NCBI RefSeq assembly: GCF_026157035.1
Contig: NZ_JANJZA010000001.1
Coordinates: 661,001 to 725,000, forward strand
Origin: Sphingomicrobium nitratireducens
GTDB taxonomy: Bacteria; Pseudomonadota; Alphaproteobacteria; Sphingomonadales; Sphingomonadaceae
Direction: 5' to 3'
DNA: 64,000 nucleotides
This document shows positions 1 to 64,000 of this stretch, one piece after another. Positions within the stretch are counted from its first letter, which is position 1. Every line of letters begins with the position of its first letter. The translations under genes and the position numbers were made by a program. The notes beneath the pieces are model-generated. The model had not been told where the DNA came from. It was given only the letters and a program-made list of their open reading frames with translations, and searched no databases.

Positions 1-294
1 CTCTACCCGGTCCTGGGCGAATGCGCCGGTGCCGAAGGTCGTCGGCTGGTCGAACGGTTGCGCGGCGAGGCGAGGGGCCTTTCGGGGATCGCGCACGTCT
101 TCACCCGCCGCTGGAGCGGGGGCGAGCATATCCGCGCGGACCGCAGCAGCTTCAGGATCGAGACGCGGTTGATGCTCGGAGAACTGCGGGCCTGGCTCGA
201 TCGCGAGGACGAACTGCTTGCAGGGATCGGCAGGGACAGTGGCGAAGGCCCGAAGCCGGTGCGTTGTCCGGTGCGCGCGCCGCGTGCCGCCTAG
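1..294 (+). CDS. Hemerythrin-like protein, C-terminal part only
   Basis: The reading frame is open from the first base and ends at a TAG at 292-294, so only the last 97 residues are visible. Two helical stretches recall a hemerythrin HHE four-helix fold: one begins near LYPVL at the left edge, the other runs through LRAWLDREDELL near the end. In HHE proteins the last helix normally carries His-x3-Glu as iron ligands; here the His position reads Trp, so this copy may be degenerate or the assignment may be wrong. The stop overlaps the convergent nitronate monooxygenase gene by four bases. What is seen is a partial alpha-helical protein; the family is an inference. Confidence 0.4.
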   Translation, partial: LYPVLGECAGAEGRRLVERLRGEARGLSGIAHVFTRRWSGGEHIRADRSSFRIETRLMLGELRAWLDREDELLAGIGRDSGEGPKPVRCPVRAPRAA

Positions 295-1349
295 CCGCGG
301 GCTTCGAGCGCGGCGGCCGCCTCGTCGACCAGTTCGGCGATGATGTCGACGACCGGTTCCTCGCGCTTGACCATCCCAACCGACTGGCCCGCCATCACGC
401 TGCCGCTTTCGACGTCGCCGTCGATCACCGCGCGCTTCAATGCGCCGGCCCAATAATGTTCGATCTGGAGTTGCGCCTCGGCCATCTCGATCGTGCCCGC
501 GTCGAGCAGGCCCGCGACCTCGCGCTGCTTGGCGGCGAAATTCTCCATCTCGCGATTCTTGATCGCGCGCACCGGGATGACCGGCAGGCGCGGGTCGATC
601 TGGACGGAGGGGATCGCATCGCGGGCGGAGGCGCGGAGGAAGGCTTTTTTGAAATTCTCGTGCGCAATGCACTCGTCGGCACACACGAAGCGGGTGCCGA
701 GCTGGACGCCGACCGCGCCCATTTCGAGATAGGCCGCGATCGCCTCGCCGCGCCCGATGCCCCCTGCGACGAACACCGGCATCTCTTCCGCCATGACGGG
801 GAGGATTTCCTGCGCGAGCACGCTGGTCGAGACCGGCCCGATATGGCCGCCCGCTTCCATGCCCTCGACCACCAGCGCGTCGACGCCCGAGCGTTTCAGC
901 TTCTTGGCGAGCGCCAGCGCGGGCGCGAAGGCGATGAGCTTGGCGCCGCTTGCCTTGATCCGCTCGATCGACTTGCCCGACGGCAACCCACCCGCCAGCA
1001 CGACATGGCCGACCTCGTGGCGCGCGCAGATGTCGATCAGTTCGTCCAGATCGGGGTGCATGGTGATGAGATTCACGCCGAAGGGTTTGTCGGTCATCGC
1101 CTTGGTCGCGGCGATTTCCTTGTCGAGCAGGTCGGGCGGCATCGCGCCGCACGCGATCACCCCGAACCCGCCGGCATTGGAGATGGCCGAGACGAGGTTG
1201 CGCTCGGAAATCCAGCTCATCGCGCCGCCAAGGATGGCGTGCTCGCATCCGAGGAAATCGGTTCCGCGCTTCATCAAGGTCTGGAGGCGCAGATGCCCCG
1301 AGGTGCCGTGCATGGTGCGCGTCTTGGCGATCAGCCCTTCACCGCTCAT
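291..1349 (-). CDS. Nitronate monooxygenase (2-nitropropane dioxygenase family)
   Basis: Family members are FMN-dependent TIM-barrel enzymes that oxidise alkyl nitronates, or act as related flavin reductases. The 352-residue product shows NAGGFGVIA at 58-66, EGMEAGGHIG at 162-171 (loop with the catalytic His in the family) and AGGIGRG from 195, the flavin phosphate-binding loop. Length fits the family. The start ATG at 1349 lies three bases after the lysC stop and is preceded by AGGGGAA inside the end of lysC, so the two genes are very probably cotranscribed. The physiological substrate cannot be read from sequence. Confidence 0.88.
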   Translation of the reverse strand: MSGEGLIAKTRTMHGTSGHLRLQTLMKRGTDFLGCEHAILGGAMSWISERNLVSAISNAGGFGVIACGAMPPDLLDKEIAATKAMTDKPFGVNLITMHPDLDELIDICARHEVGHVVLAGGLPSGKSIERIKASGAKLIAFAPALALAKKLKRSGVDALVVEGMEAGGHIGPVSTSVLAQEILPVMAEEMPVFVAGGIGRGEAIAAYLEMGAVGVQLGTRFVCADECIAHENFKKAFLRASARDAIPSVQIDPRLPVIPVRAIKNREMENFAAKQREVAGLLDAGTIEMAEAQLQIEHYWAGALKRAVIDGDVESGSVMAGQSVGMVKREEPVVDIIAELVDEAAAALEARG

Positions 1350-1352
1350 TCG

Positions 1353-2585
1353 TCAATTCCCCTGATTATCGTCGTCCAGCCCGTAGGCCTTGTGGAGTGC
1401 GCGCACCGCCAGTTCGACGTCATTCTCGTCGATCAGCACGCTGGCGCGGATTTCGCCGGTCGAGGCGGCGGCGATGTTGATGCGCCGCTCGGCCAATGTC
1501 TCGAACATCAGCGAGGCGAGCGCCGGGTCGGAGCGCAGCCCCACACCCACGATCGAAACCTTGGCGACACGGTCGTCGCTCTTGATGCCCTCGAAGCCGA
1601 GCTCGTCCTTGCGCGCCTCGAGCAGCGCCAGCGCCTTGGCCAGCTGCGCGCGCGGCACGGTGAAATTGAGGTCGCTCTTGCCCACGCCCTGCGTGGCTGC
1701 GTGGACGATCATGTCGACGGGAATAGCGGCTTCGGCGAGCGGTGCGATCGCCTTGGCGAGCGACCCGGTTTCATCGGCGATGCCGGTCAGGGTGACGCGC
1801 GCCTCGTTCCGATCGGCGGCGATGCCTGCGATGGCGGTGCGTTCCATATCCTCTCCCAGTTGAGCGACCACTTCGGTGCCCGTCTTGTCCTCGAACGCCG
1901 ACAGGACGCGCAGCGGCAAGTTCTCGCGCATGGCGAGCCCGACCGAGCGCACCTGCAAGACTTTCGCGCCCGCGCCTGCCAGTTCGAGCATCTCCTCGAA
2001 CGTCACCTGCGCGAGCTTGGAAGCCTTGGGCACGATGCGCGGGTCGGTCGTGTAGACGCCGTCGACGTCGGTATAGATGTCGCAGCGATCCGCGCCCACG
2101 CCGGCCGCGATGGCGACCGCGCTGGTATCCGAACCGCCGCGCCCGAGCGTGGCGAGGCGCCCGTCCTCGGTCGCGCCCTGGAAACCCGGGATGACGCAGA
2201 TCGTGCCGCCGGTCAGCGCTTCGGAGAGAAGGTCGCTCTCGACCTTGTCGACGCGCGCATTGCCGTGGACCCCGCTTGCGCGCACCAGTTGCCAGCCCAT
2301 GAAGCTGCGCGCCTTGCGCCCCATGTTCTGGAGCGTCATCGCCAGCAGCCCCGCGGTGACCTGCTCTCCACTGGCGACCACCACGTCATATTCGGTGGGA
2401 TCGTGTGAGGCGGCGGCTTCCTTGCAGAACTGGACCAGCCGGTCGGTCTCGCCCGCCATCGCCGAGACGACGACGAGCACTTCGTTGCCCTCTTCGGCCT
2501 CGCGCTCGACGAGCTGGGCGACGTGGCGGATCCGCTCGATCCCGGCCATCGACGTGCCGCCGAATTTCATCACGATACGGGGCAT
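1353..2585 (-). CDS. lysC: Aspartate kinase
   Basis: Aspartokinase phosphorylates aspartate, the first step toward lysine, threonine, methionine and diaminopimelate. The 410-residue protein begins MPRIVMKFGGTSMAG, the diagnostic ATP-binding N-terminus, followed by the amino-acid kinase domain to about residue 250 and two ACT domains in the C-terminal part (segments around TAIAGIAADRNEARVTL and VSIVGVGLRSDP), which bind feedback effectors. An in-frame ATG lies eight codons upstream, but the conserved start places initiation at 2585. It is divergent from ubiG, with about 60 bases between start codons, and is followed directly by the nitronate monooxygenase gene. Confidence 0.95.
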   Translation of the reverse strand: MPRIVMKFGGTSMAGIERIRHVAQLVEREAEEGNEVLVVVSAMAGETDRLVQFCKEAAASHDPTEYDVVVASGEQVTAGLLAMTLQNMGRKARSFMGWQLVRASGVHGNARVDKVESDLLSEALTGGTICVIPGFQGATEDGRLATLGRGGSDTSAVAIAAGVGADRCDIYTDVDGVYTTDPRIVPKASKLAQVTFEEMLELAGAGAKVLQVRSVGLAMRENLPLRVLSAFEDKTGTEVVAQLGEDMERTAIAGIAADRNEARVTLTGIADETGSLAKAIAPLAEAAIPVDMIVHAATQGVGKSDLNFTVPRAQLAKALALLEARKDELGFEGIKSDDRVAKVSIVGVGLRSDPALASLMFETLAERRINIAAASTGEIRASVLIDENDVELAVRALHKAYGLDDDNQGN

Positions 2586-2644
2586 AGGCGAAGCGGCGTC
2601 TTTCCTCATGGTCGTTGCGGGCGCGTCCTGCTAGGGCATCTGGC

Positions 2645-3364
2645 ATGGGCAAGACAAGCATCGTGGCGTCGGAAGCGGCGCATTTCGGCAGCCTCGCGGG
2701 CGACTGGTGGGACCCGGACGGCGACAGCGCGATGCTGCACAAGCTCCAGCCGGTGCGCCTCCAGTTCATCCGCGATTGTATCGACCGCCACTTCGACCTC
2801 GACGAACATCGCTTCCGCCCGCTGACCGGGCGCAGCGCGCTCGACGTCGGCTGCGGCGCTGGCCTTCTCGCCGAACCGCTGGCGAGGCTCGGCGCCCAGG
2901 TTACCGCGATCGACGCCGCGCCCGAACTGATCGAGGCAGCGAAGGCGCACGCGGCCGGCATGGGCCTGTCGATCGACTATCGCGCGGGCGACCTCGATGA
3001 ACTCGCCGGCACGTTCGACCTCGTCACCTGCCTCGAGGTGATCGAGCATGTCGCCGACCCCGCGGCGTTCGTGAAGGCGCTCAAAAAGCACCTCGCGCCG
3101 GGCGGCCTCCTCATCATGTCGACCCCCAATCGCACCGAATGGTCGCGATTCCTGACCATCACGCTCGCCGAAGGGATGGGGAAAATCCCCAAGGGCACGC
3201 ACGATTACGACCAGTTCATCGACCCCGAAGCGATGCGCGGCCTGCTTGCCGCGGCGGGGCTGGAGATGGGCGAGATCATGGGGATTGCGGCCAGCCCGAT
3301 GAAGGGGCTGCACCTGAGCGAGGATTTGCGGCTGAATTACATTTTCAGCGCCACGCGGCCCTAG
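2645..3364 (+). CDS. ubiG: 3-demethylubiquinol / polyprenyl-dihydroxybenzoate O-methyltransferase
   Basis: UbiG carries out the two O-methylations of ubiquinone biosynthesis using S-adenosylmethionine. The 239-residue product has the UbiG hallmarks: WWDPDG near residue 21, HKLQPVRLQFI at 32-42, the SAM-binding LDVGCGAG at 66-73 and CLEVIEHV in the post-I region. The ATG at 2645 is preferred over one 30 bases upstream because it begins just before the conserved segment. It is divergent from lysC and its stop overlaps the convergent GST gene by four bases. ubiA of the same pathway lies far away at 32.5 kb. Confidence 0.95.
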   Translation: MGKTSIVASEAAHFGSLAGDWWDPDGDSAMLHKLQPVRLQFIRDCIDRHFDLDEHRFRPLTGRSALDVGCGAGLLAEPLARLGAQVTAIDAAPELIEAAKAHAAGMGLSIDYRAGDLDELAGTFDLVTCLEVIEHVADPAAFVKALKKHLAPGGLLIMSTPNRTEWSRFLTITLAEGMGKIPKGTHDYDQFIDPEAMRGLLAAAGLEMGEIMGIAASPMKGLHLSEDLRLNYIFSATRP

Positions 3365-4032
3365 AAGTCGACCTTGTCGTAGTGCTGCGGGGGGACGATG
3401 ACGTCCATTCGCTCGCCCAGCAGCGGGCGGAAGCAGGGGCGCGATTTCATCACCGCGTACCAGTTCTTGGTCTGCTCGTGCCCGCGCCAGTCGAGTGCGC
3501 CGAGATAGTCGATCACGCTGAGATGCGCGGCTGCGGTGAAGTCGGCGAGGCTGAGGCTCGATCCCGCCAGCCAGCGGCGGTGGTCGAGGAGATAGTCGCA
3601 ATAGTCGAGGTGGCCGTTGGCCACCCGCATCGCGTGGCGCAACACGTTGGTGTCGGGTGACTGGCGACCGACGAGCCGCTTCATCATGCGCTCGTGCATT
3701 AGCGGCCCGACCACCTCGCGGTAGAATTTCTGGTCGAACCACTCGGCGAGCCGGCGCTGTTCGGCGCGCGCGGCGGCATTGCCGTGGAGCATCGGCGCCT
3801 TGTCCACCGTTTCCTCGAAATATTCGACGATGGGCTGCGAGCCGATCAGCGTGATGCCCTGCTCGTCCTCGACCAGCACGGGCGTCTCGACCGCGGGATT
3901 CATGTCGACGAACTCGTCGCGCCGCTCCCACGGGTTCTCGCGCTTCAACTCGTGCGCGACGCCCTTCTCGCCCAGCACGAGCCGGACTTTCCGCGAAAAG
4001 GGACACAGGGGAAACTGGAAGAGCTGCCACAT
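3361..4032 (-). CDS. Glutathione S-transferase family protein
   Basis: The 223-residue protein starts MWQLFQFPLCPFSRKVRL, a thioredoxin-fold GST N-terminal domain with Cys-Pro-Phe-Ser at the active-site position, then the NPAVETPVLV and GSQPIVEYFEE segments typical of the glutathione-binding half, and an all-helical C-terminal half with SLADFTAAAHLSVIDYLG. The ATG at 4032 is preferred because it starts exactly at the fold; longer in-frame starts add only basic residues. Substrate unknown; could be detoxifying or a reductase-like GST. It sits convergent to ubiG. Confidence 0.88.
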   Translation of the reverse strand: MWQLFQFPLCPFSRKVRLVLGEKGVAHELKRENPWERRDEFVDMNPAVETPVLVEDEQGITLIGSQPIVEYFEETVDKAPMLHGNAAARAEQRRLAEWFDQKFYREVVGPLMHERMMKRLVGRQSPDTNVLRHAMRVANGHLDYCDYLLDHRRWLAGSSLSLADFTAAAHLSVIDYLGALDWRGHEQTKNWYAVMKSRPCFRPLLGERMDVIVPPQHYDKVDF

Positions 4033-4122
4033 GGCCCCAAGCCATAAAAAGGCCTGCCGCGCGCGTCCATAAGGCACGCGCGACTTATCCCCAGAAATCG
4101 AAAGTTAACGGGCGAGGCGAGC

Positions 4123-4560
4123 CTAGTCGTCGTCGAGCGTCGGCTCGACCGCGGCGCGCATCTCGTCGATCGCGGCCAAGAGATGCGGCATCGCCAGCGC
4201 CAGGCCCCGCGCCGAAGCGCGCAGCGTATCCTGGTTGTCGGCGAGCGCGGTGCGCATCTCGTCGGCCATGGCGGGGCCATCGACCTCGAGCCGCTCGGCG
4301 CGTTCCTCGGGGGTCGGCTCGCGGCCCTCGATGGCGGCCTCGATCTCGCCGACCGGCATCGTCTCGAGCATCTTGGCGAGCACCAGCGTCATCGCCGCCA
4401 TGCGGTCCGGGAGCGCCGGATCGGCGAGCATCGTGCCGAGCTCGTCCGACATCTCGGCCACGACTTCGTCGCGCCGGTCATCTCGTGTTTCGGCGAGCGC
4501 CGCGCCTGGCGCCATGCTCGCCATCGCCAGCACACCGGCGACCCATTTCACCCTGTCCAT
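4123..4560 (-). CDS. Small secreted protein of unknown function
   Basis: Unrecognised 145-residue protein. Residues 1-22 (MDRVKWVAGVLAMASMAPGA and following) form a signal peptide ending near ALA-E. The mature part is acidic, helix-rich and Met-rich, with an ERAERLEVDG stretch in the middle and an acidic end. The ATG at 4560 is chosen because GGAAGG sits about eight bases upstream; a TTG two codons earlier lies too close to that site. It follows two secreted DUF2059-type genes on the same strand, after a 77-base gap, and may belong to the same envelope group. Confidence 0.65.
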   Translation of the reverse strand: MDRVKWVAGVLAMASMAPGAALAETRDDRRDEVVAEMSDELGTMLADPALPDRMAAMTLVLAKMLETMPVGEIEAAIEGREPTPEERAERLEVDGPAMADEMRTALADNQDTLRASARGLALAMPHLLAAIDEMRAAVEPTLDDD

Positions 4561-4637
4561 CGACAACCTTCCCGAATCGTTGGAGAAAATCTCGGGAGCA
4601 GAGTGAAAGGGTGTGCCTTGATCGTGGCTGAACGCGT

Positions 4638-5531
4638 TCAGGCGTCGTCCTCGACGACCTCCTCTTCCTCGACCTCGTCGACGCAGATCTCGACCTCGGC
4701 CGCATCCTCGTCATCGGCCATCTCGGCGGCGTCTTCCTCGCTGACGCAATCGGGCTCGGGCTCGGGGAACATCGGCGGCAGGTGCGCCATGCGCGCCTCG
4801 AGCGTCTCGCCCATCGGCTTGATGCCCTTCACCAGCGTCGGCATCGCCTTCATCATCCCGCCGAAATATTCGGGCGCGAAGCCGACCTTCCAGATTTCGC
4901 TCGCGAACTTCTTGCCCGCGGGCGTCTTGGCGAAGGTCGCGATCGACTTCAGTTCGGCGTCGGTGAATCGTCCGGCAAAGGCACGGGCCAGCCCGTCACG
5001 CACCATCGGTTCGGCATCGGCGAGGATCGCGGGCAGCTGCTCGCGCACCACGTCGCGGAAGATTGTGACGCGCTCCTCGAAATGCGGATCCTTGCCCGCG
5101 ACGATGTCCTTAAGCGTCTTGTCGCCCATCATCGCGATCATCATGTTCGCGGTCGCTTCCATCTGCTCGGGCGTCAGCTCGGGCTTGGCCGGGCACTCCT
5201 CGCCCTCCTCGCATGTTTCCGGGCCCTCGAGCTCCTTCATCGCCTGTCCCATTTCCATAAAGCTCGCGATGATGTCCGCCGCGCCGAATTCCTCGGCAAG
5301 CTGGGCGATCGGCGTCGTCAGCATGTGGTCCGCGAAGGGCCCGACCATGTAATCGACGAAGCCGTAGGCGGTGCCCTCTGGCCACCACAGGTCGACAGCG
5401 TCATGCGCCAGCGCGAGGCGCGCATCGTCCATCGCCTGCATCTCGGTCGCTTCGCCCATGTCGGCGGCGAGCGCCGGGGTCGCCATGGTCAGGGCGAGCG
5501 CGGCGAGGCTGGTCTTGAGGATCGTCTTCAC
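4638..5531 (-). CDS. Secreted DUF2059-type protein with acidic tail
   Basis: The 297-residue protein has a clear signal peptide (MKTILKTSLAALALTMATPA, cleavage near ALA-A). The segment DGLARAFAGRFTDAELKSIA about residues 187-206, followed by FAKTPAGKKFASE, is the DUF2059 signature. DUF2059 proteins are exported and of unknown function. After the domain comes a strongly acidic C-terminal tail of about 45 residues with two cysteines and long Glu/Asp runs. Initiation is at a GTG whose bases overlap the TGA of the upstream paralogue (GTGA), which implies translational coupling. Confidence 0.8.
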   Translation of the reverse strand: MKTILKTSLAALALTMATPALAADMGEATEMQAMDDARLALAHDAVDLWWPEGTAYGFVDYMVGPFADHMLTTPIAQLAEEFGAADIIASFMEMGQAMKELEGPETCEEGEECPAKPELTPEQMEATANMMIAMMGDKTLKDIVAGKDPHFEERVTIFRDVVREQLPAILADAEPMVRDGLARAFAGRFTDAELKSIATFAKTPAGKKFASEIWKVGFAPEYFGGMMKAMPTLVKGIKPMGETLEARMAHLPPMFPEPEPDCVSEEDAAEMADDEDAAEVEICVDEVEEEEVVEDDA

Positions 5532-6226
5532 TGGTCGTTCTCCGTGTTGGGTACCGTCGGCAGGGTCTGGATGCCGCCCTCATTGCCGGGCAGCGGTAAA
5601 TGAGCGGTTTCGGCAACCAGTCTTTTCGCGACATCGGGCATGATCTGCATCAGGCGCGGCATCATCTCGCTCATCATCGCGTTCATGTAGTCGGGGTCCA
5701 TGTAGGCCAGCATCATCTTGTTGGCGAAGCGGCTGCCCATCGGCGACGTGAAGAAGTCGTGCGCGGCCTCGAGTTCCTCGACCTCGTAGTGACGCACCAG
5801 CGCGCCCGCGAAGGCCGCCTTCATGCCGGGCTCCATCTCGATCATGATCGGGCGCATCTCCTCGCCCATGATGCGCGACATGATCTGCATGCGTTCGGCG
5901 TAATGCGGGTCGACCATCTCCATGATCTCGCGCACGCTCATGCCCTCGAGCATCGCTTCCATCTCGGCCGGGTCCTCGCCCGCCGCCTCGGCGCGCGCGC
6001 GAACCATCTCGATCACCACTTCGCCGCCCGCGTCGAGCTGCGCGGCGATGATCTGGTCCATCATCTGGCCGAACATCTGGTCCATCATCTTGTCGGTCGT
6101 GCCGTCGGGCCACATCGCCTCGACCACGCCGGTGGCGAGGTCGGTCTCGCTCGGACCGGACTGCGCCAGCGTCGGCGAGGCACAGCAAAGGGCGAGCGCC
6201 GCGGCGCCCAGGCTCACAATTTTCAT
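5528..6226 (-). CDS. Secreted methionine-rich DUF2059-type protein
   Basis: The 232-residue product begins MKIVSLGAAALALCCASPTL, a signal peptide with cleavage near LAQ. I count 31 methionines (13%), many in paired runs such as KMMDQMFGQMMDQ and MNAMMSEMMPRLM. AHDFFTSPMGSRFANKMM aligns with the ELKSIATFAKTPAGKKFASE region of the next gene, so the two are divergent paralogues of the DUF2059 type. The ATG at 6226 follows GGGGGGAAAGA. The stop overlaps the next gene by four bases. Upstream at 44 bases is uppP, probably the same transcript. Function unknown; Met clusters can bind copper or act as oxidant sinks, but that is speculation. Confidence 0.75.
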   Translation of the reverse strand: MKIVSLGAAALALCCASPTLAQSGPSETDLATGVVEAMWPDGTTDKMMDQMFGQMMDQIIAAQLDAGGEVVIEMVRARAEAAGEDPAEMEAMLEGMSVREIMEMVDPHYAERMQIMSRIMGEEMRPIMIEMEPGMKAAFAGALVRHYEVEELEAAHDFFTSPMGSRFANKMMLAYMDPDYMNAMMSEMMPRLMQIMPDVAKRLVAETAHLPLPGNEGGIQTLPTVPNTENDQ

Positions 6227-6270
6227 TCTTTCCCCCCGGAAAAAGTCAGGATTCGGTTGCGCCCACCAAA

Positions 6271-7098
6271 TCAGATGGCGCCGAGCCAGACAAGCGCGAT
6301 TACCCCGACGACGATGCGATACCAGGCGAATGGTGCAAATCCGTAACGGGTGACGATCGAAATGAAGGCCTTCACCACCACGTAGGCGACGACGAAGCTG
6401 ACCAAAGCGCCGAGCCCGATCCACTGCAACCCGTCGACGGTGACCGCGTCGCGCGCCTTGTAGAGCTGGAGGACGGTCGCGCCGGTCAGCGTGGGGACGG
6501 CCAGGAAGAAGCTGAATTCGGCGGCGGTCTTGCGGTCGATGCCGAGCGCCATCGCGCCCATGATGGTCGCGCCCGATCGGCTCACGCCCGGGATCATCGC
6601 AAGGCACTGGACGAGGCCGACGGTGAGCGACTTGCCAAGGCTCATCGTGGCGACCGCGCCGCCGACCTGGTCTTCGGGAATGTCGGGGCGCGCGGGCGGG
6701 TTTGCCCATTTCTCGATGACGAGGATGGCGATGCCGCCAATGATCAGCGCCCAGGCCACGACCACGGCATTCTCGAGGAGATTGTCGATCTGTTCGCCCA
6801 GTGCGAGCCCGAGCACGACCGCCGGGAAGAAGGCGACGAGGAGGTTGCGCGTGAAGGCGATCGCCCCCGCGCTACGCTCGAACAGGCCGGTGAGCACGCC
6901 CCAGAAGGTCTTCCAGTAGAGAATCACCACCGCGAGGATCGCGCCCGGCTGGATCGCGACGTTGAACAGCGCCCAGTCCTGCGCCCTGAACCCCATCAGC
7001 TCGGTCGCGAGGATGAGGTGGCCGGTCGAGGAGACGGGGAGATATTCGGTCAGGCCCTCGACGATGCCGAGGATGATGACGAGCAGGACCGTGGACAT
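6271..7098 (-). CDS. uppP: Undecaprenyl-diphosphatase
   Basis: UppP (BacA) removes a phosphate from undecaprenyl pyrophosphate in the inner membrane to recycle the carrier for peptidoglycan and other envelope polymers. The 275-residue protein carries both family motifs: EGLTEYLPVSSTGHL at about 14-28 and PGVSRSGATI near residue 170, with about eight hydrophobic segments. Length is typical. It is 15 bases downstream of the NDUFA9-like gene and 44 bases upstream of the secreted DUF2059 genes, all on the minus strand. Confidence 0.96.
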   Translation of the reverse strand: MSTVLLVIILGIVEGLTEYLPVSSTGHLILATELMGFRAQDWALFNVAIQPGAILAVVILYWKTFWGVLTGLFERSAGAIAFTRNLLVAFFPAVVLGLALGEQIDNLLENAVVVAWALIIGGIAILVIEKWANPPARPDIPEDQVGGAVATMSLGKSLTVGLVQCLAMIPGVSRSGATIMGAMALGIDRKTAAEFSFFLAVPTLTGATVLQLYKARDAVTVDGLQWIGLGALVSFVVAYVVVKAFISIVTRYGFAPFAWYRIVVGVIALVWLGAI

Positions 7099-7113
7099 GA
7101 ACGCTCCGTCGGA

Positions 7114-8049
7114 TCAGGCGGACACGGCGAAGCGGCCGCCGCTCCGGTAACGCGACAGCCAGCGCGGCGCGACGTCCTCCATCGCGGTTGCGGGGACGCC
7201 GAACGCCTTGAGGCCGCGGCAATCCGGATGGCAGACATTGTCCGACTGGAGCATCGCCCACTGGTCGCGGGTCAGCGGCGCGCCCGGCAGGAAGCCGAGG
7301 CTCGCCATGCCCGAGGCGATGAAGTCGGGCACCTCGACGATCTCGGGATCGCGGCCCGCCATCGCGGCGACCTTCTCGTTAAGCTGGCGCATGGTCATGA
7401 CCTCGGGTCCGCCGATGTCGAAGCTGGTGCCGGCATAGGTTTCGGGCTCGAGCGCGGCCTTGGCGATCGCCTCGGCGAGGTCGCGCACGAACACCGGCTG
7501 GAATTTCGTGGCTGGCGCGATCACGGGAAGGATCGGCAGGCCCGCCATCTGCGCGAAGCGGTTGGTGAACTCGTCCTCGGTCCCGAACACGGTCGAGGGA
7601 CGCAGGATGGTCGCGCCCGGGAAGGCCTTCCTGACGGCTTCCTCGCCCTTGCCCTTGGTCGAGGCATAGACTGACGAGGCATGCGGATCGGCACCGATCG
7701 CCGACAGCTGGACGAACGCCTTGGCGCCAGCCTTGGCGGCTTCCTCGGCGGCGATGCGCGCGCCCTCGGCGTGGAGCGCCTCGCTCTGGCCGATGTCGAA
7801 CGTGCCGACGAGGTTGACCACCGCGTCGGCGCCCTGAACGGCGCGCGCGATGCTCTCGCGATTGCGGATGTCGGCGGCCATCAGCATGACCTGCCCGACA
7901 TTGCCGAGCGGCTGGAGGTCGTGCGCGCGCTTGGGGCGACGCTGCGCCACGCGCAGCCGCACGCCGCGCTTGAGCAGCGCCTCGGCGACATAATGGCCGA
8001 TGAAGCCACCACCGCCGATGAGGGTGACGATGCGAGGGTCGTTGGTCAT
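7114..8049 (-). CDS. Complex I NDUFA9-like NAD(P)-binding protein
   Basis: This is an extended short-chain dehydrogenase/atypical epimerase of the NDUFA9 type, a group that in mitochondria is an accessory subunit of complex I. The nucleotide-binding motif IGGGGFIGHYVAEALLKRG is at the N-terminus; ADAVVNLVGTFD, QLSAIGAD and VYASTKGKGEEAV follow, the last containing the YxxxK pair. In-frame ATGs occur at 8055 and 8049; AAGAG six bases before the second favours 8049 (311 residues). The gene is followed at 15 bases by uppP. A role in complex I assembly is an inference from the family. Confidence 0.82.
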   Translation of the reverse strand: MTNDPRIVTLIGGGGFIGHYVAEALLKRGVRLRVAQRRPKRAHDLQPLGNVGQVMLMAADIRNRESIARAVQGADAVVNLVGTFDIGQSEALHAEGARIAAEEAAKAGAKAFVQLSAIGADPHASSVYASTKGKGEEAVRKAFPGATILRPSTVFGTEDEFTNRFAQMAGLPILPVIAPATKFQPVFVRDLAEAIAKAALEPETYAGTSFDIGGPEVMTMRQLNEKVAAMAGRDPEIVEVPDFIASGMASLGFLPGAPLTRDQWAMLQSDNVCHPDCRGLKAFGVPATAMEDVAPRWLSRYRSGGRFAVSA

Positions 8050-8124
8050 GTCCATCTCTTGTCGAACGGGTGAATGCGTGCCGCTCCCTTGGCCCCAAGC
8101 GGGGGGTGCTGGCAAGGGCCGATG

Positions 8125-9462
8125 TCAGCCGCCCGGCAGGTCGGGCACCGGTTCCTCCTCGACCACCGGCAGGTCGCGCTCGATCGCTGCGACGGCTTCG
8201 GGCGCCTCGGCCGGCAAGCGAGTGAACCACAGGATGACAAGCGCCAAGACGCTCACGCCGCCCAGCGCGAAATAGACGTTCTGCGGCACGCTGACCGCGA
8301 TGATTCCGGTTGTCATCGCCGCGCCGATCGGACGGCCCAGATTGCTCAGCGCCATGTAGATGGTGAACTGGGTCGCCGCGACCGACGGGTTGCACAGCCG
8401 CATCGCGATGGGGATGCCCGCGACGATCAGCATCAGACCGATCGCCTCGATGCCCCAGATGATGGCGGTCAGCATGGCCTTCTCGTCCCAGCGCTCGTGG
8501 AGGAAGCCGAACCCTACCGCGAGCATCGCCAGCAGGACGAACAGGATCATCAGCGCGTTCTTCTCGCCGATCTTCGACACGCTCCACCCGCCGACCACCA
8601 TCGCGACGAGCCCGGAGGCGAGCCCGGCCGCCGACACGGTATTGGTGTAGTTGGTCTGCGACCAGCCGCCGGTCTGCGTCGTCAGGACCGGGTGGAACGT
8701 CTCCGCGACCCCGAACGGCATCGAGCTCATCATGAAGACGGCGAGGAAGGCGATGCTCGCCACGCTCAGCAGCGCGCGGAAACTATGCTTGAGCAGCGGC
8801 CACCACGCCTCGACCTGGATATGGAGGTTGCGCGGGTGCGCGGAGCCGGGCGAGAAGGGGAGAAGCTTCTCGCCCTCGCGCTCGCGCACGACCATGCCGA
8901 ATACGAGCACCGTGCCCACCGTCACGGCCGCGGCCACGTAGGCGGCCGATATGCCGACGTTTGCGATCAGTTGCCCACCCGCGAAGGCGGCTGCCGAGAT
9001 GCCGAGCGTCGAGGCGCCGAACATCAGGCCCGCGGCGACCGCGCGTTCCTCTTCGCGCAGGATGTCGACCGACAGGCCGTCGATCCCGACGTCTTGCGTC
9101 GAGGCAGCGAAACCCGCCGCGAGTGCCATGGCGGACAGGAGCGCGACGTTGCCGACCGGGGGCTCGATTACGGCGCTGGCGAGGAACACGAGGACCAGCA
9201 GGCTCTGCGCGCCGATGATCCAGGCGCGCCGGCGGCCCATCGGCAAATAGGTGTAGCGGTCCATCACGAAGGCGGTGAGGAACTTCCAGATCCACGGCAG
9301 CATGTAGGCCGAGACGACCTGTCCGGTGGCGATGGTCGAGCCGCCATTGGACGCGATCCAGGCCGGAACGGCGGTCAGGAACAGGCCGGTCGGCACGCCC
9401 TGTGTGAAATAGAAAGCGAGCACCATCGACAGGCGCAGCCACTTGTTCTGATCCAGGATCAT
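8125..9462 (-). CDS. AmpG-like MFS transporter
   Basis: A 445-residue membrane protein of the major facilitator superfamily with about 12 hydrophobic segments. The first helix reads MVLAFYFTQGVPTGLF, typical of AmpG-family permeases, which import muropeptides or related solutes. DRYTYLPMGRRRAWI in the loop between helices 2 and 3 is the MFS DRxxxxxxGRRR signature. DVGIDGLSVDIL further on is also AmpG-like. The ATG at 9462 follows a GGGGGAC site; longer in-frame starts would put a charged, non-helical leader ahead of the first helix. Substrate not proven by sequence. Confidence 0.82.
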   Translation of the reverse strand: MILDQNKWLRLSMVLAFYFTQGVPTGLFLTAVPAWIASNGGSTIATGQVVSAYMLPWIWKFLTAFVMDRYTYLPMGRRRAWIIGAQSLLVLVFLASAVIEPPVGNVALLSAMALAAGFAASTQDVGIDGLSVDILREEERAVAAGLMFGASTLGISAAAFAGGQLIANVGISAAYVAAAVTVGTVLVFGMVVREREGEKLLPFSPGSAHPRNLHIQVEAWWPLLKHSFRALLSVASIAFLAVFMMSSMPFGVAETFHPVLTTQTGGWSQTNYTNTVSAAGLASGLVAMVVGGWSVSKIGEKNALMILFVLLAMLAVGFGFLHERWDEKAMLTAIIWGIEAIGLMLIVAGIPIAMRLCNPSVAATQFTIYMALSNLGRPIGAAMTTGIIAVSVPQNVYFALGGVSVLALVILWFTRLPAEAPEAVAAIERDLPVVEEEPVPDLPGG

Positions 9463-9612
9463 CGCGAAGTCCCCCGAGCGAAGGGCGACGATGCAAGCGC
9501 GGGCGGGAAAAGGCAAATCTGCACTTTTGGGGGATGCGGCAGCGAATGCGTGTTGACACAAGCGCGGCTTGCCTTCTAAGCGCCGCCCCCTACCTAGCGA
9601 TCACGCTCCTGT

Positions 9613-9699
9613 GCCCAGGTGGCGGAATTGGTAGACGCACCGTCTTCAGGTGGCGGCGCTCGAAAGGGCGTGGAGGTTCGAGTCCTCTCCTGGGCACCA
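9613..9699 (+). tRNA. tRNA-Leu (anticodon CAG)
   Basis: Class II tRNA of 87 bases. The acceptor stem pairs GCCCAGG (9613-9619) with CCTGGGC (9689-9695); discriminator A and an encoded CCA follow. The D arm TGGCGGAATTGGTAGACGC and the long variable arm are typical of leucine tRNA. The anticodon CAG is at 9647-9649 in loop TTCAGGT, and the T arm contains GGTTCGAGTCC. It stands alone between the AmpG-like gene and the PilZ gene. Confidence 0.97.
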
Positions 9700-9727
9700 T
9701 TTCTTCGCAACGAGTCGACGGGCGATT

Positions 9728-10030
9728 CTAGCTGCCGCAGCCCATTCGACTGGCGATCAGCGCGAGCACCGAAGGGTGCAGCGTGTGCTCGAAAGACACG
9801 CCTGCAGTCCAGCCGTCGGTCCAGCGGACGCGCGCCGGGAGGCTCTCGATTCCCGGCAGGCCGATCCAGCAATGATCGCCCACCTGCATGGTGCGCGCGA
9901 TCTCGATGCGGCAACCGCCGGTCGACAGGTCGAGGATAGATGCCGGGTAGCGCGGACGCCCCGGCTCGCGCAGGCGCACGTCGCCGTTCATCGTCTGGCG
10001 TTCGGTCTGGCGTCCGTTGGACAAATTCAT
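9728..10030 (-). CDS. PilZ domain protein
   Basis: A 100-residue single-domain protein. RPRYPASILDLSTGGCRIEI carries the PilZ pattern: an arginine-rich lead followed by D-x-S-x-x-G, the c-di-GMP contacts, then WIGLPGIESLPARVRWTDG and SFEHTLHP, matching the family's beta-barrel strands. The ATG at 10030 follows AGGGAG. No output domain is attached, so it could act as a stand-alone adaptor. The classical RxxxR is not perfectly clear (RLREPGRPR), so c-di-GMP binding is likely but not certain. Confidence 0.82.
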   Translation of the reverse strand: MNLSNGRQTERQTMNGDVRLREPGRPRYPASILDLSTGGCRIEIARTMQVGDHCWIGLPGIESLPARVRWTDGWTAGVSFEHTLHPSVLALIASRMGCGS

Positions 10031-10185
10031 CGGGCCGCTCCCTTGTCGGTTCCAACGCGCACCCTCTGCGGGACGCGATTTCGATCCCGAGCCGGAACAA
10101 TCTAGCGCGCAGATCGCAAAAATAGGGTTAACGGCGGGCCCGTTCCGGCTTGGACTCGGGAAGCGCGCGCGGCTAGGGGTTGGGC

Positions 10186-10707
10186 ATGACGCTCTACGCA
10201 ATCGGAAATGACGCGCCGCAGCTGGGCGAGGGCGCCTGGGCCGCACCTTCGGCAGACCTGATCGGCGACGTGCGGCTGGGCGCGCGCGCGAGCGTCTGGT
10301 TCGGTGCCGTCATCCGCGCCGACAACACCCCCATCATCCTCGGCGAGGAGACCAATTTCCAGGACGGCGCGATCGGCCATTCGGACCCGGGCGCGCCCTT
10401 GACCCTCGGCGCTCGCGTGACCGTCGGACACCAGGCGATCCTCCACGGCTGCACCATCGGCGACGAGGCGCTGGTCGGCATGGGGGCGCGCATCCTCAAC
10501 GGTGCGGTGATCGGCGCGCAGTCGATCGTGGGCGCAGGTGCGCTGGTCACCGAGGGCAAGGAATTCGCCGCGCGCAGCCTCATCGTCGGCTCGCCCGCCC
10601 GCGTCGTGCGCACGCTCACCGACGAGCAGGTCGAGATGCTGCGCGTGTCCGCCGCCCACTACGCCGAAAAGGCCGCCCGTTACGCTGCGGAGCTGCGCGA
10701 GGCTTGA
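10186..10707 (+). CDS. Gamma-carbonic anhydrase family protein
   Basis: A 173-residue left-handed beta-helix protein with hexapeptide repeats (for example LGARASVWFGAVIRAD, IILGEETNFQDGAIGH). The conserved NFQDGAIGH and TVGHQAILHGC segments supply the histidine metal ligands of the gamma class. Family members hydrate CO2 or act as metal-binding assembly factors; activity of this one is not proven. The ATG at 10186 is chosen over a TTG six bases upstream; AGGGG precedes it. It is divergent from the PilZ gene and 32 bases upstream of the pirin gene. Confidence 0.9.
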   Translation: MTLYAIGNDAPQLGEGAWAAPSADLIGDVRLGARASVWFGAVIRADNTPIILGEETNFQDGAIGHSDPGAPLTLGARVTVGHQAILHGCTIGDEALVGMGARILNGAVIGAQSIVGAGALVTEGKEFAARSLIVGSPARVVRTLTDEQVEMLRVSAAHYAEKAARYAAELREA

Positions 10708-10739
10708 GGCGAGGGGGAAGCGTCCCCATCTCTCCAGCC

Positions 10740-11435
10740 ATGATCGACATCCGCCCCTTCGCCTCGCTCGGCCACGCCGACCATGGCTGGCTAGACGCCC
10801 GCCACCATTTCAGCTTCGCCAACTATCACGATCCCGAGCGCATGGGCTGGGGCGCGATCCGCGTGTGGAACGACGACCGCATCGCGGCCAGGAGCGGCTT
10901 TCCCCCCCACCCGCACCGCGACATGGAAATCGTCACCTATGTCCGCACCGGTGCGATCAGCCACCAGGATTCGATGGGCAACAAGGGCCGCACCGGCGCT
11001 GGCGACGTGCAGGTGATGAGCGCAGGCACCGGCGTGATGCATGCCGAATACAACCTCGAGGACGAGGAGACGACGCTGTTCCAGATCTGGATCGAGACCG
11101 ACAAGCCGTCCGCGTCGCCGCAATGGGGCCAGATGCCCTTTCCCAAGGAGGAGCGCGAGGGCGCATTCCAACTGCTCGCCAGCGGGACCCACGACGACGG
11201 CGCTCTCACCATTCATGCTGACGCCAGCATCCTTGGTGCAACGGTGAAGGGCGGCGGCGCGGTGACGTACGAGGCCGACCCGTCGCGCCACCTCTATCTC
11301 GTCGCGTCTGCACCGGTGCGGGTCAACGGGGTGGAGGCGGGGCCGCGCGACGGCGTCGCGATCACGGGCGAGACCGAAATTCGCGTCGAATCGCAGAGAG
11401 ATGAGGCGGAAATCGTCCTTGTCGACGCTCGCTAG
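10740..11435 (+). CDS. Pirin family protein
   Basis: A 231-residue bicupin. The N-terminal cupin has the pirin signatures PPHPHRDMEIVTYVRTG (His metal ligands) and GAGDVQVMSAGTGVMHAE, followed by LFQIWIETD. The C-terminal cupin is more divergent, as in E. coli YhhW, which has quercetin dioxygenase activity. The ATG at 10740 is selected because MIDIRPF matches the usual start. It follows the gamma-carbonic anhydrase gene at 32 bases, suggesting one transcript. Role may be enzymatic or regulatory. Confidence 0.9.
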   Translation: MIDIRPFASLGHADHGWLDARHHFSFANYHDPERMGWGAIRVWNDDRIAARSGFPPHPHRDMEIVTYVRTGAISHQDSMGNKGRTGAGDVQVMSAGTGVMHAEYNLEDEETTLFQIWIETDKPSASPQWGQMPFPKEEREGAFQLLASGTHDDGALTIHADASILGATVKGGGAVTYEADPSRHLYLVASAPVRVNGVEAGPRDGVAITGETEIRVESQRDEAEIVLVDAR

Positions 11436-11509
11436 GCCGCAACGGGATTGACTCGCGCGCACCGCCCCTGCGAGGGCAGCGCCAATTCGTTTTCCGGGAG
11501 GGTTTGAAG

Positions 11510-12712
11510 TTGTCGACTAGGGTTTGGGCGGTCCGGCTCGCGCTGGCCACCGTGGGCATGACCGCCGTTCCGGCGGCCTTCGCCGCGCAGGAAGCTGCGC
11601 CCGCCGGGCAGGGCAATGTCGTCGCCATCCCCGCGCCCGGGAGCGGGACACAGCAGCAGACGGAGGACGCGGTCGGTCCGGACAGCCTGCGCGACTTCTC
11701 GCTCGGCGGGACACCGGCCCGGACGCCGCGCCCCGCGCCCGCGCCGGCCCCCGCCCCCGCGCCGAGCCCTGCGCCGACGCCTGCAAGGCCGGACCCAGCC
11801 TCCAGTGCGCCGACTCCCGCGCCCGCGCCGGCTAGTTCGGCTCCGACGCCCTCACCCGTCATCGCGCCCGATACGCCGGTCTCCAGCGACGGTTCGCAAG
11901 TCGCGCCCGCCCCGCTCGAACCGCCCGTTCTCGACGACGACCTGCTCGATGCGCCGATGTCGGGGCAGCCTGGCCTCGCCGGAACCGAAAGCGATGCGAC
12001 GATGGGACCCGAAAGCGCGTTTGTGACGTGGTGGTGGATCGCCGCGCTGCTGGCGGCGGGCGCTGCCGGATACTGGTGGTTTTCGCGCCGGAAGCGCGAG
12101 GAACTGGCGTTCGAGGGCCCCTCGATCGCAGAGCGAGTCGCCGCGCCGCTCCCGGAGCCTGCGCCGGCTCCGGCGCCCGCTCCCGCGCAACCCGCAACCT
12201 CGGGCCTCATCTCGACGCGTATCCTGCCGGAACTCCATGTCGAAGCGCGAGCGACCCGTGCGACGCTGACCGAGAGCGAACTGCTGATCGACTACGACTT
12301 GATGATCGCCAATCGCGGCGCCGGGGCGGCACGCGCGCCGACGATCGACGTCGCGCTGATCATGGCCGGCGCCCGTCAGGACCAGGCCATCGAGGCCTTT
12401 CTGGGCCATCCCGATCTCGGCAAGGGCAAGCCGCCCGCACCGGTCATCGAACCTTATTCGGACATCGCCCTGCGCGGAACGGCGCGCCTCGCGCTCGCCC
12501 AGGCCCAGATCGCGGTCGTCGAGGGGCGCCAGCTGCTTCTTCCGATGCTTGCCTTCGCGATCCGCCACGCCGGCCAGTCGCCTGCCGAAAAGCCCGCAGC
12601 TCGCGGCGTCTTCCTCGTCGGGCGAAAGGGCGGGGAGGGGGGGCGCATGGCGCCGCTGCGCGCCGACAAGGGCCCGCGCATCTTCCGCGACCTCGACGTT
12701 CGCCGTCAGTAG
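11510..12712 (+). CDS. Pro/Ala-rich single-pass membrane protein, unknown function
   Basis: I do not recognise the family. The product (about 400 residues) has a signal peptide ending near AFA-A, a low-complexity Pro/Ala linker with repeated PAPAPAP units, a membrane helix around WWWIAALLAAGAAGYWWF followed by RRKRE, a second PAPAPAP stretch, and a C-terminal globular domain of about 190 residues beginning near LISTRILPELHVEAR. That domain looks like an Ig-like or BatD-type beta domain but I cannot assign it. Start choice: TTG codons occur at 11504 and 11510; GGGAGGG at 11496-11502 is spaced correctly (7 bases) only for 11510. Confidence 0.65.
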   Translation: MSTRVWAVRLALATVGMTAVPAAFAAQEAAPAGQGNVVAIPAPGSGTQQQTEDAVGPDSLRDFSLGGTPARTPRPAPAPAPAPAPSPAPTPARPDPASSAPTPAPAPASSAPTPSPVIAPDTPVSSDGSQVAPAPLEPPVLDDDLLDAPMSGQPGLAGTESDATMGPESAFVTWWWIAALLAAGAAGYWWFSRRKREELAFEGPSIAERVAAPLPEPAPAPAPAPAQPATSGLISTRILPELHVEARATRATLTESELLIDYDLMIANRGAGAARAPTIDVALIMAGARQDQAIEAFLGHPDLGKGKPPAPVIEPYSDIALRGTARLALAQAQIAVVEGRQLLLPMLAFAIRHAGQSPAEKPAARGVFLVGRKGGEGGRMAPLRADKGPRIFRDLDVRRQ

Positions 12713-12722
12713 GCGGCGCGCC

Positions 12723-13343
12723 TCAAGTCAGCGGCGGCGCATTATAGCTGTGCCAGGCGAGGATTGCGGCAGCCCCGCGATGCGGACGCCAGGGTTCGGC
12801 CCATTCGCGCACCAGCTTCTCGGGCGGGCGCTCCTGCCGCTCGAGCATCCGTCCCAGTTCGATCTGCACGGCAAGGTCGCCTGCGGGAAACGCATCCGGC
12901 CGCCCTTCGGCGAACAGCAGGTAGATTTCCGCCGACCAGCGGCCGATGCCCTTGATCTTGGTGAGCTGGGCGATCGCTTCCTCGTCGTCCGCGGGCAGGG
13001 AGTGGAGGTCGAGTTCGCCCGAGTGCACGAGCCCTGCGAGGCTCCTCGCATAGCCCGCTTTCTGCCGCGAAAGACCCGCCGCGCGCATCTCCTCGTCGCT
13101 GGCGAGAGAAATGGCTTCAAGGTCGGGATCCTCGCCATATCGGGCGACGAGCTTGTTCCACATCGAATTGGCCGCCGCGACGCTGACCTGCTGCCCGACG
13201 ATGGTGCGCAGCAGCGTGACGTGCCCGGTCGGACGCAGTCGAGGCTCGGGCCGTCCGTGCGTCTCCATCGCCCGTGCGAACGCCGGCTCGCACCCGGCCA
13301 GCGCGTCGAGGCACTTGTCGAGGCTGGCCTGCGTGGCGACCAT
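12723..13343 (-). CDS. DNA-3-methyladenine glycosylase II (HhH-GPD)
   Basis: Base-excision repair glycosylase of the AlkA type, which releases alkylated purines. The 206-residue protein has TIVGQQVSVAAANSMWNKL at about 46-64, the helix-hairpin-helix LTKIKGIGRWSAEIYLL, and the catalytic Asp in FPAGDLAVQ. Its short length lacks the N-terminal domain of E. coli AlkA, like many bacterial MAG-type enzymes. The ATG at 13343 overlaps the rlmB stop by one base (TGATG), so it is translationally coupled to rlmB. A longer frame running on upstream is a shadow of rlmB and phoB. Confidence 0.9.
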   Translation of the reverse strand: MVATQASLDKCLDALAGCEPAFARAMETHGRPEPRLRPTGHVTLLRTIVGQQVSVAAANSMWNKLVARYGEDPDLEAISLASDEEMRAAGLSRQKAGYARSLAGLVHSGELDLHSLPADDEEAIAQLTKIKGIGRWSAEIYLLFAEGRPDAFPAGDLAVQIELGRMLERQERPPEKLVREWAEPWRPHRGAAAILAWHSYNAPPLT

Positions 13344-14086
13344 CAGCGGGCGACGCGCGCGGCGTAGAGCGAAATGGCGGCCGCGTTCGACACGTTGAGG
13401 CTCTCCATCGCGTCGGAAATCGGCAGCTTGGCGAGTGCGTCGCAATGGTCGCGCACATTGGCGCGCATGCCGGGGCCTTCCGCGCCCAGCACCAGCGCCA
13501 CCCGCTGCGGCCCGAGCGCTTCGGCCAGCGTCTGCGTCGCTTCGCCCGTCAGCCCGATCCGCCAGAAGCCGGCTTCCGCCATTTCCTCGAGCGCGCGGTT
13601 GAGGTTGACCACCCGCACCCACGGCACCGTCTCGAGCGCTCCCGACGCGGCCTTGGCCAGTGCGCCGCCTTCGGGGGGCGCGTGGCGGTCCTGCGTGACG
13701 ATCGCAGCGACGTCGAACGCGGCGGCCGAGCGCAGGATCGCGCCGACATTGTGCGGATCGGTGACCTGGTCGAGGACGAGGATGATTGCCTCGTCGCCGG
13801 CTTCGGCGAGCACGTCTCCCAGCCACATTTCCTCGAGCGGCTCGCACTCGATCACCACGCCCTGGTGCGGCGCGTCGGCTGGGACGAGCCGCGCGAGGTC
13901 GGGCGCTTCGGCCATCACGACCTGCACGTGCGGGGGAAATTGCATGAAATTGGCCGCCTCGCGCGTCGCCCAGGCCTTCAGGACCGTGCGGTCCGGATTG
14001 TCGAGCGCGGCAGCGACGGCGTGCTTGCCCCAGAAGCGGGGACGATTGGGGTTCGAGCCACCCCGGGATTTGCGTTTGCGGGCCAT
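13343..14086 (-). CDS. rlmB: 23S rRNA (guanosine-2'-O-)-methyltransferase, TrmH/SpoU family
   Basis: A 247-residue SPOUT methyltransferase. The basic N-terminus MARKRKSRGG and FWGKHAVAAAL begin the substrate-binding domain; ILVLDQVTDPHNVGAILRSA is SpoU motif 1, VALVLGAEGPGM motif 2 and ISDAMESLNVSNAAAISLY motif 3, forming the trefoil-knot SAM site. RlmB methylates G2251 of 23S rRNA in E. coli; assignment to RlmB rather than another TrmH relative is by architecture. It lies 36 bases after phoB and is coupled to the glycosylase gene downstream. Confidence 0.88.
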   Translation of the reverse strand: MARKRKSRGGSNPNRPRFWGKHAVAAALDNPDRTVLKAWATREAANFMQFPPHVQVVMAEAPDLARLVPADAPHQGVVIECEPLEEMWLGDVLAEAGDEAIILVLDQVTDPHNVGAILRSAAAFDVAAIVTQDRHAPPEGGALAKAASGALETVPWVRVVNLNRALEEMAEAGFWRIGLTGEATQTLAEALGPQRVALVLGAEGPGMRANVRDHCDALAKLPISDAMESLNVSNAAAISLYAARVAR

Positions 14087-14122
14087 GGCCGCCCCATGCC
14101 GCCTCGCGGCGTCGCTGGCAAG

Positions 14123-14824
14123 CTAGGCCGAGCCCTCGGCGTCGAGCGCGTAGCCGGCGCTGCGCACGGTGCGGATGAGGTCGCTGCCGCCATTGGCGCC
14201 CAGTGCGATGCGCAGGCGGCGGATATGGACGTCGACCGTGCGCAGCTCGATATCCTCGCTGTGCGGCCACACGGCCTCGAGCAGTTGCTGGCGCGAGAAG
14301 ACGCGACCCGGATTCTCGAGGAAGTGACGCAGCAGGCGATATTCGGTGGGCCCGACGTCGATCGGCTCGCCGTCGCGGCGTACGCGGTGCGCGGCGAGAT
14401 CCATCTCGATGCCGGCGTAATCGAGCTTCTCGGCGGCGATGGCGGGGCGCACGCGGCGCAAAACGGCGCTCGCTCGCGCGACCAGTTCCTTGGGACTGAA
14501 CGGCTTGGTGATGTAATCGTCCGCGCCCGTCTCCAGCCCGCGAATGCGATCGTCCTCTTCGCCTCTGGCGGTGAGCATGATGATCGGCAGGTTGGCCGTG
14601 TCCTGGCGGCGGCGCAGGCGGCGGCACACCTCGATGCCGCTGATCCCCTCGATCATCCAGTCGAGGATGACGATGTCGGGATTGATCTCATCGGCCAGGA
14701 TCAGCGCTTCCTCGCCGTCTCCGGTGCGAGTGACGTCGTAGCCGGCGCGGTCGAAGGTGAACCCGATCAGGTCGGCCAGCGTCCGGTCGTCCTCGACGAG
14801 GAGAAGGCGCTTGGTCTGCATCAT
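14123..14824 (-). CDS. phoB: Phosphate regulon response regulator
   Basis: PhoB is activated by PhoR phosphorylation under phosphate limitation and binds Pho boxes. The 233-residue protein has a receiver domain (LLLVEDD at 7-13, phospho-acceptor Asp in VILDWMIEGISG, conserved Lys in ITKPFSPKELVAR) and an OmpR-type winged helix (VGPTEYRLLRHFLE, VDVHIRRLRIAL). Gene order phoR-pstS-pstC-pstA-pstB-phoU-phoB supports the name. A Pho box before pstS at 20152-20180 makes autoregulation through the operon likely. Confidence 0.96.
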   Translation of the reverse strand: MMQTKRLLLVEDDRTLADLIGFTFDRAGYDVTRTGDGEEALILADEINPDIVILDWMIEGISGIEVCRRLRRRQDTANLPIIMLTARGEEDDRIRGLETGADDYITKPFSPKELVARASAVLRRVRPAIAAEKLDYAGIEMDLAAHRVRRDGEPIDVGPTEYRLLRHFLENPGRVFSRQQLLEAVWPHSEDIELRTVDVHIRRLRIALGANGGSDLIRTVRSAGYALDAEGSA

Positions 14825-14849
14825 AGCCAGGGTCCCCCTTTTTCGCTTT

Positions 14850-15524
14850 CTATCCCAGCCGCTCGGCCATGTTCTCGCCGGTGGCCGCGTAATAGACCAT
14901 CTCGGCGATATTGGTGGCGTGGTCGCCGACCCGTTCGAGATTCTTGGCGACGAACAGCAGGTGCGCGGCCTCGCTGATCTGCTTGGGATTCTCGATCATG
15001 TGGGTGACCAGCGTGCGGAAGATCGAATTGTAGAAATCGTCGACCTTCTTGTCGCGCTCGTACACCTCGCGTGCCGCCTCGGCATCGCGCGCGACGAAGG
15101 CGTCGAGCACGTCGTGCACCATCTCGGTCGCGATGCGCGCCATTTCGGGCATCAGCGAAAGCGGCTCGATGGTGCGGTTCTCAATTTCGGGAACGCGCTT
15201 GGCGATATTCTTGGCATAGTCGCCGATGCGCTCCACAACGCCCGAGATCTTGAGCGCGGCGACCACGTCGCGAAGGTCGGCGGCCATCGGCGCGCGCAAG
15301 GCGATCAGCTGGATCGCGCGGCGCTCGGTTTCGATCTCGAGCGCATCGATCTTCTTGTCGTCGGTGACGATCTGCTTGGCGGTTTCCTCGTCGCGCTGGA
15401 CGAGGCAGCGCATCGCCTCGCGGATCGCGTGCTCCGCCATCCCGCCCATCTCCGAGATGAGCGCGCGCAGGCGGTTGAGATCGTCGTCGAACGCCTTGAG
15501 CGTGTGTCCGGTACCGTTGTCCAT
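14850..15524 (-). CDS. phoU: Phosphate signalling protein PhoU
   Basis: PhoU links the PstSCAB transporter to PhoR and keeps the regulon off when phosphate is plentiful. The 224-residue all-helical protein carries two PhoU repeats; ERIGDYAKNIAKRVPE in the first and ERVGDHATNIAEMVYY in the second are the metal-cluster motifs (E/D-x-x-x-D-x-x-x-N). The ATG at 15524 is eight bases from GGGGGAG. Placed 17 bases after pstB and 25 bases before phoB. Confidence 0.96.
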   Translation of the reverse strand: MDNGTGHTLKAFDDDLNRLRALISEMGGMAEHAIREAMRCLVQRDEETAKQIVTDDKKIDALEIETERRAIQLIALRAPMAADLRDVVAALKISGVVERIGDYAKNIAKRVPEIENRTIEPLSLMPEMARIATEMVHDVLDAFVARDAEAAREVYERDKKVDDFYNSIFRTLVTHMIENPKQISEAAHLLFVAKNLERVGDHATNIAEMVYYAATGENMAERLG

Positions 15525-15541
15525 CGTATGCACTCCCCCGA

Positions 15542-16369
15542 TCAGCCGTAGCGACCGGTGATATAGTCCTGCGTGCGCTTGGCCCGCGGGTTGGTGAAGA
15601 TGTCGCTGGTGCGTCCGTATTCGACCAGCTCGCCGAGGTGGAAGAAGGCGGTGCGCTGCGAGACGCGCGCGGCCTGCTGCATGTTGTGGGTGACGATCGC
15701 GATCGCATACTTGCCGCGCAGTTCGTGGATCAGCTCCTCGATCTTGGCAGTGGCGATCGGGTCCAATGCCGAGCAGGGCTCGTCCATCAGGATGACTTCG
15801 GGGTCGACCGCGATCGCGCGCGCGATGCACAGTCGCTGCTGCTGGCCGCCCGACAAGGCGGTGCCGCTATCTTCGAGGCGATCCTTTACCTCTTCCCACA
15901 GGCCGGCACGCTTCAGCGACTTCTCGACGATCGCGTCCATCTCGGCCTTGCCCGAGGCGAGGCCGTGAATGCGCGGGCCGTAGGCGATGTTCTCGTAGAT
16001 CGACTTGGGGAAGGGGTTGGGTTTCTGGAACACCATGCCGACGCGCGCGCGCAGTTGGACCACGTCCATGCGGGGCGCGTGGATGTCCTCGCCGTCGAGC
16101 TCGATATGACCGGTCACGCGCGCGATCGGGATCGTGTCGTTCATCCGGTTCAAGGTGCGAAGGAAGGTCGACTTGCCGCAGCCCGACGGGCCGATGAAGG
16201 CGGTGACCTTGTCGTCGTGAATGTTGATCGACACGTCCTTGATGGCGTGTTTCTCGCCATAATAGACGTTGACGTTCTCGGCCTTCATCTTGGGCGTCTT
16301 GCCGCTGTCCAGGTCGGACGGGGCAATCGGCATCTGGGCCTCGGGAGCGGTGGTGTCGTTCATGAGCAT
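15542..16369 (-). CDS. pstB: Phosphate ABC transporter ATP-binding protein
   Basis: Cytoplasmic ATPase of the PstSCAB high-affinity phosphate importer. Of 275 residues, the first ~30 are a variable lead; Walker A is GPSGCGKST, the Q-loop is in [16 protein letters not shown] (PstB hallmark), the ABC signature [14 protein letters not shown], Walker [13 protein letters not shown] and the switch His in [13 protein letters not shown]. Starts at 16369 and 16363 are both possible. The gene begins six bases after pstA. Confidence 0.97.
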
Positions 16370-16375
16370 GTCTGC

Positions 16376-17647
16376 CTACCAGCGGCGTTCGAAACGGTTG
16401 CGGAGATAGATGGCGAGCCCGTTCATCAACAGCATGAAGACGAGCAGGACGATGATGGCGGCGCTGGTCTTCTCGACGAAGCCGCGATCGACTTCGTCGG
16501 ACCAGAGGAAAATCTGCACCGGTAGCACCGAAGCGGGCGAAGTGATCCCCTCGGGCGGCGAGGCGATGAAGGCGCGCATGCCGATCATCAAGAGCGGCGC
16601 GGTCTCGCCCAGCGCGCGCGCCATGCCGATGATCGTGCCGGTCAAAATGCCGGGCAGCGCGAGCGGCAGGACGTGGTGGAACACGACTTGCATCTTCGAG
16701 GCACCTACGCCCAGCGCAGCGTCGCGGATCGAGGGCGGCACCGCCTTGATCGCGTTGCGCCCGGCGATGACGATCACCGGCATGGTCATCAGCGCGAGCG
16801 TGAGGCCGCCGACCAGCGGCGCCGAGCGCGGCAGGTGCATGAAGTTCAAGAACACCGCGAGGCCGAGCAGGCCGAAGATGATCGAAGGCACCGCAGCGAG
16901 GTTGTTGATCGACACTTCGATCATGTCGGTCCAGCGATTGCGCGGCGCGAATTCCTCCAGGTAGAGCGCGGACAGCACGCCGATGGGGAAGGCCAACGCC
17001 ATCGTCACGAGGATGGTGAGGAGCGAGCCCTTGAGCGCCCCCCATACGCCGACTGCGCTCGGGTCGGTCGCATCGGACGCTGTCAGGAAATCCTCGTTGA
17101 AGTGGCGCGAGAAGCTGCCGCCTGCTGCTTCGACCTTGGCGACCAGCGCCTTGCTCGCCGCGTCGCCATCTCCCTTGGCAGCGATGTCGATCTTGGAGGC
17201 GACCGGCAAGGAGACCGTCACTTTTCGGGTCAGCATTTCCGGATCGTCGATCAACAGCTGGCCGAGTTCGCGGTTGGCGCCCGCGCCGAACAGGCGGCGC
17301 GCGTCTTCGCCATATGTCGCGACCGCCGTATCGCGGATGAGCCCGCCGAGCCCGGCATTGGCGACCGCGCTTTCGGCCTGCGCGCCGGTCAGCGCGCGCG
17401 GATCGAGCACGACGTCGGAACGCGGGAAGTCGAGCGTCAGCTCGCTTTCCATGCGCGTGAAGCCGCCCAGCCCCTTGGCCGCCATGGTGACGAGCAGGAA
17501 GGCGAGGAAGGCGACGCTGATCCCCACGGCAGTGAACCCGAAGGCACGGAAGCGCTTCTCGGCGGCGTAGCGTTTCTTGACGCGCGCCGACATCGACCCG
17601 TCGGTCCAGCGGCTCGCGCCGGAAGAGGAGGGGGCGGTGCTATTCAT
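16376..17647 (-). CDS. pstA: Phosphate ABC transporter permease PstA, enlarged
   Basis: Inner-membrane permease of the phosphate importer. At 423 residues it is well above the ~280-300 of typical PstA. After the first helix (FGFTAVGISVAFLAFLLVTM, about 36-55) there is a periplasmic insert of about 150 residues before the second helix (GSLLTILVTMALAFPIGVLS). The permease core with LEEFAPRNRWTDMIE, the EAA-type loop SIRDAALGVGASKMQV and MARALGETAPLLMIGM is intact. Its start overlaps the end of pstC by eight bases. Confidence 0.94.
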   Translation of the reverse strand: MNSTAPSSSGASRWTDGSMSARVKKRYAAEKRFRAFGFTAVGISVAFLAFLLVTMAAKGLGGFTRMESELTLDFPRSDVVLDPRALTGAQAESAVANAGLGGLIRDTAVATYGEDARRLFGAGANRELGQLLIDDPEMLTRKVTVSLPVASKIDIAAKGDGDAASKALVAKVEAAGGSFSRHFNEDFLTASDATDPSAVGVWGALKGSLLTILVTMALAFPIGVLSALYLEEFAPRNRWTDMIEVSINNLAAVPSIIFGLLGLAVFLNFMHLPRSAPLVGGLTLALMTMPVIVIAGRNAIKAVPPSIRDAALGVGASKMQVVFHHVLPLALPGILTGTIIGMARALGETAPLLMIGMRAFIASPPEGITSPASVLPVQIFLWSDEVDRGFVEKTSAAIIVLLVFMLLMNGLAIYLRNRFERRW

Positions 17648-19022
17648 AAGCTTCCCGATACTTGCGCACGACGCGCAGCGCGATGAGGTTGAGGATCAGC
17701 GTGATCACGAACAACACCAGGCCTAGCGCGAAGGCGGCGAGCGTCTTGGCGCTGTCGAATTCCTGGTCGCCTGTCAGCAGCTGGACGATCTGGGTGGTGA
17801 CCGTGGTCACGCTCTCGAACGGGTTGGCGGTCATGTTGGCGGCAAGGCCCGCGGCCATGACGACGATCATGGTCTCGCCGATCGCGCGGCTGACCGCGAG
17901 GAGGATGCCGCCGACCACGCCCGGGAGCGCGGCGGGGAGCACGACCTTCTTGATCGTCTCCGACTTGGTCGCGCCCAGCGCGAGGCTGCCGTCGTTCATC
18001 GCCTGCGGAACCGCGGCGATGCTGTCGTCGGCCATCGAGGAGACGAACGGGATGATCATGATCCCCATGACGAGGCCCGCGGCGAGCGCGCTTTCCGAAC
18101 TGGCCGAGGAGATGCCGAGCGAGATGCCGAGGTCGCGCACCACCGGCGCGACGGTCAGCGCGGCGAAATAGCCGTACACGACGGTCGGCACGCCCGCGAG
18201 GATCTCGAGGATCGGCTTGAGCCAGGCGCGCACGTTGGCGTGGGCATATTGGGTGAGATAGATCGCGCTCATCAGGCCGAGCGGGATCGCCACGATCATG
18301 GCGATGATCGCGCCGATGAACACGGTGCCCCAGAACAGCGGGACGGACCCGAACGCGCCCGACGATCCGGCCTGGTCAGCACGGATCGCCATTTGCGGCG
18401 ACCATTGGGTGCCGAACAGGAATTCGGTCGGGCTGACCATGCCGAAGAAACGGATGCTCTCGAACAGGAGCGAGAGGACGATGCCGAGCGTGGTGAGGAT
18501 CGCGATCAGCGAGGCGGCGACGAGCAGCCCCATGATCCAGCGCTCGACCCCGGTGCGGGCGCGGAACTCGACGCCGATGCGCCGCAGCGCGAAGAAGGCG
18601 CCGCCGAGCGCAAGCAGCAGCGCGATGCCGCCGCCGACCGCCGCATAGCGCGCCATGGCCGAGGCGTAGATCGGGGCAATGACGCTGGCTTCGCTGTTGA
18701 AGCCGACGCTGCGATTTCCGAGCGCGATGTCGCGTGCTTCGCCGAGGATCGCGTTACGCTGCAGGTCGAAGTCGGGCAGCGCCTGGCCCTGCGGCGTGGC
18801 GAGCACGGCCGTGTCGACTAGGCCCTGCTGTACCGGCGACCAGATCGCCAGGAACAGGAGTGCGGGAAGCGCGGCCCACAGGAACGTGTAGGCGGCGTGA
18901 TAGAATGGCAGGCTGTTGAGGCGCGCGCCGCCCCCGCGAAGTCCCTTGGCCCGCCGGAAGGCGAACAGGGCTGCGAGGACGGCGACGCCGAGAACGGCGA
19001 CGAGAGCGATCGTTAACGACAT
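17640..19022 (-). CDS. pstC: Phosphate ABC transporter permease PstC, enlarged
   Basis: Partner permease of PstA. At 460 residues it is longer than the usual ~320. The extra part is N-terminal: an additional helix (residues 1-22), a second hydrophobic segment (YTFLWAALPALLFLAIWS) and a ~60-residue periplasmic stretch precede the permease core (RWIMGLLVAASLIAILTTLG onward). The EAA-type loop MNDGSLALGATKSETIKK and SRAIGETMIVVMAAG identify PstC. It starts 18 bases after pstS and overlaps pstA by eight bases. Confidence 0.94.
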   Translation of the reverse strand: MSLTIALVAVLGVAVLAALFAFRRAKGLRGGGARLNSLPFYHAAYTFLWAALPALLFLAIWSPVQQGLVDTAVLATPQGQALPDFDLQRNAILGEARDIALGNRSVGFNSEASVIAPIYASAMARYAAVGGGIALLLALGGAFFALRRIGVEFRARTGVERWIMGLLVAASLIAILTTLGIVLSLLFESIRFFGMVSPTEFLFGTQWSPQMAIRADQAGSSGAFGSVPLFWGTVFIGAIIAMIVAIPLGLMSAIYLTQYAHANVRAWLKPILEILAGVPTVVYGYFAALTVAPVVRDLGISLGISSASSESALAAGLVMGIMIIPFVSSMADDSIAAVPQAMNDGSLALGATKSETIKKVVLPAALPGVVGGILLAVSRAIGETMIVVMAAGLAANMTANPFESVTTVTTQIVQLLTGDQEFDSAKTLAAFALGLVLFVITLILNLIALRVVRKYREAYE

Positions 19023-19040
19023 TCTCGTCGCGTCCCCTTC

Positions 19041-20075
19041 TTACTTCAGGACCGAGCCGTCGAGCGGCGTCAGCTCGCTCGCGGTCTTGGCCGAAGTGGC
19101 CATGTCCGCATCGCCCATCGGCACGAGGCCGCGGTTGGCCAGCATGCCACCCTTGCCCCAAGCGGCCGAATAGGCCGAGAGGAAGTCCTTGATGGCCGGC
19201 TTGGCCGCGACGTGCTCGCCCTTGACGTAGATGTAGAGCATGCGCGCGCCCGGATAGGAGAGGTTCGAGATCGTCTCCTCGTTCGGGGTCACGCCGCCGA
19301 TCGAGACCGGCTGCACCTTGTCGGCATTTTCCTCGAGGAAGCTGTAGCCCAGCACGCCGAGCGTGCCCGGATCGGCCGCGACCTTCTGGACGAGCAGGTT
19401 GTCGTTCTCGCCGGCTTCGACGTAGGCACCGTCCTCGCGGATGGTGTGGCAGGTCGCCTTGAAGGCATCCTCGTCGCTGTCCTTGAGCGCCTTCATGTCG
19501 GCGTTCGACTTGCAGCCCGCTTCGAGGATCAACTCGGCGAAGCTGTCGCGCGTGCCCGACGTCGGCGGCGGGCCGAGGACGCGGATCTTCTGGTTGGGAA
19601 GGTCGGGACGGATGTCCGACCAGTTCTGCGCGGCCTGGTCCTTGCCGTAGGGGTTCTTGGCAAGAGCGGCGTAGATGTCCTCGACGGTGAGGTCGAGCGC
19701 ATCGGTGCCCTGCGCAGCAATCATCGTAAGGCCGTCGATGCCGACGGGAATCTCGATGACCTGGTTAACGCCGGCCGCGGCGCACATGTCGTATTCAGAC
19801 TTCTTCATGCGACGCGAGGCGTTGACGATGTCGGGGTGCTGCTCGCCGACGCCGCCGCAGAACAGCTTCATGCCCGAACCCGTGCCCGTCGATTCGACGA
19901 TCACGCTGGTGCCGGGGTTGGCGCGCTGGAACTGCTCGGCCACCGCGGTGGTGAACGGGTAGACGGTCGAGCTACCGACGATCTTGATCTGGCTGGTCGC
20001 ATCCGCGCCCGAGCCACCCGACCCGCAGGCCGCGACGAGCGCAACCAGCGGCAGCGCAAAAAGCATCTTCTTCAT
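19041..20075 (-). CDS. pstS: Phosphate-binding lipoprotein PstS
   Basis: Periplasmic phosphate receptor of the Pst importer. The 344-residue protein begins MKKMLFALPLVALVAACGSG, a lipoprotein signal with lipobox VAAC (acylated Cys about residue 17). KIVGSSTVYPFTTAVAE and VESTGTGSGMKLFCGGVG are the PstS phosphate-binding loops; GPPTSGTRDSFAELIL is the third. The ATG at 20075 follows AGGGAG at ten bases; earlier in-frame codons lie in the promoter. A Pho box lies 77-105 bases upstream. First gene of the pst operon, after phoR. Confidence 0.97.
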   Translation of the reverse strand: MKKMLFALPLVALVAACGSGGSGADATSQIKIVGSSTVYPFTTAVAEQFQRANPGTSVIVESTGTGSGMKLFCGGVGEQHPDIVNASRRMKKSEYDMCAAAGVNQVIEIPVGIDGLTMIAAQGTDALDLTVEDIYAALAKNPYGKDQAAQNWSDIRPDLPNQKIRVLGPPPTSGTRDSFAELILEAGCKSNADMKALKDSDEDAFKATCHTIREDGAYVEAGENDNLLVQKVAADPGTLGVLGYSFLEENADKVQPVSIGGVTPNEETISNLSYPGARMLYIYVKGEHVAAKPAIKDFLSAYSAAWGKGGMLANRGLVPMGDADMATSAKTASELTPLDGSVLK

Positions 20076-20151
20076 CAGATTCGAACTCCCTTGTGGGTGC
20101 AAATTTTCGGAAACCACGAGGCACGCACTAACGCCGAGTCCGGTGCTCCCT

Positions 20152-20180
20152 GTGACGCTTTTATTACAGTTTGATGACGC
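20152..20180 (-). promoter_or_regulatory. Pho box, three half-sites
   Basis: Read on the minus strand the site has three heptamers spaced by four A-rich bases: GCGTCAT, CAAA, CTGTAAT, AAAA, GCGTCAC. This 11-base periodicity matches the PhoB consensus CTGTCAT-N4-CTGTCAT. It lies between phoR and pstS, 77 bases before the pstS ATG, where PhoB binding next to a -35 region would switch on the pst-pho operon. Confidence 0.85.
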
Positions 20181-20208
20181 CGCAGGCCCGACGTTCGTTC
20201 CGTCGCGC

Positions 20209-21204
20209 TCAAGTTTCGAGCGGAAACTCGACTGAAACGGTAGTGCCCGCACCTCGAATGCTGGCGATGTCGAGCGAGCCGCGATGGCGCTCTACGATGT
20301 GCTTGACGATGGCGAGGCCGAGCCCGGTGCCACCCGTCTCGCGACTGCGCGCCTCGTCGACACGGTAGAATCGTTCGGTCACGCGAGGCAGGTGGTCGGG
20401 CGAGATGCCCGGACCCTTGTCGGTGACCGACAGGCGCAGCGCGCGGCTCTGGCGGGTCAGCGTGACGGCAACCTCGGAGTTGTCCGGCGTGCAGCCGTAG
20501 CGAACCGCGTTACCGATAAGATTGTCGAGCAGCTGGAGGATCTGTCCCTCGTCGGCCCTGATTGCCGGGAGGTCTTCTTCGATATCGGCGCGGATCGCGC
20601 ACTCGCACCGCTGGGCGAGCCCGTCATTGGCCTCGACGGCACGCTCGACGAGCTTTCCAAGATCGACCTCCTGCGAGGGTCGCACGAAGCGGTCGGCCTC
20701 GATCCGGGACAGGCTCATCAAATCCTCGACGATCCGGATCATCCGCTTGGATTCCTGTTCGATGATTCCTGCAAATTTCCGGCGCATCTCGACGTCGATC
20801 TTGCCTTCGTCGGCAAGCGTTTCTGCGTAGCCGCGGATGGTGGTCAGCGGGGTGCGCAGTTCGTGGCTCGCATTGGCGACGAAATCGACGCGCATGCGTT
20901 CGGTCGCGCGCGCCGTGCCGCGGTCGGTCAGGCGGACGAGGACTTCGCCGTCGTCGATCGGCGTCACCCGGACGCGCCACGGGCGGTCGACCCCGCCGAT
21001 CCCCTCGACCTCGAGCGTGCGCTTCTCGCCCCGGGCGATCGCGTCGAGCACGGCGGGATGACGGATCACGAGGCGGATGTCGCTGTTGACCAATCGCTGG
21101 CCGAGCACGGTGCGCGCGGCTCCGTTGGCGGCGAGAAGCCGCTGGCCGCTGACCAGGAGCGCGGGTTCTTCGATCGCTTCGAGAAGGAGGTTCGTGTCTG
21201 CCAT
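20209..21204 (-). CDS. phoR: Phosphate regulon sensor kinase PhoR, no visible membrane anchor
   Basis: Sensor histidine kinase that phosphorylates PhoB. The 331-residue protein starts with a PAS-like domain (MADTNLLLEAIEEPALLV), then the H-box DFVANASHELRTPLTT, N-box LLDNLIGNAVRYG, G1 VTDKGPGIS, F-box ERFYRVD and G2 GGTGLGLAIVKHI. Typical PhoR has one or two N-terminal membrane helices; none is visible here or in the upstream in-frame extension. The ATG at 21204 has a modest GGTGG site. It may sense phosphate only through PhoU and PstB. Confidence 0.9.
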   Translation of the reverse strand: MADTNLLLEAIEEPALLVSGQRLLAANGAARTVLGQRLVNSDIRLVIRHPAVLDAIARGEKRTLEVEGIGGVDRPWRVRVTPIDDGEVLVRLTDRGTARATERMRVDFVANASHELRTPLTTIRGYAETLADEGKIDVEMRRKFAGIIEQESKRMIRIVEDLMSLSRIEADRFVRPSQEVDLGKLVERAVEANDGLAQRCECAIRADIEEDLPAIRADEGQILQLLDNLIGNAVRYGCTPDNSEVAVTLTRQSRALRLSVTDKGPGISPDHLPRVTERFYRVDEARSRETGGTGLGLAIVKHIVERHRGSLDIASIRGAGTTVSVEFPLET

Positions 21205-21238
21205 CGCGGCCACCGATAGCGGGGCTCGGCGCGGGCGG

Positions 21239-21688
21239 CTAGAGGATGGCGTGGTCGCCGGGCGGCAGCGAATGCGCGCATCGCCGGCCGTGTCGGAACG
21301 CGGCGACGGCAATCACGATGAGTACTGGATACCCCCAGAACTGGGCCGCGATGGCATAGGCGGACGGCATCAGGTCGATCCGGAGCGCCTTGACCGAGTG
21401 CGAGATGACCGTGACCATGTGCAAGCCTGCGACCCAAAGCGGCCAGAAACGCGACGAGCGCAGCGCGATGACCAGGAACAGCGCGAACAAAGCGACGTCG
21501 ACGGCCATCACTCCGATCTCGACGTGGCGATATCCGCTATAGGCATCGTTCATCGGCGAGCGGATGAGGTGGGAAAGGACCGTCGCCACGACGCAGGCGA
21601 CCGAAACCGTCCGCAACTCCCGATCGCCGCGCACGATGGCGTAGGCCGCGATGCCGAACAGGAGGATCCAGAAGAGCGATGGCGCCAT
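21239..21688 (-). CDS. Small integral membrane protein, unknown
   Basis: Unrecognised 149-residue hydrophobic protein with four or five membrane segments, for example LFWILLFGIAAYAIV at the start, VAVDVALFALFLVIAL-like in the middle and YPVLIVIAVAAFRHG near the end. Short loops contain NDAYSGYRHVE and GLHMVTVISHSVKA. It lies 34 bases before phoR on the same strand and may be cotranscribed. No function inferred. Confidence 0.65.
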   Translation of the reverse strand: MAPSLFWILLFGIAAYAIVRGDRELRTVSVACVVATVLSHLIRSPMNDAYSGYRHVEIGVMAVDVALFALFLVIALRSSRFWPLWVAGLHMVTVISHSVKALRIDLMPSAYAIAAQFWGYPVLIVIAVAAFRHGRRCAHSLPPGDHAIL

Positions 21689-21734
21689 GGCGGAAAAGAC
21701 CGGACCACGCGGGGCGTGGCCCGGTCAAGCTCCG

Positions 21735-22082
21735 TTACGCGACGACGCGGAGGTCGGCGACGCCCTGCGTCGGCGGCGGGGTTTCGGTCGTGTCGCCGAA
21801 GCTCACGGTGCGCAGGCCCGGCACGTGCTGGGCGGTTTCCTTGAGGATGGCGTGGGCGAGCGCGATGTCGCCGCGCGCCGACACCATGCCGGTCAGTGAA
21901 CTGGCGACCTTGGCGAGCGCTTCGTGGCCCAGCGCGACATTGACGTTGGCGGTTGCACGGGCGCGGATCATCCGAGTCTGCAACTCGGCGAGCTGCGCGA
22001 TCGCTTCCTCGATCTGTTCCTCGACGGTACGAATCTGGCTTGCGACTTCCCAGGCGGCGGTTTCGACGGCTTGTTTGCGCAT
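21735..22082 (-). CDS. Conserved-looking small cytoplasmic protein, unknown
   Basis: Unrecognised 115-residue protein. The first 45 residues (RKQAVETAAWEVASQIRTVE and on) are amphipathic and coiled-coil-like; the middle ALGHEALAKVASSLTGMVSARG resembles a helical bundle; the end is Pro-rich (TETPPPTQG). The ATG at 22082 follows GGAGGA with good spacing, which supports a translated gene. It sits between the LuxR-type regulator and the small membrane protein, all on the minus strand. Confidence 0.6.
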   Translation of the reverse strand: MRKQAVETAAWEVASQIRTVEEQIEEAIAQLAELQTRMIRARATANVNVALGHEALAKVASSLTGMVSARGDIALAHAILKETAQHVPGLRTVSFGDTTETPPPTQGVADLRVVA

Positions 22083-22149
22083 GACTTGTTCCTCCTCCGA
22101 CGCACGCGCCGGGCAATGCTTGTCACTATGGAGGCCCCGTTCCGGGTGA

Positions 22150-22713
22150 TCAGTTCCCTAGCAACCGCGCGAGGCTCTCGAGACCGGCGAGATACATGCC
22201 GGCGGAGAAAGTCGCGCCGATCGCGATGAGGACGATCCAGAGCAGTCGGTAGCCGACGCTCATCTCGTTGCGGGGCTGGCTCCTCGTTGCGAACGGCAAA
22301 GGCAGAAGGGACCGTCTTAAAGCGATGTCCTGCTCGGTTTGAGACCCCGCAGTGACGGTCCCCCCTGCACGATCAGCGTGCCGAATCTGATTGCTGATCG
22401 CCCCTTCCTGCTGGATGGGAGCCGGGGCTGCGGCAACGTGCGGCGGTTGATGTATCAAGCGTTGATATGGGCCGTGGACTTGGGCGACGAGGCGCGCGGC
22501 CTGCTGGCGTCGGGCGACGCCGAGCGTGGCGAGCGCACCGCGAACGCGCTGGTCGACCGTGTGCGGGGAGATGTCGAGTTCCGCCGCGATTTCCTTGGAG
22601 GACAGGTGTTCCGCGACGAGCAGCAGGCATTCGAGTTGCCCCGATGTCAGCCGCGACACGAGCGCGACGACGTCCTCTTGGCCCTCATCGTCTTTCATCA
22701 TTGCATAACCCAT
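22150..22713 (-). CDS. LuxR-type helix-turn-helix regulator with C-terminal membrane anchor
   Basis: A 187-residue protein. Residues about 20-80 form a GerE/LuxR-type DNA-binding domain (LTSGQLECLLLVAEHLSSKE, then IAAELDISPHTVDQRV, the recognition helix). No receiver or ligand domain precedes it. After a ~70-residue polar linker comes one membrane helix (LLWIVLIAIGATFSAGMYLAG, about 155-175) near the C-terminus. This layout suggests a membrane-tethered regulator, possibly released or controlled at the membrane. A palindromic element lies 63 bases upstream (22776-22795). Confidence 0.75.
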   Translation of the reverse strand: MGYAMMKDDEGQEDVVALVSRLTSGQLECLLLVAEHLSSKEIAAELDISPHTVDQRVRGALATLGVARRQQAARLVAQVHGPYQRLIHQPPHVAAAPAPIQQEGAISNQIRHADRAGGTVTAGSQTEQDIALRRSLLPLPFATRSQPRNEMSVGYRLLWIVLIAIGATFSAGMYLAGLESLARLLGN

Positions 22714-22775
22714 TCAGCACCCCCATTACGCACACGCAACGACCGTTATCAATCGGTTCATTCCGCCGAATTAAT

Positions 22776-22795
22776 GACTAACTAGTCGATTAGTC
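22776..22795. promoter_or_regulatory. Candidate operator palindrome upstream of the LuxR-type gene
   Basis: The 20-base element has inverted ends GACTAA (22776-22781) and TTAGTC (22790-22795), and an overlapping inner palindrome GACTAACTAGTC. It is unusually AT-rich for the region and lies 63-82 bases before the start of the regulator gene, a plausible place for autoregulation. Confidence 0.4.
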
Positions 22796-22851
22796 GCCCG
22801 GAGTCACTTTGCGGCGAGGGCACTTCTTTGTGCAAGGGATGTGATGAAGGG

Positions 22852-22937
22852 TGGTGGACAGGGCTGGATTCGAACCAGCGTACGCTTGCGCGGGCAGATT
22901 TACAGTCTGCTGCCTTTAACCACTCGGCCACCTGTCC
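22852..22937 (-). tRNA. tRNA-Tyr (anticodon GTA)
   Basis: Class II tRNA of 86 bases with encoded CCA (22852-22854 in complement). On the minus strand the acceptor stem GGACAGG pairs with CCTGTCC; GGCCGAGTGGTTAAAGGC forms the D arm; the anticodon loop ACTGTAAAT carries GTA; the T arm has GGTTCGAATCC. The long variable arm is as expected for bacterial tyrosine tRNA. Followed by tRNA-Gly on the same strand 110 bases away. Confidence 0.97.
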
Positions 22938-23046
22938 ACAGGTGCAAGGCGGGGCCGCATTTGGCGGGCAAGCGGCCTCGTGTCAACCGCTTGTCGTCCA
23001 CCCGTTTCGCGACCGGCGCATTTTCCTCGTCCCGGTGGGCGAAGGA

Positions 23047-23120
23047 TGGAGCGGGTAACGGGAATCGAACCCGTGTATTCAGCTTGGAAGGCTGATGTTC
23101 TACCATTGAACTATACCCGC
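23047..23120 (-). tRNA. tRNA-Gly (anticodon TCC)
   Basis: 74 bases including encoded CCA. On the minus strand GCGGGTA pairs with TACCCGC, the D arm is TAGTTCAATGGTAGAAC, the anticodon loop CTTCCAA holds TCC, and the T arm has GGGTTCGATTCCC. The discriminator base is T. It precedes tRNA-Tyr and is divergent from ku. Confidence 0.97.
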
Positions 23121-23232
23121 CCGGATGCGCGGAAGAGCGCCTTGCCACCGCGACCGCTCGCCGGTCAAGCCGGAACGCGAATGCCCCCTTGTCGATTGGC
23201 CTTCTCGTCGGAGACCCAACGAAGGAAAGCTC

Positions 23233-24078
23233 ATGCCCGCGCGTCCGTCCTGGCGGGGACATCTCAAGCTCGCGCTCGTCTCGATCGCGGTCGAAATCTA
23301 TCCCGCGGTCAAGAGCGGGCGGACTGTTGAATTCCACCAGGTGCACGAACCCTCGGGACAGCGCGTGCGCTACGAGAAGGTAGTGCCGGGCATCGGCCCC
23401 GTCGACCGCGACGAGATCGTCAAGGGCTACGAGGTCGAGAAGGGCGAATACGTGCTGATCGAGCCCGAGGAGGTCGAAGCGGTCAAACTCGAATCGAAGA
23501 AGACGCTCGACCTCGTCCAGTTCACCGACCTGCACGGCATCGATCCGATCTATTTCGACAAGCCCTATTTCGTGGTGCCCGCGGACGATGTCGCCGAGGA
23601 GGCCTTCATCGTGCTGCGCGAGGCGATGCGAAAGACCAAGTCGGTCGGGATCGGCCAACTGGCCATGCGCGGGCGCGAATATGTCGTCAGCCTCAAGCCG
23701 TGCGGCGACGGCATGGTGCTGGAGACGCTTCGCTACGAGGAGGAATTGCGCAAGGCATCCTCCTATTTCCGCGAGATCGGCGAGGCCAAGCCCGACAAGG
23801 AATTGGTCGAAATGGCGGTCAGCCTGATCGACAAGAAGAAGGGCGAATTCGACGCATCCGAGTTCGAGAACCGCTATGTCGAGGCGCTGCGCGACCTGAT
23901 CGACAAGAAATTGAAATCCAAGGGCAAGCGCGTGATCGGGGACAGCGAGGAGGAACGCCCGGTGGGCGGCGACAATGTCGTCGACCTGATGGCGGCGCTG
24001 AAGAAGAGCCTCGAAAGCGACCGGAAACCCGCCGGAAAGCCCGCCAAACGCAAGGCTGCCGGCGGCAAGGCAAGTTGA
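23233..24078 (+). CDS. ku: Non-homologous end-joining DNA-binding protein Ku
   Basis: Bacterial Ku forms a homodimeric ring that binds double-strand ends and recruits LigD. The 281-residue protein starts MPARPSWRGHLKLALVSIAVEIYPA, typical of the family, and contains ITKGYEVEKGEYVLIE-like (EIVKGYEVEKGEYVLI) and DPIYFDKPYFVVP core motifs, with a basic Lys/Ala-rich C-terminal tail, as in extended bacterial Ku proteins. The ATG at 23233 fits the conserved start and follows AAGGAAAG. ligD begins about 55 bases downstream, so the NHEJ pair is one unit. Confidence 0.96.
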   Translation: MPARPSWRGHLKLALVSIAVEIYPAVKSGRTVEFHQVHEPSGQRVRYEKVVPGIGPVDRDEIVKGYEVEKGEYVLIEPEEVEAVKLESKKTLDLVQFTDLHGIDPIYFDKPYFVVPADDVAEEAFIVLREAMRKTKSVGIGQLAMRGREYVVSLKPCGDGMVLETLRYEEELRKASSYFREIGEAKPDKELVEMAVSLIDKKKGEFDASEFENRYVEALRDLIDKKLKSKGKRVIGDSEEERPVGGDNVVDLMAALKKSLESDRKPAGKPAKRKAAGGKAS

Positions 24079-24133
24079 TTCTCGTGATGCAACCGTTGCA
24101 CGAAAAAAACAATTGTCGCGCGAGAATCAAGCC

Positions 24134-25942
24134 GTGACCGAGGCGCCGCGCTTCGAAAAGCCCCAGCTCGCCACCCTCGCCGACCGCGTGCCGGTGGGGG
24201 ACGACTGGATGTTCGAATATAAATATGACGGCTACCGCCTGCTGATCGCGACCGGGGAGAAAGGTGCCGTCGCCTACACGCGCAACGGCAAGGACTGGTC
24301 GCATCGCTTCCACGTGCTGGTCGAGGCCGCGGCGAAGACCTTCCCCCCGGGCTGCCTCGTCGACGGCGAAGCAGTCGTGCTCGGCAAGGACGGAAAGCCC
24401 GACTTCGGCGCGATGCAGCGTGCGCTTAAGGACGACGGATTGGCACCGCTGACCTTTTTCGCCTTCGACCTGCTGGTCGATCGCGGCGAGGACGTGACCG
24501 GCCTTTCCAACGTCGAGCGCAAGGCGCGCCTCGCCGCGCTGATGAAGAAAGCCGGGCCGCCGCTCCATTTCGCCGACCATGTCACCGGCGCGGGGGAGAA
24601 GATGCTGGAGGCGATCTGCGCCGAGGGCGGCGAGGGGGTCATCGCCAAGAAAGCCAGCGCGCCCTACCGCCACCGCCGCACGCGCGACTGGCTCAAGATC
24701 AAGTGCATCGCGCGCCAGGAATTCGTGATCGTCGGCTGGGCGAAGAGCGACAAGCCCGCGCGCGCTTTCAAGTCGCTCCTGCTCGCCGTCAACGAAGGCG
24801 GCGCGCTGCGCTATGCGGGCAAGGTCGGCACCGGCTTCACACAGGAATTGATGGACGACATCCGCGCCAAACTCGACCGCCTGTCTCGCAAGACCCCGCC
24901 GCTCGACGTCCCCAAAAGCGATGCGAAAGACGCGCACTGGGTCACCCCCGACCTTGTCGCCGAGATCGCCTTCACCGAGTTTACCCGCGCGGGAACGTTG
25001 CGCCATCCCAGCTTCATCGGGCTGCGCACCGACAAGCCCGCCCGCGAGATCGTGCGCGAGGCGCCGGGCCTGCCCACCGCCGCCTCGCTCGGCATCAGGA
25101 TCAGCAGCGCCGACCGCCTGATCTTTCCCGACGCCGCGATTACCAAGGGCGGGCTTGCCGACTATTACGCCGCCATCGCACCCGCGATGCTCGAGACCGC
25201 CGCGCGCCGCCCGCTTACCCTCGTGCGCTGCCCGCAGGGGCGCGCAAAGAAATGCTTTTTCCAGAAGCACGATCATGGCGGGCTGGGCGAGGCGGTGAAG
25301 ACGGTTCCCGTCACCGAAAAGGACGGCGAGACGGCCGACTATCTGTGGACCGAAGCGGCGGAAGGGCTGCTCGCCTGCGTCCAGATGGGCACGATCGAAT
25401 TTCACGGCTGGGGCAGCCGCATCGACAGTATCGAGAAGCCCGACCGCCTCGTGTTCGATCTCGACCCCGACGAGGGTCTCGACTTCGCCGCCGTCTGCGA
25501 TGCTGCGGCGCGCGTTCGCGACATCCTCAAGGCCATGAAGCTCGAAAGCTTCCCGATGCTCACCGGCGGCAAGGGCGTCCACGTCATCGTGCCGCTCGAG
25601 CCCAAGGCCCAATGGCCCGCCGTCAAGAGCTTCGCCGACCGTTTCGCCCGCGCGCTCGCCGCCGACGATCCGGACCATTTCACCGCTAATATCCGCAAGG
25701 CAAAGCGCGAGGGGCGCATCTTCATCGACTGGCTTCGCAACCAGCGCGGCGCCACCGCGGTGCTGCCCTATTCGGCGCGCGCCCGAGAAGGTGCCCCCGT
25801 CGCAGCGCCCGTCACGTGGGACGAACTGGCAAAGGCGCAAGGCGGAAATATCTGGTCGGTCACCGACCTTCCCGAACTGCTCGAGCGCCATACCGACCTC
25901 GCCGGCTGGGGCGAGGCGAAGCAGGTGCTCCCCGACCTCTAG
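24134..25942 (+). CDS. ligD: NHEJ DNA ligase-polymerase LigD, without phosphoesterase domain
   Basis: ATP-dependent ligase with attached primase-type polymerase for end joining. The ligase part has KYDGYR (AMP-acceptor Lys about residue 30), DGEAVV, EGVIAKK and DWLKIKC, then an OB-fold. The polymerase part (from about residue 320) has DRLIFPDAAITKGGLADYY, the catalytic FDLDPDEGLDF and GGKGVHVIVPL. The N-terminal 3'-phosphoesterase domain of Pseudomonas-type LigD is absent; at about 600 residues this is LIG-POL only. Start: GTG at 24134 preceded by GCGAGA, or TTG at 24113 in frame; neither has a strong site. Its end overlaps the convergent peptidase gene by four bases. Confidence 0.94.
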   Translation: MTEAPRFEKPQLATLADRVPVGDDWMFEYKYDGYRLLIATGEKGAVAYTRNGKDWSHRFHVLVEAAAKTFPPGCLVDGEAVVLGKDGKPDFGAMQRALKDDGLAPLTFFAFDLLVDRGEDVTGLSNVERKARLAALMKKAGPPLHFADHVTGAGEKMLEAICAEGGEGVIAKKASAPYRHRRTRDWLKIKCIARQEFVIVGWAKSDKPARAFKSLLLAVNEGGALRYAGKVGTGFTQELMDDIRAKLDRLSRKTPPLDVPKSDAKDAHWVTPDLVAEIAFTEFTRAGTLRHPSFIGLRTDKPAREIVREAPGLPTAASLGIRISSADRLIFPDAAITKGGLADYYAAIAPAMLETAARRPLTLVRCPQGRAKKCFFQKHDHGGLGEAVKTVPVTEKDGETADYLWTEAAEGLLACVQMGTIEFHGWGSRIDSIEKPDRLVFDLDPDEGLDFAAVCDAAARVRDILKAMKLESFPMLTGGKGVHVIVPLEPKAQWPAVKSFADRFARALAADDPDHFTANIRKAKREGRIFIDWLRNQRGATAVLPYSARAREGAPVAAPVTWDELAKAQGGNIWSVTDLPELLERHTDLAGWGEAKQVLPDL

Positions 25943-26901
25943 AGCGCGCTCTTGCCAGCGAAACGGTCGGTCGCGCGGATCAGCCCGTCGAGCACGCCCG
26001 GCTCGTTGAACAGGTGGCTGCCGTCGTCGACGATGTTGAGCTCGACCTCGGGCCACGCTTTCTTGAGCGCCCAGGCCGCCGACGGCGGCGTGCAGCTGTC
26101 GTGGCGCCCCTGGACGATGATGCCCGGGATGTGGCGGATCTTGCCGATATCGCGCAGCAGCTGCCCGTCCTCGAGCCAGCAGTCGTGCTTGAAATAGTGG
26201 TTTTCGATCCGCGCTACCGCGAGCGCGTGTTCGGGCTCGGTGAATTCCTCCATCACGGCGGGCTGGGGCAGGAGCGTCACGGTCGCTGCCTCCCAGCGGC
26301 TCCAAGCCTTGGCCGCTTCCAGCTTCGCGTCGCGGTCTTCGCCGGTGAGGATCGCGCGATAGGCGGTGACGGGATCGTCGCGGCCGTCCTCGGGCAGCGG
26401 GGCGAGGAAGCGTTCCCACTCCTCCGGATAAATTTCCGACGCTCCGTAGCGGAACAGCCAGTCATATTCGCTCTGGCTGGCGAGGAAGATGCCGCGCAGC
26501 ACCAGCTCGGTGACACGCTCGGGATGCGTCTCGGCATAGGCCAGGCTCAACGTCGAGCCCCAGCTGCCGCCGAACACCATCCACTGCTCGTGGCCGCACA
26601 TCTCGCGCAATTTCTCGATGTCCGCGACGAGGTGCCAGGTGGTGTTGTCGTCGAGGCTCGCGAACGGGGTCGAGCGACCGCAGCCGCGCTGTTCGAACAG
26701 CAGGATGTCGTAGAGGTCGGGGTCGAACTGGCGGCGATGGTCGGGACCGATCCCGCCGCCCGGCCCGCCGTGCAGGAACACGACCGGCTTGGCGCCTTTT
26801 GTGCCGCACCGCTCCCAGTAGAGCGAATGCCCGTCGCCGACATCGAGATGCCCGCTCTCGAACGGCTCGATCGGCGGGTAGAAGGTGCGACGCTCGGACA
26901 T
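25939..26901 (-). CDS. pip: Proline iminopeptidase
   Basis: Serine peptidase (S33, alpha/beta hydrolase) that removes N-terminal proline. The 320-residue protein starts YPPIEPFESGHLDVGDGHSL, has the oxyanion HGGPGGG, LFEQRGCGRSTP, and the nucleophile elbow GGSWGS (Ser about residue 112). The catalytic Asp and His lie in GRHDSCTPP and DDGSHLFNEP. GGGSW-type motifs, length and the DQRGxGRS-like segment all match Pip. The ATG at 26901 follows AGGGGAG. Confidence 0.95.
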   Translation of the reverse strand: MSERRTFYPPIEPFESGHLDVGDGHSLYWERCGTKGAKPVVFLHGGPGGGIGPDHRRQFDPDLYDILLFEQRGCGRSTPFASLDDNTTWHLVADIEKLREMCGHEQWMVFGGSWGSTLSLAYAETHPERVTELVLRGIFLASQSEYDWLFRYGASEIYPEEWERFLAPLPEDGRDDPVTAYRAILTGEDRDAKLEAAKAWSRWEAATVTLLPQPAVMEEFTEPEHALAVARIENHYFKHDCWLEDGQLLRDIGKIRHIPGIIVQGRHDSCTPPSAAWALKKAWPEVELNIVDDGSHLFNEPGVLDGLIRATDRFAGKSAL

Positions 26902-26965
26902 GATGGGCTCCCCTGTGTTTCGTTCTCCCTAGCCGCGCCGTCGGGCCGAGGCCAAGCGAAACCCG

Positions 26966-27778
26966 TCAGGCCGACGCACGCACCACGTGGGCGGCCAGCG
27001 GCATCTCCGTCGGCGCCTTTCCAAGCGCCTCTTCCAGTCGGTCACGAATACGCAGCCGCATCTCCTCGGGTGAAGGTCCGTCGCGTTCAAGGATCTCGTG
27101 GTGGAGCGGATTGCCGTAGACGATCCCTCGCGAGAATGCGTCCCAGTCGGCGACCGGGGAATCGATCGCGACCCGCTTGAGGCGGATGTCTGCAAAACCT
27201 GCCTGCGCCAGATCGTCGGCGATCCGGTCGGCCTCCGGATAGGAGAAGGGGTGTCGGTAAAAGCTCGGCGCATCGCCCGGATAGGCTTTGTCGCACACGT
27301 CCTGCGCGATGGCGGCGAACGGGTTGGCGTCGTGTCCGCACCAGGAGTTGAACCAGTAGGGCCGCCCCGGCCGGAGAACGCGCTTCGCCTCGCGGTAGGA
27401 GGCGACCTTGTCGGGAAAGAACATGACACCGAATTGGCAGGCGAGAGCGTCGACGCTTCCATCTTTCAGTCCGATCGCCATTGCGTCCGCCTCGGCGAAA
27501 CGCACGGTCTTCGATCTTCCGACACGCTCGTTGGCGAGCGCGAGCATCGGCAGGTTGAGGTCGGTAGCGAGGATCATCGTCGCGGGAAGTGCCCGCGCAA
27601 GCGCGCGGGTCAGGATGCCTGTGCCGGCCGCCAGTTCGAGCAATTCGGCGGGCGCCGCTTCCTCGCCCGCGATCCGCTGCGCAAGATCCTGCGCGAACGG
27701 TTCGAACAGGACCGGGCCGAGCCCCTCATCGTAATGCGCAGGGAGCTCGCCCTCGAAGACGGCATAGGGATCGGTCAT
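26966..27778 (-). CDS. Class I SAM-dependent methyltransferase
   Basis: A 270-residue methyltransferase of the UbiE/Methyltransf_11 type. LLELAAGTGILTRALAR is SAM motif I, ILATDLNLPML motif II, DALACQFGVMFFPD and AKRVLRPGRPYWFNSW follow. The acceptor is unknown. Start at 27778 is strongly supported by AAGGAGGGCG directly before the ATG. The gene lies downstream of the TonB receptor but a terminator separates them, so it has its own promoter in the ~90-base gap. Confidence 0.85.
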   Translation of the reverse strand: MTDPYAVFEGELPAHYDEGLGPVLFEPFAQDLAQRIAGEEAAPAELLELAAGTGILTRALARALPATMILATDLNLPMLALANERVGRSKTVRFAEADAMAIGLKDGSVDALACQFGVMFFPDKVASYREAKRVLRPGRPYWFNSWCGHDANPFAAIAQDVCDKAYPGDAPSFYRHPFSYPEADRIADDLAQAGFADIRLKRVAIDSPVADWDAFSRGIVYGNPLHHEILERDGPSPEEMRLRIRDRLEEALGKAPTEMPLAAHVVRASA

Positions 27779-27810
27779 CGCGCCCTCCTTGGCAGAAGGG
27801 CTGATAGCAC

Positions 27811-27846
27811 AAAAAAGGGCGGCCGGTCCTCTCGGACCGACCGCCC
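27811..27846 (-). terminator. Rho-independent terminator of the TonB receptor gene
   Basis: Read on the minus strand, GGGCGGTCGGTCC, loop GAGA, GGACCGGCCGCCC, then six T. The stem is 13 pairs with one mismatch. It begins about 20 bases after the receptor's stop codon, so it ends that transcript before the methyltransferase gene. Confidence 0.9.
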
Positions 27847-27867
27847 CGTTGTCGCGTACGCCTCCGG

Positions 27868-30147
27868 TTAGAAGGTCACGCCAAGCTCGACACCCCAGAT
27901 GCGCGGCTCGTTGACCATCGCGGTGAGGTTGTTGAAGTCGATCGCGCTGACCGCGCTCTCGTCGTTGGTGATGTTGCGGACAAAGCCCGCAATGTCGAAC
28001 CGGTCGGTCTTGTAGCCGACGCGAAGACCGCCCTCGGTCAGCTGCTCGTCCTGGAACTCGGCCGCCTCGTAGAGGAAGAAGTTGATCTTCGAACGGTGGT
28101 ACCAGTCGGTGAACACGTAGACCGAGCCCGGACCGACCGGATGCTCGTAGCCGGCCGAGAAGTTGAGCGTCCACTTGGGCGCCTGCGGCAGCGCGTTGCC
28201 GTCGATGTAGACGATCGCCGGCTGGAACGGCGCGGCGGGCGCGAAGATCGGGTCGAGCACGGTGCAGGCCGCGCCGCACGTCTCGACCACGAGGTCGCTG
28301 TCGTCGATTTCGGTGTCGTTGTAGCTGAGGCCCGCGCCGAGCGTGAAGCCCGGGGCCGGACGCGCCTGCAGTTCCGCCTCGAAGCCCTTACCCTTCACCT
28401 TGTCGGCGTTGAGCAGCAGGTTGGCGTTGGCCGCACCGCCGACCGCCGAAAGCTGGAGGTCGTCGGTCTCGAAATAGTAGCCGGTGAGGTTGAAGCGAAC
28501 GCGGCGGTCGAACAGGACCGTCTTGATGCCCGCTTCGTAGCTCATCGTCTTTTCGCTGTCGGCGGTGGTCACGTCACGGTCGAACAGGATGCGGCCCTGG
28601 ATCGCCGGGGCGCGGTAGCCCTTGGCGACGCGGGCGTAGACGTTGACCTCCTGGCTCAGTTCCTGGATCGCCGATACGTCCCAGGTCAGCACGCTGTCCT
28701 CGACGCTGGTCGTCGTCTCGCCGACCGGGCCGCCGCCGACGAAGAGCGGGCGCACGTCGAACAGGCGCTCGGCGACGAGCGTCTTCTCGTCATGGTTCCA
28801 GCGAAGGCCGCCCTGCAGGGTGAGGCCGTTGTCGAACGCGTAGTTGAGCGAGCCGAAGATGCCGATCGCCTCGGCGTCCTGCATCTGGTTGACGATCGCC
28901 GACGGATCGGTCGCGGTGGGCGAGCCGAAGTCGAAGCTCTCGATGTCCAGCTTCTCGTTGAAGTAGAAGATGCCGGCCTGGTAGCCGAGCCCGCCCGTAT
29001 TGTTCGAGGCGACGCGCACTTCCTGCGTGAACTGGTCGAGCGAGGGGATGTTGTCCTGGCTCTGCGCGGCGAAGGGGATGAAGCCCGGGCCGCTATTGGG
29101 ATCGCTGAACGCGTCCGAAAAACCGCCGTCGATGTCGCCGCGGCTCTCGAGCTTGCCATGCCAGTAGCCGGTCACCGAGTAGAGCGTGGCGGCGCCGAAG
29201 TCGTATTCGATCGTGCCCGAGACGTTCTCGACGTTGAGGTCCTGGAAGTTAAGGCCGTCGGCGCGGGTCTCGTCGCGCTTGAACTCGCCGCCGTCGATGC
29301 CGATCAGCTTGCCGGTACCGGCTTCCAGCGCGTTGGCGCGGAACACGCGCGCATCGCCGTCGAGGTCGCGCATCTGGCCGACGAGGCGAATCTTGAGTGC
29401 GCTGGTCGGCTCGAACAGGAGCTGCGCGCGCAGCGCCATGTCGTCATAGCCTTCGAGGTTTTTGTCGCCGTCGACGTCGACATTGTCGATCCAGTCGTCG
29501 CGGTGCTGCCACATGCCCGAGATGCGGATCGCAACCGTGTCGCTGAGCGCGCCGCCGACGCCGGCTTCGGCGTTGATGGAGTTGAAGCTGCCGTAGCTGA
29601 CCTTGGCGTAGTTGCGGCCTTCGCCGGCCTTGACGCTGTCGAACTTGACGATGCCGGCCGGCGTGTTGCGGCCGAACAGCGTGCCCTGCGGCCCGCGCAG
29701 CACTTCGACGCGGTCGATGTCGAAGGCCGGGAAACCCTTGAGGATCGGGTTCTCGAGCACGACTTCGTCATAGATCAGGCTGACCGGCTGCGACGCGTTC
29801 AAGTCGAAGTCGGTATTGCCGAGACCGCGGATGTAGAAACGCGGGAAGGTGCGGCCGAACGAGCTCTCGATGTTGAGGCTGGGCACGCGGCCCGCGAGGC
29901 CGCGAATGTCGGCGCCGCCCGAATTGACCGCGGCCAGCGTGTCGTCGCCGACGGTCGCGACCGACAGCGGGATGTCCTGCAGGTTCTCGCTGCGGCGCGT
30001 CGCGGTGACGACGATCTCGTCGAGCCCCTCGGTCGCGTCCTGGACGTTGGTGTCGGTGTCGCCGGTCGCCTGGGCGAAGGCGGTGGCGGGCGAAAGCGTC
30101 ATGGCAGCGGCCATGGCGACGGTCGTGAGAAGCTGGGTGCGGCGCAT
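27868..30147 (-). CDS. TonB-dependent outer-membrane receptor
   Basis: 759-residue receptor. A signal peptide (MRRTQLLTTVAMAAAMTLSP) ends near AFAQA. EGLDEIVVTATRRSENLQD is the TonB box and start of the plug; PRFYIRGLGNTDFDLNASQP and VEVLRGPQGTLFGRNTPAG are classical plug motifs. A beta-barrel with alternating strands follows and the chain ends in Phe (GVELGVTF), the usual outer-membrane insertion signal. FGRNTPAGIVKFDS resembles receptors of sphingomonads that are often for iron complexes or plant glycans; the ligand cannot be named. Transcribed alone and ended by the terminator at 27811. Confidence 0.94.
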   Translation of the reverse strand: MRRTQLLTTVAMAAAMTLSPATAFAQATGDTDTNVQDATEGLDEIVVTATRRSENLQDIPLSVATVGDDTLAAVNSGGADIRGLAGRVPSLNIESSFGRTFPRFYIRGLGNTDFDLNASQPVSLIYDEVVLENPILKGFPAFDIDRVEVLRGPQGTLFGRNTPAGIVKFDSVKAGEGRNYAKVSYGSFNSINAEAGVGGALSDTVAIRISGMWQHRDDWIDNVDVDGDKNLEGYDDMALRAQLLFEPTSALKIRLVGQMRDLDGDARVFRANALEAGTGKLIGIDGGEFKRDETRADGLNFQDLNVENVSGTIEYDFGAATLYSVTGYWHGKLESRGDIDGGFSDAFSDPNSGPGFIPFAAQSQDNIPSLDQFTQEVRVASNNTGGLGYQAGIFYFNEKLDIESFDFGSPTATDPSAIVNQMQDAEAIGIFGSLNYAFDNGLTLQGGLRWNHDEKTLVAERLFDVRPLFVGGGPVGETTTSVEDSVLTWDVSAIQELSQEVNVYARVAKGYRAPAIQGRILFDRDVTTADSEKTMSYEAGIKTVLFDRRVRFNLTGYYFETDDLQLSAVGGAANANLLLNADKVKGKGFEAELQARPAPGFTLGAGLSYNDTEIDDSDLVVETCGAACTVLDPIFAPAAPFQPAIVYIDGNALPQAPKWTLNFSAGYEHPVGPGSVYVFTDWYHRSKINFFLYEAAEFQDEQLTEGGLRVGYKTDRFDIAGFVRNITNDESAVSAIDFNNLTAMVNEPRIWGVELGVTF

Positions 30148-30319
30148 CGGTAGAAACCTTCATGTTTCGTTGAAAGAGCAGGCCCCCGCGCCTGCCCCGA
30201 TGCTTCGGGCCGTCTACTGACCGGCCGCCCGGAGTCAATGTGAGCTTGTCACCCTCGTGAAGAATTCACGCGCCCTGTGTCGAGCAGGCGACAAATTTTT
30301 CGCTAAATCGCGGGGAAGC

Positions 30320-31690
30320 CTAAAAACTTTCCTCTTCATAGATACAATCTATGGCGCTGCCCCATTTGCCGTGATAGCGCTCCAGAAGCCGGTCCGCGGG
30401 ACTTTTCCCGCTCGCCACCACGTCGCGCAGCGGATCGAGGAAGCCGACCTCGCTGTCGCCTGCCGCATTGTAGCGTTCGCGCGCCGCGAGGCCCTGCGCC
30501 GCGATATCGAGCACTTCGCCGGCGAACTCGCGCATCATGCGCCCGCCCGGCACGGCGGCGTCGAGCGCCTGGCGCGGGACAGCATGGCGCACAGCCTCGC
30601 GCTCTTCGATCGACCAGTCCTTGACGAGGTCCCACGCCGCATCGAGCGCACCCTGGTCGTAGAGCAGGCCGACCCACAACGCCGGCAGCGCGCAGATCCG
30701 GCCCCACGGTCCGCCATCGGCGCCGCGCATCTCGAGAAAGCTCTTGAGCCGCACTTCGGGGAAGATGGTCGAAAGATGATCGGTCCAGTCGGCGACCGTC
30801 GGCTTCTCGCCCTCGAAGCCTTCGAGCCTGCCGTCGAGAAAATCGCGGAAGCTCTTGCCCGCTACATCGTGATACTTGCCCTCGCGCATCACGAAATACA
30901 TCGGCACATCGAGCGCATAGTCGCACCAGCGCTCGTAACCGAACCCGTCCTCGAACACGAACGGCAGCATGCCGGTGCGGTCGGGGTCGGTGTCTTCCCA
31001 GATGTGGCTACGGAAGCTCTTGAAGCCATTGGGCTTGCCCTCGGTAAAGGGCGAATTGGCGAACAGCGCCGTCGCGACCGGCTGCAGCGCAAGCCCGACG
31101 CGAAACTTCTGCACCATGTCCGCCTCGCTCGCATAGTCGAGGTTGGTCTGGATGGTGCAGGTGCGCAGCATCATGTCGAGCCCGAGGCTGCCCACGGTCG
31201 GCATGTAGCGCCGCATGATCCCGTAGCGCCCCTTGGGCATCCAGCTGAGATCCTCGCGCTTCTTGTCGGGCCACATGCCCAGCCCGAGGAAACCGAGCCC
31301 GAGCTTTTCGCCTACCGCTTTCACCTGCTTCAGGTGCCGTGCGGCCTCGGCGCAGGTCTGGTGTAGATTGTCGAGCGCGGCGCCAGACAGTTCGAGCTGC
31401 CCTGCAGGTTCGAGGCTGACGGTCCCGTCCTCGCCGGTCAGCGCGATCAGCTTGCCGTCCTCGATCACCGGATTCCAGCCGAACTCGGTGAGCGCGGTGA
31501 GGAGGTCGCGGATCCCGCCTTCCTCCTCCCAGCTGGGCGCGCGGTGGTCGCTCACGCGATAGACGAATTTCTCGTGCTCGGTGCCGATCCGCCAGCGCTC
31601 CTCGGGCTTTTCTCCGCCCGAGAAGACGGCAAGCAGGTCGTCGCGGCTTTCGACGGTCGGGCTCTCGGAGAGATCGGTGCGCGTGGTCAT
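30320..31690 (-). CDS. gshA: Glutamate-cysteine ligase (plant/alphaproteobacterial type)
   Basis: First enzyme of glutathione synthesis. The 456-residue length is typical of the plant-like GCS2 group. Diagnostic segments: WRIGTEHEKFVY near residue 38, GTVSLEPAGQLELSGA, RTCTIQTNLDY and GSLGLDMMLR. The ATG at 31690 gives the conserved MTTRTDL-like start; upstream in-frame codons cross rsmE. It follows rsmE at 37 bases on the same strand. A glutathione-synthetase-like ATP-grasp gene at 60.9 kb is unrelated in position. Confidence 0.94.
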   Translation of the reverse strand: MTTRTDLSESPTVESRDDLLAVFSGGEKPEERWRIGTEHEKFVYRVSDHRAPSWEEEGGIRDLLTALTEFGWNPVIEDGKLIALTGEDGTVSLEPAGQLELSGAALDNLHQTCAEAARHLKQVKAVGEKLGLGFLGLGMWPDKKREDLSWMPKGRYGIMRRYMPTVGSLGLDMMLRTCTIQTNLDYASEADMVQKFRVGLALQPVATALFANSPFTEGKPNGFKSFRSHIWEDTDPDRTGMLPFVFEDGFGYERWCDYALDVPMYFVMREGKYHDVAGKSFRDFLDGRLEGFEGEKPTVADWTDHLSTIFPEVRLKSFLEMRGADGGPWGRICALPALWVGLLYDQGALDAAWDLVKDWSIEEREAVRHAVPRQALDAAVPGGRMMREFAGEVLDIAAQGLAARERYNAAGDSEVGFLDPLRDVVASGKSPADRLLERYHGKWGSAIDCIYEEESF

Positions 31691-31727
31691 CGCCGCGCGC
31701 ATACGCGTTGCGCGATGCAACGAAAAG

Positions 31728-32468
31728 TCATTTCCAATCCCCGGCGCCCGCCATGAAGGCGGCGACGGCGGCGAGCGCGGCGGTTTCGGCGCGTAGGATG
31801 CGGGGTCCCAGCGAGATCGCGACCGCCCCCGGCGCGGCGCGCACGGCGGCGCGTTCCTCGTCCGTGAACCCACCTTCGGGGCCGACCAGGATCGTCGATG
31901 GCGCGGGCTCGAACGCGGACAGGGCGGGCGCGCCGCCTTCCTCGTCGCAGAAGTAGAGCGGCACGCCCGCGTCGCGCCGGTCGAGAAAGGCGCCGAGTTT
32001 CAACGGCGGCAGCAGTTCGGCAAGCGCGGTGCGCCCGCATTGCTCGGCGGCCTCGACGATATGGGCATGCATCTTGTCCGGATTGACCTTGTCGACCACC
32101 GAACGCTGCATGATCACCGGCTGGAGCTTCGCCACGCCCAGTTCGACCGCCTTCTCGACGAGGAATTCGATCCGTCCCTTCTTGATCGGCGCGAAGGCGA
32201 GGGTGAGGTCGGGCACCGTCTCCTGCGGCCTGGTCTGGTGCCCGGGCGCGAGCAGCAGCCGCTTCTTGTGAATTTCACCGATGGTCGCGAGCCATTCCCC
32301 GTCGCGCCCGTTGAACAGCAGCACCGGATCGCCGACGCTCTTGCGCATCACCTTCGCGAGATAGTGCGCGCCGTTGCCCTCGACAGTGACGCCGATGCCT
32401 TCGCCCAGCGCCTGCTCGACGAACAGGCGCGGCGTCGACTTGGGCGGCCAGGCGGGGGTTGCGACCAT
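31728..32468 (-). CDS. rsmE: 16S rRNA (uracil-1498-N3)-methyltransferase
   Basis: SPOUT methyltransferase that modifies U1498 of 16S rRNA. The 246-residue protein has the N-terminal PUA-like domain (PRLFVEQALGEG, HYLAKVMRKSVGDPVLLFNG), RIEFLVEKAVELGVAKLQPV, and the knot motifs IILVGPEGGFT-like (STILVGPEGGFTDEE) and ISLGPRILRAETAALAA. Divergent from ubiA with 27 bases between start codons and just upstream of gshA. Confidence 0.95.
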   Translation of the reverse strand: MVATPAWPPKSTPRLFVEQALGEGIGVTVEGNGAHYLAKVMRKSVGDPVLLFNGRDGEWLATIGEIHKKRLLLAPGHQTRPQETVPDLTLAFAPIKKGRIEFLVEKAVELGVAKLQPVIMQRSVVDKVNPDKMHAHIVEAAEQCGRTALAELLPPLKLGAFLDRRDAGVPLYFCDEEGGAPALSAFEPAPSTILVGPEGGFTDEERAAVRAAPGAVAISLGPRILRAETAALAAVAAFMAGAGDWK

Positions 32469-32495
32469 GCCCCCCGATAGTAAAGGGAAAGCGCG

Positions 32496-33407
32496 ATGGC
32501 TACCGATCTCGTCCCCGACAGCGAACGCACCGGCCTGATCGGCGCGCTTCCGCGTGCCTGGCGTCCTTACGGCTCGCTGATGCGGCTCGACCGGCCGATC
32601 GGGACGTGGCTGTTGTTCTGGCCGTGCGCATGGAGCGTCGCGCTGGCGGGCGTCGGGGGACGCTGGGACCTGTTCGCCTGGTTCCTGCTGGGCGCCTTTG
32701 CGATGCGCTCCGCGGGCTGCGCCTATAACGACATCGTCGATCGCGATCTCGACCGGCAGGTCGAACGCACCCGCCTGCGCCCGCTCGCCTCGGGCCGCGT
32801 TCCGCTGGCGGGCGCATGGGCGCTGACCATCGGCTTGTGCTTCGTCGGGCTCCTCGTGCTGCTACAGCTCAAGACGATGGCGCAGTGGCTGGCGCTGGGC
32901 AGCGTCACGCTGGTCGCGGCCTATCCCTACATGAAGCGCGTCACCTGGTGGCCCCAGGCATGGCTCGGCTTCGTCTTCTCGTGGGGCGCGCTGGTCGGCT
33001 GGCCCGCGGTGACCGGCATGATCGCCATCCCCTCCATCATCCTGTGGGCGGGCACCGTCTTCTGGGTAATCGGCTACGACACGATCTACGCGATCCAGGA
33101 CATGGAGGACGACGCGCTGGTCGGGGTGAAGTCGAGTGCCCGAGCGCTGGGGAGCCGCGCCCGCCCGGTAGTCGCGCTGTTCTACCTTGCCGCGCTCCTC
33201 CTGTGGGGCGCAGCGCTGCACCTCGCCAAGCCGCACTGGCTGGCTGTCGTCGCGCTGCTTCCGGCCGCGCTCCATCTCGGCTGGCAGGCGCTGCGCATCG
33301 ACCCCGCCGACGGGGCAGGGGCGCTGCGCCTGTTCCGCTCGAACCGCTTCACCGGCCTGCTCGTCTTCGCGGCCTGCCTCACCGTCGGCTTGTCGGTCGG
33401 CGGCTGA
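32496..33407 (+). CDS. ubiA: 4-hydroxybenzoate polyprenyltransferase
   Basis: Inner-membrane prenyltransferase that attaches the polyprenyl tail to 4-hydroxybenzoate in ubiquinone synthesis. The 303-residue protein has about eight membrane helices and both Asp-rich motifs: NDIVDRDLDRQVERTRLRPL (first) and YDTIYAIQDMEDDALVGVKS (second). RLDRPIGTWLLFWPCAWS near residue 30 is a UbiA marker. The ATG follows AAAGGGAAA. Confidence 0.96.
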   Translation: MATDLVPDSERTGLIGALPRAWRPYGSLMRLDRPIGTWLLFWPCAWSVALAGVGGRWDLFAWFLLGAFAMRSAGCAYNDIVDRDLDRQVERTRLRPLASGRVPLAGAWALTIGLCFVGLLVLLQLKTMAQWLALGSVTLVAAYPYMKRVTWWPQAWLGFVFSWGALVGWPAVTGMIAIPSIILWAGTVFWVIGYDTIYAIQDMEDDALVGVKSSARALGSRARPVVALFYLAALLLWGAALHLAKPHWLAVVALLPAALHLGWQALRIDPADGAGALRLFRSNRFTGLLVFAACLTVGLSVGG

Positions 33408-33425
33408 GCCCCTACCTCGCATTCC

Positions 33426-34772
33426 ATGAAAAGTCCTGCCGAGGCCCAGGAGGCCGTCCAGTCCCTCATCGAACGCGCCACCAGGGCCGGGGCCGATGGT
33501 GCCGACGCCGCCTATGTCGGCGAGCGCTCCTCCTCGGTCACCGTGCGAAACGGGGCGCTCGAGGATGTCAGCCGCTCGGAGGGCGAGCGCATCGGCATGC
33601 GGTTCCTTCTCGGCCACCGGGTCGCCGCCGCGTCGACTTCCGACTTCTCGAACGCCTCGCTCGATGCGCTGGTCGAACGGCTCGCGGCGATGGCACGCGA
33701 GGCGTCCGAGGATCCCTATGCGGGGCTCGCGCCCGAAGAACTGCTGCTGAAGGGCGAGCCGCCCGCGCTGGATCTCGGTGACGGCCTCGAACCCGATCCC
33801 GATGCCCTCAGGACTCGCGCGCTCGAGACCGAGGCCGCCGCGCTGGCCGTCGAGGGGATCACCAACAGTTCGGGCGCATCCGCGTCGGCATCGGGGCACG
33901 TTTTCGCGCTTGCCACCAGTCACGGCTTCTGCGGTGCCTTCCGGAGCGGCGGACACGGCCATTCCGTCAGCGTGATCGCGGGCGAGGGGTCGGCCAAGGA
34001 GCGCGACTATGACTGGCACAGCGCGCGTCACCTCGAGGACCTGAAGGACCCCGCCGAGATCGGACGCCTTGCCGGCACGCGCGCCGCCGCCCGCCTGTCC
34101 CCCAGGCCGATCAGGCCCGGCACCTACCCGATCCTTTTCGACCCGCGGGTCGCCACCACCTTGCTCGGCCACCTGGCAGGCGCGCTCAGCGGCGCTGCGG
34201 TCGCGCGCCGTTCGAGCTTCCTTCAGGAAAAGATGGGCGAGCGCATCTTCGCACCCGGCATCCGCATCGTCGACGACCCCTTGCGCGACCGAGGGTTGCG
34301 CAGTCACTCGTTCGACGGCGAGGGACTCCCGGTAGAACGGATGGACATCGTCGAGGACGGGGTGCTGCAAACCTGGTTCGCTGCCTCTGCCGCGGCCCGC
34401 CAGCTCGGTATCGCGCCCACCGGCCACGCCATTCGCGGGCCTGCGGGAAGCCCCGGTGCGGGACCCAGCAACTTCTACCTCGCGGCGGGCGAGAAATCGC
34501 AAGCCGAACTGATGGCGAGCGTCCCGCGCGCGATCCTCGTCACCGAGCTGATCGGCCATGGCGTCAACGGGGTGACCGGCGACTATTCGCGCGGCGCGGC
34601 GGGCTTCCTCGTCGAGGGCGGCGAGATCGTCCACCCGGTCAGCGAGATCACCATCGCGTCCAACCTTACGGACATGTTCGCCTCGCTGGTCCCCGGCAGC
34701 GATCTCGAATTGTGGCGCGGCATGGACGCGCCCACGCTGATGGTCCCCGAAATGACGGTCGCCAGCGCCTGA
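33426..34772 (+). CDS. TldD/PmbA family metallopeptidase subunit
   Basis: TldD and TldE (PmbA) form a protease that acts on unfolded or peptide-modified precursors, such as microcin and CcdA. The 448-residue protein has VRNGALEDVSRSEGERIGMR near the start, NSSGASASASGHVFALATS in the middle and RAILVTELIGHGVNGVTGDYS near the end; the absence of the TldD HExxxH motif makes this the PmbA/TldE-type partner. Follows ubiA at 18 bases. No TldD partner lies in the window. Confidence 0.9.
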   Translation: MKSPAEAQEAVQSLIERATRAGADGADAAYVGERSSSVTVRNGALEDVSRSEGERIGMRFLLGHRVAAASTSDFSNASLDALVERLAAMAREASEDPYAGLAPEELLLKGEPPALDLGDGLEPDPDALRTRALETEAAALAVEGITNSSGASASASGHVFALATSHGFCGAFRSGGHGHSVSVIAGEGSAKERDYDWHSARHLEDLKDPAEIGRLAGTRAAARLSPRPIRPGTYPILFDPRVATTLLGHLAGALSGAAVARRSSFLQEKMGERIFAPGIRIVDDPLRDRGLRSHSFDGEGLPVERMDIVEDGVLQTWFAASAAARQLGIAPTGHAIRGPAGSPGAGPSNFYLAAGEKSQAELMASVPRAILVTELIGHGVNGVTGDYSRGAAGFLVEGGEIVHPVSEITIASNLTDMFASLVPGSDLELWRGMDAPTLMVPEMTVASA

Positions 34773-34775
34773 CAC

Positions 34776-34806
34776 GAAAAGGGCGCCGCCCGCAGGCGAC
34801 GCCCTC
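34776..34806 (-). terminator. Rho-independent terminator of the metalloprotease gene
   Basis: Hairpin of GGGCGTCGCC, loop TGCG, GGCGGCGCCC on the minus strand, followed by TTTT. It starts about 20 bases after the protease stop. Because the stem is symmetrical it may also serve the TldD/PmbA transcript coming from the left, but the T-run is only on the minus-strand side. Confidence 0.7.
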
Positions 34807-34827
34807 GTTCGATGGTACCTGACCGGA

Positions 34828-35847
34828 CTAGCGCGAACCCTCCGGCCGATAGCCTCTTGCCCAGGTCACGAACGTGCGTATGGCTCGCCGCGAATTGATG
34901 ACCTTGACGTATTCGTTGGGGCGACCTTCGCTGTCGAAGCCGACGATCTCCCCGTAGCGGCCCTTGCCCGCACTTGCGGGAGCGACAGCGCCGACTTCGC
35001 GGAACTGGAAGGGGTCGAGGTTTCCGGGCCTGCCGCCACCCCCTTTCTTACCGCCACCCTTGGTCGAGGTCAGGTCGCCATACATGGTCGTCGAAAGCAG
35101 CACTTCGTAGTCGACCTTGCCGGGATCACGGTTGTCCTTGCTGCGCTTTCCGTCGCCATAGGCGTTGGCGGTATAGTCCATGCAGCTACCCTTGTTCGGA
35201 TTGTAGAAGGCCTCGTCGAGATGGCCGAGGCCCCATGTGTGGCCGATTTCGTGGCACATCACGAATTCGCGCTGACCCTCATCGTCATAGGCACTCGAAT
35301 AGCGCGCATCGCGAAAATAGCTGTCGTTGATCCGCGCTGTGGCCCAGAGAAGGTGAAACGTCGACGGGTCGTAATCGATATTGGCGATGCCGACCCAACC
35401 GACATCGGTCGAATAATGGTCGGAGCACACCAGCACCTCACCCGGAATACCGGGACACAGCGACGAAGTGACTTCCGCGTTCGTAACAGGATCACCCGTT
35501 TCCGGATCGTATCCGTCGACATACCTTGGCGACTGGGTGGTGATTTCCGTCAGAACGATCGGCGACGGAAGGTCCGTGCTGAAATCGCTCTGCCATTTCT
35601 CAAGAGCGCCGGGACGTTGGGTAGGTGAAGCTGCCTGCGAATAATATTTATCCCAAGTCCCTGACCAACCAGTCCCCGATGGAGGCGCAAAAACATGCGA
35701 GATTTTCATCTGCAGCGCATCGGCACCCGGCGTCGCGCCGCCAATGTCCCATCTAAGATCCGCCCATTGATGACCCGTGCCCGCAGATGCGCTGGTCGTG
35801 GCAAGTGCGAGCGCCGCCGCGCCGCCCAGAATGATTGATTTTTTCAT
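34828..35847 (-). CDS. Secreted metzincin-type zinc metalloprotease
   Basis: 339 residues with a signal peptide (first ~22 residues, cleavage near ASA-G). The extended zinc motif HEIGHTWGLGHLD is at 199-211 (three His ligands, catalytic Glu), and CMDY at 222-225 supplies a Met-turn, so the fold is a matrixin-like metzincin. Glycine/lysine-rich KGGGKKGGGGRPG splits it from a C-terminal ~60-residue region. Local GC is visibly lower than its neighbours (rows near 35641 about 45%), suggesting transfer. Start ATG follows GAGGGGACGGGAC. A protease of unknown substrate. Confidence 0.82.
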   Translation of the reverse strand: MKKSIILGGAAALALATTSASAGTGHQWADLRWDIGGATPGADALQMKISHVFAPPSGTGWSGTWDKYYSQAASPTQRPGALEKWQSDFSTDLPSPIVLTEITTQSPRYVDGYDPETGDPVTNAEVTSSLCPGIPGEVLVCSDHYSTDVGWVGIANIDYDPSTFHLLWATARINDSYFRDARYSSAYDDEGQREFVMCHEIGHTWGLGHLDEAFYNPNKGSCMDYTANAYGDGKRSKDNRDPGKVDYEVLLSTTMYGDLTSTKGGGKKGGGGRPGNLDPFQFREVGAVAPASAGKGRYGEIVGFDSEGRPNEYVKVINSRRAIRTFVTWARGYRPEGSR

Positions 35848-35936
35848 GTCCCGTCCCCTCGTTACACACGCGGTCCGGCGAGTCGCGCCTCACCGCGCAA
35901 GGAGACAAGGTCCGCTTTTTCCTAATCTATGTCAAA

Positions 35937-36371
35937 TCACTGGGAAGTCAGGACTTTCGCGCCCAGCCGGGGGATCTCGATTTTGGGGCATCGGTCCATC
36001 ACGACCTTGATCCCGGCGGCTTCCGCGCGCGCCGCTGCGGCCTCGTCGATCACGCCGATCTGCATCCACACTGACCTGGCGCCGGCCGCGATCGCCTCGT
36101 CGACCGCCTCGCCCGCATGCGAGGAGCGGCGGAAGATGTCGACCATGTCGATCTCGACCCCGACCTGCGACAGATCGCGCCAGACATATTCGCCGTGGAC
36201 ATGTTCGCCGGTGATGGTGGGGTTCACCGGGATCACCCGGTAGCCTTGGTCCTGCAGGAATTTCATCACGCGGTAGCTCGCGCGGTCGGGCCGGTCGGAC
36301 GCGCCGATCATGGCGATGGTGCGCGTCTCCTCGAGCAGTGCCTTGATGTCCTCGTCACGGGTCAGCGGCAT
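35937..36371 (-). CDS. CoA-binding protein (YccU type)
   Basis: A 144-residue Rossmann-fold CoA-binding domain: IAMIGASDRPDRASYRVMKF at about 19-38, GYRVIPVNPTITGE, and VDMVDIFRRSSHAGEAV. Single-domain members are common; role unknown, possibly acyl-CoA or NAD related. It precedes nothing on its strand for 90 bases and is 27 bases after the Mrp gene, probably one transcript. Confidence 0.88.
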   Translation of the reverse strand: MPLTRDEDIKALLEETRTIAMIGASDRPDRASYRVMKFLQDQGYRVIPVNPTITGEHVHGEYVWRDLSQVGVEIDMVDIFRRSSHAGEAVDEAIAAGARSVWMQIGVIDEAAAARAEAAGIKVVMDRCPKIEIPRLGAKVLTSQ

Positions 36372-36398
36372 GGGGCTCTCCTTCGCCCCACCAATGCT

Positions 36399-37358
36399 TC
36401 AGTGCGCGATCGTTTCCAGTTGCGAGACCAGGGCATCGGCGAGCGTCGCGAACGCGTCCGCTGCCGGGCCGTCGCCGCCAGCGGGCGGGCGACCCGCGTC
36501 CGACGCCTCGCGCAGGCTTTTCGACAATGGCAGACGTCCGAGAAACGGCACTCGCAGCCGCTTCGCCGACGCTTCCGCCCCGCCTTGCCCGAAAGGGTCG
36601 CTGTCCTTGCCGCAATGGGGGCAGGTGTAGCCTGCCATGTTCTCGACCACGCCGAGCACCGGAACGCCGGTCTTCTCGAACAGGTCGATCGCGCGCGTCG
36701 CGTCGATCAGCGCGAGGTCCTGCGGGGTGGAGACGACCAGCGCGCCCTGCGGCTTGGCCTTCTGGACCAGCGTCAGTTGCACGTCGCCTGTCCCGGGCGG
36801 CAGGTCGACGAGGATCAGTTCGGTGTCGCCCCAATCGGCCTCGATCAGCTGGGTCAGCGCGCCCGTCGCCATCGGCCCGCGCCACGCCAGCGCCTTGTCC
36901 GCCTCGACCAGCTGCCCGACCGACAGCAATTTCACCCCGTCGCGCGTGGTGACTGGGATAAGCTGCTTCTCGCGCGCCTCGGGTTTGCGCTGCGCATCGA
37001 GCAATCGCGGCTGCGAGGGGCCGTAGATGTCGGCATCGATCAGCCCGACCCTGACGCCCTTTTTCGCGAGCGCGACCGCCAGGTTGGCCGACAGGGTCGA
37101 CTTGCCGACCCCGCCCTTGCCAGACCCGATCGCGACCATCTTTCGCTGCACGCGCGGCGCAGTCAGCGCAACCTGCACCTCGTCGATCCCGTCGATGGCG
37201 AGGGCGGCTTCGCGCAGGCTCTTCTCGAGCGCGTCGCGCGCCTCGCCCGACAGGCCGCCCGCCTCCACGATCAGGCTCGCCCGGGCGTCCTTGACGACCC
37301 TGGCACGGATGCGGTCGGCCTCGGGGTGGGCGTCGAGCGGGGCGAGCAGGTCGGTCAT
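36399..37358 (-). CDS. Mrp/ApbC-type iron-sulfur carrier ATPase
   Basis: P-loop ATPase of the Mrp/NBP35 family that carries Fe-S clusters to target proteins. The 319-residue protein has an N-terminal MIP18-like region, the deviant Walker A GSGKGGVGKST, DADIYGPSQPRLL and the CxxC motif in GYTCPHCGKDSDPFGQGG that binds the cluster. The ATG at 37358 begins MTDLLAPLDA; longer in-frame starts are a basic shadow. It is divergent from hflK with 71 bases between. Confidence 0.93.
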   Translation of the reverse strand: MTDLLAPLDAHPEADRIRARVVKDARASLIVEAGGLSGEARDALEKSLREAALAIDGIDEVQVALTAPRVQRKMVAIGSGKGGVGKSTLSANLAVALAKKGVRVGLIDADIYGPSQPRLLDAQRKPEAREKQLIPVTTRDGVKLLSVGQLVEADKALAWRGPMATGALTQLIEADWGDTELILVDLPPGTGDVQLTLVQKAKPQGALVVSTPQDLALIDATRAIDLFEKTGVPVLGVVENMAGYTCPHCGKDSDPFGQGGAEASAKRLRVPFLGRLPLSKSLREASDAGRPPAGGDGPAADAFATLADALVSQLETIAH

Positions 37359-37429
37359 GGCGCGCGGGCTAAGGCGGATTTTCGACCAACGCCACTTCTT
37401 TTTGCGCCGCTTCTTCCTATAACAACCCC

Positions 37430-38527
37430 ATGAGCATCTTTTCCGGCTGGGCCGCACGGGGACGTGGCCTGTTCAGCGAAAACAAGGGGCCGTGGGGCTC
37501 TGCGCCCGAAGGCGGCAATGGCAACGGCGGCGGCAAGAAGCCCCCCGAGGACGGCCCCAAGGGTCCGTGGAAGCAGCCTCGACCGACGCCGGGCGGCAAT
37601 GGCGGGCAGTTCGGCAATGTCGCCTCGCTCGACGAGTGGCTCAAGCGCAATCGCGGCCGCTTCGGCGGGCCGGGCGCTGGGGGCGGTCCGTCGGGCGGGC
37701 TGGTGATGTGGGGCATCGCGGCGTTCCTGCTGATCGTGCTGCTGTTCACCATGGTGCACCGCGTCGCGCCGGAAGAGCGCGGGGTGATCACCCGCTTCGG
37801 CCGCTACGTCGAGACGCTGTCGCCGGGCATCGGCTTCACGCTTCCCGCGCCGATCCACCGCGTGCAGAAGGTCGACGTCGAGAACATCCGCGAAGTCAAT
37901 GTCGGCACCGACAATGACGAGACGCTGATGCTGACAGGTGACGAGAACATCATCGACATCGCCTATCAGGTGCGCTGGAACATCCGCGATCCCGAGCAAT
38001 ATCTGTTCGAGCTCGCCAATCCCGAGGAAACCATCCGCCAAGTCGCCGAGAGCGCCATGCGCCAGGTCGTCGCGCAGGTGAACCTGCAGGACGCGATCGG
38101 CGAAGGCCGCGGCGAGATCGAGGCGCGCGTCCAACAGGAGATGCAGGAAACGCTCGACGCCTACCGCTCGGGCATTCTCATCCAGGGCATCGCGATCAAG
38201 CAGGCCGACCCCCCGGCCGCGGTCAACGAGGCCTTCAAGGAAGTCACCGCCGCGCAGCAAGAAGCGCAGAGCTACATCAACCAGGCGCGCGCCTACGCGC
38301 TCCAGCTGACCGCCAAGGCGCAGGGCGAGGCGACCGCGTTCGACAAGGTCTACGAGGAATACCGCCTCGCCCCCGAAGTGACCAAGCGGCGCATGTATTA
38401 CGAGACGATGGAGCGCGTGCTGAAGGACGTCGACAAGACGATCGTCGAGACGCCGGGCGTGACGCCTTACCTTCCGCTCAACGAAGTCGGCAAGGCGCGT
38501 CCGCGCGCCAGCCAGGGAGGCCAGTGA
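37430..38527 (+). CDS. hflK: FtsH protease modulator HflK
   Basis: HflK and HflC form the inner-membrane complex that encloses and modulates FtsH. The 365-residue protein has a Gly/Pro-rich N-terminus (GGNGNGGGKKPPEDGPKGPW), one membrane helix (LVMWGIAAFLLIVLLFTMV, about 88-106), then the SPFH/band-7 domain (PEERGVITRFGRYVETLSPG) and a C-terminal helical region. No clear ribosome site precedes the ATG. Its stop overlaps hflC (TGATG). Confidence 0.95.
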   Translation: MSIFSGWAARGRGLFSENKGPWGSAPEGGNGNGGGKKPPEDGPKGPWKQPRPTPGGNGGQFGNVASLDEWLKRNRGRFGGPGAGGGPSGGLVMWGIAAFLLIVLLFTMVHRVAPEERGVITRFGRYVETLSPGIGFTLPAPIHRVQKVDVENIREVNVGTDNDETLMLTGDENIIDIAYQVRWNIRDPEQYLFELANPEETIRQVAESAMRQVVAQVNLQDAIGEGRGEIEARVQQEMQETLDAYRSGILIQGIAIKQADPPAAVNEAFKEVTAAQQEAQSYINQARAYALQLTAKAQGEATAFDKVYEEYRLAPEVTKRRMYYETMERVLKDVDKTIVETPGVTPYLPLNEVGKARPRASQGGQ

Positions 38528-39384
38528 TGTTCGCCAGCCTGAGAGCCCATCCCATGCGCCTCGTCTTCTTCCTGTTCGCGCTGCTCGTGATTGTCACCTC
38601 GACGCTCGCCATCGTCCCCGAGACGCGCCAGGGGATCGTCGTTCGCTTCGGCAAGCCCGAGCGCACCATCAACCGCTTCCAGGAGGGCGCGGTGTTCGGC
38701 GGCGCGGGCGCGGGTCTGACCGCGCGAATCCCGTTCGCCGAGGAGATCGTGTGGATCGACAAGCGCGTGCGCGACGTCGACATGGACACGCAGCAGGTTC
38801 TCTCGACCGACCAGCTGCGGCTCGAGGTCGACGCCTTCGCGCGCTACCGCATTACCAATCCCGTGCAGATGTATATCGCCGCGCGCACCGAGGAAAATGT
38901 CGAGGCGGCGCTGCGTCCGATCCTCGGCTCGCAGCTCAGGAACGAACTGGGCAAGCGGCCGTTCGCGACCCTGCTCAGCCCCGAGCGCGAAGGCGTGATG
39001 GAAAATATCCGCCGCGGCCTCGACCGTGTCGCGCGCCAGTACGGCGCCGAGATCATCGACGTGCGCATCAAGCGCGCCGACCTGCCCGACGGCACGCCGC
39101 TGCAGTCGGCGTTCCAGCGCATGCGCACCGCGCGCGAGCAGGAAGCCCGCTCGATCCGCGCGCAGGGCGCTAAGCAGGCGCAGATCATCCGCGCCGAGGC
39201 CGACGCCGAAGCCGCGCGCACCTACGCGCAGGCGTTCGGCCAGGACCCTGACTTCTACAATTTCTACCGGGCGATGCAGAGCTACCAGACGACCTTCGTC
39301 GGCGATGGCGAAGCGCCCAAGGGGCAGACCAGCATCATTTTGTCGCCCGACAACGAATATCTGGACGAATTCATCGGCCGCTAG
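38527..39384 (+). CDS. hflC: FtsH protease modulator HflC
   Basis: Partner of HflK. 285 residues: short cytoplasmic lead, membrane helix (LVFFLFALLVIVTSTLAIV), and SPFH domain (RQGIVVRFGKPERTINRF). The ATG at 38527 overlaps the hflK TGA by one base; GGGAGG lies seven bases before it, which favours it over a GTG one codon upstream. Downstream after 73 bases is degP, as in many alphaproteobacteria. Confidence 0.95.
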   Translation: MFASLRAHPMRLVFFLFALLVIVTSTLAIVPETRQGIVVRFGKPERTINRFQEGAVFGGAGAGLTARIPFAEEIVWIDKRVRDVDMDTQQVLSTDQLRLEVDAFARYRITNPVQMYIAARTEENVEAALRPILGSQLRNELGKRPFATLLSPEREGVMENIRRGLDRVARQYGAEIIDVRIKRADLPDGTPLQSAFQRMRTAREQEARSIRAQGAKQAQIIRAEADAEAARTYAQAFGQDPDFYNFYRAMQSYQTTFVGDGEAPKGQTSIILSPDNEYLDEFIGR

Positions 39385-39457
39385 GACACCCATTCAATAG
39401 GCGTTCAGACTGGCGATTTAGCCTGTGGACGAAGACTGATAGACTGAAGGACGAGGC

Positions 39458-40999
39458 ATGCTGAGGGAGTATTCGACTGTGCGCTACGCTTACGGGGTCG
39501 CCGCGGCCCTTTTCCTGGGCGGCGCCGCCTATTCGATGACCACGGGGACGGCTCTCGGGCAGGTCGCGCAGAACGAGCCGGTCTCGGCCGTCCCGCGACC
39601 CGGCGCCCCCGAAAGCTTTGCCGACCTGGCGGCGCGGCTCCAGCCCGCGGTGGTCAACATCTCGACCACCCAGCGCGTGCCGGTGCGCAACCAGATGGAC
39701 CCGTTCGAGCAGTTCTTCCGCCGCTTCGGCGCGCCGCAGCGCCAGCAGCAGCCGGAGGGCGAGGAAGGCGAGGGCCCGACTCGCGAAGCCGGCTCGCTCG
39801 GCTCGGGCTTCATCATCTCGCCCGACGGCTACATCGTCACCAACAACCACCTGATCGAGGGTCAGGGCGGCCGAGGCACCGTCGACGAGGTGATCGTCAC
39901 GCTCACCGACCGCACCGAGTACCAGGCGCGCATCATCGGCCGCGATCCCGCCTCCGACCTCGCGCTGCTCAAGATCGAGGGGTCGAACCTGCCCTACGTC
40001 AACTGGGGCGACAGCGACCGCGTGCGCGTGGGCGACTGGATCATCGCGATCGGCAACCCGTACGGTCTCGGCAGCACGGTGACCGCGGGTATCGTCTCGG
40101 CGATGCAGCGCAACATCACGGGGGTCGGCGCCTACGACCGCTACATCCAGACCGACGCCAGCATCAACCGCGGCAACTCGGGCGGCCCGATGTTCGACAT
40201 GGCCGGCAACGTCGTCGGCATCAATTCGGCGCTGATCAGCCCGACCGGCGCGAGCGTGGGGATCGGCCTTGCCATCCCCGCCGACGCGGCGCGCCCGGTC
40301 ATCGAGGCGCTCAAGCGCGGCGAACGCCCGCAGCGCGGCTATCTCGGCGTAGGTCTCCAGCCGCTCGACGAGGACATCGCCGACGGGCTCGGGTTGCCCA
40401 AGGACAAGGGCGAGATCGTGCGCACCGTGGTCGAAGGCGAGGCGGCAGCCAAGTCGGGGATCCAGCAGGGCGACGTGATCCTCTCGATCAACGGTCGCGA
40501 GGTGAACCCGCAGCAGACAGTCTCCTATCTCATCGCCAATACCGCGGTCGGGTCGACCGTGCCCGTCGAAGTCTATCGCGACGGCAAGCGCCAGATCGTT
40601 CGCGTGACGGTGGGCGAGCGTCCGACCGAGGAAGAACTCGCGCGCCAGTCGGGCGAGGATGACGGCCTGCCGATGGAAGACGAGAACGCGACCGAAGCGG
40701 ATCGCCAGCTCGGCATGGTCCTCCAGCCTGTCGACGACAGCGTGCGCCGCGCGCTGCGCCTGCCGAGCGACCTCCAGGGCGTGGTGGTGGCCGGCGTCGA
40801 ACCGGGAAGCGCGGCGGGCGAGAAGGGACTTCGCCGCGGCGACGTGATCCTCTCGGTCAACCGTCAGCGCGTGACGACGGTCGAGGGTGTCGCGAACGCC
40901 GTCGCCGCCGCGCGCGCTGCGGGTCGCTCGAGCGTTCTCATGCTCATCAAGCGGGGCAATTCGCCCGAGGCCTTCGTCGGGATCGAACTCGCCCGCTAA
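39458..40999 (+). CDS. Periplasmic Do-type serine protease (DegP/DegQ family)
   Basis: HtrA-family protease/chaperone for misfolded envelope proteins. The 513-residue protein has an N-terminal signal anchor (YAYGVAAALFLGGAAYSM), then the trypsin-like domain with catalytic His131 (NNHLIE), Asp167 (ASDLALL) and Ser241 (RGNSGGP), and two PDZ domains (GYLGVGLQPLDEDIADGLGL from about 300; LGMVLQPVDDSVRRALRL from about 415). It is 73 bases after hflC, consistent with a shared quality-control block. Confidence 0.94.
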   Translation: MLREYSTVRYAYGVAAALFLGGAAYSMTTGTALGQVAQNEPVSAVPRPGAPESFADLAARLQPAVVNISTTQRVPVRNQMDPFEQFFRRFGAPQRQQQPEGEEGEGPTREAGSLGSGFIISPDGYIVTNNHLIEGQGGRGTVDEVIVTLTDRTEYQARIIGRDPASDLALLKIEGSNLPYVNWGDSDRVRVGDWIIAIGNPYGLGSTVTAGIVSAMQRNITGVGAYDRYIQTDASINRGNSGGPMFDMAGNVVGINSALISPTGASVGIGLAIPADAARPVIEALKRGERPQRGYLGVGLQPLDEDIADGLGLPKDKGEIVRTVVEGEAAAKSGIQQGDVILSINGREVNPQQTVSYLIANTAVGSTVPVEVYRDGKRQIVRVTVGERPTEEELARQSGEDDGLPMEDENATEADRQLGMVLQPVDDSVRRALRLPSDLQGVVVAGVEPGSAAGEKGLRRGDVILSVNRQRVTTVEGVANAVAAARAAGRSSVLMLIKRGNSPEAFVGIELAR

Positions 41000-41012
41000 G
41001 CCGCTTGCCTCT

Positions 41013-41067
41013 CGCTCCCCGCTCCCCCAAGGTCGCCCGACGACCTAACGGGGGAAGCGGGAGAGCG
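41013..41067 (+). other. Long hairpin covering the ribosome site of the HerA-like gene
   Basis: The arms 41013-41028 and 41050-41067 pair over 16 positions with two single-base bulges (A41056, A41062). An inner hairpin AGGTCG/CGACCT (41030-41035, 41041-41046) sits in the loop. The 3' arm contains GGGAGAG, the likely ribosome-binding site, and ends two bases before the ATG at 41069. It could also help end the degP transcript, but there is no T-run. Confidence 0.6.
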
Positions 41068-41068
41068 A

Positions 41069-42691
41069 ATGAGCGAGACGATTTTCATCGGCAGCGCGGA
41101 CGGTCGTCCGCAAGGTCTCAGGCTCGACAAGGCGAACCGTCACGGCCTCGTCGCGGGCGCCACCGGTACCGGCAAAACGATCACGCTCCAGGGTCTCGTC
41201 GAGGGTTTCTCCAAGGCAGGCGTCCCGACCTTCGTCGCCGACGTGAAGGGCGATCTTGCCGGCCTCGCCATGCCGGGTTCGCCCACCCACAAACTCCACG
41301 AACCCTTCACCAAGCGCGCCGCCAAGATCGGCTACGAAGATTACGCCTACGAGGCGTTCCCGGTGCAGTTCTGGGACCTGTTCGGCCAGCAGGGTCACCC
41401 GATCCGGACCACCGTGACCGAGATGGGCCCGCTGCTCCTCTCGCGGCTGATGAACCTCTCCGACACCCAGGAAGGCGTCCTCACGATCGCCTTTCATCTC
41501 GCCGACGAGGAAGGGCTCGCCCTTCTCGATCTCGACGACCTCCAGGCGCTGCTCAGTCATGTCGGCGAACGCCGCAAGGAACTGACGCTCGACTACGGCA
41601 ACGTCTCGACCGCCTCGATCGGCGCGATCCAGCGCGACCTCCTCCAGCTGCGCAGCCAGGGCGGCGACCTGTTCTTCGGCGAACCCGCGCTCAGCCTTCA
41701 CGACTTCATCGGCACCGACGAGGAGGGCCGGGGCCTCGTCAACATCCTCGCCGCCGACAAGCTCATGGCGAGCCACCGCCTCTATGCGACCTTCCTCCTG
41801 TGGCTCCTGTCCGAACTGTTCGAGACGCTCCCCGAGGTCGGCGACCCCGACAAGCCCCGGCTGGTCTTCTTCTTCGACGAGGCACATCTTCTGTTCGAGG
41901 ACGCGCCGCGGGCCTTGCTCGAGAAGGTCGAGCAGGTCGTGCGCCTAATCCGCTCCAAGGGCGTGGGCGTCTATTTCATCACCCAGAATCCGATCGACAT
42001 TCCCGACGATGTCGCGGGCCAGCTCGGCAACCGCGTCCAGCACGCACTGCGCGCCTTCACCCCGCGCGACCAGCGCGCGGTCAAGGCCGCTGCCGAGACC
42101 TTCCGCGAAAATCCCGCGATCAAGGTCGAGGACGTGATCACCGAACTCAAGGTTGGCGAGGCGCTCGTCTCGACGCTCGACGAGGACGGCGCCCCTACGC
42201 CGGTCGAACGCACGCTGGTCAAGCCGCCCCGCTCGCGCGCGGGCGTGCTCAGCAAGGAAGAGCGCGCCGCGGTGATCGCCTCGGACGCGATCGGGAGCCG
42301 CTACGACGAGGTCGTCGACCGCGTGAGCGCCGAGGAACTGCTCGCCGAGCGGGCCGAGCGAGCTGCGAAGCGGGCAGCGCGCGAGGCGGAGGATGCTGAG
42401 GCTGAAAAGCGAAAGGCGAAAGACGCTCGAACTAGCTCACAAACCTCAAGCCGCAAGAGGATGAGCGACACCGATCACATTATAAACACAGTGCGACGGA
42501 CGATTACGGGTAAGATCGGACGCGAAATTGGGAAGACGATCCTGAGAGGCATACTTGGAAGTATGAGCAAAGGAGGGCGCCTTGGGCTGGTATCTGAGGA
42601 AGAGCGTGAAGATCGGACCTCTAAGGATAAACCTGTCAAAAAGAGGCGTGGGAGGATCCGTTGGGGTCAAGGGAGCGAGAGTGGGGATTGA
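41069..42691 (+). CDS. HerA-like DUF853 ATPase with a divergent 3' end
   Basis: A 540-residue P-loop ATPase of the HerA/FtsK superfamily (DUF853, E. coli YjgR type). Walker A is AGATGTGKT near residue 29, FVADVKGDLAGLA follows, Walker B is LVFFFDEAHLLF, and YFITQNPIDIPDDVAGQLG is the sensor region. The C-terminus has the usual Arg/Ala-rich part and ILRGILGSMSKGG, where relatives normally end, but this frame runs 37 residues further. From about 42410 the GC falls to about 54% with different codon use. The last 110 bases overlap the DUF4236 gene. Confidence 0.88.
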   Translation: MSETIFIGSADGRPQGLRLDKANRHGLVAGATGTGKTITLQGLVEGFSKAGVPTFVADVKGDLAGLAMPGSPTHKLHEPFTKRAAKIGYEDYAYEAFPVQFWDLFGQQGHPIRTTVTEMGPLLLSRLMNLSDTQEGVLTIAFHLADEEGLALLDLDDLQALLSHVGERRKELTLDYGNVSTASIGAIQRDLLQLRSQGGDLFFGEPALSLHDFIGTDEEGRGLVNILAADKLMASHRLYATFLLWLLSELFETLPEVGDPDKPRLVFFFDEAHLLFEDAPRALLEKVEQVVRLIRSKGVGVYFITQNPIDIPDDVAGQLGNRVQHALRAFTPRDQRAVKAAAETFRENPAIKVEDVITELKVGEALVSTLDEDGAPTPVERTLVKPPRSRAGVLSKEERAAVIASDAIGSRYDEVVDRVSAEELLAERAERAAKRAAREAEDAEAEKRKAKDARTSSQTSSRKRMSDTDHIINTVRRTITGKIGREIGKTILRGILGSMSKGGRLGLVSEEEREDRTSKDKPVKKRRGRIRWGQGSESGD

Positions 42692-42875
42692 CGCAGAGGG
42701 CGACGCTTACACTCACGCGGGCCGTGAAGGTTTTTACGTTCGAGAGAAGATTGGGAACAAGAAGCAAAAGAGAAGCTCTGGCGATGATGTCTCCAAGGCA
42801 ATTGCTGCTGGTGTAACTGTCGGAATAGGGGTGGCTTTGTCGAAGTTTGTGAAGGCGCTTTTCCGTGGTCGATGA
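42582..42875 (+). CDS. DUF4236 protein overlapping the HerA-like gene
   Basis: A 97-residue protein. GWYLRKSVKIGPLRINLSKR and GGSVGVKGARVGIDAEG are the DUF4236 signature, a small domain of unknown function. The C-terminal half is basic, then a weak hydrophobic segment (AAGVTVGIGVALSKFV). It initiates at TTG preceded by AAAGGAGGGCGCC, a near-perfect ribosome site, which is good evidence for expression. GC about 54%, unlike neighbours. Its first 110 bases lie inside the HerA-like gene in another frame, and its end overlaps the DUF4440 gene by 11 bases. Confidence 0.8.
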   Translation: MGWYLRKSVKIGPLRINLSKRGVGGSVGVKGARVGIDAEGDAYTHAGREGFYVREKIGNKKQKRSSGDDVSKAIAAGVTVGIGVALSKFVKALFRGR

Positions 42876-43257
42876 CGAGAAGCTCGTCGCCGATCTCGAG
42901 GCGGAATGGCGCGACGCGCTGTTCGCCAAGGACGAGGCGCGATTGCGGGCCATCCTCCACCCGCGCTTCCAGTTGGTCGGGGTCCGCGCCAGCGGGTTCG
43001 TGGCGGTCGATGCCGACGGCTGGCTGACCGCGCTCAAGGACATGGACGTCGCCAATCTCGACGTGAAGGTGAGCGAATGCGTCGATCTCGGCGACACGCT
43101 CGTCGCCACCGTCGAGGCTTGCTGGACGGTCCGCTATCTCGGCCAGCTGATCGAGGAGCGCGTCCTGCTCACCGACGTCTGGGTGAAGGTCGAGGGGCGT
43201 TGGCAGGTCGTGCGCCGTCATTCCTCCGCCATTCCGGTGGGAGTCGGCAAGCGCTGA
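42865..43257 (+). CDS. SnoaL/DUF4440-like protein
   Basis: A 130-residue cone-shaped alpha+beta protein of the NTF2-like superfamily: LEAEWRDALFAKDEARLRAI at the start, HPRFQLVGVRASGFVAVDADGW and VKVEGRWQVVRRHSSAI near the end. Family members bind small ligands or act as enzymes such as steroid-type isomerases; function here unknown. Initiates at GTG 42865 inside the end of the DUF4236 gene. Native high GC resumes in this gene. Confidence 0.75.
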   Translation: MVDDEKLVADLEAEWRDALFAKDEARLRAILHPRFQLVGVRASGFVAVDADGWLTALKDMDVANLDVKVSECVDLGDTLVATVEACWTVRYLGQLIEERVLLTDVWVKVEGRWQVVRRHSSAIPVGVGKR

Positions 43258-43345
43258 GGCGACCGCCCGCGCCTGTCCGTTTTTGGACAAGCGCCACGAA
43301 AAGAGTCATGCTTCCCGCTCCCGAAACGAGTCGCGGGAGAGGGAT

Positions 43346-43726
43346 ATGCTTGTTTCCGGCCTGGCCATGCTGATGCTGGCCCCCGATCCGTCGGTGCTGG
43401 TGGCACCGCGCAAAGCGTTCGAAGAATGCCTCGCCGACGTTGAGGCGAGCCACAAGAAGGACGATACGCCGCCCAGGGGCTATGCCTCGGCGGTCGACAT
43501 GGCCTGCAAGGGGCAGGAGGCCATGCTGGTCAAGGCGCTGGTCGATTTCGATGTCGCCAACGGCACCAAGCGCGCCGAAGCGAAGGATTATGCCACGATG
43601 GACATCGAGGATTATCGCGACCGCGCCAAGATGCGCTACGAGGATTATTGGGAGCTCGACCGCAAGAAGGGCTCGCCATCCGAGCCTCCGCAGCAGGTCG
43701 CCGCTGCCACGCCGGACAGCGACTAG
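43346..43726 (+). CDS. Small exported protein, unknown
   Basis: Unrecognised 126-residue protein. MLVSGLAMLMLAPDPSVLVA is a short hydrophobic lead that may be a signal peptide. The rest is charged and helix-rich, with conserved-looking Cys in EECLADVEA and MACKGQEAML, then EDYRDRAKMRYEDYWELDRK. The ATG at 43346 follows GGGAGAGGG, supporting the start over one 63 bases upstream. Convergent to queF. Confidence 0.55.
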   Translation: MLVSGLAMLMLAPDPSVLVAPRKAFEECLADVEASHKKDDTPPRGYASAVDMACKGQEAMLVKALVDFDVANGTKRAEAKDYATMDIEDYRDRAKMRYEDYWELDRKKGSPSEPPQQVAAATPDSD

Positions 43727-43729
43727 TCG

Positions 43730-44176
43730 CTAACCGCGGCCTCGGTAACCCTGCACGCCCTGGTCGGGGAGCCACAGCCCCTCAGGCGGCGTGCCCGACT
43801 GCCAGAACACGTCGATCGGGATGCCGCCGCGCGGGTACCAGTAGCCGCCGATGCGCAGCCATTTCGGCTTCATCTCGTCGAACAGCCGCTTGCCGATCCC
43901 GACCGTGCAATCCTCGTGGAAGGCCGCGTGGTTGCGGAACGAGCCGAGGAACAGTTTGAGGCTCTTGCTCTCCACGATCGTCTCGCCCGGCGCGTAGTCG
44001 ATCACGAGATGCGCGAAGTCGGGCTGGCCGGTGACCGGGCACAGCGAGGTGAATTCGGGCGCGGCGAAGCGCACGAGATAGAGCTCGCCGCCGCGTGGAT
44101 TGGGCACGTAGTCGAGCTCGGCCTCTTGCGGAGAAGCGGGGAGCGCGCTGGTCTGGCCGAGATGCTTCGGGGTCAT
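43730..44176 (-). CDS. queF: NADPH-dependent 7-cyano-7-deazaguanine reductase
   Basis: QueF reduces preQ0 to preQ1 in queuosine synthesis. The 148-residue short type I form has the nucleophile Cys46 in [15 protein letters not shown], Asp53 as proton donor, and [20 protein letters not shown], the substrate Glu/Arg and structural motif. Convergent to the small exported protein and divergent from sseA. Other queuosine genes are not in the window. Confidence 0.95.
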
Positions 44177-44245
44177 GGGCCGCGCCTCTAGCAGCCGCGC
44201 GCCCGCGAGACTATCCCTTTGGAAAACAGGACGGGAGCGAATTTC

Positions 44246-45076
44246 ATGGACGAGCTTGTGACGGGGCAATGGCTGGAAGCGCAGCTGGGCGAACCCGACC
44301 TGAAGATTGTCGATTCGAGCGCGCACCTGCCAACCACCGGCCGCGACCCTCGCGCCGAGTTCGAGGCGGCGCACATCCCGGGCGCGGTATTCCTCGACAT
44401 CGACGAGGTCGCCGACCGAGACCATCCCGCGCCGCACATGCTTCCGACCGCCGCTCGCTTCGCCGGCGCGATGGAAGCGATGGGGATTTCGAAGGGCGAC
44501 CGCATCGTCGTCTACGACAATAGCGACCTGCGTACGGCCGCCCGCGGATGGTTCATGCTGCGCCACTACGGCGCGCGCCGCGTCGCGATCCTCGACGGGG
44601 GATTTCAGAAATGGATGCGCGAGGGACGGCCGGTCGAGCGGGGTCCTGCCTCACCGGGCGGCGGCGCACGCTTCGCCGCCGAGACGGATCCAGCGCGCAT
44701 CGTCGACAAGGCCGAACTGCTCTCCGGCAATGCCCCGCGCGTGGTCGACGCGCGGGCCCGCGAACGCTTCACCGGCGAGGCCGCCGAACCGCGCGCGGGC
44801 ATGGCGTCGGGCCATATCCCGGGGGCGGCGAGCCTTCCCGTCTCGACCCTCTACGATGCGCAAGGGTGCCTCAAGTCCGACGCCGAACTGGCGCGACTGT
44901 TCGAGCAAGCAGGGATCGATCCGCGCGCCGACTTTGCCGCCAGCTGCGGTTCGGGGGTGACCGCCTGTTCTATCCTGTTCGCCGCGCACCGATTGGGTGG
45001 CGAAAAGGGGCGGCTCTACGACGGCAGCTGGTCCGAATGGGGCGCCGATCCCGACACGCCCAAGGAGAAGGGTTAG
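44246..45076 (+). CDS. sseA: 3-mercaptopyruvate sulfurtransferase
   Basis: Rhodanese-family enzyme that moves sulfur from 3-mercaptopyruvate to thiol acceptors. The 276-residue protein has two rhodanese domains: the first ([19 protein letters not shown]) inactive, the second with the catalytic Cys about residue 234 in [10 protein letters not shown], where CGSGVT is the MST loop rather than the CRxGxR of thiosulfate enzymes. The ATG at 44246 follows GGGAG; a TTG 27 bases upstream is less likely. Its end overlaps a convergent gene by four bases. Confidence 0.92.
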
Positions 45077-45435
45077 AGGCTCATCAGCCGGTCGAGCTGC
45101 GCGATCCCGTCGCGCAGTTCGTTGGACAGCGCATCGAGGCTGTGCGGGTGCGGGGTGAGGCCGGCGGCCTGCGCTGCGGTGACCGCTTCGAGACCCGCCG
45201 CGGCTGCGGCCGCCAATTCTTCGGAACGCGCGTCGAAGCAGCGGCGCTGCGCCGGGCTCGCGGCATTCCACGCCGACTTGAGGTCCTGCGTCGCGACCGG
45301 CTCGTGGTCGGCCCCGCGCGCACCTTCGATCGCGTTCAGTGCCCGGCCGAGCGAGCGTAATCGCGCGACCGCTTCCCCGTAGGGGTCGTGGGCGATCGGC
45401 GCGGTGTCGTGCGACTCGGGCAGGAAATGGATCAT
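45073..45435 (-). CDS. Hypothetical cytoplasmic protein
   Basis: Unrecognised 120-residue protein, Ala-rich and helical (EELAAAAAAGLEAVTAAQAA), starting MIHFLPESHDTAPIAHDPYG. No signal peptide, membrane helix or metal motif. It overlaps sseA by four bases (convergent). A possible small conserved unknown; I see no functional clue. Confidence 0.5.
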   Translation of the reverse strand: MIHFLPESHDTAPIAHDPYGEAVARLRSLGRALNAIEGARGADHEPVATQDLKSAWNAASPAQRRCFDARSEELAAAAAAGLEAVTAAQAAGLTPHPHSLDALSNELRDGIAQLDRLMSL

Positions 45436-45488
45436 GCCCCCGGCCTAAACGACCGTGGTAAAGGAGCCGTGAATCGTTGCGTCCGAAA

Positions 45489-46037
45489 TCAGGCCTGGGC
45501 GCTGTCGAGGTCGCGCAGGATCCAGCCGCGCTGCGGAATCGTTTCGATGAATTCCGCCCCGTTCGACGCGCTGCGCAGCTTCTTGCGCAGCTTGGAAATG
45601 AACACGTCGATGATCTTGGGCTGCGGCTGGTCGTCGGCGCGGCGGTAGAGATGCTTCAGCAGCATGTTGCGGGTGACGACGTTGTTGCGCGCGTAGGCGA
45701 GCAGTTCGAGCACGCGATATTCCATCTCGGTGATGCCGATCGGGTGACCGTCGATGCGGATAAGGCGCTGGACGGGGTCGACCGACAGGCGGCCGCCGCA
45801 CAGCGTCTCGGGCATGTCCTGCCCCTGGCGCTTGAGGCTGTCGAGCAGCTTGGAGGCAACCTCGTCGGAATCCTCGGCGCTGATGCGCACGGGCGTGCCG
45901 AGCACTGCCTGCTGGATCTCGGCGAGCGCGTGCTGCGCCTCGTTGACGAGCGAGAGACCGTCTTCCAGCCGCTTGCGCGCCTTGTCGAGCTGGCTCTCGA
46001 TATCGACGAGCTTGGTGGAAATCTGGTCCGCTGCCAT
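45489..46037 (-). CDS. CtrA-like winged-helix regulator lacking a receiver domain
   Basis: A 182-residue protein. Residues 1-45 form a coiled coil (LVDIESQLDKARKRLEDGLS) where OmpR-family regulators have their receiver. Residues about 80-180 are an OmpR/PhoB winged helix closest to CtrA: GITEMEYRVLELLAYARNNV, MLLKHLYRR and KIIDVFISKLRKKLRS, where CtrA has KIIDVFICKLRKKL from memory. It ends FIETIPQRGWILRDL. It may bind CtrA-like sites and dimerise by the coiled coil without phosphorylation. On the minus strand, 24 bases after the DUF3035 gene. Confidence 0.8.
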   Translation of the reverse strand: MAADQISTKLVDIESQLDKARKRLEDGLSLVNEAQHALAEIQQAVLGTPVRISAEDSDEVASKLLDSLKRQGQDMPETLCGGRLSVDPVQRLIRIDGHPIGITEMEYRVLELLAYARNNVVTRNMLLKHLYRRADDQPQPKIIDVFISKLRKKLRSASNGAEFIETIPQRGWILRDLDSAQA

Positions 46038-46061
46038 CAGCCTGCCCCCTTCAACCTCGAA

Positions 46062-46457
46062 TTACTGCGGCGAGTCCGCGCTCGCGTCCTGGCCGTCGCC
46101 CTCGGGCGCGGAGAGGATCGCCTGCGTCTCGGCGCCCTTGTCGACCACGCGGGTCGCGGGATCGCCGGCGGTCGAGCGCGCGCCGATGCTGGTGCGATCG
46201 GCGCCGGCCGCGTCGATCACGGCCATTTCGCCGCCGCTGCGCTGGGCCGGTCCACCGAACAGCGCCTCGATCGCGCTCGCCTGCGCGTCGCTGGCGGTGG
46301 TCGAGACGGTGCCGGCCACCGGCGGCTCGAGCGTATAGTCGGGCGGGATGATCAGCGGCGCGTTGCGCGTCACCGCGAATTCGTCGAGCGTGCCCTCGCG
46401 GCCGCCGCACGCAGCCAGCGCGAGCGTCATGACGGTGAGAATGGCGGCTTTATGCAT
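46062..46457 (-). CDS. DUF3035 lipoprotein
   Basis: A 131-residue lipoprotein: MHKAAILTVMTLALAACGGR has a lipobox LAAC. DEFAVTRNAPLIIPPDYTLEPP is the DUF3035 signature, a family conserved in alphaproteobacteria and of unknown role. The rest is Ala/Ser/Gly-rich and disordered. It overlaps lspA by eight bases, so the lipoprotein signal peptidase and a lipoprotein are coupled. Confidence 0.82.
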   Translation of the reverse strand: MHKAAILTVMTLALAACGGREGTLDEFAVTRNAPLIIPPDYTLEPPVAGTVSTTASDAQASAIEALFGGPAQRSGGEMAVIDAAGADRTSIGARSTAGDPATRVVDKGAETQAILSAPEGDGQDASADSPQ

Positions 46458-46938
46458 CGTCGGTTTTCTCCTTGGCCGGGGCGAGGAATGCCCGCAGCAG
46501 CAATATCAGGACACCGATGCTAATCGCGGCATCGGCGATGTTAAAGACCAAAAAGGGACGGAACGTGCCGATATGCAGGTCGGCATAGTCGACCACGTAG
46601 CCGAAACGGGCTCGATCGACGATGTTGCCGAGCGCGCCGCCCAACACCAGCGACAGGGCTGCCTGGTCCCCCCAGCGCTCTTCGCGCGGGATCCAGATCG
46701 CGACCGCGATGGCAATCAAGGCGGTTACGCCGACCAGTACCCAGCGGCCCACTTCGCTGCCCGCAGTGAACAGGCCGAAGCTGATCCCGTAATTTTCGAC
46801 CCAGGTGAAGTCGAAGAAGGGAAGCAGTTCGACATTGCCCTTCGCCTCGAGCGCGAGCGGGCCGACCACCCACCACTTGACCAATTGGTCGAGGATGAAG
46901 ATGCCGAGCGCGAGCGCCAGCGCACGCCGCGGGATCAT
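46450..46938 (-). CDS. lspA: Lipoprotein signal peptidase II
   Basis: LspA cleaves signal peptides of prolipoproteins in the inner membrane after lipidation. The 162-residue protein has four helices; FILDQLVKWWV (first), ENYGISFGLF with the conserved Asn, and GALGNIVDRARFGYVVDY plus FNIADAAISIG supply the two catalytic aspartates. The ATG at 46938 overlaps the ileS stop by four bases (ATGA). Confidence 0.96.
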   Translation of the reverse strand: MIPRRALALALGIFILDQLVKWWVVGPLALEAKGNVELLPFFDFTWVENYGISFGLFTAGSEVGRWVLVGVTALIAIAVAIWIPREERWGDQAALSLVLGGALGNIVDRARFGYVVDYADLHIGTFRPFLVFNIADAAISIGVLILLLRAFLAPAKEKTDDA

Positions 46939-49751
46939 TCGACCACCCCGGCGCAGCGATCGCACAGGTCGCCGTCTTCCTCGACCTCCGGCAGATGGCG
47001 CCAGCAGCGCCCGCACTTGGCGTGGGTCGTCGGCTTGATGGTGACCGCATCGGCGTGTCCGACCGGGCCGCTGATGAACAGTTCGGCGAGGAAGTCGGCA
47101 TCTTCGTCGGACGGCACGCCGACCTCGGCCTGCAGCGAGGAACGGATGACCTTGTCCTTGCGATAGGGTTCGATCGCTTCCGTCACGCTTTCGCGCAGCG
47201 CGATCAGCTCATCCCAGCGCTTGGCCAGCGCCTCGTCCTTCCACGCGGCATCGATCTCGGGCCATTCGAGCAGGTGGACGCTGCCGCCCTGCGGATAGCG
47301 CGTGCCCCACACTTCCTCGGCGGTGAACACCAGCACCGGCGCGGCCCAGCGGATCATCGCGTGGAACAGGATGTCGAGCACGGTACGATAGCTGCGGCGC
47401 TTCGTGCCCTCAGGATCGTCGCAATAGAGGCAGTCCTTGCGGATATCGAAGAAGAAGGCCGACAGCTCCTCGTTCGCGAAATCAGCCAGCGTACGCGTGT
47501 AGCTGTTGAAATCGAAATCCTCGGTCGCCTGGCGCATCACCGCGTCGATTTCGGCGAGCCGGTGGAGCATGTAGCGCTCCAGCTCGGGCATGTCGGCGGG
47601 CGCTTGCCTTTCCTCGTCGGTGAACCCGTCGAGCGCGCCGAGCAGATAGCGGAAGCTGTTGCGAAGCTTGCGATACTGGTCGCCCACGCCGCGCAGGATC
47701 TCGTCGCCAATGCGATGGTCCTCGGTATAGTCGACCGACAACGCCCACAGCCGGATGATGTCCGCGCCATAGGTCTCCATGACCTTCAATGGATCGACCG
47801 TGTTGCCGAGGCTCTTCGACATCTTCTTGCCGGCGCTGTCCATCGTGAAGCCGTGGGTCAGCACCGCCTTGTAAGGCGCGCGCCCGCGCGTCCCGCAGCT
47901 TTCGAGCAGGCTCGACTGGAACCAGCCGCGATGCTGGTCGGAGCCTTCGAGGTACAGATCGGCGGGCGAGCGCAGCTCGGGCCACTCGTCGCTCTCGAGG
48001 CAGAAGGCGTGGGTCGAGCCGCTGTCGAACCAGACGTCGAGAATGTCGGTGATCATCTCGTAATCGTCGGGGTTGCGGTCCGGCCCGAGATATTCGGCGA
48101 TCCGTTCCGCTTCCCAAGCATCGATGCCCATTTCGCGGATGGCCGCGGTGATGCGCGCATTGACTTGAGGATCGACCAGCAGCTGGCCGCTCTCGCGCTC
48201 GACGAACAGCGCGATGGGTACGCCCCAGGCGCGCTGGCGGCTGATCAGCCAGTCGGGGCGCCCCTCGACCATTGCCGACAGGCGGTTGCGGCCCTTTTCG
48301 GGGACGAAGCGGGTCTTGCCGATCTCGTCCATCGCGATCCCGCGCAGCGTGCGACCCTCGAGATGCGCAATCGGCTCGTCGATGGCGATGAACCATTGCG
48401 GGGTGCAGCGGTAGATGACCTTGGCCTTCGACCGCCACGAGTGCGGATAGCTGTGCGGATAGTCCTCGCTCGCCGACAGCAGCGCGCCGGCTTCCTTGAG
48501 GTCCGAGCAGATCGGGCCCTCGGGCGCGTTGAACGGCTTGTTGATCACGCTGCGGCGACGCTCGTCGTCACCGCCAAGCCACGGCCAGTCGTCGCGATAA
48601 CGCCCGTCGCGCTCGACCGCGAACTTGGGGCCGATGCCGTGCTGGCGGCACAGTTCGAAATCGTCCTCGCCATGGTCGGGCGCCATGTGGACCAGCCCGG
48701 TGCCGCTGTCGGTCGTGACGAAGTCGCCTTCGAGCAGCGGGCGCGGTTCGGCATAGAAGCCGCCCAGTTCGTGCATCGGGTGGCGTGCCTTCGCGCCGGC
48801 GAGGTCGGTGCCTTTGAACTCGCCCGCGATTTCCCACTCGTCGGTGTCGAAGCGGGAAATCCGTTTGGTGAAGGCTTCGACGAGCGGCTTGGCAACGAGA
48901 TACTGCGTCTTCGGCATCGGGTAATCACGATCGCCGTGATAGTAAAAGGTGTGGACCGATTGCACGAGGACGTAATCGAGATCGGCGCCGTAAGCGAGCG
49001 CCTGGTTGACCGGGATCGTCCACGGCGTCGTCGTCCAGATCACCGCATGCTTGCCGACGAGGCCGGGCGCATTCGGCGCCTCGACGATCTCGAACGCCAC
49101 GTCGATCTGGGTCGAGGTGATGTCCTCATATTCGACCTCGGCCTCGGCGAGCGCGGTTTCTTCGACCGGCGACCACATCACCGGCTTGGCGCCGCGATAG
49201 AGCTGGCCGCCTTCGGCGAACTTGAACAGTTCGGCGACGATGTCCGCTTCCGCCTCGGCGCGCATGGTGAGATATGGCTTGTCCCAGCGCCCCTGGATGC
49301 CCAGCCGCTTCAATTGCTCGCGCTGCACATCGACCCACTTCTGCGCATAAGCGCGGCACTCGGCGCGGAATTCGGTCGCCGGCACCTCGTTCTTGCTCAC
49401 CTTCTTCTTGCGGTAGAGCTCCTCGACCTTCCACTCGATCGGCAGGCCGTGACAGTCCCATCCAGGCACGTAGGGCGCGTCCTTGCCGAGCAGCGTCTGC
49501 GTGCGGTTGACCATGTCCTTGAGCACATGGTTGAGCGCATGCCCGATATGGATATCGCCATTGGCGTAGGGCGGGCCGTCATGAAGGATGAACTTCTCGG
49601 CGCCCTCGCGCGCCGCGCGCAGCCGGCCGTAAAGGTCGCCCTCTTCCCAGCGTGCGAGAATCCCCGGCTCCTTCTGCGGGAGACCGGCCTTCATCGGGAA
49701 GTCGGTCTTGGGCAGGAAGACCGTGTCTTTGTAATTCGGTTTGTCGGACAT
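46935..49751 (-). CDS. ileS: Isoleucyl-tRNA synthetase
   Basis: Class I aminoacyl-tRNA synthetase, 938 residues. HIGH motif at 68-71 (GDIHIGHALNH), large editing domain in the first half, KMSKS in GKKMSKSLGNTVDPL, and a C-terminal zinc finger with CGRCW and CDRCAG cysteines. The ATG at 49751 begins MSDKPNYKDTVFLPKTDFPM, the conserved start; an earlier in-frame codon overlaps ribF. Order ribF-ileS-lspA is common in bacteria. Confidence 0.98.
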   Translation of the reverse strand: MSDKPNYKDTVFLPKTDFPMKAGLPQKEPGILARWEEGDLYGRLRAAREGAEKFILHDGPPYANGDIHIGHALNHVLKDMVNRTQTLLGKDAPYVPGWDCHGLPIEWKVEELYRKKKVSKNEVPATEFRAECRAYAQKWVDVQREQLKRLGIQGRWDKPYLTMRAEAEADIVAELFKFAEGGQLYRGAKPVMWSPVEETALAEAEVEYEDITSTQIDVAFEIVEAPNAPGLVGKHAVIWTTTPWTIPVNQALAYGADLDYVLVQSVHTFYYHGDRDYPMPKTQYLVAKPLVEAFTKRISRFDTDEWEIAGEFKGTDLAGAKARHPMHELGGFYAEPRPLLEGDFVTTDSGTGLVHMAPDHGEDDFELCRQHGIGPKFAVERDGRYRDDWPWLGGDDERRRSVINKPFNAPEGPICSDLKEAGALLSASEDYPHSYPHSWRSKAKVIYRCTPQWFIAIDEPIAHLEGRTLRGIAMDEIGKTRFVPEKGRNRLSAMVEGRPDWLISRQRAWGVPIALFVERESGQLLVDPQVNARITAAIREMGIDAWEAERIAEYLGPDRNPDDYEMITDILDVWFDSGSTHAFCLESDEWPELRSPADLYLEGSDQHRGWFQSSLLESCGTRGRAPYKAVLTHGFTMDSAGKKMSKSLGNTVDPLKVMETYGADIIRLWALSVDYTEDHRIGDEILRGVGDQYRKLRNSFRYLLGALDGFTDEERQAPADMPELERYMLHRLAEIDAVMRQATEDFDFNSYTRTLADFANEELSAFFFDIRKDCLYCDDPEGTKRRSYRTVLDILFHAMIRWAAPVLVFTAEEVWGTRYPQGGSVHLLEWPEIDAAWKDEALAKRWDELIALRESVTEAIEPYRKDKVIRSSLQAEVGVPSDEDADFLAELFISGPVGHADAVTIKPTTHAKCGRCWRHLPEVEEDGDLCDRCAGVVE

Positions 49752-49764
49752 GTCGGGCGGGGCC

Positions 49765-50706
49765 TTATTCGCTCGCGCTGCCCGCCGCAAGGAGGCGCTT
49801 GGCCTCGGCGGCGTCGGCGTCCATCTGGCGTTTCAATGCGTCCATGTCGTGGAACGCCGCCTCGGGGCGCAGGTAATGGACGAGCTCGACCTCGATCGTC
49901 TGCCCGTAAAGGTCGCCGTCGAAATCGAACAGGTGCGCTTCGAGCAGTTCCTTGGGCGGATCGAACATCGGACGCACGCCGAGATTCGCGACCCCGTCAT
50001 GGCGGCTCCCGTCGCGCAGGTTCACCCGCACCGCGTAGATGCCGTAGGCAGGGCGCAGATAGCTGCCGAGTTCGACATTGGCGGTCGGCCAGCCGAGTTC
50101 GCGCCCGCGCTTGTCGCCATGCACCACCGTCCCCGCGATCGCATAGGGCCGGGTCAGCAGCCGCGTCGCCATGTGCGGATCGCCCGCCTGGAGCGCCTCG
50201 CGGATGCGGCTCGAAGAGACGACCGCGTCCTCCAGCGTCACCGCACCGACCGTCTCCGCCGCGATCCCGACCCTGGCGCCAAGGTCGCGAAGCACCTCGA
50301 CATTGCCCGCTCGGCCCTTGCCGAAGGTGAAGTCCTCGCCGGTCACGACCGCCGCCGCGCCGACCTCGTCGCCGAGCAGCCTGGTCACGAAATCCTCCGC
50401 GCTCGTCGCCGCCAGCGCATCGCCGAACGCGAACACCAGCATCGCATCCGCGCCGGCATGGGCGAACAGCGCCTCGCGCTGGTCGAGCGTGGTCAGGCGA
50501 AAGGGCGGGGCGTCGGGCCGGAAGTGGCGCACCGGGTGCGGGTCGAAGGTCGCCACGATGGCGGGCCGACGTTCGTGCGCTGCGCGCTGGACCGCGCGCC
50601 CGACCACCGCTTGGTGGCCGAGATGGAAGCCGTCGAAATTGCCGAGCGCCACCACCGCGCCGCGAAACGCGTCGGGAACCGGGGTCGAAAGGGTCAGCCG
50701 TTGCAT
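49765..50706 (-). CDS. ribF: Bifunctional riboflavin kinase / FAD synthetase
   Basis: RibF makes FMN and FAD from riboflavin. The 313-residue protein has the N-terminal adenylyltransferase (LGNFDGFHLGHQAVV, AIVATFDPHP, VTGEDFTFGKGRAGN, SSSRIREALQAGD) and the C-terminal flavokinase (RGRELGWPTANVEL, GIYAVRVNL, GVANLGVRPMF, FDFDGDLYG). It starts the ribF-ileS-lspA-DUF3035 string, with 13 bases before ileS. Confidence 0.97.
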   Translation of the reverse strand: MQRLTLSTPVPDAFRGAVVALGNFDGFHLGHQAVVGRAVQRAAHERRPAIVATFDPHPVRHFRPDAPPFRLTTLDQREALFAHAGADAMLVFAFGDALAATSAEDFVTRLLGDEVGAAAVVTGEDFTFGKGRAGNVEVLRDLGARVGIAAETVGAVTLEDAVVSSSRIREALQAGDPHMATRLLTRPYAIAGTVVHGDKRGRELGWPTANVELGSYLRPAYGIYAVRVNLRDGSRHDGVANLGVRPMFDPPKELLEAHLFDFDGDLYGQTIEVELVHYLRPEAAFHDMDALKRQMDADAAEAKRLLAAGSASE

Positions 50707-50747
50707 GGGACTTCAGGCCTTACCCGCCTCGCGCGTGCGATCAAGGC

Positions 50748-51779
50748 TCATACGACCTCGTGCTCGTCGAGCATCACGCCCGAGAACCATTCCTCGGTGT
50801 CCGGATCGAGGCTGGTGTCCGCCTCGCCGATCTGCGCGAGGTGGATGAGCGCGTCGCCGCGATTGACCACACCGAGCCGCGAATGGCCGATGACGATCCC
50901 GTCGACGGGAGAGGTGACCGCGAATTCCTCATCGCCCATCGGGTTGCGCACGATGGCGAGTGTCTGCCCTGCCTTGACGATGCGGCCGGATTCGGCGCGG
51001 ATCGAAGAAATGCCGCCCCGCGGGGCACGCAGCCACATCGACCGGCTCGCCTCGAGCGTGGGGTGCGGCGAACGTTTGGGCCTCTTGAGCGCGAGCATCC
51101 CCATCGCCTGCATGGTCCTGAGCACGCCGTTGACCCCGATGCGCGTCGACATCGGATCGAAGCGCAAGGCCTCGCCCGCCTCGAATACCAGCATCTCGAC
51201 CCCGATCTCGTGGGCGATCGCCCGCATCGAGCCCTCGCGCAGCTTGGAGGTCATGATCACCGGGGGGGCGAAGGCGCGGGCGAGTTCGAGCGCGCGCGGA
51301 CTCTCGTTGCTGACCCGGACCTGCGGCAAATTGTAGCGGTGCATGGCGGCCGAATGGAGGTCGATGCCGAAATCGGCGCGTTCCATGATCTCGGTGCGGA
51401 ACAGGTAGGCGAGGCGGCTGGCGAGCGGCCCGTCGACCCGCCCCGGGAAACTGCGGTTGAGGTCGCGGCGGTCGGGAAGGTAGCGGCTGTTGGCGACGAA
51501 GCCGAAGGCATTGACCACCGGCACCACGATCAGCGTGCCCGACAGGCTCTTGGGGCTGACCTTTCGGATCAGCCGCCGCGCGACCTCGACCCCGCTGATC
51601 TCGTCGCCGTGGACTGCCGCGCTGACGAACAGGACGGGGCCTTCCTTGCGTCCGTGGATGACGCGCACCGGCAGGCTGACCACGCTGTCTGCGGCATCGC
51701 GGCTGACAGGGATGTCGATCGCCGTGCGCTTGCCGGGCGCGACCTTGGTACGAAACAGGGTGAAGGGTTGCGCGCTCAT
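50748..51779 (-). CDS. AspA/AstE-like zinc hydrolase (M14-type)
   Basis: Family of succinylglutamate desuccinylases and aspartoacylases, zinc-dependent amide hydrolases. The zinc motif is HGDE (AAVHGDEISGVEVARR) with a third ligand in DLHSAAMHRYNLPQ; DLNRSFPG binds the substrate carboxylate. The C-terminal ~100 residues (KAGQTLAIVRNP, SPVDGIVIGHS) form a biotinyl-like barrel seen in the family. Starts at 51791 and 51779 are possible; a AAGGGCGA sits close before 51779. Substrate unknown. Divergent from the rpsM leader. Confidence 0.85.
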   Translation of the reverse strand: MSAQPFTLFRTKVAPGKRTAIDIPVSRDAADSVVSLPVRVIHGRKEGPVLFVSAAVHGDEISGVEVARRLIRKVSPKSLSGTLIVVPVVNAFGFVANSRYLPDRRDLNRSFPGRVDGPLASRLAYLFRTEIMERADFGIDLHSAAMHRYNLPQVRVSNESPRALELARAFAPPVIMTSKLREGSMRAIAHEIGVEMLVFEAGEALRFDPMSTRIGVNGVLRTMQAMGMLALKRPKRSPHPTLEASRSMWLRAPRGGISSIRAESGRIVKAGQTLAIVRNPMGDEEFAVTSPVDGIVIGHSRLGVVNRGDALIHLAQIGEADTSLDPDTEEWFSGVMLDEHEVV

Positions 51780-51864
51780 TCGCCCTTGCATAAGCGGGCG
51801 TCGCTCTGAACTCTACGGCAATCGTGCAAGGCGAACGTGCCCGCGCCATGCTGCACTGCAGCGC

Positions 51865-51893
51865 TTGACTCTCGCGCGGCCCCTTCCTACATG
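51865..51893 (+). promoter_or_regulatory. Candidate sigma-70 promoter of the alpha operon
   Basis: TTGACT (51865-51870), 17-base spacer, TACATG (51888-51893). It lies about 135 bases before rpsM, in the divergent gap from the AspA/AstE-like gene. The -35 is near-consensus, the -10 is moderate. Transcription would start near 51900, just before the leader hairpin. Confidence 0.55.
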
Positions 51894-51919
51894 GCGCGCA
51901 TCCCGCGAGGACGGAACTC

Positions 51920-51950
51920 GGCGGCGCACTGGGTGCGCGCGCCATTTTTT
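51920..51950 (+). terminator. Terminator-like hairpin in the rpsM leader
   Basis: GGCGGCGCA (51920-51928), loop CTGGG, TGCGCGCGCC (51934-51943) with one bulged G, followed by A and six T (51945-51950). It lies after the candidate promoter and ~80 bases before rpsM. No plus-strand gene lies close upstream, so it is more likely an attenuator of the alpha operon than the end of another transcript. Confidence 0.75.
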
Positions 51951-52028
51951 CGTTTGCAGCGGGGCAACGCTACGAGATGGGCGACCCGTTAGTGCCGGTC
52001 GTCCGTGGAGCCGAGGAGATACACGTTC

Positions 52029-52397
52029 ATGGCACGTATTGCGGGTGTCAACATCCCGACCAACAAGCGCGTCGAAATCGCGCTGACCTACATTCACGGC
52101 ATCGGTCACACGACCGCCCGTGAGATCACCAAGAAGCTGGACATCGCGCCCGAGCGCCGCGTTTCCGATCTCACCGACCAGGAGGTTCTCCACCTGCGCG
52201 AGACGATCGACGCGGACTACACCGTCGAAGGCGACCTGCGTCGCCAGACCGCGATGAACATCAAGCGCCTGATGGACTTGGCCTGCTACCGCGGCCTGCG
52301 TCACCGCAAGGGTCTGCCGGTTCGCGGCCAGCGCACGCACACCAATGCGCGCACCCGCAAGGGCAAGGCCAAGCCGATCGCGGGCAAGAAGAAGTAA
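52029..52397 (+). CDS. rpsM: 30S ribosomal protein S13
   Basis: S13 of the 30S head, 122 residues. It starts [20 protein letters not shown], with [10 protein letters not shown] and the basic C-terminal [20 protein letters not shown] tail. AGGAGA nine bases before the ATG. First gene of a four-gene alpha operon (S13, S11, RpoA, L17); rpsD is absent, as in many alphaproteobacteria. Confidence 0.99.
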
Positions 52398-52415
52398 GCC
52401 TTCGGGCCTTCTTTT
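52390..52415 (+). other. Hairpin at the rpsM-rpsK junction
   Basis: AGAAG (52390-52394) pairs with CTTCT (52408-52412) and GCC with GGC around a TTCG tetraloop; TTTT follows partly. A weak terminator or RNA-processing element spanning the rpsM stop codon. Confidence 0.4.
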
Positions 52416-52448
52416 CGCTGATACAGCTTCCAGTAGGATAGAGAAACA

Positions 52449-52838
52449 ATGGCACGTGAACCGCAGCGCGTTCGTCGCCGGGAACGCAAGAACATCACCG
52501 CGGGCGTCGCGCATGTGAACGCCTCGTTCAACAACACCATGATCACCATCACCGATGCGCAGGGCAATGCGATCAGCTGGTCGAGCGCCGGCATGATGGG
52601 CTTCAAGGGCTCGCGCAAGTCGACCCCCTATGCCGCGCAGGTTGCCGCCGAAGACGCGGGCAAGAAGGCGCAGGAACATGGCGTTCGCACCCTCGAGGTC
52701 GAGGTCAAGGGCCCGGGTTCGGGCCGCGAATCGGCGCTTCGCGCGCTCCAGGCGGTGGGCTTCACCATCACCTCGATCCGCGACGTGACCCCGATCCCGC
52801 ACAACGGTGTGCGTCCTCCCAAGCGCCGCCGCGTCTGA
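52449..52838 (+). CDS. rpsK: 30S ribosomal protein S11
   Basis: 129-residue S11 of the 30S platform. [36 protein letters not shown] and the basic end [10 protein letters not shown] are diagnostic. It follows rpsM by 51 bases. Confidence 0.99.
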
Positions 52839-52858
52839 CGCTTCGCGCTGATCGTATC

Positions 52859-52887
52859 CCGGTGGGACCCGACGTCACTCCCACCGG
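52859..52887 (+). other. Perfect 9-bp hairpin between rpsK and rpoA
   Basis: CCGGTGGGA (52859-52867), 11-base loop, TCCCACCGG (52879-52887), then ATTTGAATTT. The T-rich tail is short and interrupted, so this is at most a partial terminator or mRNA-processing element. Confidence 0.5.
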
Positions 52888-52941
52888 ATTTGAATTTGAG
52901 GAAAAAGGCGGAGGACGCTCCGCCGCAGGGCAGGGAAACCT

Positions 52942-53994
52942 ATGTCGATCAACGCAAAGAACTGGCAGGAACTGAAGAAGCCGCAGGCGCTCGACCGCAA
53001 GGCCGGCGCCGACGTGAAGCGCAAGGCGACCTTCGTCGCGGAACCGCTCGAGCGCGGTTTCGGCATGACGCTCGGCAACTCGCTGCGCCGCGTCCTTCTC
53101 TCCTCGCTCCAGGGTGCTGCGGTCACCTCGATCAAGATCGAGGGCGTGCTGCACGAATTCTCGTCGCTGGCGGGCGTTCGCGAGGACGTCACCGACATCG
53201 TCATCAATATCAAGCAGATCGCGCTCAAGATGGAAGGCGAGGGCCCCAAGCGCCTGCAGCTTTCCGCGACCGGCCCTGGCGAAGTGACCGCCGGCCAGAT
53301 CGCGTGCCCGGGCGATATCGAGATCACCAACCCCGATCTCGTCATCTGCCATCTCGACGAGGGCGCGACGCTCAACATGGAACTGACCGCGGACGTCGGT
53401 AAGGGCTATGTGCCGGCGGCGATGAACCGTCCGGCGGACGCCCCGATCGGCCTCATCCCGGTCGACAGCCTGTTCTCGCCGATCCGTCAGGTCGCCTACA
53501 AGGTGGACAACACCCGCGTCGGCCAGGATCTCGACTACGACAAGCTGTCGCTGACCATCGAGACCGACGGCACCGTCACCCCGGAAGACGCGGTGGCCTA
53601 TGCCGCGCGCATCCTCCAGGACCAGCTTCAGCTCTTCGTCCACTTCGACGACAGCGCGATCGCTCCGGCGCCGACCCAGTCGGCCGGTGCGAGCGAGGAC
53701 GGCCAGGACGCCAACCAGCTCAACCGCTACCTCCTCAAGAAGGTGGACGAACTGGAACTGTCGGTCCGTTCGGCGAACTGCCTGAAGAACGACAACATCA
53801 TCTACATTGGCGACCTCGTCCAGAAGACCGAAGCCGAGATGCTCCGCACCCCGAACTTCGGCCGCAAGAGCCTGAACGAGATCAAGGAAGTCCTCGCCTC
53901 GATGGGTCTTCGCCTGGGCATGGAAATCCCCGGCTGGCCGCCCGAGAATATCGAGGAAATGGCCAAGAAGCTCGAGCAGGAACTGCTCGGCTAG
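52942..53994 (+). CDS. rpoA: DNA-directed RNA polymerase subunit alpha
   Basis: 350-residue alpha subunit. N-terminal assembly domain with [20 protein letters not shown], and C-terminal domain with [20 protein letters not shown] and [20 protein letters not shown], the helix that contacts UP elements and activators such as PhoB. Third gene of the alpha operon. Confidence 0.99.
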
Positions 53995-54001
53995 CAAGGT
54001 T

Positions 54002-54028
54002 CGGGAAGCGTCCCTCGGGCGCTTCCCG
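54002..54028 (+). other. Perfect 9-bp hairpin between rpoA and rplQ
   Basis: CGGGAAGCG (54002-54010) and CGCTTCCCG (54020-54028) around TCCCTCGGG. Only GTTTC follows, so it is not a strong terminator. Possible pause or processing site in the alpha operon mRNA. Confidence 0.45.
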
Positions 54029-54114
54029 GTTTCAAGGGGTCTTGGCGCTGCCCCATTCCAGCGCCTGGGACGGGATACCTCGCACGGTCCCGCCACGAAC
54101 GAAGGATAAGAATT

Positions 54115-54531
54115 ATGCGCCATCGTGTTGGCCATCGCAAACTCGGCCGTACCGGCAGCCACCGTATCGCCATGCTTCGCAACATGGCCGCCGCGCTCGT
54201 CAAGCACGAGCAGGTGACCACCACGCTTCCCAAGGCGAAGGAGCTGCGCCCCTACGTCGAGAAGCTGGTGACCCTCGCCAAGAAGGGTGGCCTGTCGAAC
54301 CGTCGTCTGGCCCACGCCAAGATGATGGACGATGCGCAGCTCAAGAAGCTGTTCGACGTTCTCGCGCCGCGTTACGCGGACCGTAACGGCGGCTACACCC
54401 GTATCGTCAAGGCCGGCATCCGCGCGTCGGATGCCGCCCAGATGGCCGTCATCGAATTCGTCGACCGCGATGTCGACGCCAAGGGTCAGGATTCGGGCCC
54501 GGTCATGACGGAGGAAGAGTTCGAAGGCTAA
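54115..54531 (+). CDS. rplQ: 50S ribosomal protein L17
   Basis: 138 residues, starting [20 protein letters not shown], with [30 protein letters not shown] precedes the ATG. Last gene of the alpha operon; a strong terminator lies 30 bases after its stop. Confidence 0.99.
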
Positions 54532-54560
54532 GCCTTCGTCTCTCCCGACTGGACAAGAAG

Positions 54561-54594
54561 AGGCGGGGATGGTTCATCCATCCCCGCCTTTTTC
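54561..54594 (+). terminator. Rho-independent terminator of the alpha operon
   Basis: GGCGGGGATGG (54562-54572), loop TTCAT, CCATCCCCGCC (54578-54588), then five T. Perfect 11-bp stem right after rplQ. Confidence 0.95.
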
Positions 54595-54613
54595 GTGTCT
54601 GCGGGAGATTTTC

Positions 54614-56788
54614 ATGCGCGCCTTCACCCTTGCCCTGCTGATGGCGTCGACCGCCGCCTGCACCACCACCGATCATGAGGAACCGATGACCGCGAGCGCC
54701 ACCACTCAGCCTTCCGCAACCATCGCGGTCCCCGCCTATGTCGAGACGCGCCGCGTCGACGTGGTCGACACGCAGGCCGGCATCGAGATTCCCGATCCCT
54801 ACCGCTGGCTCGAAAACGACGTGCGCGAGGACGCCGAGGTCGCGGCTTGGGTTGCGGCGCAGAACGCGGTGACCGAGCAGGTGCTGGACGCGCTTCCCGC
54901 GCGCGACTGGTTCGAGAAGAAGACCGCCGCCCTCATCGACTATGAACGCATCGGCGTGCCCGAAGAAAAGGGCGGACGCTATTTCTACAGCCGCAACGAC
55001 GGTCTCCAGAACCAGGACGTGCTCTACGTCCGCGAAGGACTCGACGGCGCCCCGCGCGTATTGATCGATCCCAACCAGTGGGAAGGCGACGGCACGACCG
55101 CGCTCGCCTCGAGCGTGATCTCCGAGGACGGCACCAAGCTCGTCTATTCGATCCAGAAGGCGGGCAGCGACTGGCGCACGCTGCGTGTCCTCGATGTCGA
55201 TAGCGGTGCGATCCTCGACGACGAGATCGAATGGGCGATGGATTACGGGCTCAACTGGGACAAGACGGGCGAGGGTTTCTACTACGTCCGCCGCCCCGCC
55301 CCCAAGGAAGGCGAGGCGTTCCAGGCGGTCATTCGCGATGCCAAGATCTTCTATCACAAGCTCGGCGACGATCCCGCCGACGATCGCCTGATCTTCGAAG
55401 ACCCCGAGCGGCCCAACATTCTCTACCAGGGTGGCCTGAGCGAGGACGGCAACACGCTCTTCCTGATCGGCTTCGACGGCAAGAGTCCGGGCTACGAGTT
55501 GAGCTATCTCGACCTCACCGACGAGACGCTCCCGCAGACCTACATCTACGAGAGCTTCGACCACAAGGCCTACCCGTTCGGCGACGAGGGCAGCATCGTC
55601 TACATCGCCACCGAGGAAGACGCGCCCAACCAGAAGATCGTCGCCTACGACATGGCCGCGCCCGAGAAGGGCCTCGTCACCGTCGTCCCCGAGCAGGAGC
55701 AGCGCCTATCCTCCGCCTCGATGGTCGGCGGCAAGCTCTTCGCCAGCTACCTCGTCGACGCGAAGACCGAAGTGCGCGTATTCGATGCCGACGGCACGGC
55801 GCGCGGCACGGTCGACCTGCCCGGGCTCGGCGTAGCCAGCGGCTTCGGCGGCGAGAACGACGCGACCGAAACCTTCTTCGGCTATTCGAGCTTCAACCAG
55901 CCGCCGAGTGTCTATCGCATGGACCTGACCGACGGCAGCGTCACCCAGTGGACCGCACCGAAGCTCAACTTCGACCCCGACGCGATCAGCGTCGAGCAGG
56001 TCTTCTACGCCTCGAAGGACGGCACGCGCGTGCCCATGTTCATCGTCAAGCGCAAGGACGTGACCACGCCTGCGCCGACGCTGCTCTATGCCTATGGCGG
56101 GTTCGACGCGACCATGTCGCCGTCCTACTCGACCAGCCGCATGTCGTGGATCGAGGCGGGCGGCGTCTACGTCCTCGCCAACATTCGCGGCGGCGGCGAA
56201 TATGGCAAGAAGTGGCACGACGGCGGCCGCCGCTTCAACAAGCAGAACGTGTTCGACGACTTCATCGCGGCCGGCGAAGCGCTGGTCGCCAGCGGCGTCA
56301 CCACGAAGGAGCAGCTTGCCATCCAGGGTGGCTCCAACGGCGGACTGCTCATCGGCGCGGTGCTCAACCAGCGTCCCGACCTGTTCGCGGCCGCAGTGCC
56401 CGAAGTCGGCGTCATGGACATGACCCGCTTCCACAAGTTCACCTCGGGGGTCTACTGGATCAACGACTATGGCGATCCCGAGGACGCCGAGATGCTGCGC
56501 TACCTGCTCGGCTATTCGCCCTACCACAATGTTCGCGCCGAGGCGGATTATCCCGCCGTGCTGGTCACCACCGCCGACACGGACGACCGCGTCGTGCCGG
56601 GCCACAGCTTCAAATATGCCGCGGCCATGCAGGCGGCAGCCGGCGATGGCGACGGCCCGATCCTCATCCGGATCGAGACCAGCGCGGGCCACGGCAGCGG
56701 CAAGCCGACCGACAAGATCATCCAGGAGATCGCCGACAAGGCAGCCTTCATGGCCTATTACACGGGGCTCAACCCGCAGGCGGAGTGA
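54614..56788 (+). CDS. Prolyl oligopeptidase (S9A), lipoprotein
   Basis: A 724-residue serine oligopeptidase. The start MRAFTLALLMASTAACTTTD has a lipobox TAAC, so it is probably anchored as a lipoprotein. DPYRWLENDV begins the beta-propeller lid; the alpha/beta-hydrolase part has YGGFDATMSPSYS, nucleophile Ser in GGSNGGLL, Asp in DTDDRVVPGHS and His in SAGHGSGKP. It cleaves proline-containing peptides, likely periplasmic. The ATG follows GGGAGA. Its end overlaps the convergent AraC-type gene by 20 bases. Confidence 0.93.
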   Translation: MRAFTLALLMASTAACTTTDHEEPMTASATTQPSATIAVPAYVETRRVDVVDTQAGIEIPDPYRWLENDVREDAEVAAWVAAQNAVTEQVLDALPARDWFEKKTAALIDYERIGVPEEKGGRYFYSRNDGLQNQDVLYVREGLDGAPRVLIDPNQWEGDGTTALASSVISEDGTKLVYSIQKAGSDWRTLRVLDVDSGAILDDEIEWAMDYGLNWDKTGEGFYYVRRPAPKEGEAFQAVIRDAKIFYHKLGDDPADDRLIFEDPERPNILYQGGLSEDGNTLFLIGFDGKSPGYELSYLDLTDETLPQTYIYESFDHKAYPFGDEGSIVYIATEEDAPNQKIVAYDMAAPEKGLVTVVPEQEQRLSSASMVGGKLFASYLVDAKTEVRVFDADGTARGTVDLPGLGVASGFGGENDATETFFGYSSFNQPPSVYRMDLTDGSVTQWTAPKLNFDPDAISVEQVFYASKDGTRVPMFIVKRKDVTTPAPTLLYAYGGFDATMSPSYSTSRMSWIEAGGVYVLANIRGGGEYGKKWHDGGRRFNKQNVFDDFIAAGEALVASGVTTKEQLAIQGGSNGGLLIGAVLNQRPDLFAAAVPEVGVMDMTRFHKFTSGVYWINDYGDPEDAEMLRYLLGYSPYHNVRAEADYPAVLVTTADTDDRVVPGHSFKYAAAMQAAAGDGDGPILIRIETSAGHGSGKPTDKIIQEIADKAAFMAYYTGLNPQAE

Positions 56789-57620
56789 CAGGGCGCGGCG
56801 CGACGGCCGCGAAGGCGTCGAGCCATGCTTGCGGGTAGCCGTTGAGCATGGCCGATGCCGGATCGCGTGATCCGGGCGGGTAGAACAGCCAGTCGGTTTC
56901 GTCACGCTCGAGCGCCGACGGCTTCAGCCCGAACAGTTCGCGCAGGTCGCGCAGCCAGTGCGACTGGTCGGCATAATGGCAATTGGGCGGCACCGAGGCC
57001 CATTCGACCCGCGGGCTGAGCAGCGAGCGTAAGGCGCGCGCGCTCCTCTGGTAGCGCGACGGCGTGATTCCGTAGCGCGCCTTGAACTGCCGCTGGATGG
57101 TACGCGGGGTCGTGCCCAGCATCGTCGCCAGTATCGGGATGGGGAGCCGCTCGCGCCGCCCGTAGAGCAGGGCGCGGGCCTGTTCCGCAAGGCCATCGCC
57201 CGGCAGGCTGCGCGCGCGCTGCATCAGGTACGCTTCCGCCATCTCGAGCGCCGCGACCGGATCGCCAGCCGCCGCGCAGCGCTCGGCCAACGCGATGAGG
57301 TCGGGCCGTTCCAGCGCAGTGACCCCGGGACCCAGGGTCGCCGGATCGATCCCAAGCAATCTCGAGTAGGCGCCGATCGCCAGGTCGACGAACAAGGCGC
57401 GGCCCTTGAGCTGGAAGAGCGGCGCGGGCCTCGGGAAGTGACAGGCCAGCACCGGCTCGCGGCGCAGCTGGCCATCGACCCGCACGCCTTCCCCATCGAG
57501 CGCGATGTAGAGCGCTGAAGGTCGCAGCAGGTGCTGGCGATGCCCCGGCGCATCGACGATCGCGAGGAGCAGGACGGTCTCGCGCAATTCGTCGGGGGGC
57601 AGGAAGGCATGTACCGGCAT
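56769..57620 (-). CDS. AraC-family transcriptional regulator
   Basis: 283 residues. The C-terminal AraC domain has two HTH units: IPILATMLGTTPRTIQRQFK and the second with CHYADQSHWLRDLRELFGLK, followed by PSALERDE. The N-terminal ~150 residues are an unassigned sensor region (DAPGHRQHLLRPSALYIALD). DNA-binding half is confident; the effector is unknown. Possibly controls the transporter gene 36 bases upstream. Confidence 0.88.
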   Translation of the reverse strand: MPVHAFLPPDELRETVLLLAIVDAPGHRQHLLRPSALYIALDGEGVRVDGQLRREPVLACHFPRPAPLFQLKGRALFVDLAIGAYSRLLGIDPATLGPGVTALERPDLIALAERCAAAGDPVAALEMAEAYLMQRARSLPGDGLAEQARALLYGRRERLPIPILATMLGTTPRTIQRQFKARYGITPSRYQRSARALRSLLSPRVEWASVPPNCHYADQSHWLRDLRELFGLKPSALERDETDWLFYPPGSRDPASAMLNGYPQAWLDAFAAVAPRPVTPPAG

Positions 57621-57656
57621 CCCGGCGAGACTAGCTCGCCAGAAGTTGCAGGCAAG

Positions 57657-59009
57657 TTATCCGAGCGCGAGCTTGGGCCGCACCGCGCGCGCCTCGCGCC
57701 CGTCCGGGATGCCTTCCTTCTCGTAGAGGTCGAAGCCCTTCAGGAGCCGGATCGAGAGGAAGATGAAGATGGCGGGCAGGATCGAGGTCGACAGGCTGAT
57801 CGCCATGGTGAAGTCGTCGCCCTGCGCCTGGTTGGGCACGAAATCCACATATTGTAGCATCAGCCCGAACAGGAAGCCGATCAGCGCCGCGACGATCTTG
57901 TCGATCAGGCTGTAGATGGTCGCATAGACGCCCTGGCGCTGCCGTCCGCTCTCACGCGCGTCATAGTCGGCAATGTCGCCAAGCATCGCATAGCCGACCG
58001 TGCGCCCGCACCCGCTCGCCAGCCCCGCGAGGATCACCAGTACGAGATAGGCAGGCGCGCCAAAGGCGAGGACGGTCGGCCACAGCAGCAACGTCGCGAG
58101 CCAGGTCAGCTGTCCCGCGATCCACGTCCGACGCGTGCCAAGCCGCCCGACGATACGCCACCACATCCCCATGCCGAGGATCGAGGCAAGCGTGTAGGCA
58201 AGGAACAGGATGAAGGTCCACTCGGGCCGCTCGATCACGTAGCGGATGACGTAGAAGACCGAGGTGAAGATGCCCGCATAGGCGACGCTCTCCGCGATCT
58301 GCACGCCGATATACTGGCGGTGGTAGCGGTTCTTGAGCACCTCGGCGAACATCTTGAGGGGCGGCCGTTCCTCGCTTCTGTGCGGCGTCGGCACTTCGCG
58401 AAGTCGCCACAGTCCGATGAAATAGAGCAGCGCGCCCAGCGGCGTCCCGATCAGCAGCGCGGGTTCGAGCAGCGCGCGGGGGTCCTCGGACGTCATCAGC
58501 TGCTGGATGAAGACCATCGCGAGGATCGAGGCGATCATCGACACGACCATCATCGCCGTTCGCGCGAGCGTGCGCCGCGATGCGGTCCTCGCCACCTCGA
58601 ACCCGAGCGCCGCCGAGGGCACCTGCCGCAAGGTCTGTCCCAGTTCGAACAGGAGGTAGAAGAAGAGGAGGTAGGCGACCAGCGCCATCCCCCTGAGACC
58701 CGCTGGCGGCAACATTAGCGGGATGATGAGGAGGAATAGCGGCGTTCCCCACAGCATCAGCGGCTTGCGCCTCGGCTGCGCCTTGCGGTCGCTCAGCCAG
58801 GCGATGACCGGATCGCTCGCCCCGTCGAACAGGCGCGTGACCAGCATGATCGCGCCCATCGCGGCGGGCGCCACGAGAAGCGTGTCGGTGCCGTAGATGA
58901 GGAAGAAGCGCGAGAAGACCGAGCCCACCACCGCCGCTACGAAAGCGAACGGTGCCACCATCAGGTAGCGCCGGAAGGCCAGACCCCGGTCCTCGGTCAT
59001 GGTACGCAT
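57657..59009 (-). CDS. GPH-family (MFS_2) sugar or cation symporter
   Basis: 450 residues with about 12 membrane segments. TRLFDGASDPVIAWLSDRKA is the GPH/MFS_2 signature (melibiose-type Asp), and SLIDKIVAALIGFLFGLML another. Substrate unknown; GPH members often cotransport sugars or glucuronides with sodium or protons. The ATG at 59009 follows AGGAG with good spacing. Next on the strand is the AraC-family gene. Confidence 0.87.
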   Translation of the reverse strand: MRTMTEDRGLAFRRYLMVAPFAFVAAVVGSVFSRFFLIYGTDTLLVAPAAMGAIMLVTRLFDGASDPVIAWLSDRKAQPRRKPLMLWGTPLFLLIIPLMLPPAGLRGMALVAYLLFFYLLFELGQTLRQVPSAALGFEVARTASRRTLARTAMMVVSMIASILAMVFIQQLMTSEDPRALLEPALLIGTPLGALLYFIGLWRLREVPTPHRSEERPPLKMFAEVLKNRYHRQYIGVQIAESVAYAGIFTSVFYVIRYVIERPEWTFILFLAYTLASILGMGMWWRIVGRLGTRRTWIAGQLTWLATLLLWPTVLAFGAPAYLVLVILAGLASGCGRTVGYAMLGDIADYDARESGRQRQGVYATIYSLIDKIVAALIGFLFGLMLQYVDFVPNQAQGDDFTMAISLSTSILPAIFIFLSIRLLKGFDLYEKEGIPDGREARAVRPKLALG

Positions 59010-59268
59010 GCCTGCACTCCTGTCCTTACCTGCCACGCACGATAGCAGGCCATCGCGCGATGCGATTGGACGAATGCGACACTCGCTCATCGGGCAGGGG
59101 CGGGCAGGGACCGGCCGGAGAGCCGGCCCCACGCGGGCACAGGGGCGTAGCCGCGCTGCCCGCAGTCACCTTATCGACCCGGATGTTAGAAATCAGTCAC
59201 TTAGGGACGGCCAGTCCCGGATCGGGACAATCCGAAAAAGGCCGCTTAACCGCGATATTCCGCCAAAA
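59010..59268. other. Intergenic gap with small hairpin
   Basis: 259 bases upstream of the transporter gene and beyond the lipoprotein stop. It contains a perfect 6-bp hairpin GGCCGG-AGAG-CCGGCC at 59113-59128 and no recognisable gene, tRNA or clear T-run. Promoter for the transporter probably lies here. Confidence 0.4.
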
Positions 59269-59952
59269 TCAGCCGCCCTCGATCATCGCGTCGACGATCA
59301 CGTAGGTTTCGGGGCCGAACTTCACGGTCACGCGGTCGCCCTCGCGGCTTGTCTTGAAGTCCCAGCCGGCCGACCCGTCGGCCTGCGCGCTGTCGGCTCC
59401 ATAGGGTTCCAGGCCCTTGACGAAGATGGCGCGCTTGCGCCCGTCGGGCTTCATCACTTCGATCAGCGCTTCGCCCTTCTCGCCCCAGTTGCGCTTGATC
59501 CCGGCGTTGCACGACTGGGTCGGGGGCTTGCCGCCGAACCCGCAGTCCATGATCGTCGTCGCGCTATAGTCGGTGCCCGGGACGAGCACATCCTCGCTTT
59601 CCACGAATTCCGCCTGCGCCGCCGCGCGCTGGTCGGTCGACATCGGAACCGACACGATCCGGACACCGCCGACATTGTCGACGATCTCGCCGCCCAGCGC
59701 CTCGGCGCTCGCTTCGGTCGGGCAGCCCACCAGTGTCGCGCTGTCGTCGAGCCAGTTGGCGGTCTTCTCGCTCTCGCCGAGCCGACGGCACGGGTCTCCG
59801 GCATTCGGATAACCGTCGCCGAACGGGGCGAGGTCGTCGCCGATCACCGCGACTTCCTCGACATTGCTCATGTCGGGTTCGCTCGTATCCTGCGCCTCGC
59901 CGCCACCGCACGCAGCCAGCGCCAGCACGGCCCATCCCGCGATCATCTTCAT
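59269..59952 (-). CDS. Cell-envelope lipoprotein, unknown
   Basis: 227 residues. MKMIAGWAVLALAACGGGEA gives lipobox LAAC. After an acidic linker there is a globular domain with four cysteines (DPCRRLGE, LVGCPTEAS, MDCGFGGKPP, QSCNAGIKR). AIFVKGLEPYG and RVTVKFGPETYVIVDAMIEG close the domain. I cannot name the family. It lies ten bases downstream of the duplicated-domain gene, so they are probably cotranscribed. Confidence 0.65.
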   Translation of the reverse strand: MKMIAGWAVLALAACGGGEAQDTSEPDMSNVEEVAVIGDDLAPFGDGYPNAGDPCRRLGESEKTANWLDDSATLVGCPTEASAEALGGEIVDNVGGVRIVSVPMSTDQRAAAQAEFVESEDVLVPGTDYSATTIMDCGFGGKPPTQSCNAGIKRNWGEKGEALIEVMKPDGRKRAIFVKGLEPYGADSAQADGSAGWDFKTSREGDRVTVKFGPETYVIVDAMIEGG

Positions 59953-59962
59953 CGCCTGTCTC

Positions 59963-60754
59963 CTAGCGGCACTTGGGATGGCGACCGATGTCGCGAATAT
60001 CCTCGAGCCGACCGTCGGCAGTGATCACCTGGAGGCACTGATTGGAGGACGGCCGCGACCAGATCGAATAGCGCGCGGTGCCCGACACGAAATTGTCGAC
60101 CTGCCGGAAGCCGCGCGCCGACAGTTGGTCGATCGCGGACGCGCGCGCGCCCTGGAGGTCGGCGAACGCTGCGGTCTGGACGTAGCCGCCGCGCCGATGA
60201 TGGTGCGAAAGATTGGCTTCGCGCTGGTCCACGCCCGCCGAATATCCGTCCGAGTAGGCGTCGCTACGCCCGTAATTGTGATAGGACGCCCCATGAAGCC
60301 CGTCGGTATATCCGCGGTCATACTCGGCTTCCATGGCGGCATCGCTGTGGTGCTTCCCGTCGGAGTGATGGTCGGACTTGTGGCTCAGGATCGCGCCGAG
60401 GATCGCAGCCCCGGCCACAGCCGCAACCGCCGCACCGGCGCCGCTGCCGCTCTCCGAGTGGCCGCAATCGGAAGCGGCCCCGTCGTTGATGGTCATGACC
60501 TTGGCGCCATATTCCTCGACGACGACGCAACTGCGATCGCCGCCATCCCACCAATAGCTGTTCGAATAGCCCATGGCCGTCTCGCGTGAGGAGATATGCT
60601 TGAAACCGCGCGAATGGAGCGCGCTTTCGGCGCCCGATGCATCGAGGCCGACGAGGGTGCCCAGCTGGTTGGCCTTTTCCGCGATGGCGGGAGCGGCAGT
60701 AAGCGCAGTAGCCGCAAGGGCGGCGATGGCGGTCCGGATACGCAGGCTGGTCAT
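59963..60754 (-). CDS. Exported protein with duplicated domain around a glycine-zipper segment
   Basis: 263 residues. Signal peptide (cleavage near AIAE). Two copies of a ~65-residue unit lie at about 30-98 and 197-262: both contain L-x-G-x-x-A, a RGF block, aromatic Tyr-Ser plus Trp, and paired Cys. Between them sits a hydrophobic Ala/Gly segment (GAAVAAVAGAAILGAIL), a His-rich stretch (HKSDHHSDGKHHSD) and Tyr/Gly-rich YDRGYTDG repeats. The ATG at 60754 follows AAGGGGAAAAG. Unknown family; the His-rich part could bind metal. Confidence 0.65.
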   Translation of the reverse strand: MTSLRIRTAIAALAATALTAAPAIAEKANQLGTLVGLDASGAESALHSRGFKHISSRETAMGYSNSYWWDGGDRSCVVVEEYGAKVMTINDGAASDCGHSESGSGAGAAVAAVAGAAILGAILSHKSDHHSDGKHHSDAAMEAEYDRGYTDGLHGASYHNYGRSDAYSDGYSAGVDQREANLSHHHRRGGYVQTAAFADLQGARASAIDQLSARGFRQVDNFVSGTARYSIWSRPSSNQCLQVITADGRLEDIRDIGRHPKCR

Positions 60755-60915
60755 GTCTTTTCCCCTTGGCTGTCGATGTCGGCGCGAAAGGCGCGCGGGC
60801 TTCTCCTCGATTGGAAGGCGCTCGCTCATGCCACGTGCATGAGACTCGCCCGTGTCAACGCGCGACATTGTCCGCAATCGGGCGGAAACGTGTCAACACG
60901 GCACCCGGGGCAGGG

Positions 60916-61962
60916 TCAGATGATGGCGAGGTGGCGGTTGTCGAAATCGTGCGCATAGTCGCGCTTGATCGCGACCTTGCGCTCGAGTGCCTCGATGATC
61001 GGGGCTGAGAAATCCTCGCCTGCCATCTTCGAGCAAGTGACGAGGTTGCCGGGCGAGAAGACGTTCACCTCGAGGATCTTGTCGCCCACGATGTCGATCC
61101 CGACCAGGAACATGCCGTCCGCGACCAGCTTGGGACGGATGATCTCGGCGACCTTGAGTTCGGTTTCGGTGACCTGCGCCTCGACCGCCTTGCCGCCGGC
61201 GTGGATATTCGAGCGGATATCGTCCTTGGCCTGTTCGCGGCGCAGCGCGGCATACTTGCCGTTCACCTCGAGCGGATGCCCGTTCATGATAAAAAGGCGG
61301 ATGTCGCCGCGCTTGGCGGCGGGCACATATTCCTGCGCGATGACATAGCCGTCGCGCGTGATCGCCTCGATCATCTGGTTGAGGTTGGTCTTGTTGTCCT
61401 TGCCCAGTTTGAACACGCCCGACCCGCCCGATCCCTGGAGCGGCTTGAGGATGATCTCGTTCTTGTGCTTCTTGGCGAACGCCTTCACGTCGTCGGCGTG
61501 GCGGGTGATGATCGTCTCGGCGCGGACCTCGCGCGGGAAGGACTGGAAGTAGAGCTTGTTGGTCGCCCGGCTCAGGCTGTCGGGGTCGTTGATCACCAGC
61601 ACCCCGCGCTTGACGCATTCGCGTCCCCACAGGATGCCCGCCTCGGCCGCCCACGGCTTGTCCTGCACGTCGTTGGCAGGATCGTTCCTGAGCATCAGCA
61701 CATCGAGTTCGCGCACGTTGAGCATGACCCGCTTCGAGCTTTTCGAACGCAGCGTCTTGAAGAACAACGTGTGGTCCTTCGACTTGCCGGACGGCACCTG
61801 GCGCGCATGGACGCACAGGTCGTCATTGCCCTGCAGGAGGAAATCGCCCGGCGTGACGTAATAGACATCGTGCCCGCGCTGGCGCGCTTGCCAGGCGAGG
61901 AAGGTCGTTGCGTAGTTGGGATACTCGGTGGCGAGGTCGTTGACGAAGAAGGCGATGTTCAT
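60916..61962 (-). CDS. Glutathione-synthetase-like ATP-grasp ligase
   Basis: A 348-residue ATP-grasp enzyme close to GshB: MNIAFFVNDLATEYPNYATT start, VREL-DVLMLRNDP at 83-94, ATP-binding IILKPLQGSGGSGVFKL at 170-186, GDIRLFIMNG at 219-228 and the metal ligand LEVNVFSPGN at 298-307. GshB joins Gly to gamma-Glu-Cys. However, gene context is a DUF1704 peptidase and an N-formylglutamate amidohydrolase-like gene, not gshA (which is elsewhere), so the acceptor may be a peptide or protein tail. Starts ATG 61962 or GTG 61965 overlap the upstream stop, giving tight coupling. Confidence 0.85.
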   Translation of the reverse strand: MNIAFFVNDLATEYPNYATTFLAWQARQRGHDVYYVTPGDFLLQGNDDLCVHARQVPSGKSKDHTLFFKTLRSKSSKRVMLNVRELDVLMLRNDPANDVQDKPWAAEAGILWGRECVKRGVLVINDPDSLSRATNKLYFQSFPREVRAETIITRHADDVKAFAKKHKNEIILKPLQGSGGSGVFKLGKDNKTNLNQMIEAITRDGYVIAQEYVPAAKRGDIRLFIMNGHPLEVNGKYAALRREQAKDDIRSNIHAGGKAVEAQVTETELKVAEIIRPKLVADGMFLVGIDIVGDKILEVNVFSPGNLVTCSKMAGEDFSAPIIEALERKVAIKRDYAHDFDNRHLAII

Positions 61963-63188
61963 CACGCGGCACTTTCATGGTCGGGCTCGGGGCTGAGCCA
62001 CTTGTCGGGGGAGGGGTCGTCGACATAGTCGGCGATGCGGGCCTTCGCGTCCTCGCGCGAAAGGAATTCGGGGGTGAGCCGCGCGGGCACGGCGAGCCCG
62101 CGCGCTTCCAGTTCCTTGATGATCGGGACATGGACCGGGGCGATCTTGCCGACCCAGTAGGGCGACAGTTCGCCGCCATCGGCGATGTAATCCATCACCC
62201 GGAAAAAGCCGCGCAGGTAGATCGCGTCCTTGGCGAATCCGCCGCCGCGATGGACGCGCGCGCAGATCTTGAAGGCGGTGCGCTGCCCGACCCCGCAATG
62301 GTGGACGAGTTCGCGGTGGCATTCGGTGAAGTCGGCGCCCTCGAGCATGCAGTGGACCGACACCACCCGCGCCGCGATCAGCCGCAAGCGGCTGGCGTAG
62401 AGGCCGCCTACCGCCCACTCCGCGAACACGCCGAGCCCTTCCTGGATTTCCTCGTAACCCGCCAGCCCCGAGGCGAATAGCGACAGCGGCTGGTGCGCGC
62501 CGTTGAAGCCGGTCACCATGTGGATCGAGAGTTCGTGGCTCAAGAGCGGGTCGACTCGCCGCACGCTGACCGAGGCGCCCGCATCGATCATCAGCTTGGG
62601 GTAGCTCACCAGCAGTCCGGTCACGTCGTCGCGAATCTCGATGACGGGCGCGAACTCGGCATCTTCCTCGCGATAGGTCTCGACCAGCATCGCGGCATGT
62701 TCGCGAAGCTCCTCGGCGCCCACGCGCTGGACCCTGCACGGCGCATACTTGACCCTCTCGAGGATCGCCCGTGCCGCCTCGAGCAGCGGCTCGGACACCG
62801 CGCCGTAAAGCTCTTCGGAGGTCGCGCGGAACTCGCTTGTGCAGCGCTGCTCGATCAGCTCGAGCTGCTTGTCGAGTTCGCGCCGCTTTTCGAGCAGCAG
62901 TCCTTCGACCAGCGGTTCGTGCAGGTGGGTGAGCTCGATTTGGTGCAGTTCCTTGCGCAGCGAGGAGACGTCGAACCCGACGTCGCGGTAGAGGAAGTCG
63001 GGTGTCCCGTCCGCCCCGCCGTCGAGCCAGCGGTGCATCGCTTCCTGGGTGTTCACGGGGGAAACGCTCAGCAGATAGTCGAACCGGTCCGCGACCCCGG
63101 CCAGCGCACGGTCTGCCATGTCGCACGCCTGCGCGAGGTCGCCATGCTCGAGCGCCAGGTCGAGCGGGTCGGCGGTCGCGTGGCTCAT
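61962..63188 (-). CDS. DUF1704 metallopeptidase (QEGLA-motif, MATCAP-like)
   Basis: 408 residues. The HExxxH zinc motif is HELSIH at 218-223; YEEIQEGLGVFAEW at 245-258 contains the family QEGL motif, Glu250 being the likely third ligand; FNGAHQPLSLFASGLAG links them. This is DUF1704 (TIGR02421), also labelled flavohemoglobin expression-modulating QEGLA motif protein. Eukaryotic relatives (MATCAP, KIAA0895-like) are tubulin tyrosine carboxypeptidases. Its start overlaps the upstream gene's stop by four bases (ATGA), and its stop overlaps the next start. Activity in bacteria is not established here. Confidence 0.9.
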   Translation of the reverse strand: MSHATADPLDLALEHGDLAQACDMADRALAGVADRFDYLLSVSPVNTQEAMHRWLDGGADGTPDFLYRDVGFDVSSLRKELHQIELTHLHEPLVEGLLLEKRRELDKQLELIEQRCTSEFRATSEELYGAVSEPLLEAARAILERVKYAPCRVQRVGAEELREHAAMLVETYREEDAEFAPVIEIRDDVTGLLVSYPKLMIDAGASVSVRRVDPLLSHELSIHMVTGFNGAHQPLSLFASGLAGYEEIQEGLGVFAEWAVGGLYASRLRLIAARVVSVHCMLEGADFTECHRELVHHCGVGQRTAFKICARVHRGGGFAKDAIYLRGFFRVMDYIADGGELSPYWVGKIAPVHVPIIKELEARGLAVPARLTPEFLSREDAKARIADYVDDPSPDKWLSPEPDHESAA

Positions 63189-63976
63189 CGCTCGAGCAAG
63201 TCGCGAGCCTTGTCGGCGACGCGGTCGATCAGCCGGCGCATCGCCTTGACCATTTCGGGATCGGACTGGCCGGTCCACTCGTCCATGTAGATCTTCTTGA
63301 ACTCGAACGCGATCGCGCAGCCGACCCCAGGATGCCGCTCGTGGACGAAGCGCGTCTGCTCGCCTTTGCCTTGGAAGGCGACATTCTCGCGCACGTCGAG
63401 CCTGCGCCCGAAGAAGTCGAATGCCGCAATCTCGTCGATCAGCGGATCGAGCAGCCACGCCCATTCCTCGCGCGGCATCGAAAAGGTGCCGATGTTGATG
63501 TCGGGCGCCTCCTCCTGCGGGGTAGGGGGCGCGTCGGGTCCTTCGCGGCGGTGGTTGTAGCTGTGGACGTCGAGCAACACGAACTTGCCGTGCCGCGCCG
63601 CGACCATGTCGGTCAGCCGGCCGAGCTCGTCGTAATAGGCATCGTGGATGGCGAGGCTGCGTTCGACCAGTTCGTCGCCGGGATCGCCGCCCCATACGTC
63701 GAGGCCCCACGCCATGTCGGGAGTCCGATAGACCGCCTTGTCGCGCGGCCGGTTGAGATCGACCTCGAAGCGCGACCGGTCGGCGATGCGATAGGTCGGC
63801 TGGCCCGCGACCGCGTGACCCGTGAACGGGTCTTCCTCGCGCAGTCGGTCTTCCTCCGACAGGATCATCGCTCGCTCGACCTCGGCGCGCAGCGCGTGGC
63901 CGTCGTGGATGGCGGTAGCGATGATCGGTCCCGGACCGGTCTTGCCGTGCCACCAGCTGGAGAATTGGGCGCCCAT
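63185..63976 (-). CDS. N-formylglutamate amidohydrolase-like enzyme
   Basis: 263 residues of the HutG2/NFGAH zinc hydrolase family. IIATAIHDGHALR near residue 18, EVDLNRPRDKAVYRTPDMAW and VLLDVHSYNHRR are the substrate and metal segments. NFGAH hydrolyses N-formyl-Glu to Glu in histidine degradation, but no other hut gene is here; together with a DUF1704 peptidase and an ATP-grasp ligase the substrate is probably different. The ATG at 63976 has no strong ribosome site, and the frame remains open to the window edge, so the start may lie further upstream. Confidence 0.8.
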   Translation of the reverse strand: MGAQFSSWWHGKTGPGPIIATAIHDGHALRAEVERAMILSEEDRLREEDPFTGHAVAGQPTYRIADRSRFEVDLNRPRDKAVYRTPDMAWGLDVWGGDPGDELVERSLAIHDAYYDELGRLTDMVAARHGKFVLLDVHSYNHRREGPDAPPTPQEEAPDINIGTFSMPREEWAWLLDPLIDEIAAFDFFGRRLDVRENVAFQGKGEQTRFVHERHPGVGCAIAFEFKKIYMDEWTGQSDPEMVKAMRRLIDRVADKARDLLER

Positions 63977-64000
63977 AAAGGCAAGACGAACCGAGGCACG

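Follow-up and report, generated by a model that had tools for sequence, protein, structure and literature searches.

In the tubulin tyrosination cycle, the ligase TTL is paired with carboxypeptidases of the MATCAP/VASH type. Gene neighborhoods linking peptide ligases (amidoligases) with peptidases were reportedly catalogued by Iyer and co-workers in 2009, and the unit described here may well be listed there. MATCAP, also known as TMCP, removes C-terminal residues from tubulin, and its EEG motif has the role of third metal ligand, as stated in the available text (PMC10499314). The rlo operon combines an ATP-grasp enzyme with a retropepsin-like protease and, according to the accessible part of that report, loss of the ATP-grasp gene rescues the defects of the protease mutant (PMC12239564). 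Finally, in the available portion of a 2012 survey, the ATP-grasp subfamily PRK12458 (NF009110) was counted as glutathione synthase (GshB) and used as a GshB search model (PMC3462692).

Here, we analyzed a stretch of 64,000 nucleotides from Sphingomicrobium nitratireducens (the window), which carries three genes that we refer to as NFG, MAT and LIG (Table 1). We know of no activity, substrate or structure established for any of the three proteins, and a literature search, with subscription papers mostly outside its reach, returned no paper on the trio as such.

Table 1. Features of the three-gene unit (positions in the window)
Feature	Position	Strand	Basis
NFG, NFGAH-like zinc amidohydrolase gene	63185..63976	-	ORF, 263 aa, ATG start
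NFG motif SRFEVDLNR	63749..63775	-	S, R, F, D, N, R invariant in 41 sequences
NFG motif DVHS, presumed zinc histidine	63560..63571	-	D136 and H138 invariant in 41 sequences
NFG motif EFKK, presumed catalytic glutamate	63293..63304	-	E225, K227, K228 invariant
Overlap of NFG stop and MAT start, ATGA, 4 bases	63185..63188	-	sequence
MAT, MATCAP/DUF1704 (QEGLA) metallopeptidase gene, short form	61962..63188	-	ORF, 408 aa, ATG start
MAT zinc motif HELSIH (HExxxH), residues 218-223	62520..62537	-	H, E, H invariant in alignments
MAT motif QEG, residues 249-251, presumed third metal ligand E250	62436..62444	-	invariant; aligned with MATCAP EGLA stretch
MAT stop/LIG start overlap, GTGATG	61962..61965	-	sequence
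LIG, GshB-like ATP-grasp ligase gene	60916..61962	-	ORF, 348 aa from ATG

Organization and conservation of the unit

In line with the original prediction, the three genes are minus-strand ORFs that overlap by 4 bases and 1 base. The latter figure applies to the ATG start of LIG (TGATG); with the alternative GTG start at 61965, LIG is 349 aa long and the overlap amounts to 4 bases. The GC content of the trio (0.653, against 0.664 for the window) is ordinary, and so is its GC3 (0.863-0.891, against a mean of 0.856 and a standard deviation of 0.053 for the 32 of the window's 53 long ORFs that pass the GC3 filter), which speaks against recent horizontal transfer into S. nitratireducens.

Conservation was assessed in the loci of the best 80 of at least 569 confirmed relatives, a sample biased to near ones. 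LIG is present in all 80 and NFG in 72. Of the eight loci devoid of NFG, three (L086, L121 and L133) are near contig starts and five are not, and in L043 its place is taken by an aminotransferase gene; NFG is therefore not strictly needed. Within the family, LIG adjoins MAT at all 18 loci besides that of the window, and NFG is present at 17 of them. The tally that gave these figures and the looser overlap counts below omits L086 and L125 on account of length or score limits, although the survey of the 80 loci shows both. NFG is also present in L237, on pSymB of Sinorhizobium meliloti 2011, and in L238. Among the 68 same-strand NFG-MAT pairs in the best 80, an NTGA is common to the NFG stop and a MAT-frame start codon in 56, a count independent of start choice; the looser overlap counts of 61/68 and 17/17 partly follow from how starts were chosen.

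The linkage was also evident in the reverse direction. A search of 398 genomes with NF009110 gave 16 places over the cut-off in 14 genomes, below which scores drop from 436 to 241 bits. Fifteen of these ligases adjoin a same-strand PF08014 gene and the sixteenth starts 48 bases from a contig start, so that apart from this edge case no ligase of the subfamily was seen without MAT in the sample. MAT without LIG, by contrast, was found in 22 of 36 fetched neighborhoods (36 of 53 places), an asymmetry that is expected if the product of the ligase must be undone. MAT and LIG together occur in Proteobacteria and also in members of the Acidobacteriota, Gemmatimonadetes, Planctomycetota, Bacteroidota and Actinomycetes (MAGs or genomes, taxa as labelled).

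The trio is thus a real and widespread unit, conserved as a set. The same families recur in the same order, with overlaps, in diverged genomes, so that the arrangement reflects more than chance, and the original prediction of a three-gene set is supported; that prediction had named a lack of conserved neighborhood in relatives as one half of what would speak against it, and the survey of DUF1704 neighborhoods found the trio conserved. The possibility that three genes without joint function lie together by accident, for which one could cite the patchy occurrence of PF08014 (19/249 family and 7/240 class genomes), is contradicted by the conserved order with overlaps, the two-way linkage and a gene fusion described below, and can be dismissed as next to impossible.

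No fourth gene accompanies the trio widely: once the trio and its apparent antisense shadow frames are set aside, ORFs of at least 90 aa form no cluster that exceeds 18 of 100 loci, the top cluster (18/100) consisting of ABC-type ATPases, and no widely conserved transporter, regulator or tailoring gene was found in these clusters. Among small ORFs (20-120 aa) within 1 kb on each side, the clusters reach at most 5 of 120 loci, and no small precursor ORF is kept there beyond close relatives, which speaks against a graspetide (RiPP) cluster.

Three enzymes and an NFG-MAT fusion

MAT scores 254 bits against PF08014 (gathering cut-off 27) and carries both the predicted HExxxH zinc site and the QEG motif with the presumed third metal ligand, placing it in the MATCAP family. 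The HE...H signature is found in 121/121 extracted MAT proteins or pieces. The predicted homology to tubulin carboxypeptidases was borne out by the long-form family profile, which matches the solved MATCAP structures 7z5g and 7z6s (best E 3.6e-13), and the predicted model of a long-form relative has 7z6s (17% identical) as its best PDB fold match. MAT itself falls below the cut-off of TIGR02421, the QEGLA 'flavohemoglobin expression-modulating' protein model (298.3 vs 338.65), while a long-form MAT of the same genus passes with 353.

NFG scores 79 bits against PF05013 (FGase; gathering cut-off 28.9), and its AlphaFold model (pLDDT 94.8) matches the N-formylglutamate amidohydrolase 2q7s (E 5.6e-11, TM 0.73), both of which place it in this fold family. 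By score it is not HutG: it reaches 20.9 with the N-formylglutamate deformylase model TIGR02017, far below the cut-off of 278.75. We take the SRFEVDLNR motif to be a carboxylate clamp of the M14/aspartoacylase type; ExKK is kept in 93/93 stand-alone NFG proteins.

Some gammaproteobacteria encode NFG and MAT as one fused protein. These type II units (6 loci) consist of LIG followed by a single NFG-MAT protein of 660-675 aa; the fusion in L173 has lost four of the five NFG motifs and that in L240 has no LIG adjoining. Such fusion implies physical contact between NFG and MAT, which we infer for the unit in general. Long MAT forms of relatives have an unannotated N-terminal domain of about 235 residues, which the window MAT lacks; what resembled an additional gene separating NFG from MAT in relatives turned out to be the 5' part of this longer gene. 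Profile comparison (hhalign) aligned the domain with NFG at a probability of 97.7% against 6 fused sequences and of 94.4% against stand-alone ones, and none of 92 such domains contains the EEDP or the SRxExDLNR motif. It looks like a dead NFGAH-like domain. L121 and L186 appear to be short MAT forms only due to contig edges.

LIG scores 174 bits against PF02955 (GSH-S_ATP; gathering cut-off 23) and its profile matches E. coli GshB (1gsa) at 8.9e-63. It exceeds the NF009110/PRK12458 cut-off (440.8 vs 408 bits), which relatives with the same trio miss at 394 and 403. It lies below both GshB equivalog cut-offs, NF003573 (222 vs 272) and TIGR01380 (199.3 vs 299.05). Residues equivalent to K125, K160, R86, R210, R225, R233, N235, D273, E281 and N283 (E. 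coli numbering) are kept in 42/42 LIG rows (37 type I, 5 type II). These are the conserved ATP-side and arginine residues of GshB.

Possible roles of the unit

The explanation we favor, which we would back about as readily as we would doubt it, is a self-contained three-enzyme module that makes and unmakes one amide bond. As an ATP-grasp ligase derived from GshB, LIG would use ATP to activate the carboxylate of a peptide-like acceptor and join to it an amino acid or other amine; MAT, a MATCAP-type metallocarboxypeptidase, would take the C-terminal residue off again; and NFG, an M14-like N-acyl-amino-acid amidohydrolase next to MAT, would hydrolyze the acyl or aminoacyl amino acid released or fed in. 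LIG would thus be the writer, MAT the eraser and NFG a linked N-acyl-amino-acid hydrolase. The conserved set, the two-way linkage, the fusion, the replaced GshB residues, the separate canonical GshB of most trio genomes and the low-salt changes in Photobacterium damselae (both below) count in favor of this module; the four genomes with no canonical GshB over the cut-off, the loci devoid of NFG and the deviant fusions in L173 and L240 count against it. Both these catalytic directions, suggested by homology, and the writer-eraser relation of LIG and MAT are to be read as predictions.

It is possible, if doubtful, that the unit instead serves one-way biosynthesis of a small peptide, LIG joining residues, MAT trimming the C-terminus and NFG removing an N-acyl group, with no cycle. 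Small peptides are products of GshB-like ATP-grasp ligases, the compact unit has neither a fourth gene that is widely kept nor, within 1 kb, a small precursor ORF conserved beyond close relatives, and tandem extra copies of LIG and MAT in L113 and L133 fit more than one ligation step. Against this stand the lack of a transporter, regulator or tailoring gene widely conserved with the trio and the fact that N-acetylglutaminylglutamine synthase (TIGR03103) exceeds its cut-off in only 3 of the 21 trio genomes searched (of 32), which eliminates the osmolyte NAGGN as a common product.

A bacterial tyrosination-like cycle at protein C-termini, with LIG adding a residue, MAT removing it and NFG clearing the product, is a special case of the favored module, and one that we regard as improbable. 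The analogy to the tubulin cycle drawn in the original prediction held for MAT, a homologue by profile match of the MATCAP/TMCP enzyme that acts on tubulin in the text available (PMC10499314), and RimK-RimB and the rlo operon offer precedents for ATP-grasp and protease pairs, as far as the accessible report goes (PMC12239564). It did not extend to LIG, which is closest to GshB: TTL is absent among its 6 family matches at E up to 0.001, and it scores 39.9 with the RimK S6 glutamate ligase model NF007764 (cut-off 331), which a separate RimK of the same genome passes with 444.8. No protein target is known to us for LIG or MAT, nothing in the data favors a protein over a small peptide as the substrate, and a GshB-type enzyme would be expected, itself by inference, to prefer small acceptors.

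The last reading, to which we assign little probability, holds that LIG is a spare synthase of glutathione or an analogue, and MAT and NFG serve turnover of glutathione or gamma-glutamyl peptides. It would accord with the NCBI label of NF009110 ('glutathione synthetase'), with the treatment of PRK12458 as GshB in the part of the 2012 survey available (PMC3462692), with the conserved ATP-side residues, and with the type II ligases, 5 of 6 of which pass the canonical GshB cut-off (276-281 vs 272). However, 28 of 32 trio genomes, including that of the window, encode, apart from LIG, a canonical GshB that scores at least 398 bits (the 32 include G398, without NFG, and G248, with a decayed unit, and leave out G640, with LIG beside MAT, and G581). 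Moreover, D9, E124, T285 and T288, invariant in 29/29 canonical GshB sequences, are replaced in 84-100% of the 37 type I LIG rows, most of which do not keep D19, S20 and F91 either; in the type II rows D19 is retained, as is S20 in 3/5. As predicted, LIG is also far from gshA, the single GCS2 match in the genome lying about 30 kb away (C1:691614-692528, window 30614-31528), and glutathione synthesis leaves the linkage to MAT unexplained.

These data agree with the original prediction that LIG is not the only or canonical glutathione synthase of the cell, and weaken glutathione synthesis as its main role; its function is probably not ordinary glutathione synthesis. Four genomes (G490, G515, G565 and G585) remain, in which no canonical GshB exceeds the cut-off, a GCS2 (gshA-type) gene is present and no GshB-like enzyme other than LIG exceeds 200 bits; a search for eukaryote-type synthase (PF03917) gave 0/5, with the control likewise matching nowhere. 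With GCS2 present but no canonical GshB above the cut-off, glutathione or a compound closely resembling it could be the product of LIG in these four.

Returning to the make-and-unmake module, its acceptor would most likely be a small peptide or metabolite, with a protein C-terminus the less probable option, and in genomes carrying canonical GshB it is probably not gamma-glutamylcysteine. More tentatively, and with doubt prevailing, the unit may represent a widespread bacterial writer-eraser system of carboxyl-terminal amide modification, in which a glutathione synthase has been put to new use alongside a bacterial cousin of the tubulin detyrosinase, and an NFGAH-like enzyme is attached to this eraser; the dead NFGAH copy of long erasers would act as docking or regulatory domain.

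With this analysis, three loosely defined names (N-formylglutamate amidohydrolase, 'flavohemoglobin expression-modulating' protein and glutathione synthetase) become one testable system, and a likely context of action emerges for one branch of the bacterial MATCAP homologues. The trio ligase is routinely labelled glutathione synthase. Given that all but one of the six type II ligases score above the curated glutathione-synthase cut-off, reports of strong 'GshB' induction may concern the trio rather than glutathione: in the low-salt table of the available Photobacterium damselae report, 'GshB' (RS17020) changes 38-fold and a QEGLA gene (RS17025) 27-fold (PMC10308900).

Comparison with known systems

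With E. coli GshB (1gsa; NF003573/TIGR01380), LIG has in common the fold, sequence family and ATP-side and arginine residues, but it differs in its sub-cut-off equivalog scores, its replaced GshB-invariant residues, the second GshB in the genome and the linkage to a MATCAP enzyme. It is a member of the NF009110/PRK12458 'glutathione synthetase' subfamily, a name that, as far as we found, appears to be a label only. NFG resembles N-formylglutamate amidohydrolase (2q7s; PF05013; HutG) in fold and Pfam family, yet is far below the HutG equivalog cut-off and is fused to or overlapped with MAT.

MAT and MATCAP/TMCP (KIAA0895L; PF08014) have a homologous domain, the HExxxH site and the third-ligand glutamate motif in common, whereas MAT is bacterial and has a GshB-like ligase and an NFGAH-like enzyme as partners, and its long forms bear an apparently dead NFGAH-like domain. 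The carboxypeptidase half of the tubulin tyrosination cycle (TTL with MATCAP/VASH) is accordingly homologous to MAT, while the trio ligase is not TTL and has no known protein target. RimABK and the rlo operon, in which an ATP-grasp enzyme is paired with a retropepsin-like protease, resemble the trio in pairing logic, as described in the accessible text (PMC12239564), and in a hypo-osmotic link; in contrast to these systems, the trio has a ligase of another branch, an unrelated protease family and no membrane partner.

Composition and conservation of the trio

Open reading frame coordinates and Pfam matches bear out the three overlapping genes originally predicted: NFG (an NFGAH-like hydrolase), MAT (a MATCAP/DUF1704 metallopeptidase, family name QEGLA) and LIG (a GshB-like ATP-grasp ligase). 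The overlaps are four bases (NFG/MAT) and one base (MAT/LIG). The trio matches the window in base composition, and the flanking genes, a divergent gene upstream whose product appears to be exported and another such gene downstream, look unrelated to it. Upstream of the window's end, the 2.27-Mb genome carries four consecutive same-strand paralogous membrane protein genes (L002:14232-19461, 415-430 aa), presumably DUF418-like.

Genes of the trio, in window coordinates
Gene	Coordinates	Strand	Pfam match
NFG	63976-63185	minus	over gathering score
MAT	63188-61962	minus	over gathering score
LIG	61962-60916	minus	over gathering score

Fold comparison of the NFG model (pLDDT 94.8) ranked N-formylglutamate amidohydrolase 2q7s and Atu2144 first, followed at weak scores by poly-gamma-glutamate hydrolase and M14 carboxypeptidases. 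HutG was ruled out (20.9 bits against a cut-off of 278.75); a second FGase-family gene lies elsewhere in the genome (C1:1884006). The HExxxH zinc site already ascribed to the DUF1704 enzyme is present in all 121 extracted MAT proteins or pieces, and QEG in 120 of them. The MAT family profile matched solved human MATCAP (3.6e-13); a search with the window protein alone gave no PDB relative with E of 1 or below. Pseudomonas phage Y1 (OQ572403.1:63521-64531, record UNVERIFIED) was the only phage record matching MAT; its MATCAP homologue shares 25.8% identity with the query across 75% of the query length.

With the own genome counted, PF08014 (MATCAP) occurs in 19/249 family, 7/240 class and 47/398 phylum genomes (53 places in the last set): its distribution is patchy, yet the trio type is tightly kept where present. 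At the 18 family loci besides our own, LIG is adjacent in 18 and NFG in 17, in the order NFG-MAT-LIG. At L043:4436-5851, an aminotransferase-like gene, a possible substitute for the first enzyme, occupies the NFG position directly before MAT and LIG, and a decayed copy spread over several frames in L052 (G248:C2:72069-84815) shows that loss of the unit can happen. Two of the six class loci (L056, L057) hold the trio, and four an other-branch MATCAP protein without partners.

A scan of genome contigs yielded at least 569 MAT relatives. Among the best 80, which were kept, LIG was in the locus in all 80 and NFG in 72 (two of them fragments at contig ends), counts that describe the trio type and not all MATCAP proteins, since these are the nearest relatives. 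Within this best 80, loci lacking NFG lay near contig starts (L086, L121, L133) or away from them (L096, L104, L106, L131, L135), and NTGA was common to the NFG stop and MAT start in 56 of 68 same-strand pairs. At L109, LIG lies ~2.6 kb upstream, on the opposite strand. Actinobacterial MAGs (L091, L124, L137) have NFG/LIG opposite in direction to MAT, the three genes still being together, and two Planctomycetota MAGs carry tandem extra copies, NFG-MAT-LIG-LIG-MAT-LIG (L113:4347-12287) and MAT-LIG-LIG-MAT-LIG (L133).

Linkage was also examined from the ligase side. The cut-off of NF009110 (the PRK12458 'glutathione synthetase' subfamily) was exceeded at 16 places in 14 of the 398 phylum genomes; 15 adjoin a co-directional PF08014 match, and the remaining one (G581) starts 48 bases from a contig start. 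In this sample the subfamily is sharply bounded, as the lowest member scores 436 bits and the next score is 241 bits, and no subfamily LIG without MAT was seen in the 398 genomes. Neighbourhoods at 36 of the 53 PF08014 places comprised eight type I units (three separate genes), six type II units (LIG plus a fused NFG-MAT protein) and 22 in which neither partner adjoined MAT.

Fusion of NFG to MAT and a degenerate N-terminal domain

In type II loci (L173, L176-L179 and L183, plus L239 of Photobacterium sp. DA100), a single 660-675-aa protein comes after LIG and has NFG fused to the MAT N-terminus. Vibrio sp. HDW18 also has the fusion, LIG being absent from the stretch looked at. All five NFG motifs are present in 5/6 fusions; four are lost in L173.

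Most type I MAT proteins (~610-680 aa) bear an extra N-terminal domain, for which two sequences tested as separate domains gave no Pfam family match. Its alignment with the six fused NFG domains (hhalign probability 97.7%, 221 columns) and with stand-alone NFG (94.4%, 142 columns) shows, at the level of sequence profiles, that it resembles NFG. The motifs are largely gone from the 92 long-MAT domains compared with 93 stand-alone NFG proteins: EEDP (0 vs 93), SRxExDLNR (0 vs 68), ExKK (1 vs 93), DxH[ST] (2 vs 91) and the short pattern HxG (31 vs 93). In the second motif, S, R, F, D, N and R are invariant across 41 NFG sequences. A long-form model (L035, pLDDT 93.3) matched MATCAP best (E 1.6e-7) and 2q7s at rank 15 (E 0.028), amid hydrolase and phosphorylase folds of similar score, so that this structure alone cannot single out NFGAH.

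The window MAT is a short form, without the N-terminal domain. In a midpoint-rooted FastTree phylogeny it forms one clade with the short forms of L040 and L059, beside long forms L035/L060/L062, while the short forms L041-L051 make up a second clade elsewhere; should the long form be the older one, the domain was lost at least twice. The simplest history would begin with a fused NFG-MAT ancestor, pass through a separate active NFG alongside a decaying fused copy, and end with loss of the dead copy.

The ligase and the proposed mechanism

LIG could act as a writer whose product would have to be undone by its linked eraser, MAT, a reading to which we give about an even chance. That MAT without LIG is common, that LIG without MAT is unseen in 398 genomes and that NFG is fused to MAT all fit a writer with a linked eraser. 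A one-way peptide pathway is the less probable alternative, though one to be taken seriously. A cycle at protein C-termini, a special case of the writer-eraser reading, appears improbable. Glutathione-type synthesis seems marginally less probable still.

The LIG profile matches E. coli GshB (8.9e-63), and ten ATP-side and arginine positions of GshB are kept in 37/37 type I and 5/5 type II ligases. Other residues invariant in 29 canonical GshB proteins (that of E. coli and 28 from genomes with the trio), D9, E124, T285 and T288 among them, are replaced in trio ligases, T288 by G in 42/42; more of the canonical residues survive in type II than in type I ligases. The own genome encodes a canonical GshB (437 bits, cut-off 272), RimK (445 bits, cut-off 331) and a GCS2 (gshA-type) gene, and its LIG is not the cell's canonical glutathione synthase. 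Canonical GshB of at least 398 bits accompanies LIG in 28 of 32 trio genomes and is absent over cut-off from G490, G515, G565 and G585, all four of which have a GCS2 match; there LIG might supply glutathione. In G585 (a MAG, 90% complete, 3% contamination), a trio-type ligase with MAT occurs three times, each on its own contig.

With scores of 276-281 bits, 5/6 type II ligases lie just above the canonical cut-off and so would be named glutathione synthase. A survey of glutathione in lactic acid bacteria used PRK12458 as a GshB model (PMC3462692), an example of this annotation trap. In Mesorhizobium sp. AR07 the trio is annotated as N-formylglutamate amidohydrolase, QEGLA protein and glutathione synthetase.

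Occurrence elsewhere and related systems

The gene families of the trio are already known and named, and an ATP-grasp ligase with a peptidase is a known general kind. A literature search found no paper on the trio as such; Iyer et al. 2009 may list it. The linkage in both directions, the fusion of NFG with MAT, the dead NFGAH-like domain and the trap in annotation come from the present analysis, and any of them may have been described earlier.

Rhizobial replicons carry units as well: MAT matched 119 plasmid records, 79 from Sinorhizobium, and all three genes are present on pSymB of S. meliloti 2011 and R14 and in Mesorhizobium sp. AR07. In Sinorhizobium medicae WSM419 pSMED01 (L235:1413-4320), the NFG match preceding MAT is split into two pieces with ~2 kb between them, resembling an interrupted gene.

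We take COG3930 to be the MAT family, and PA3697 to be the QEGLA protein from which that family got its name. In a list of Vibrio vulnificus genes, the COG3930 protein VV2_1203 stands next to 'glutathione synthetase' VV2_1204 (PMC3091676), and another report lists Pseudomonas aeruginosa fhp as co-regulated by PA3697 (PMC8070244). One table of Photobacterium damselae RNA-seq data gives a 38-fold change for 'GshB' RS17020 and a 27-fold change for the next-numbered QEGLA gene RS17025; the authors rank RS17020 with the functions most raised at low salt, discussing it as glutathione synthetase (PMC10308900). Judging from the gene numbers and Photobacterium sp. DA100, this pair may represent a type II unit. 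A parallel is offered by the rlo operon, where losing secreted proteases is harmful to cells in hypo-osmotic stress and the defects are rescued when the ATP-grasp gene is lost (PMC12239564).
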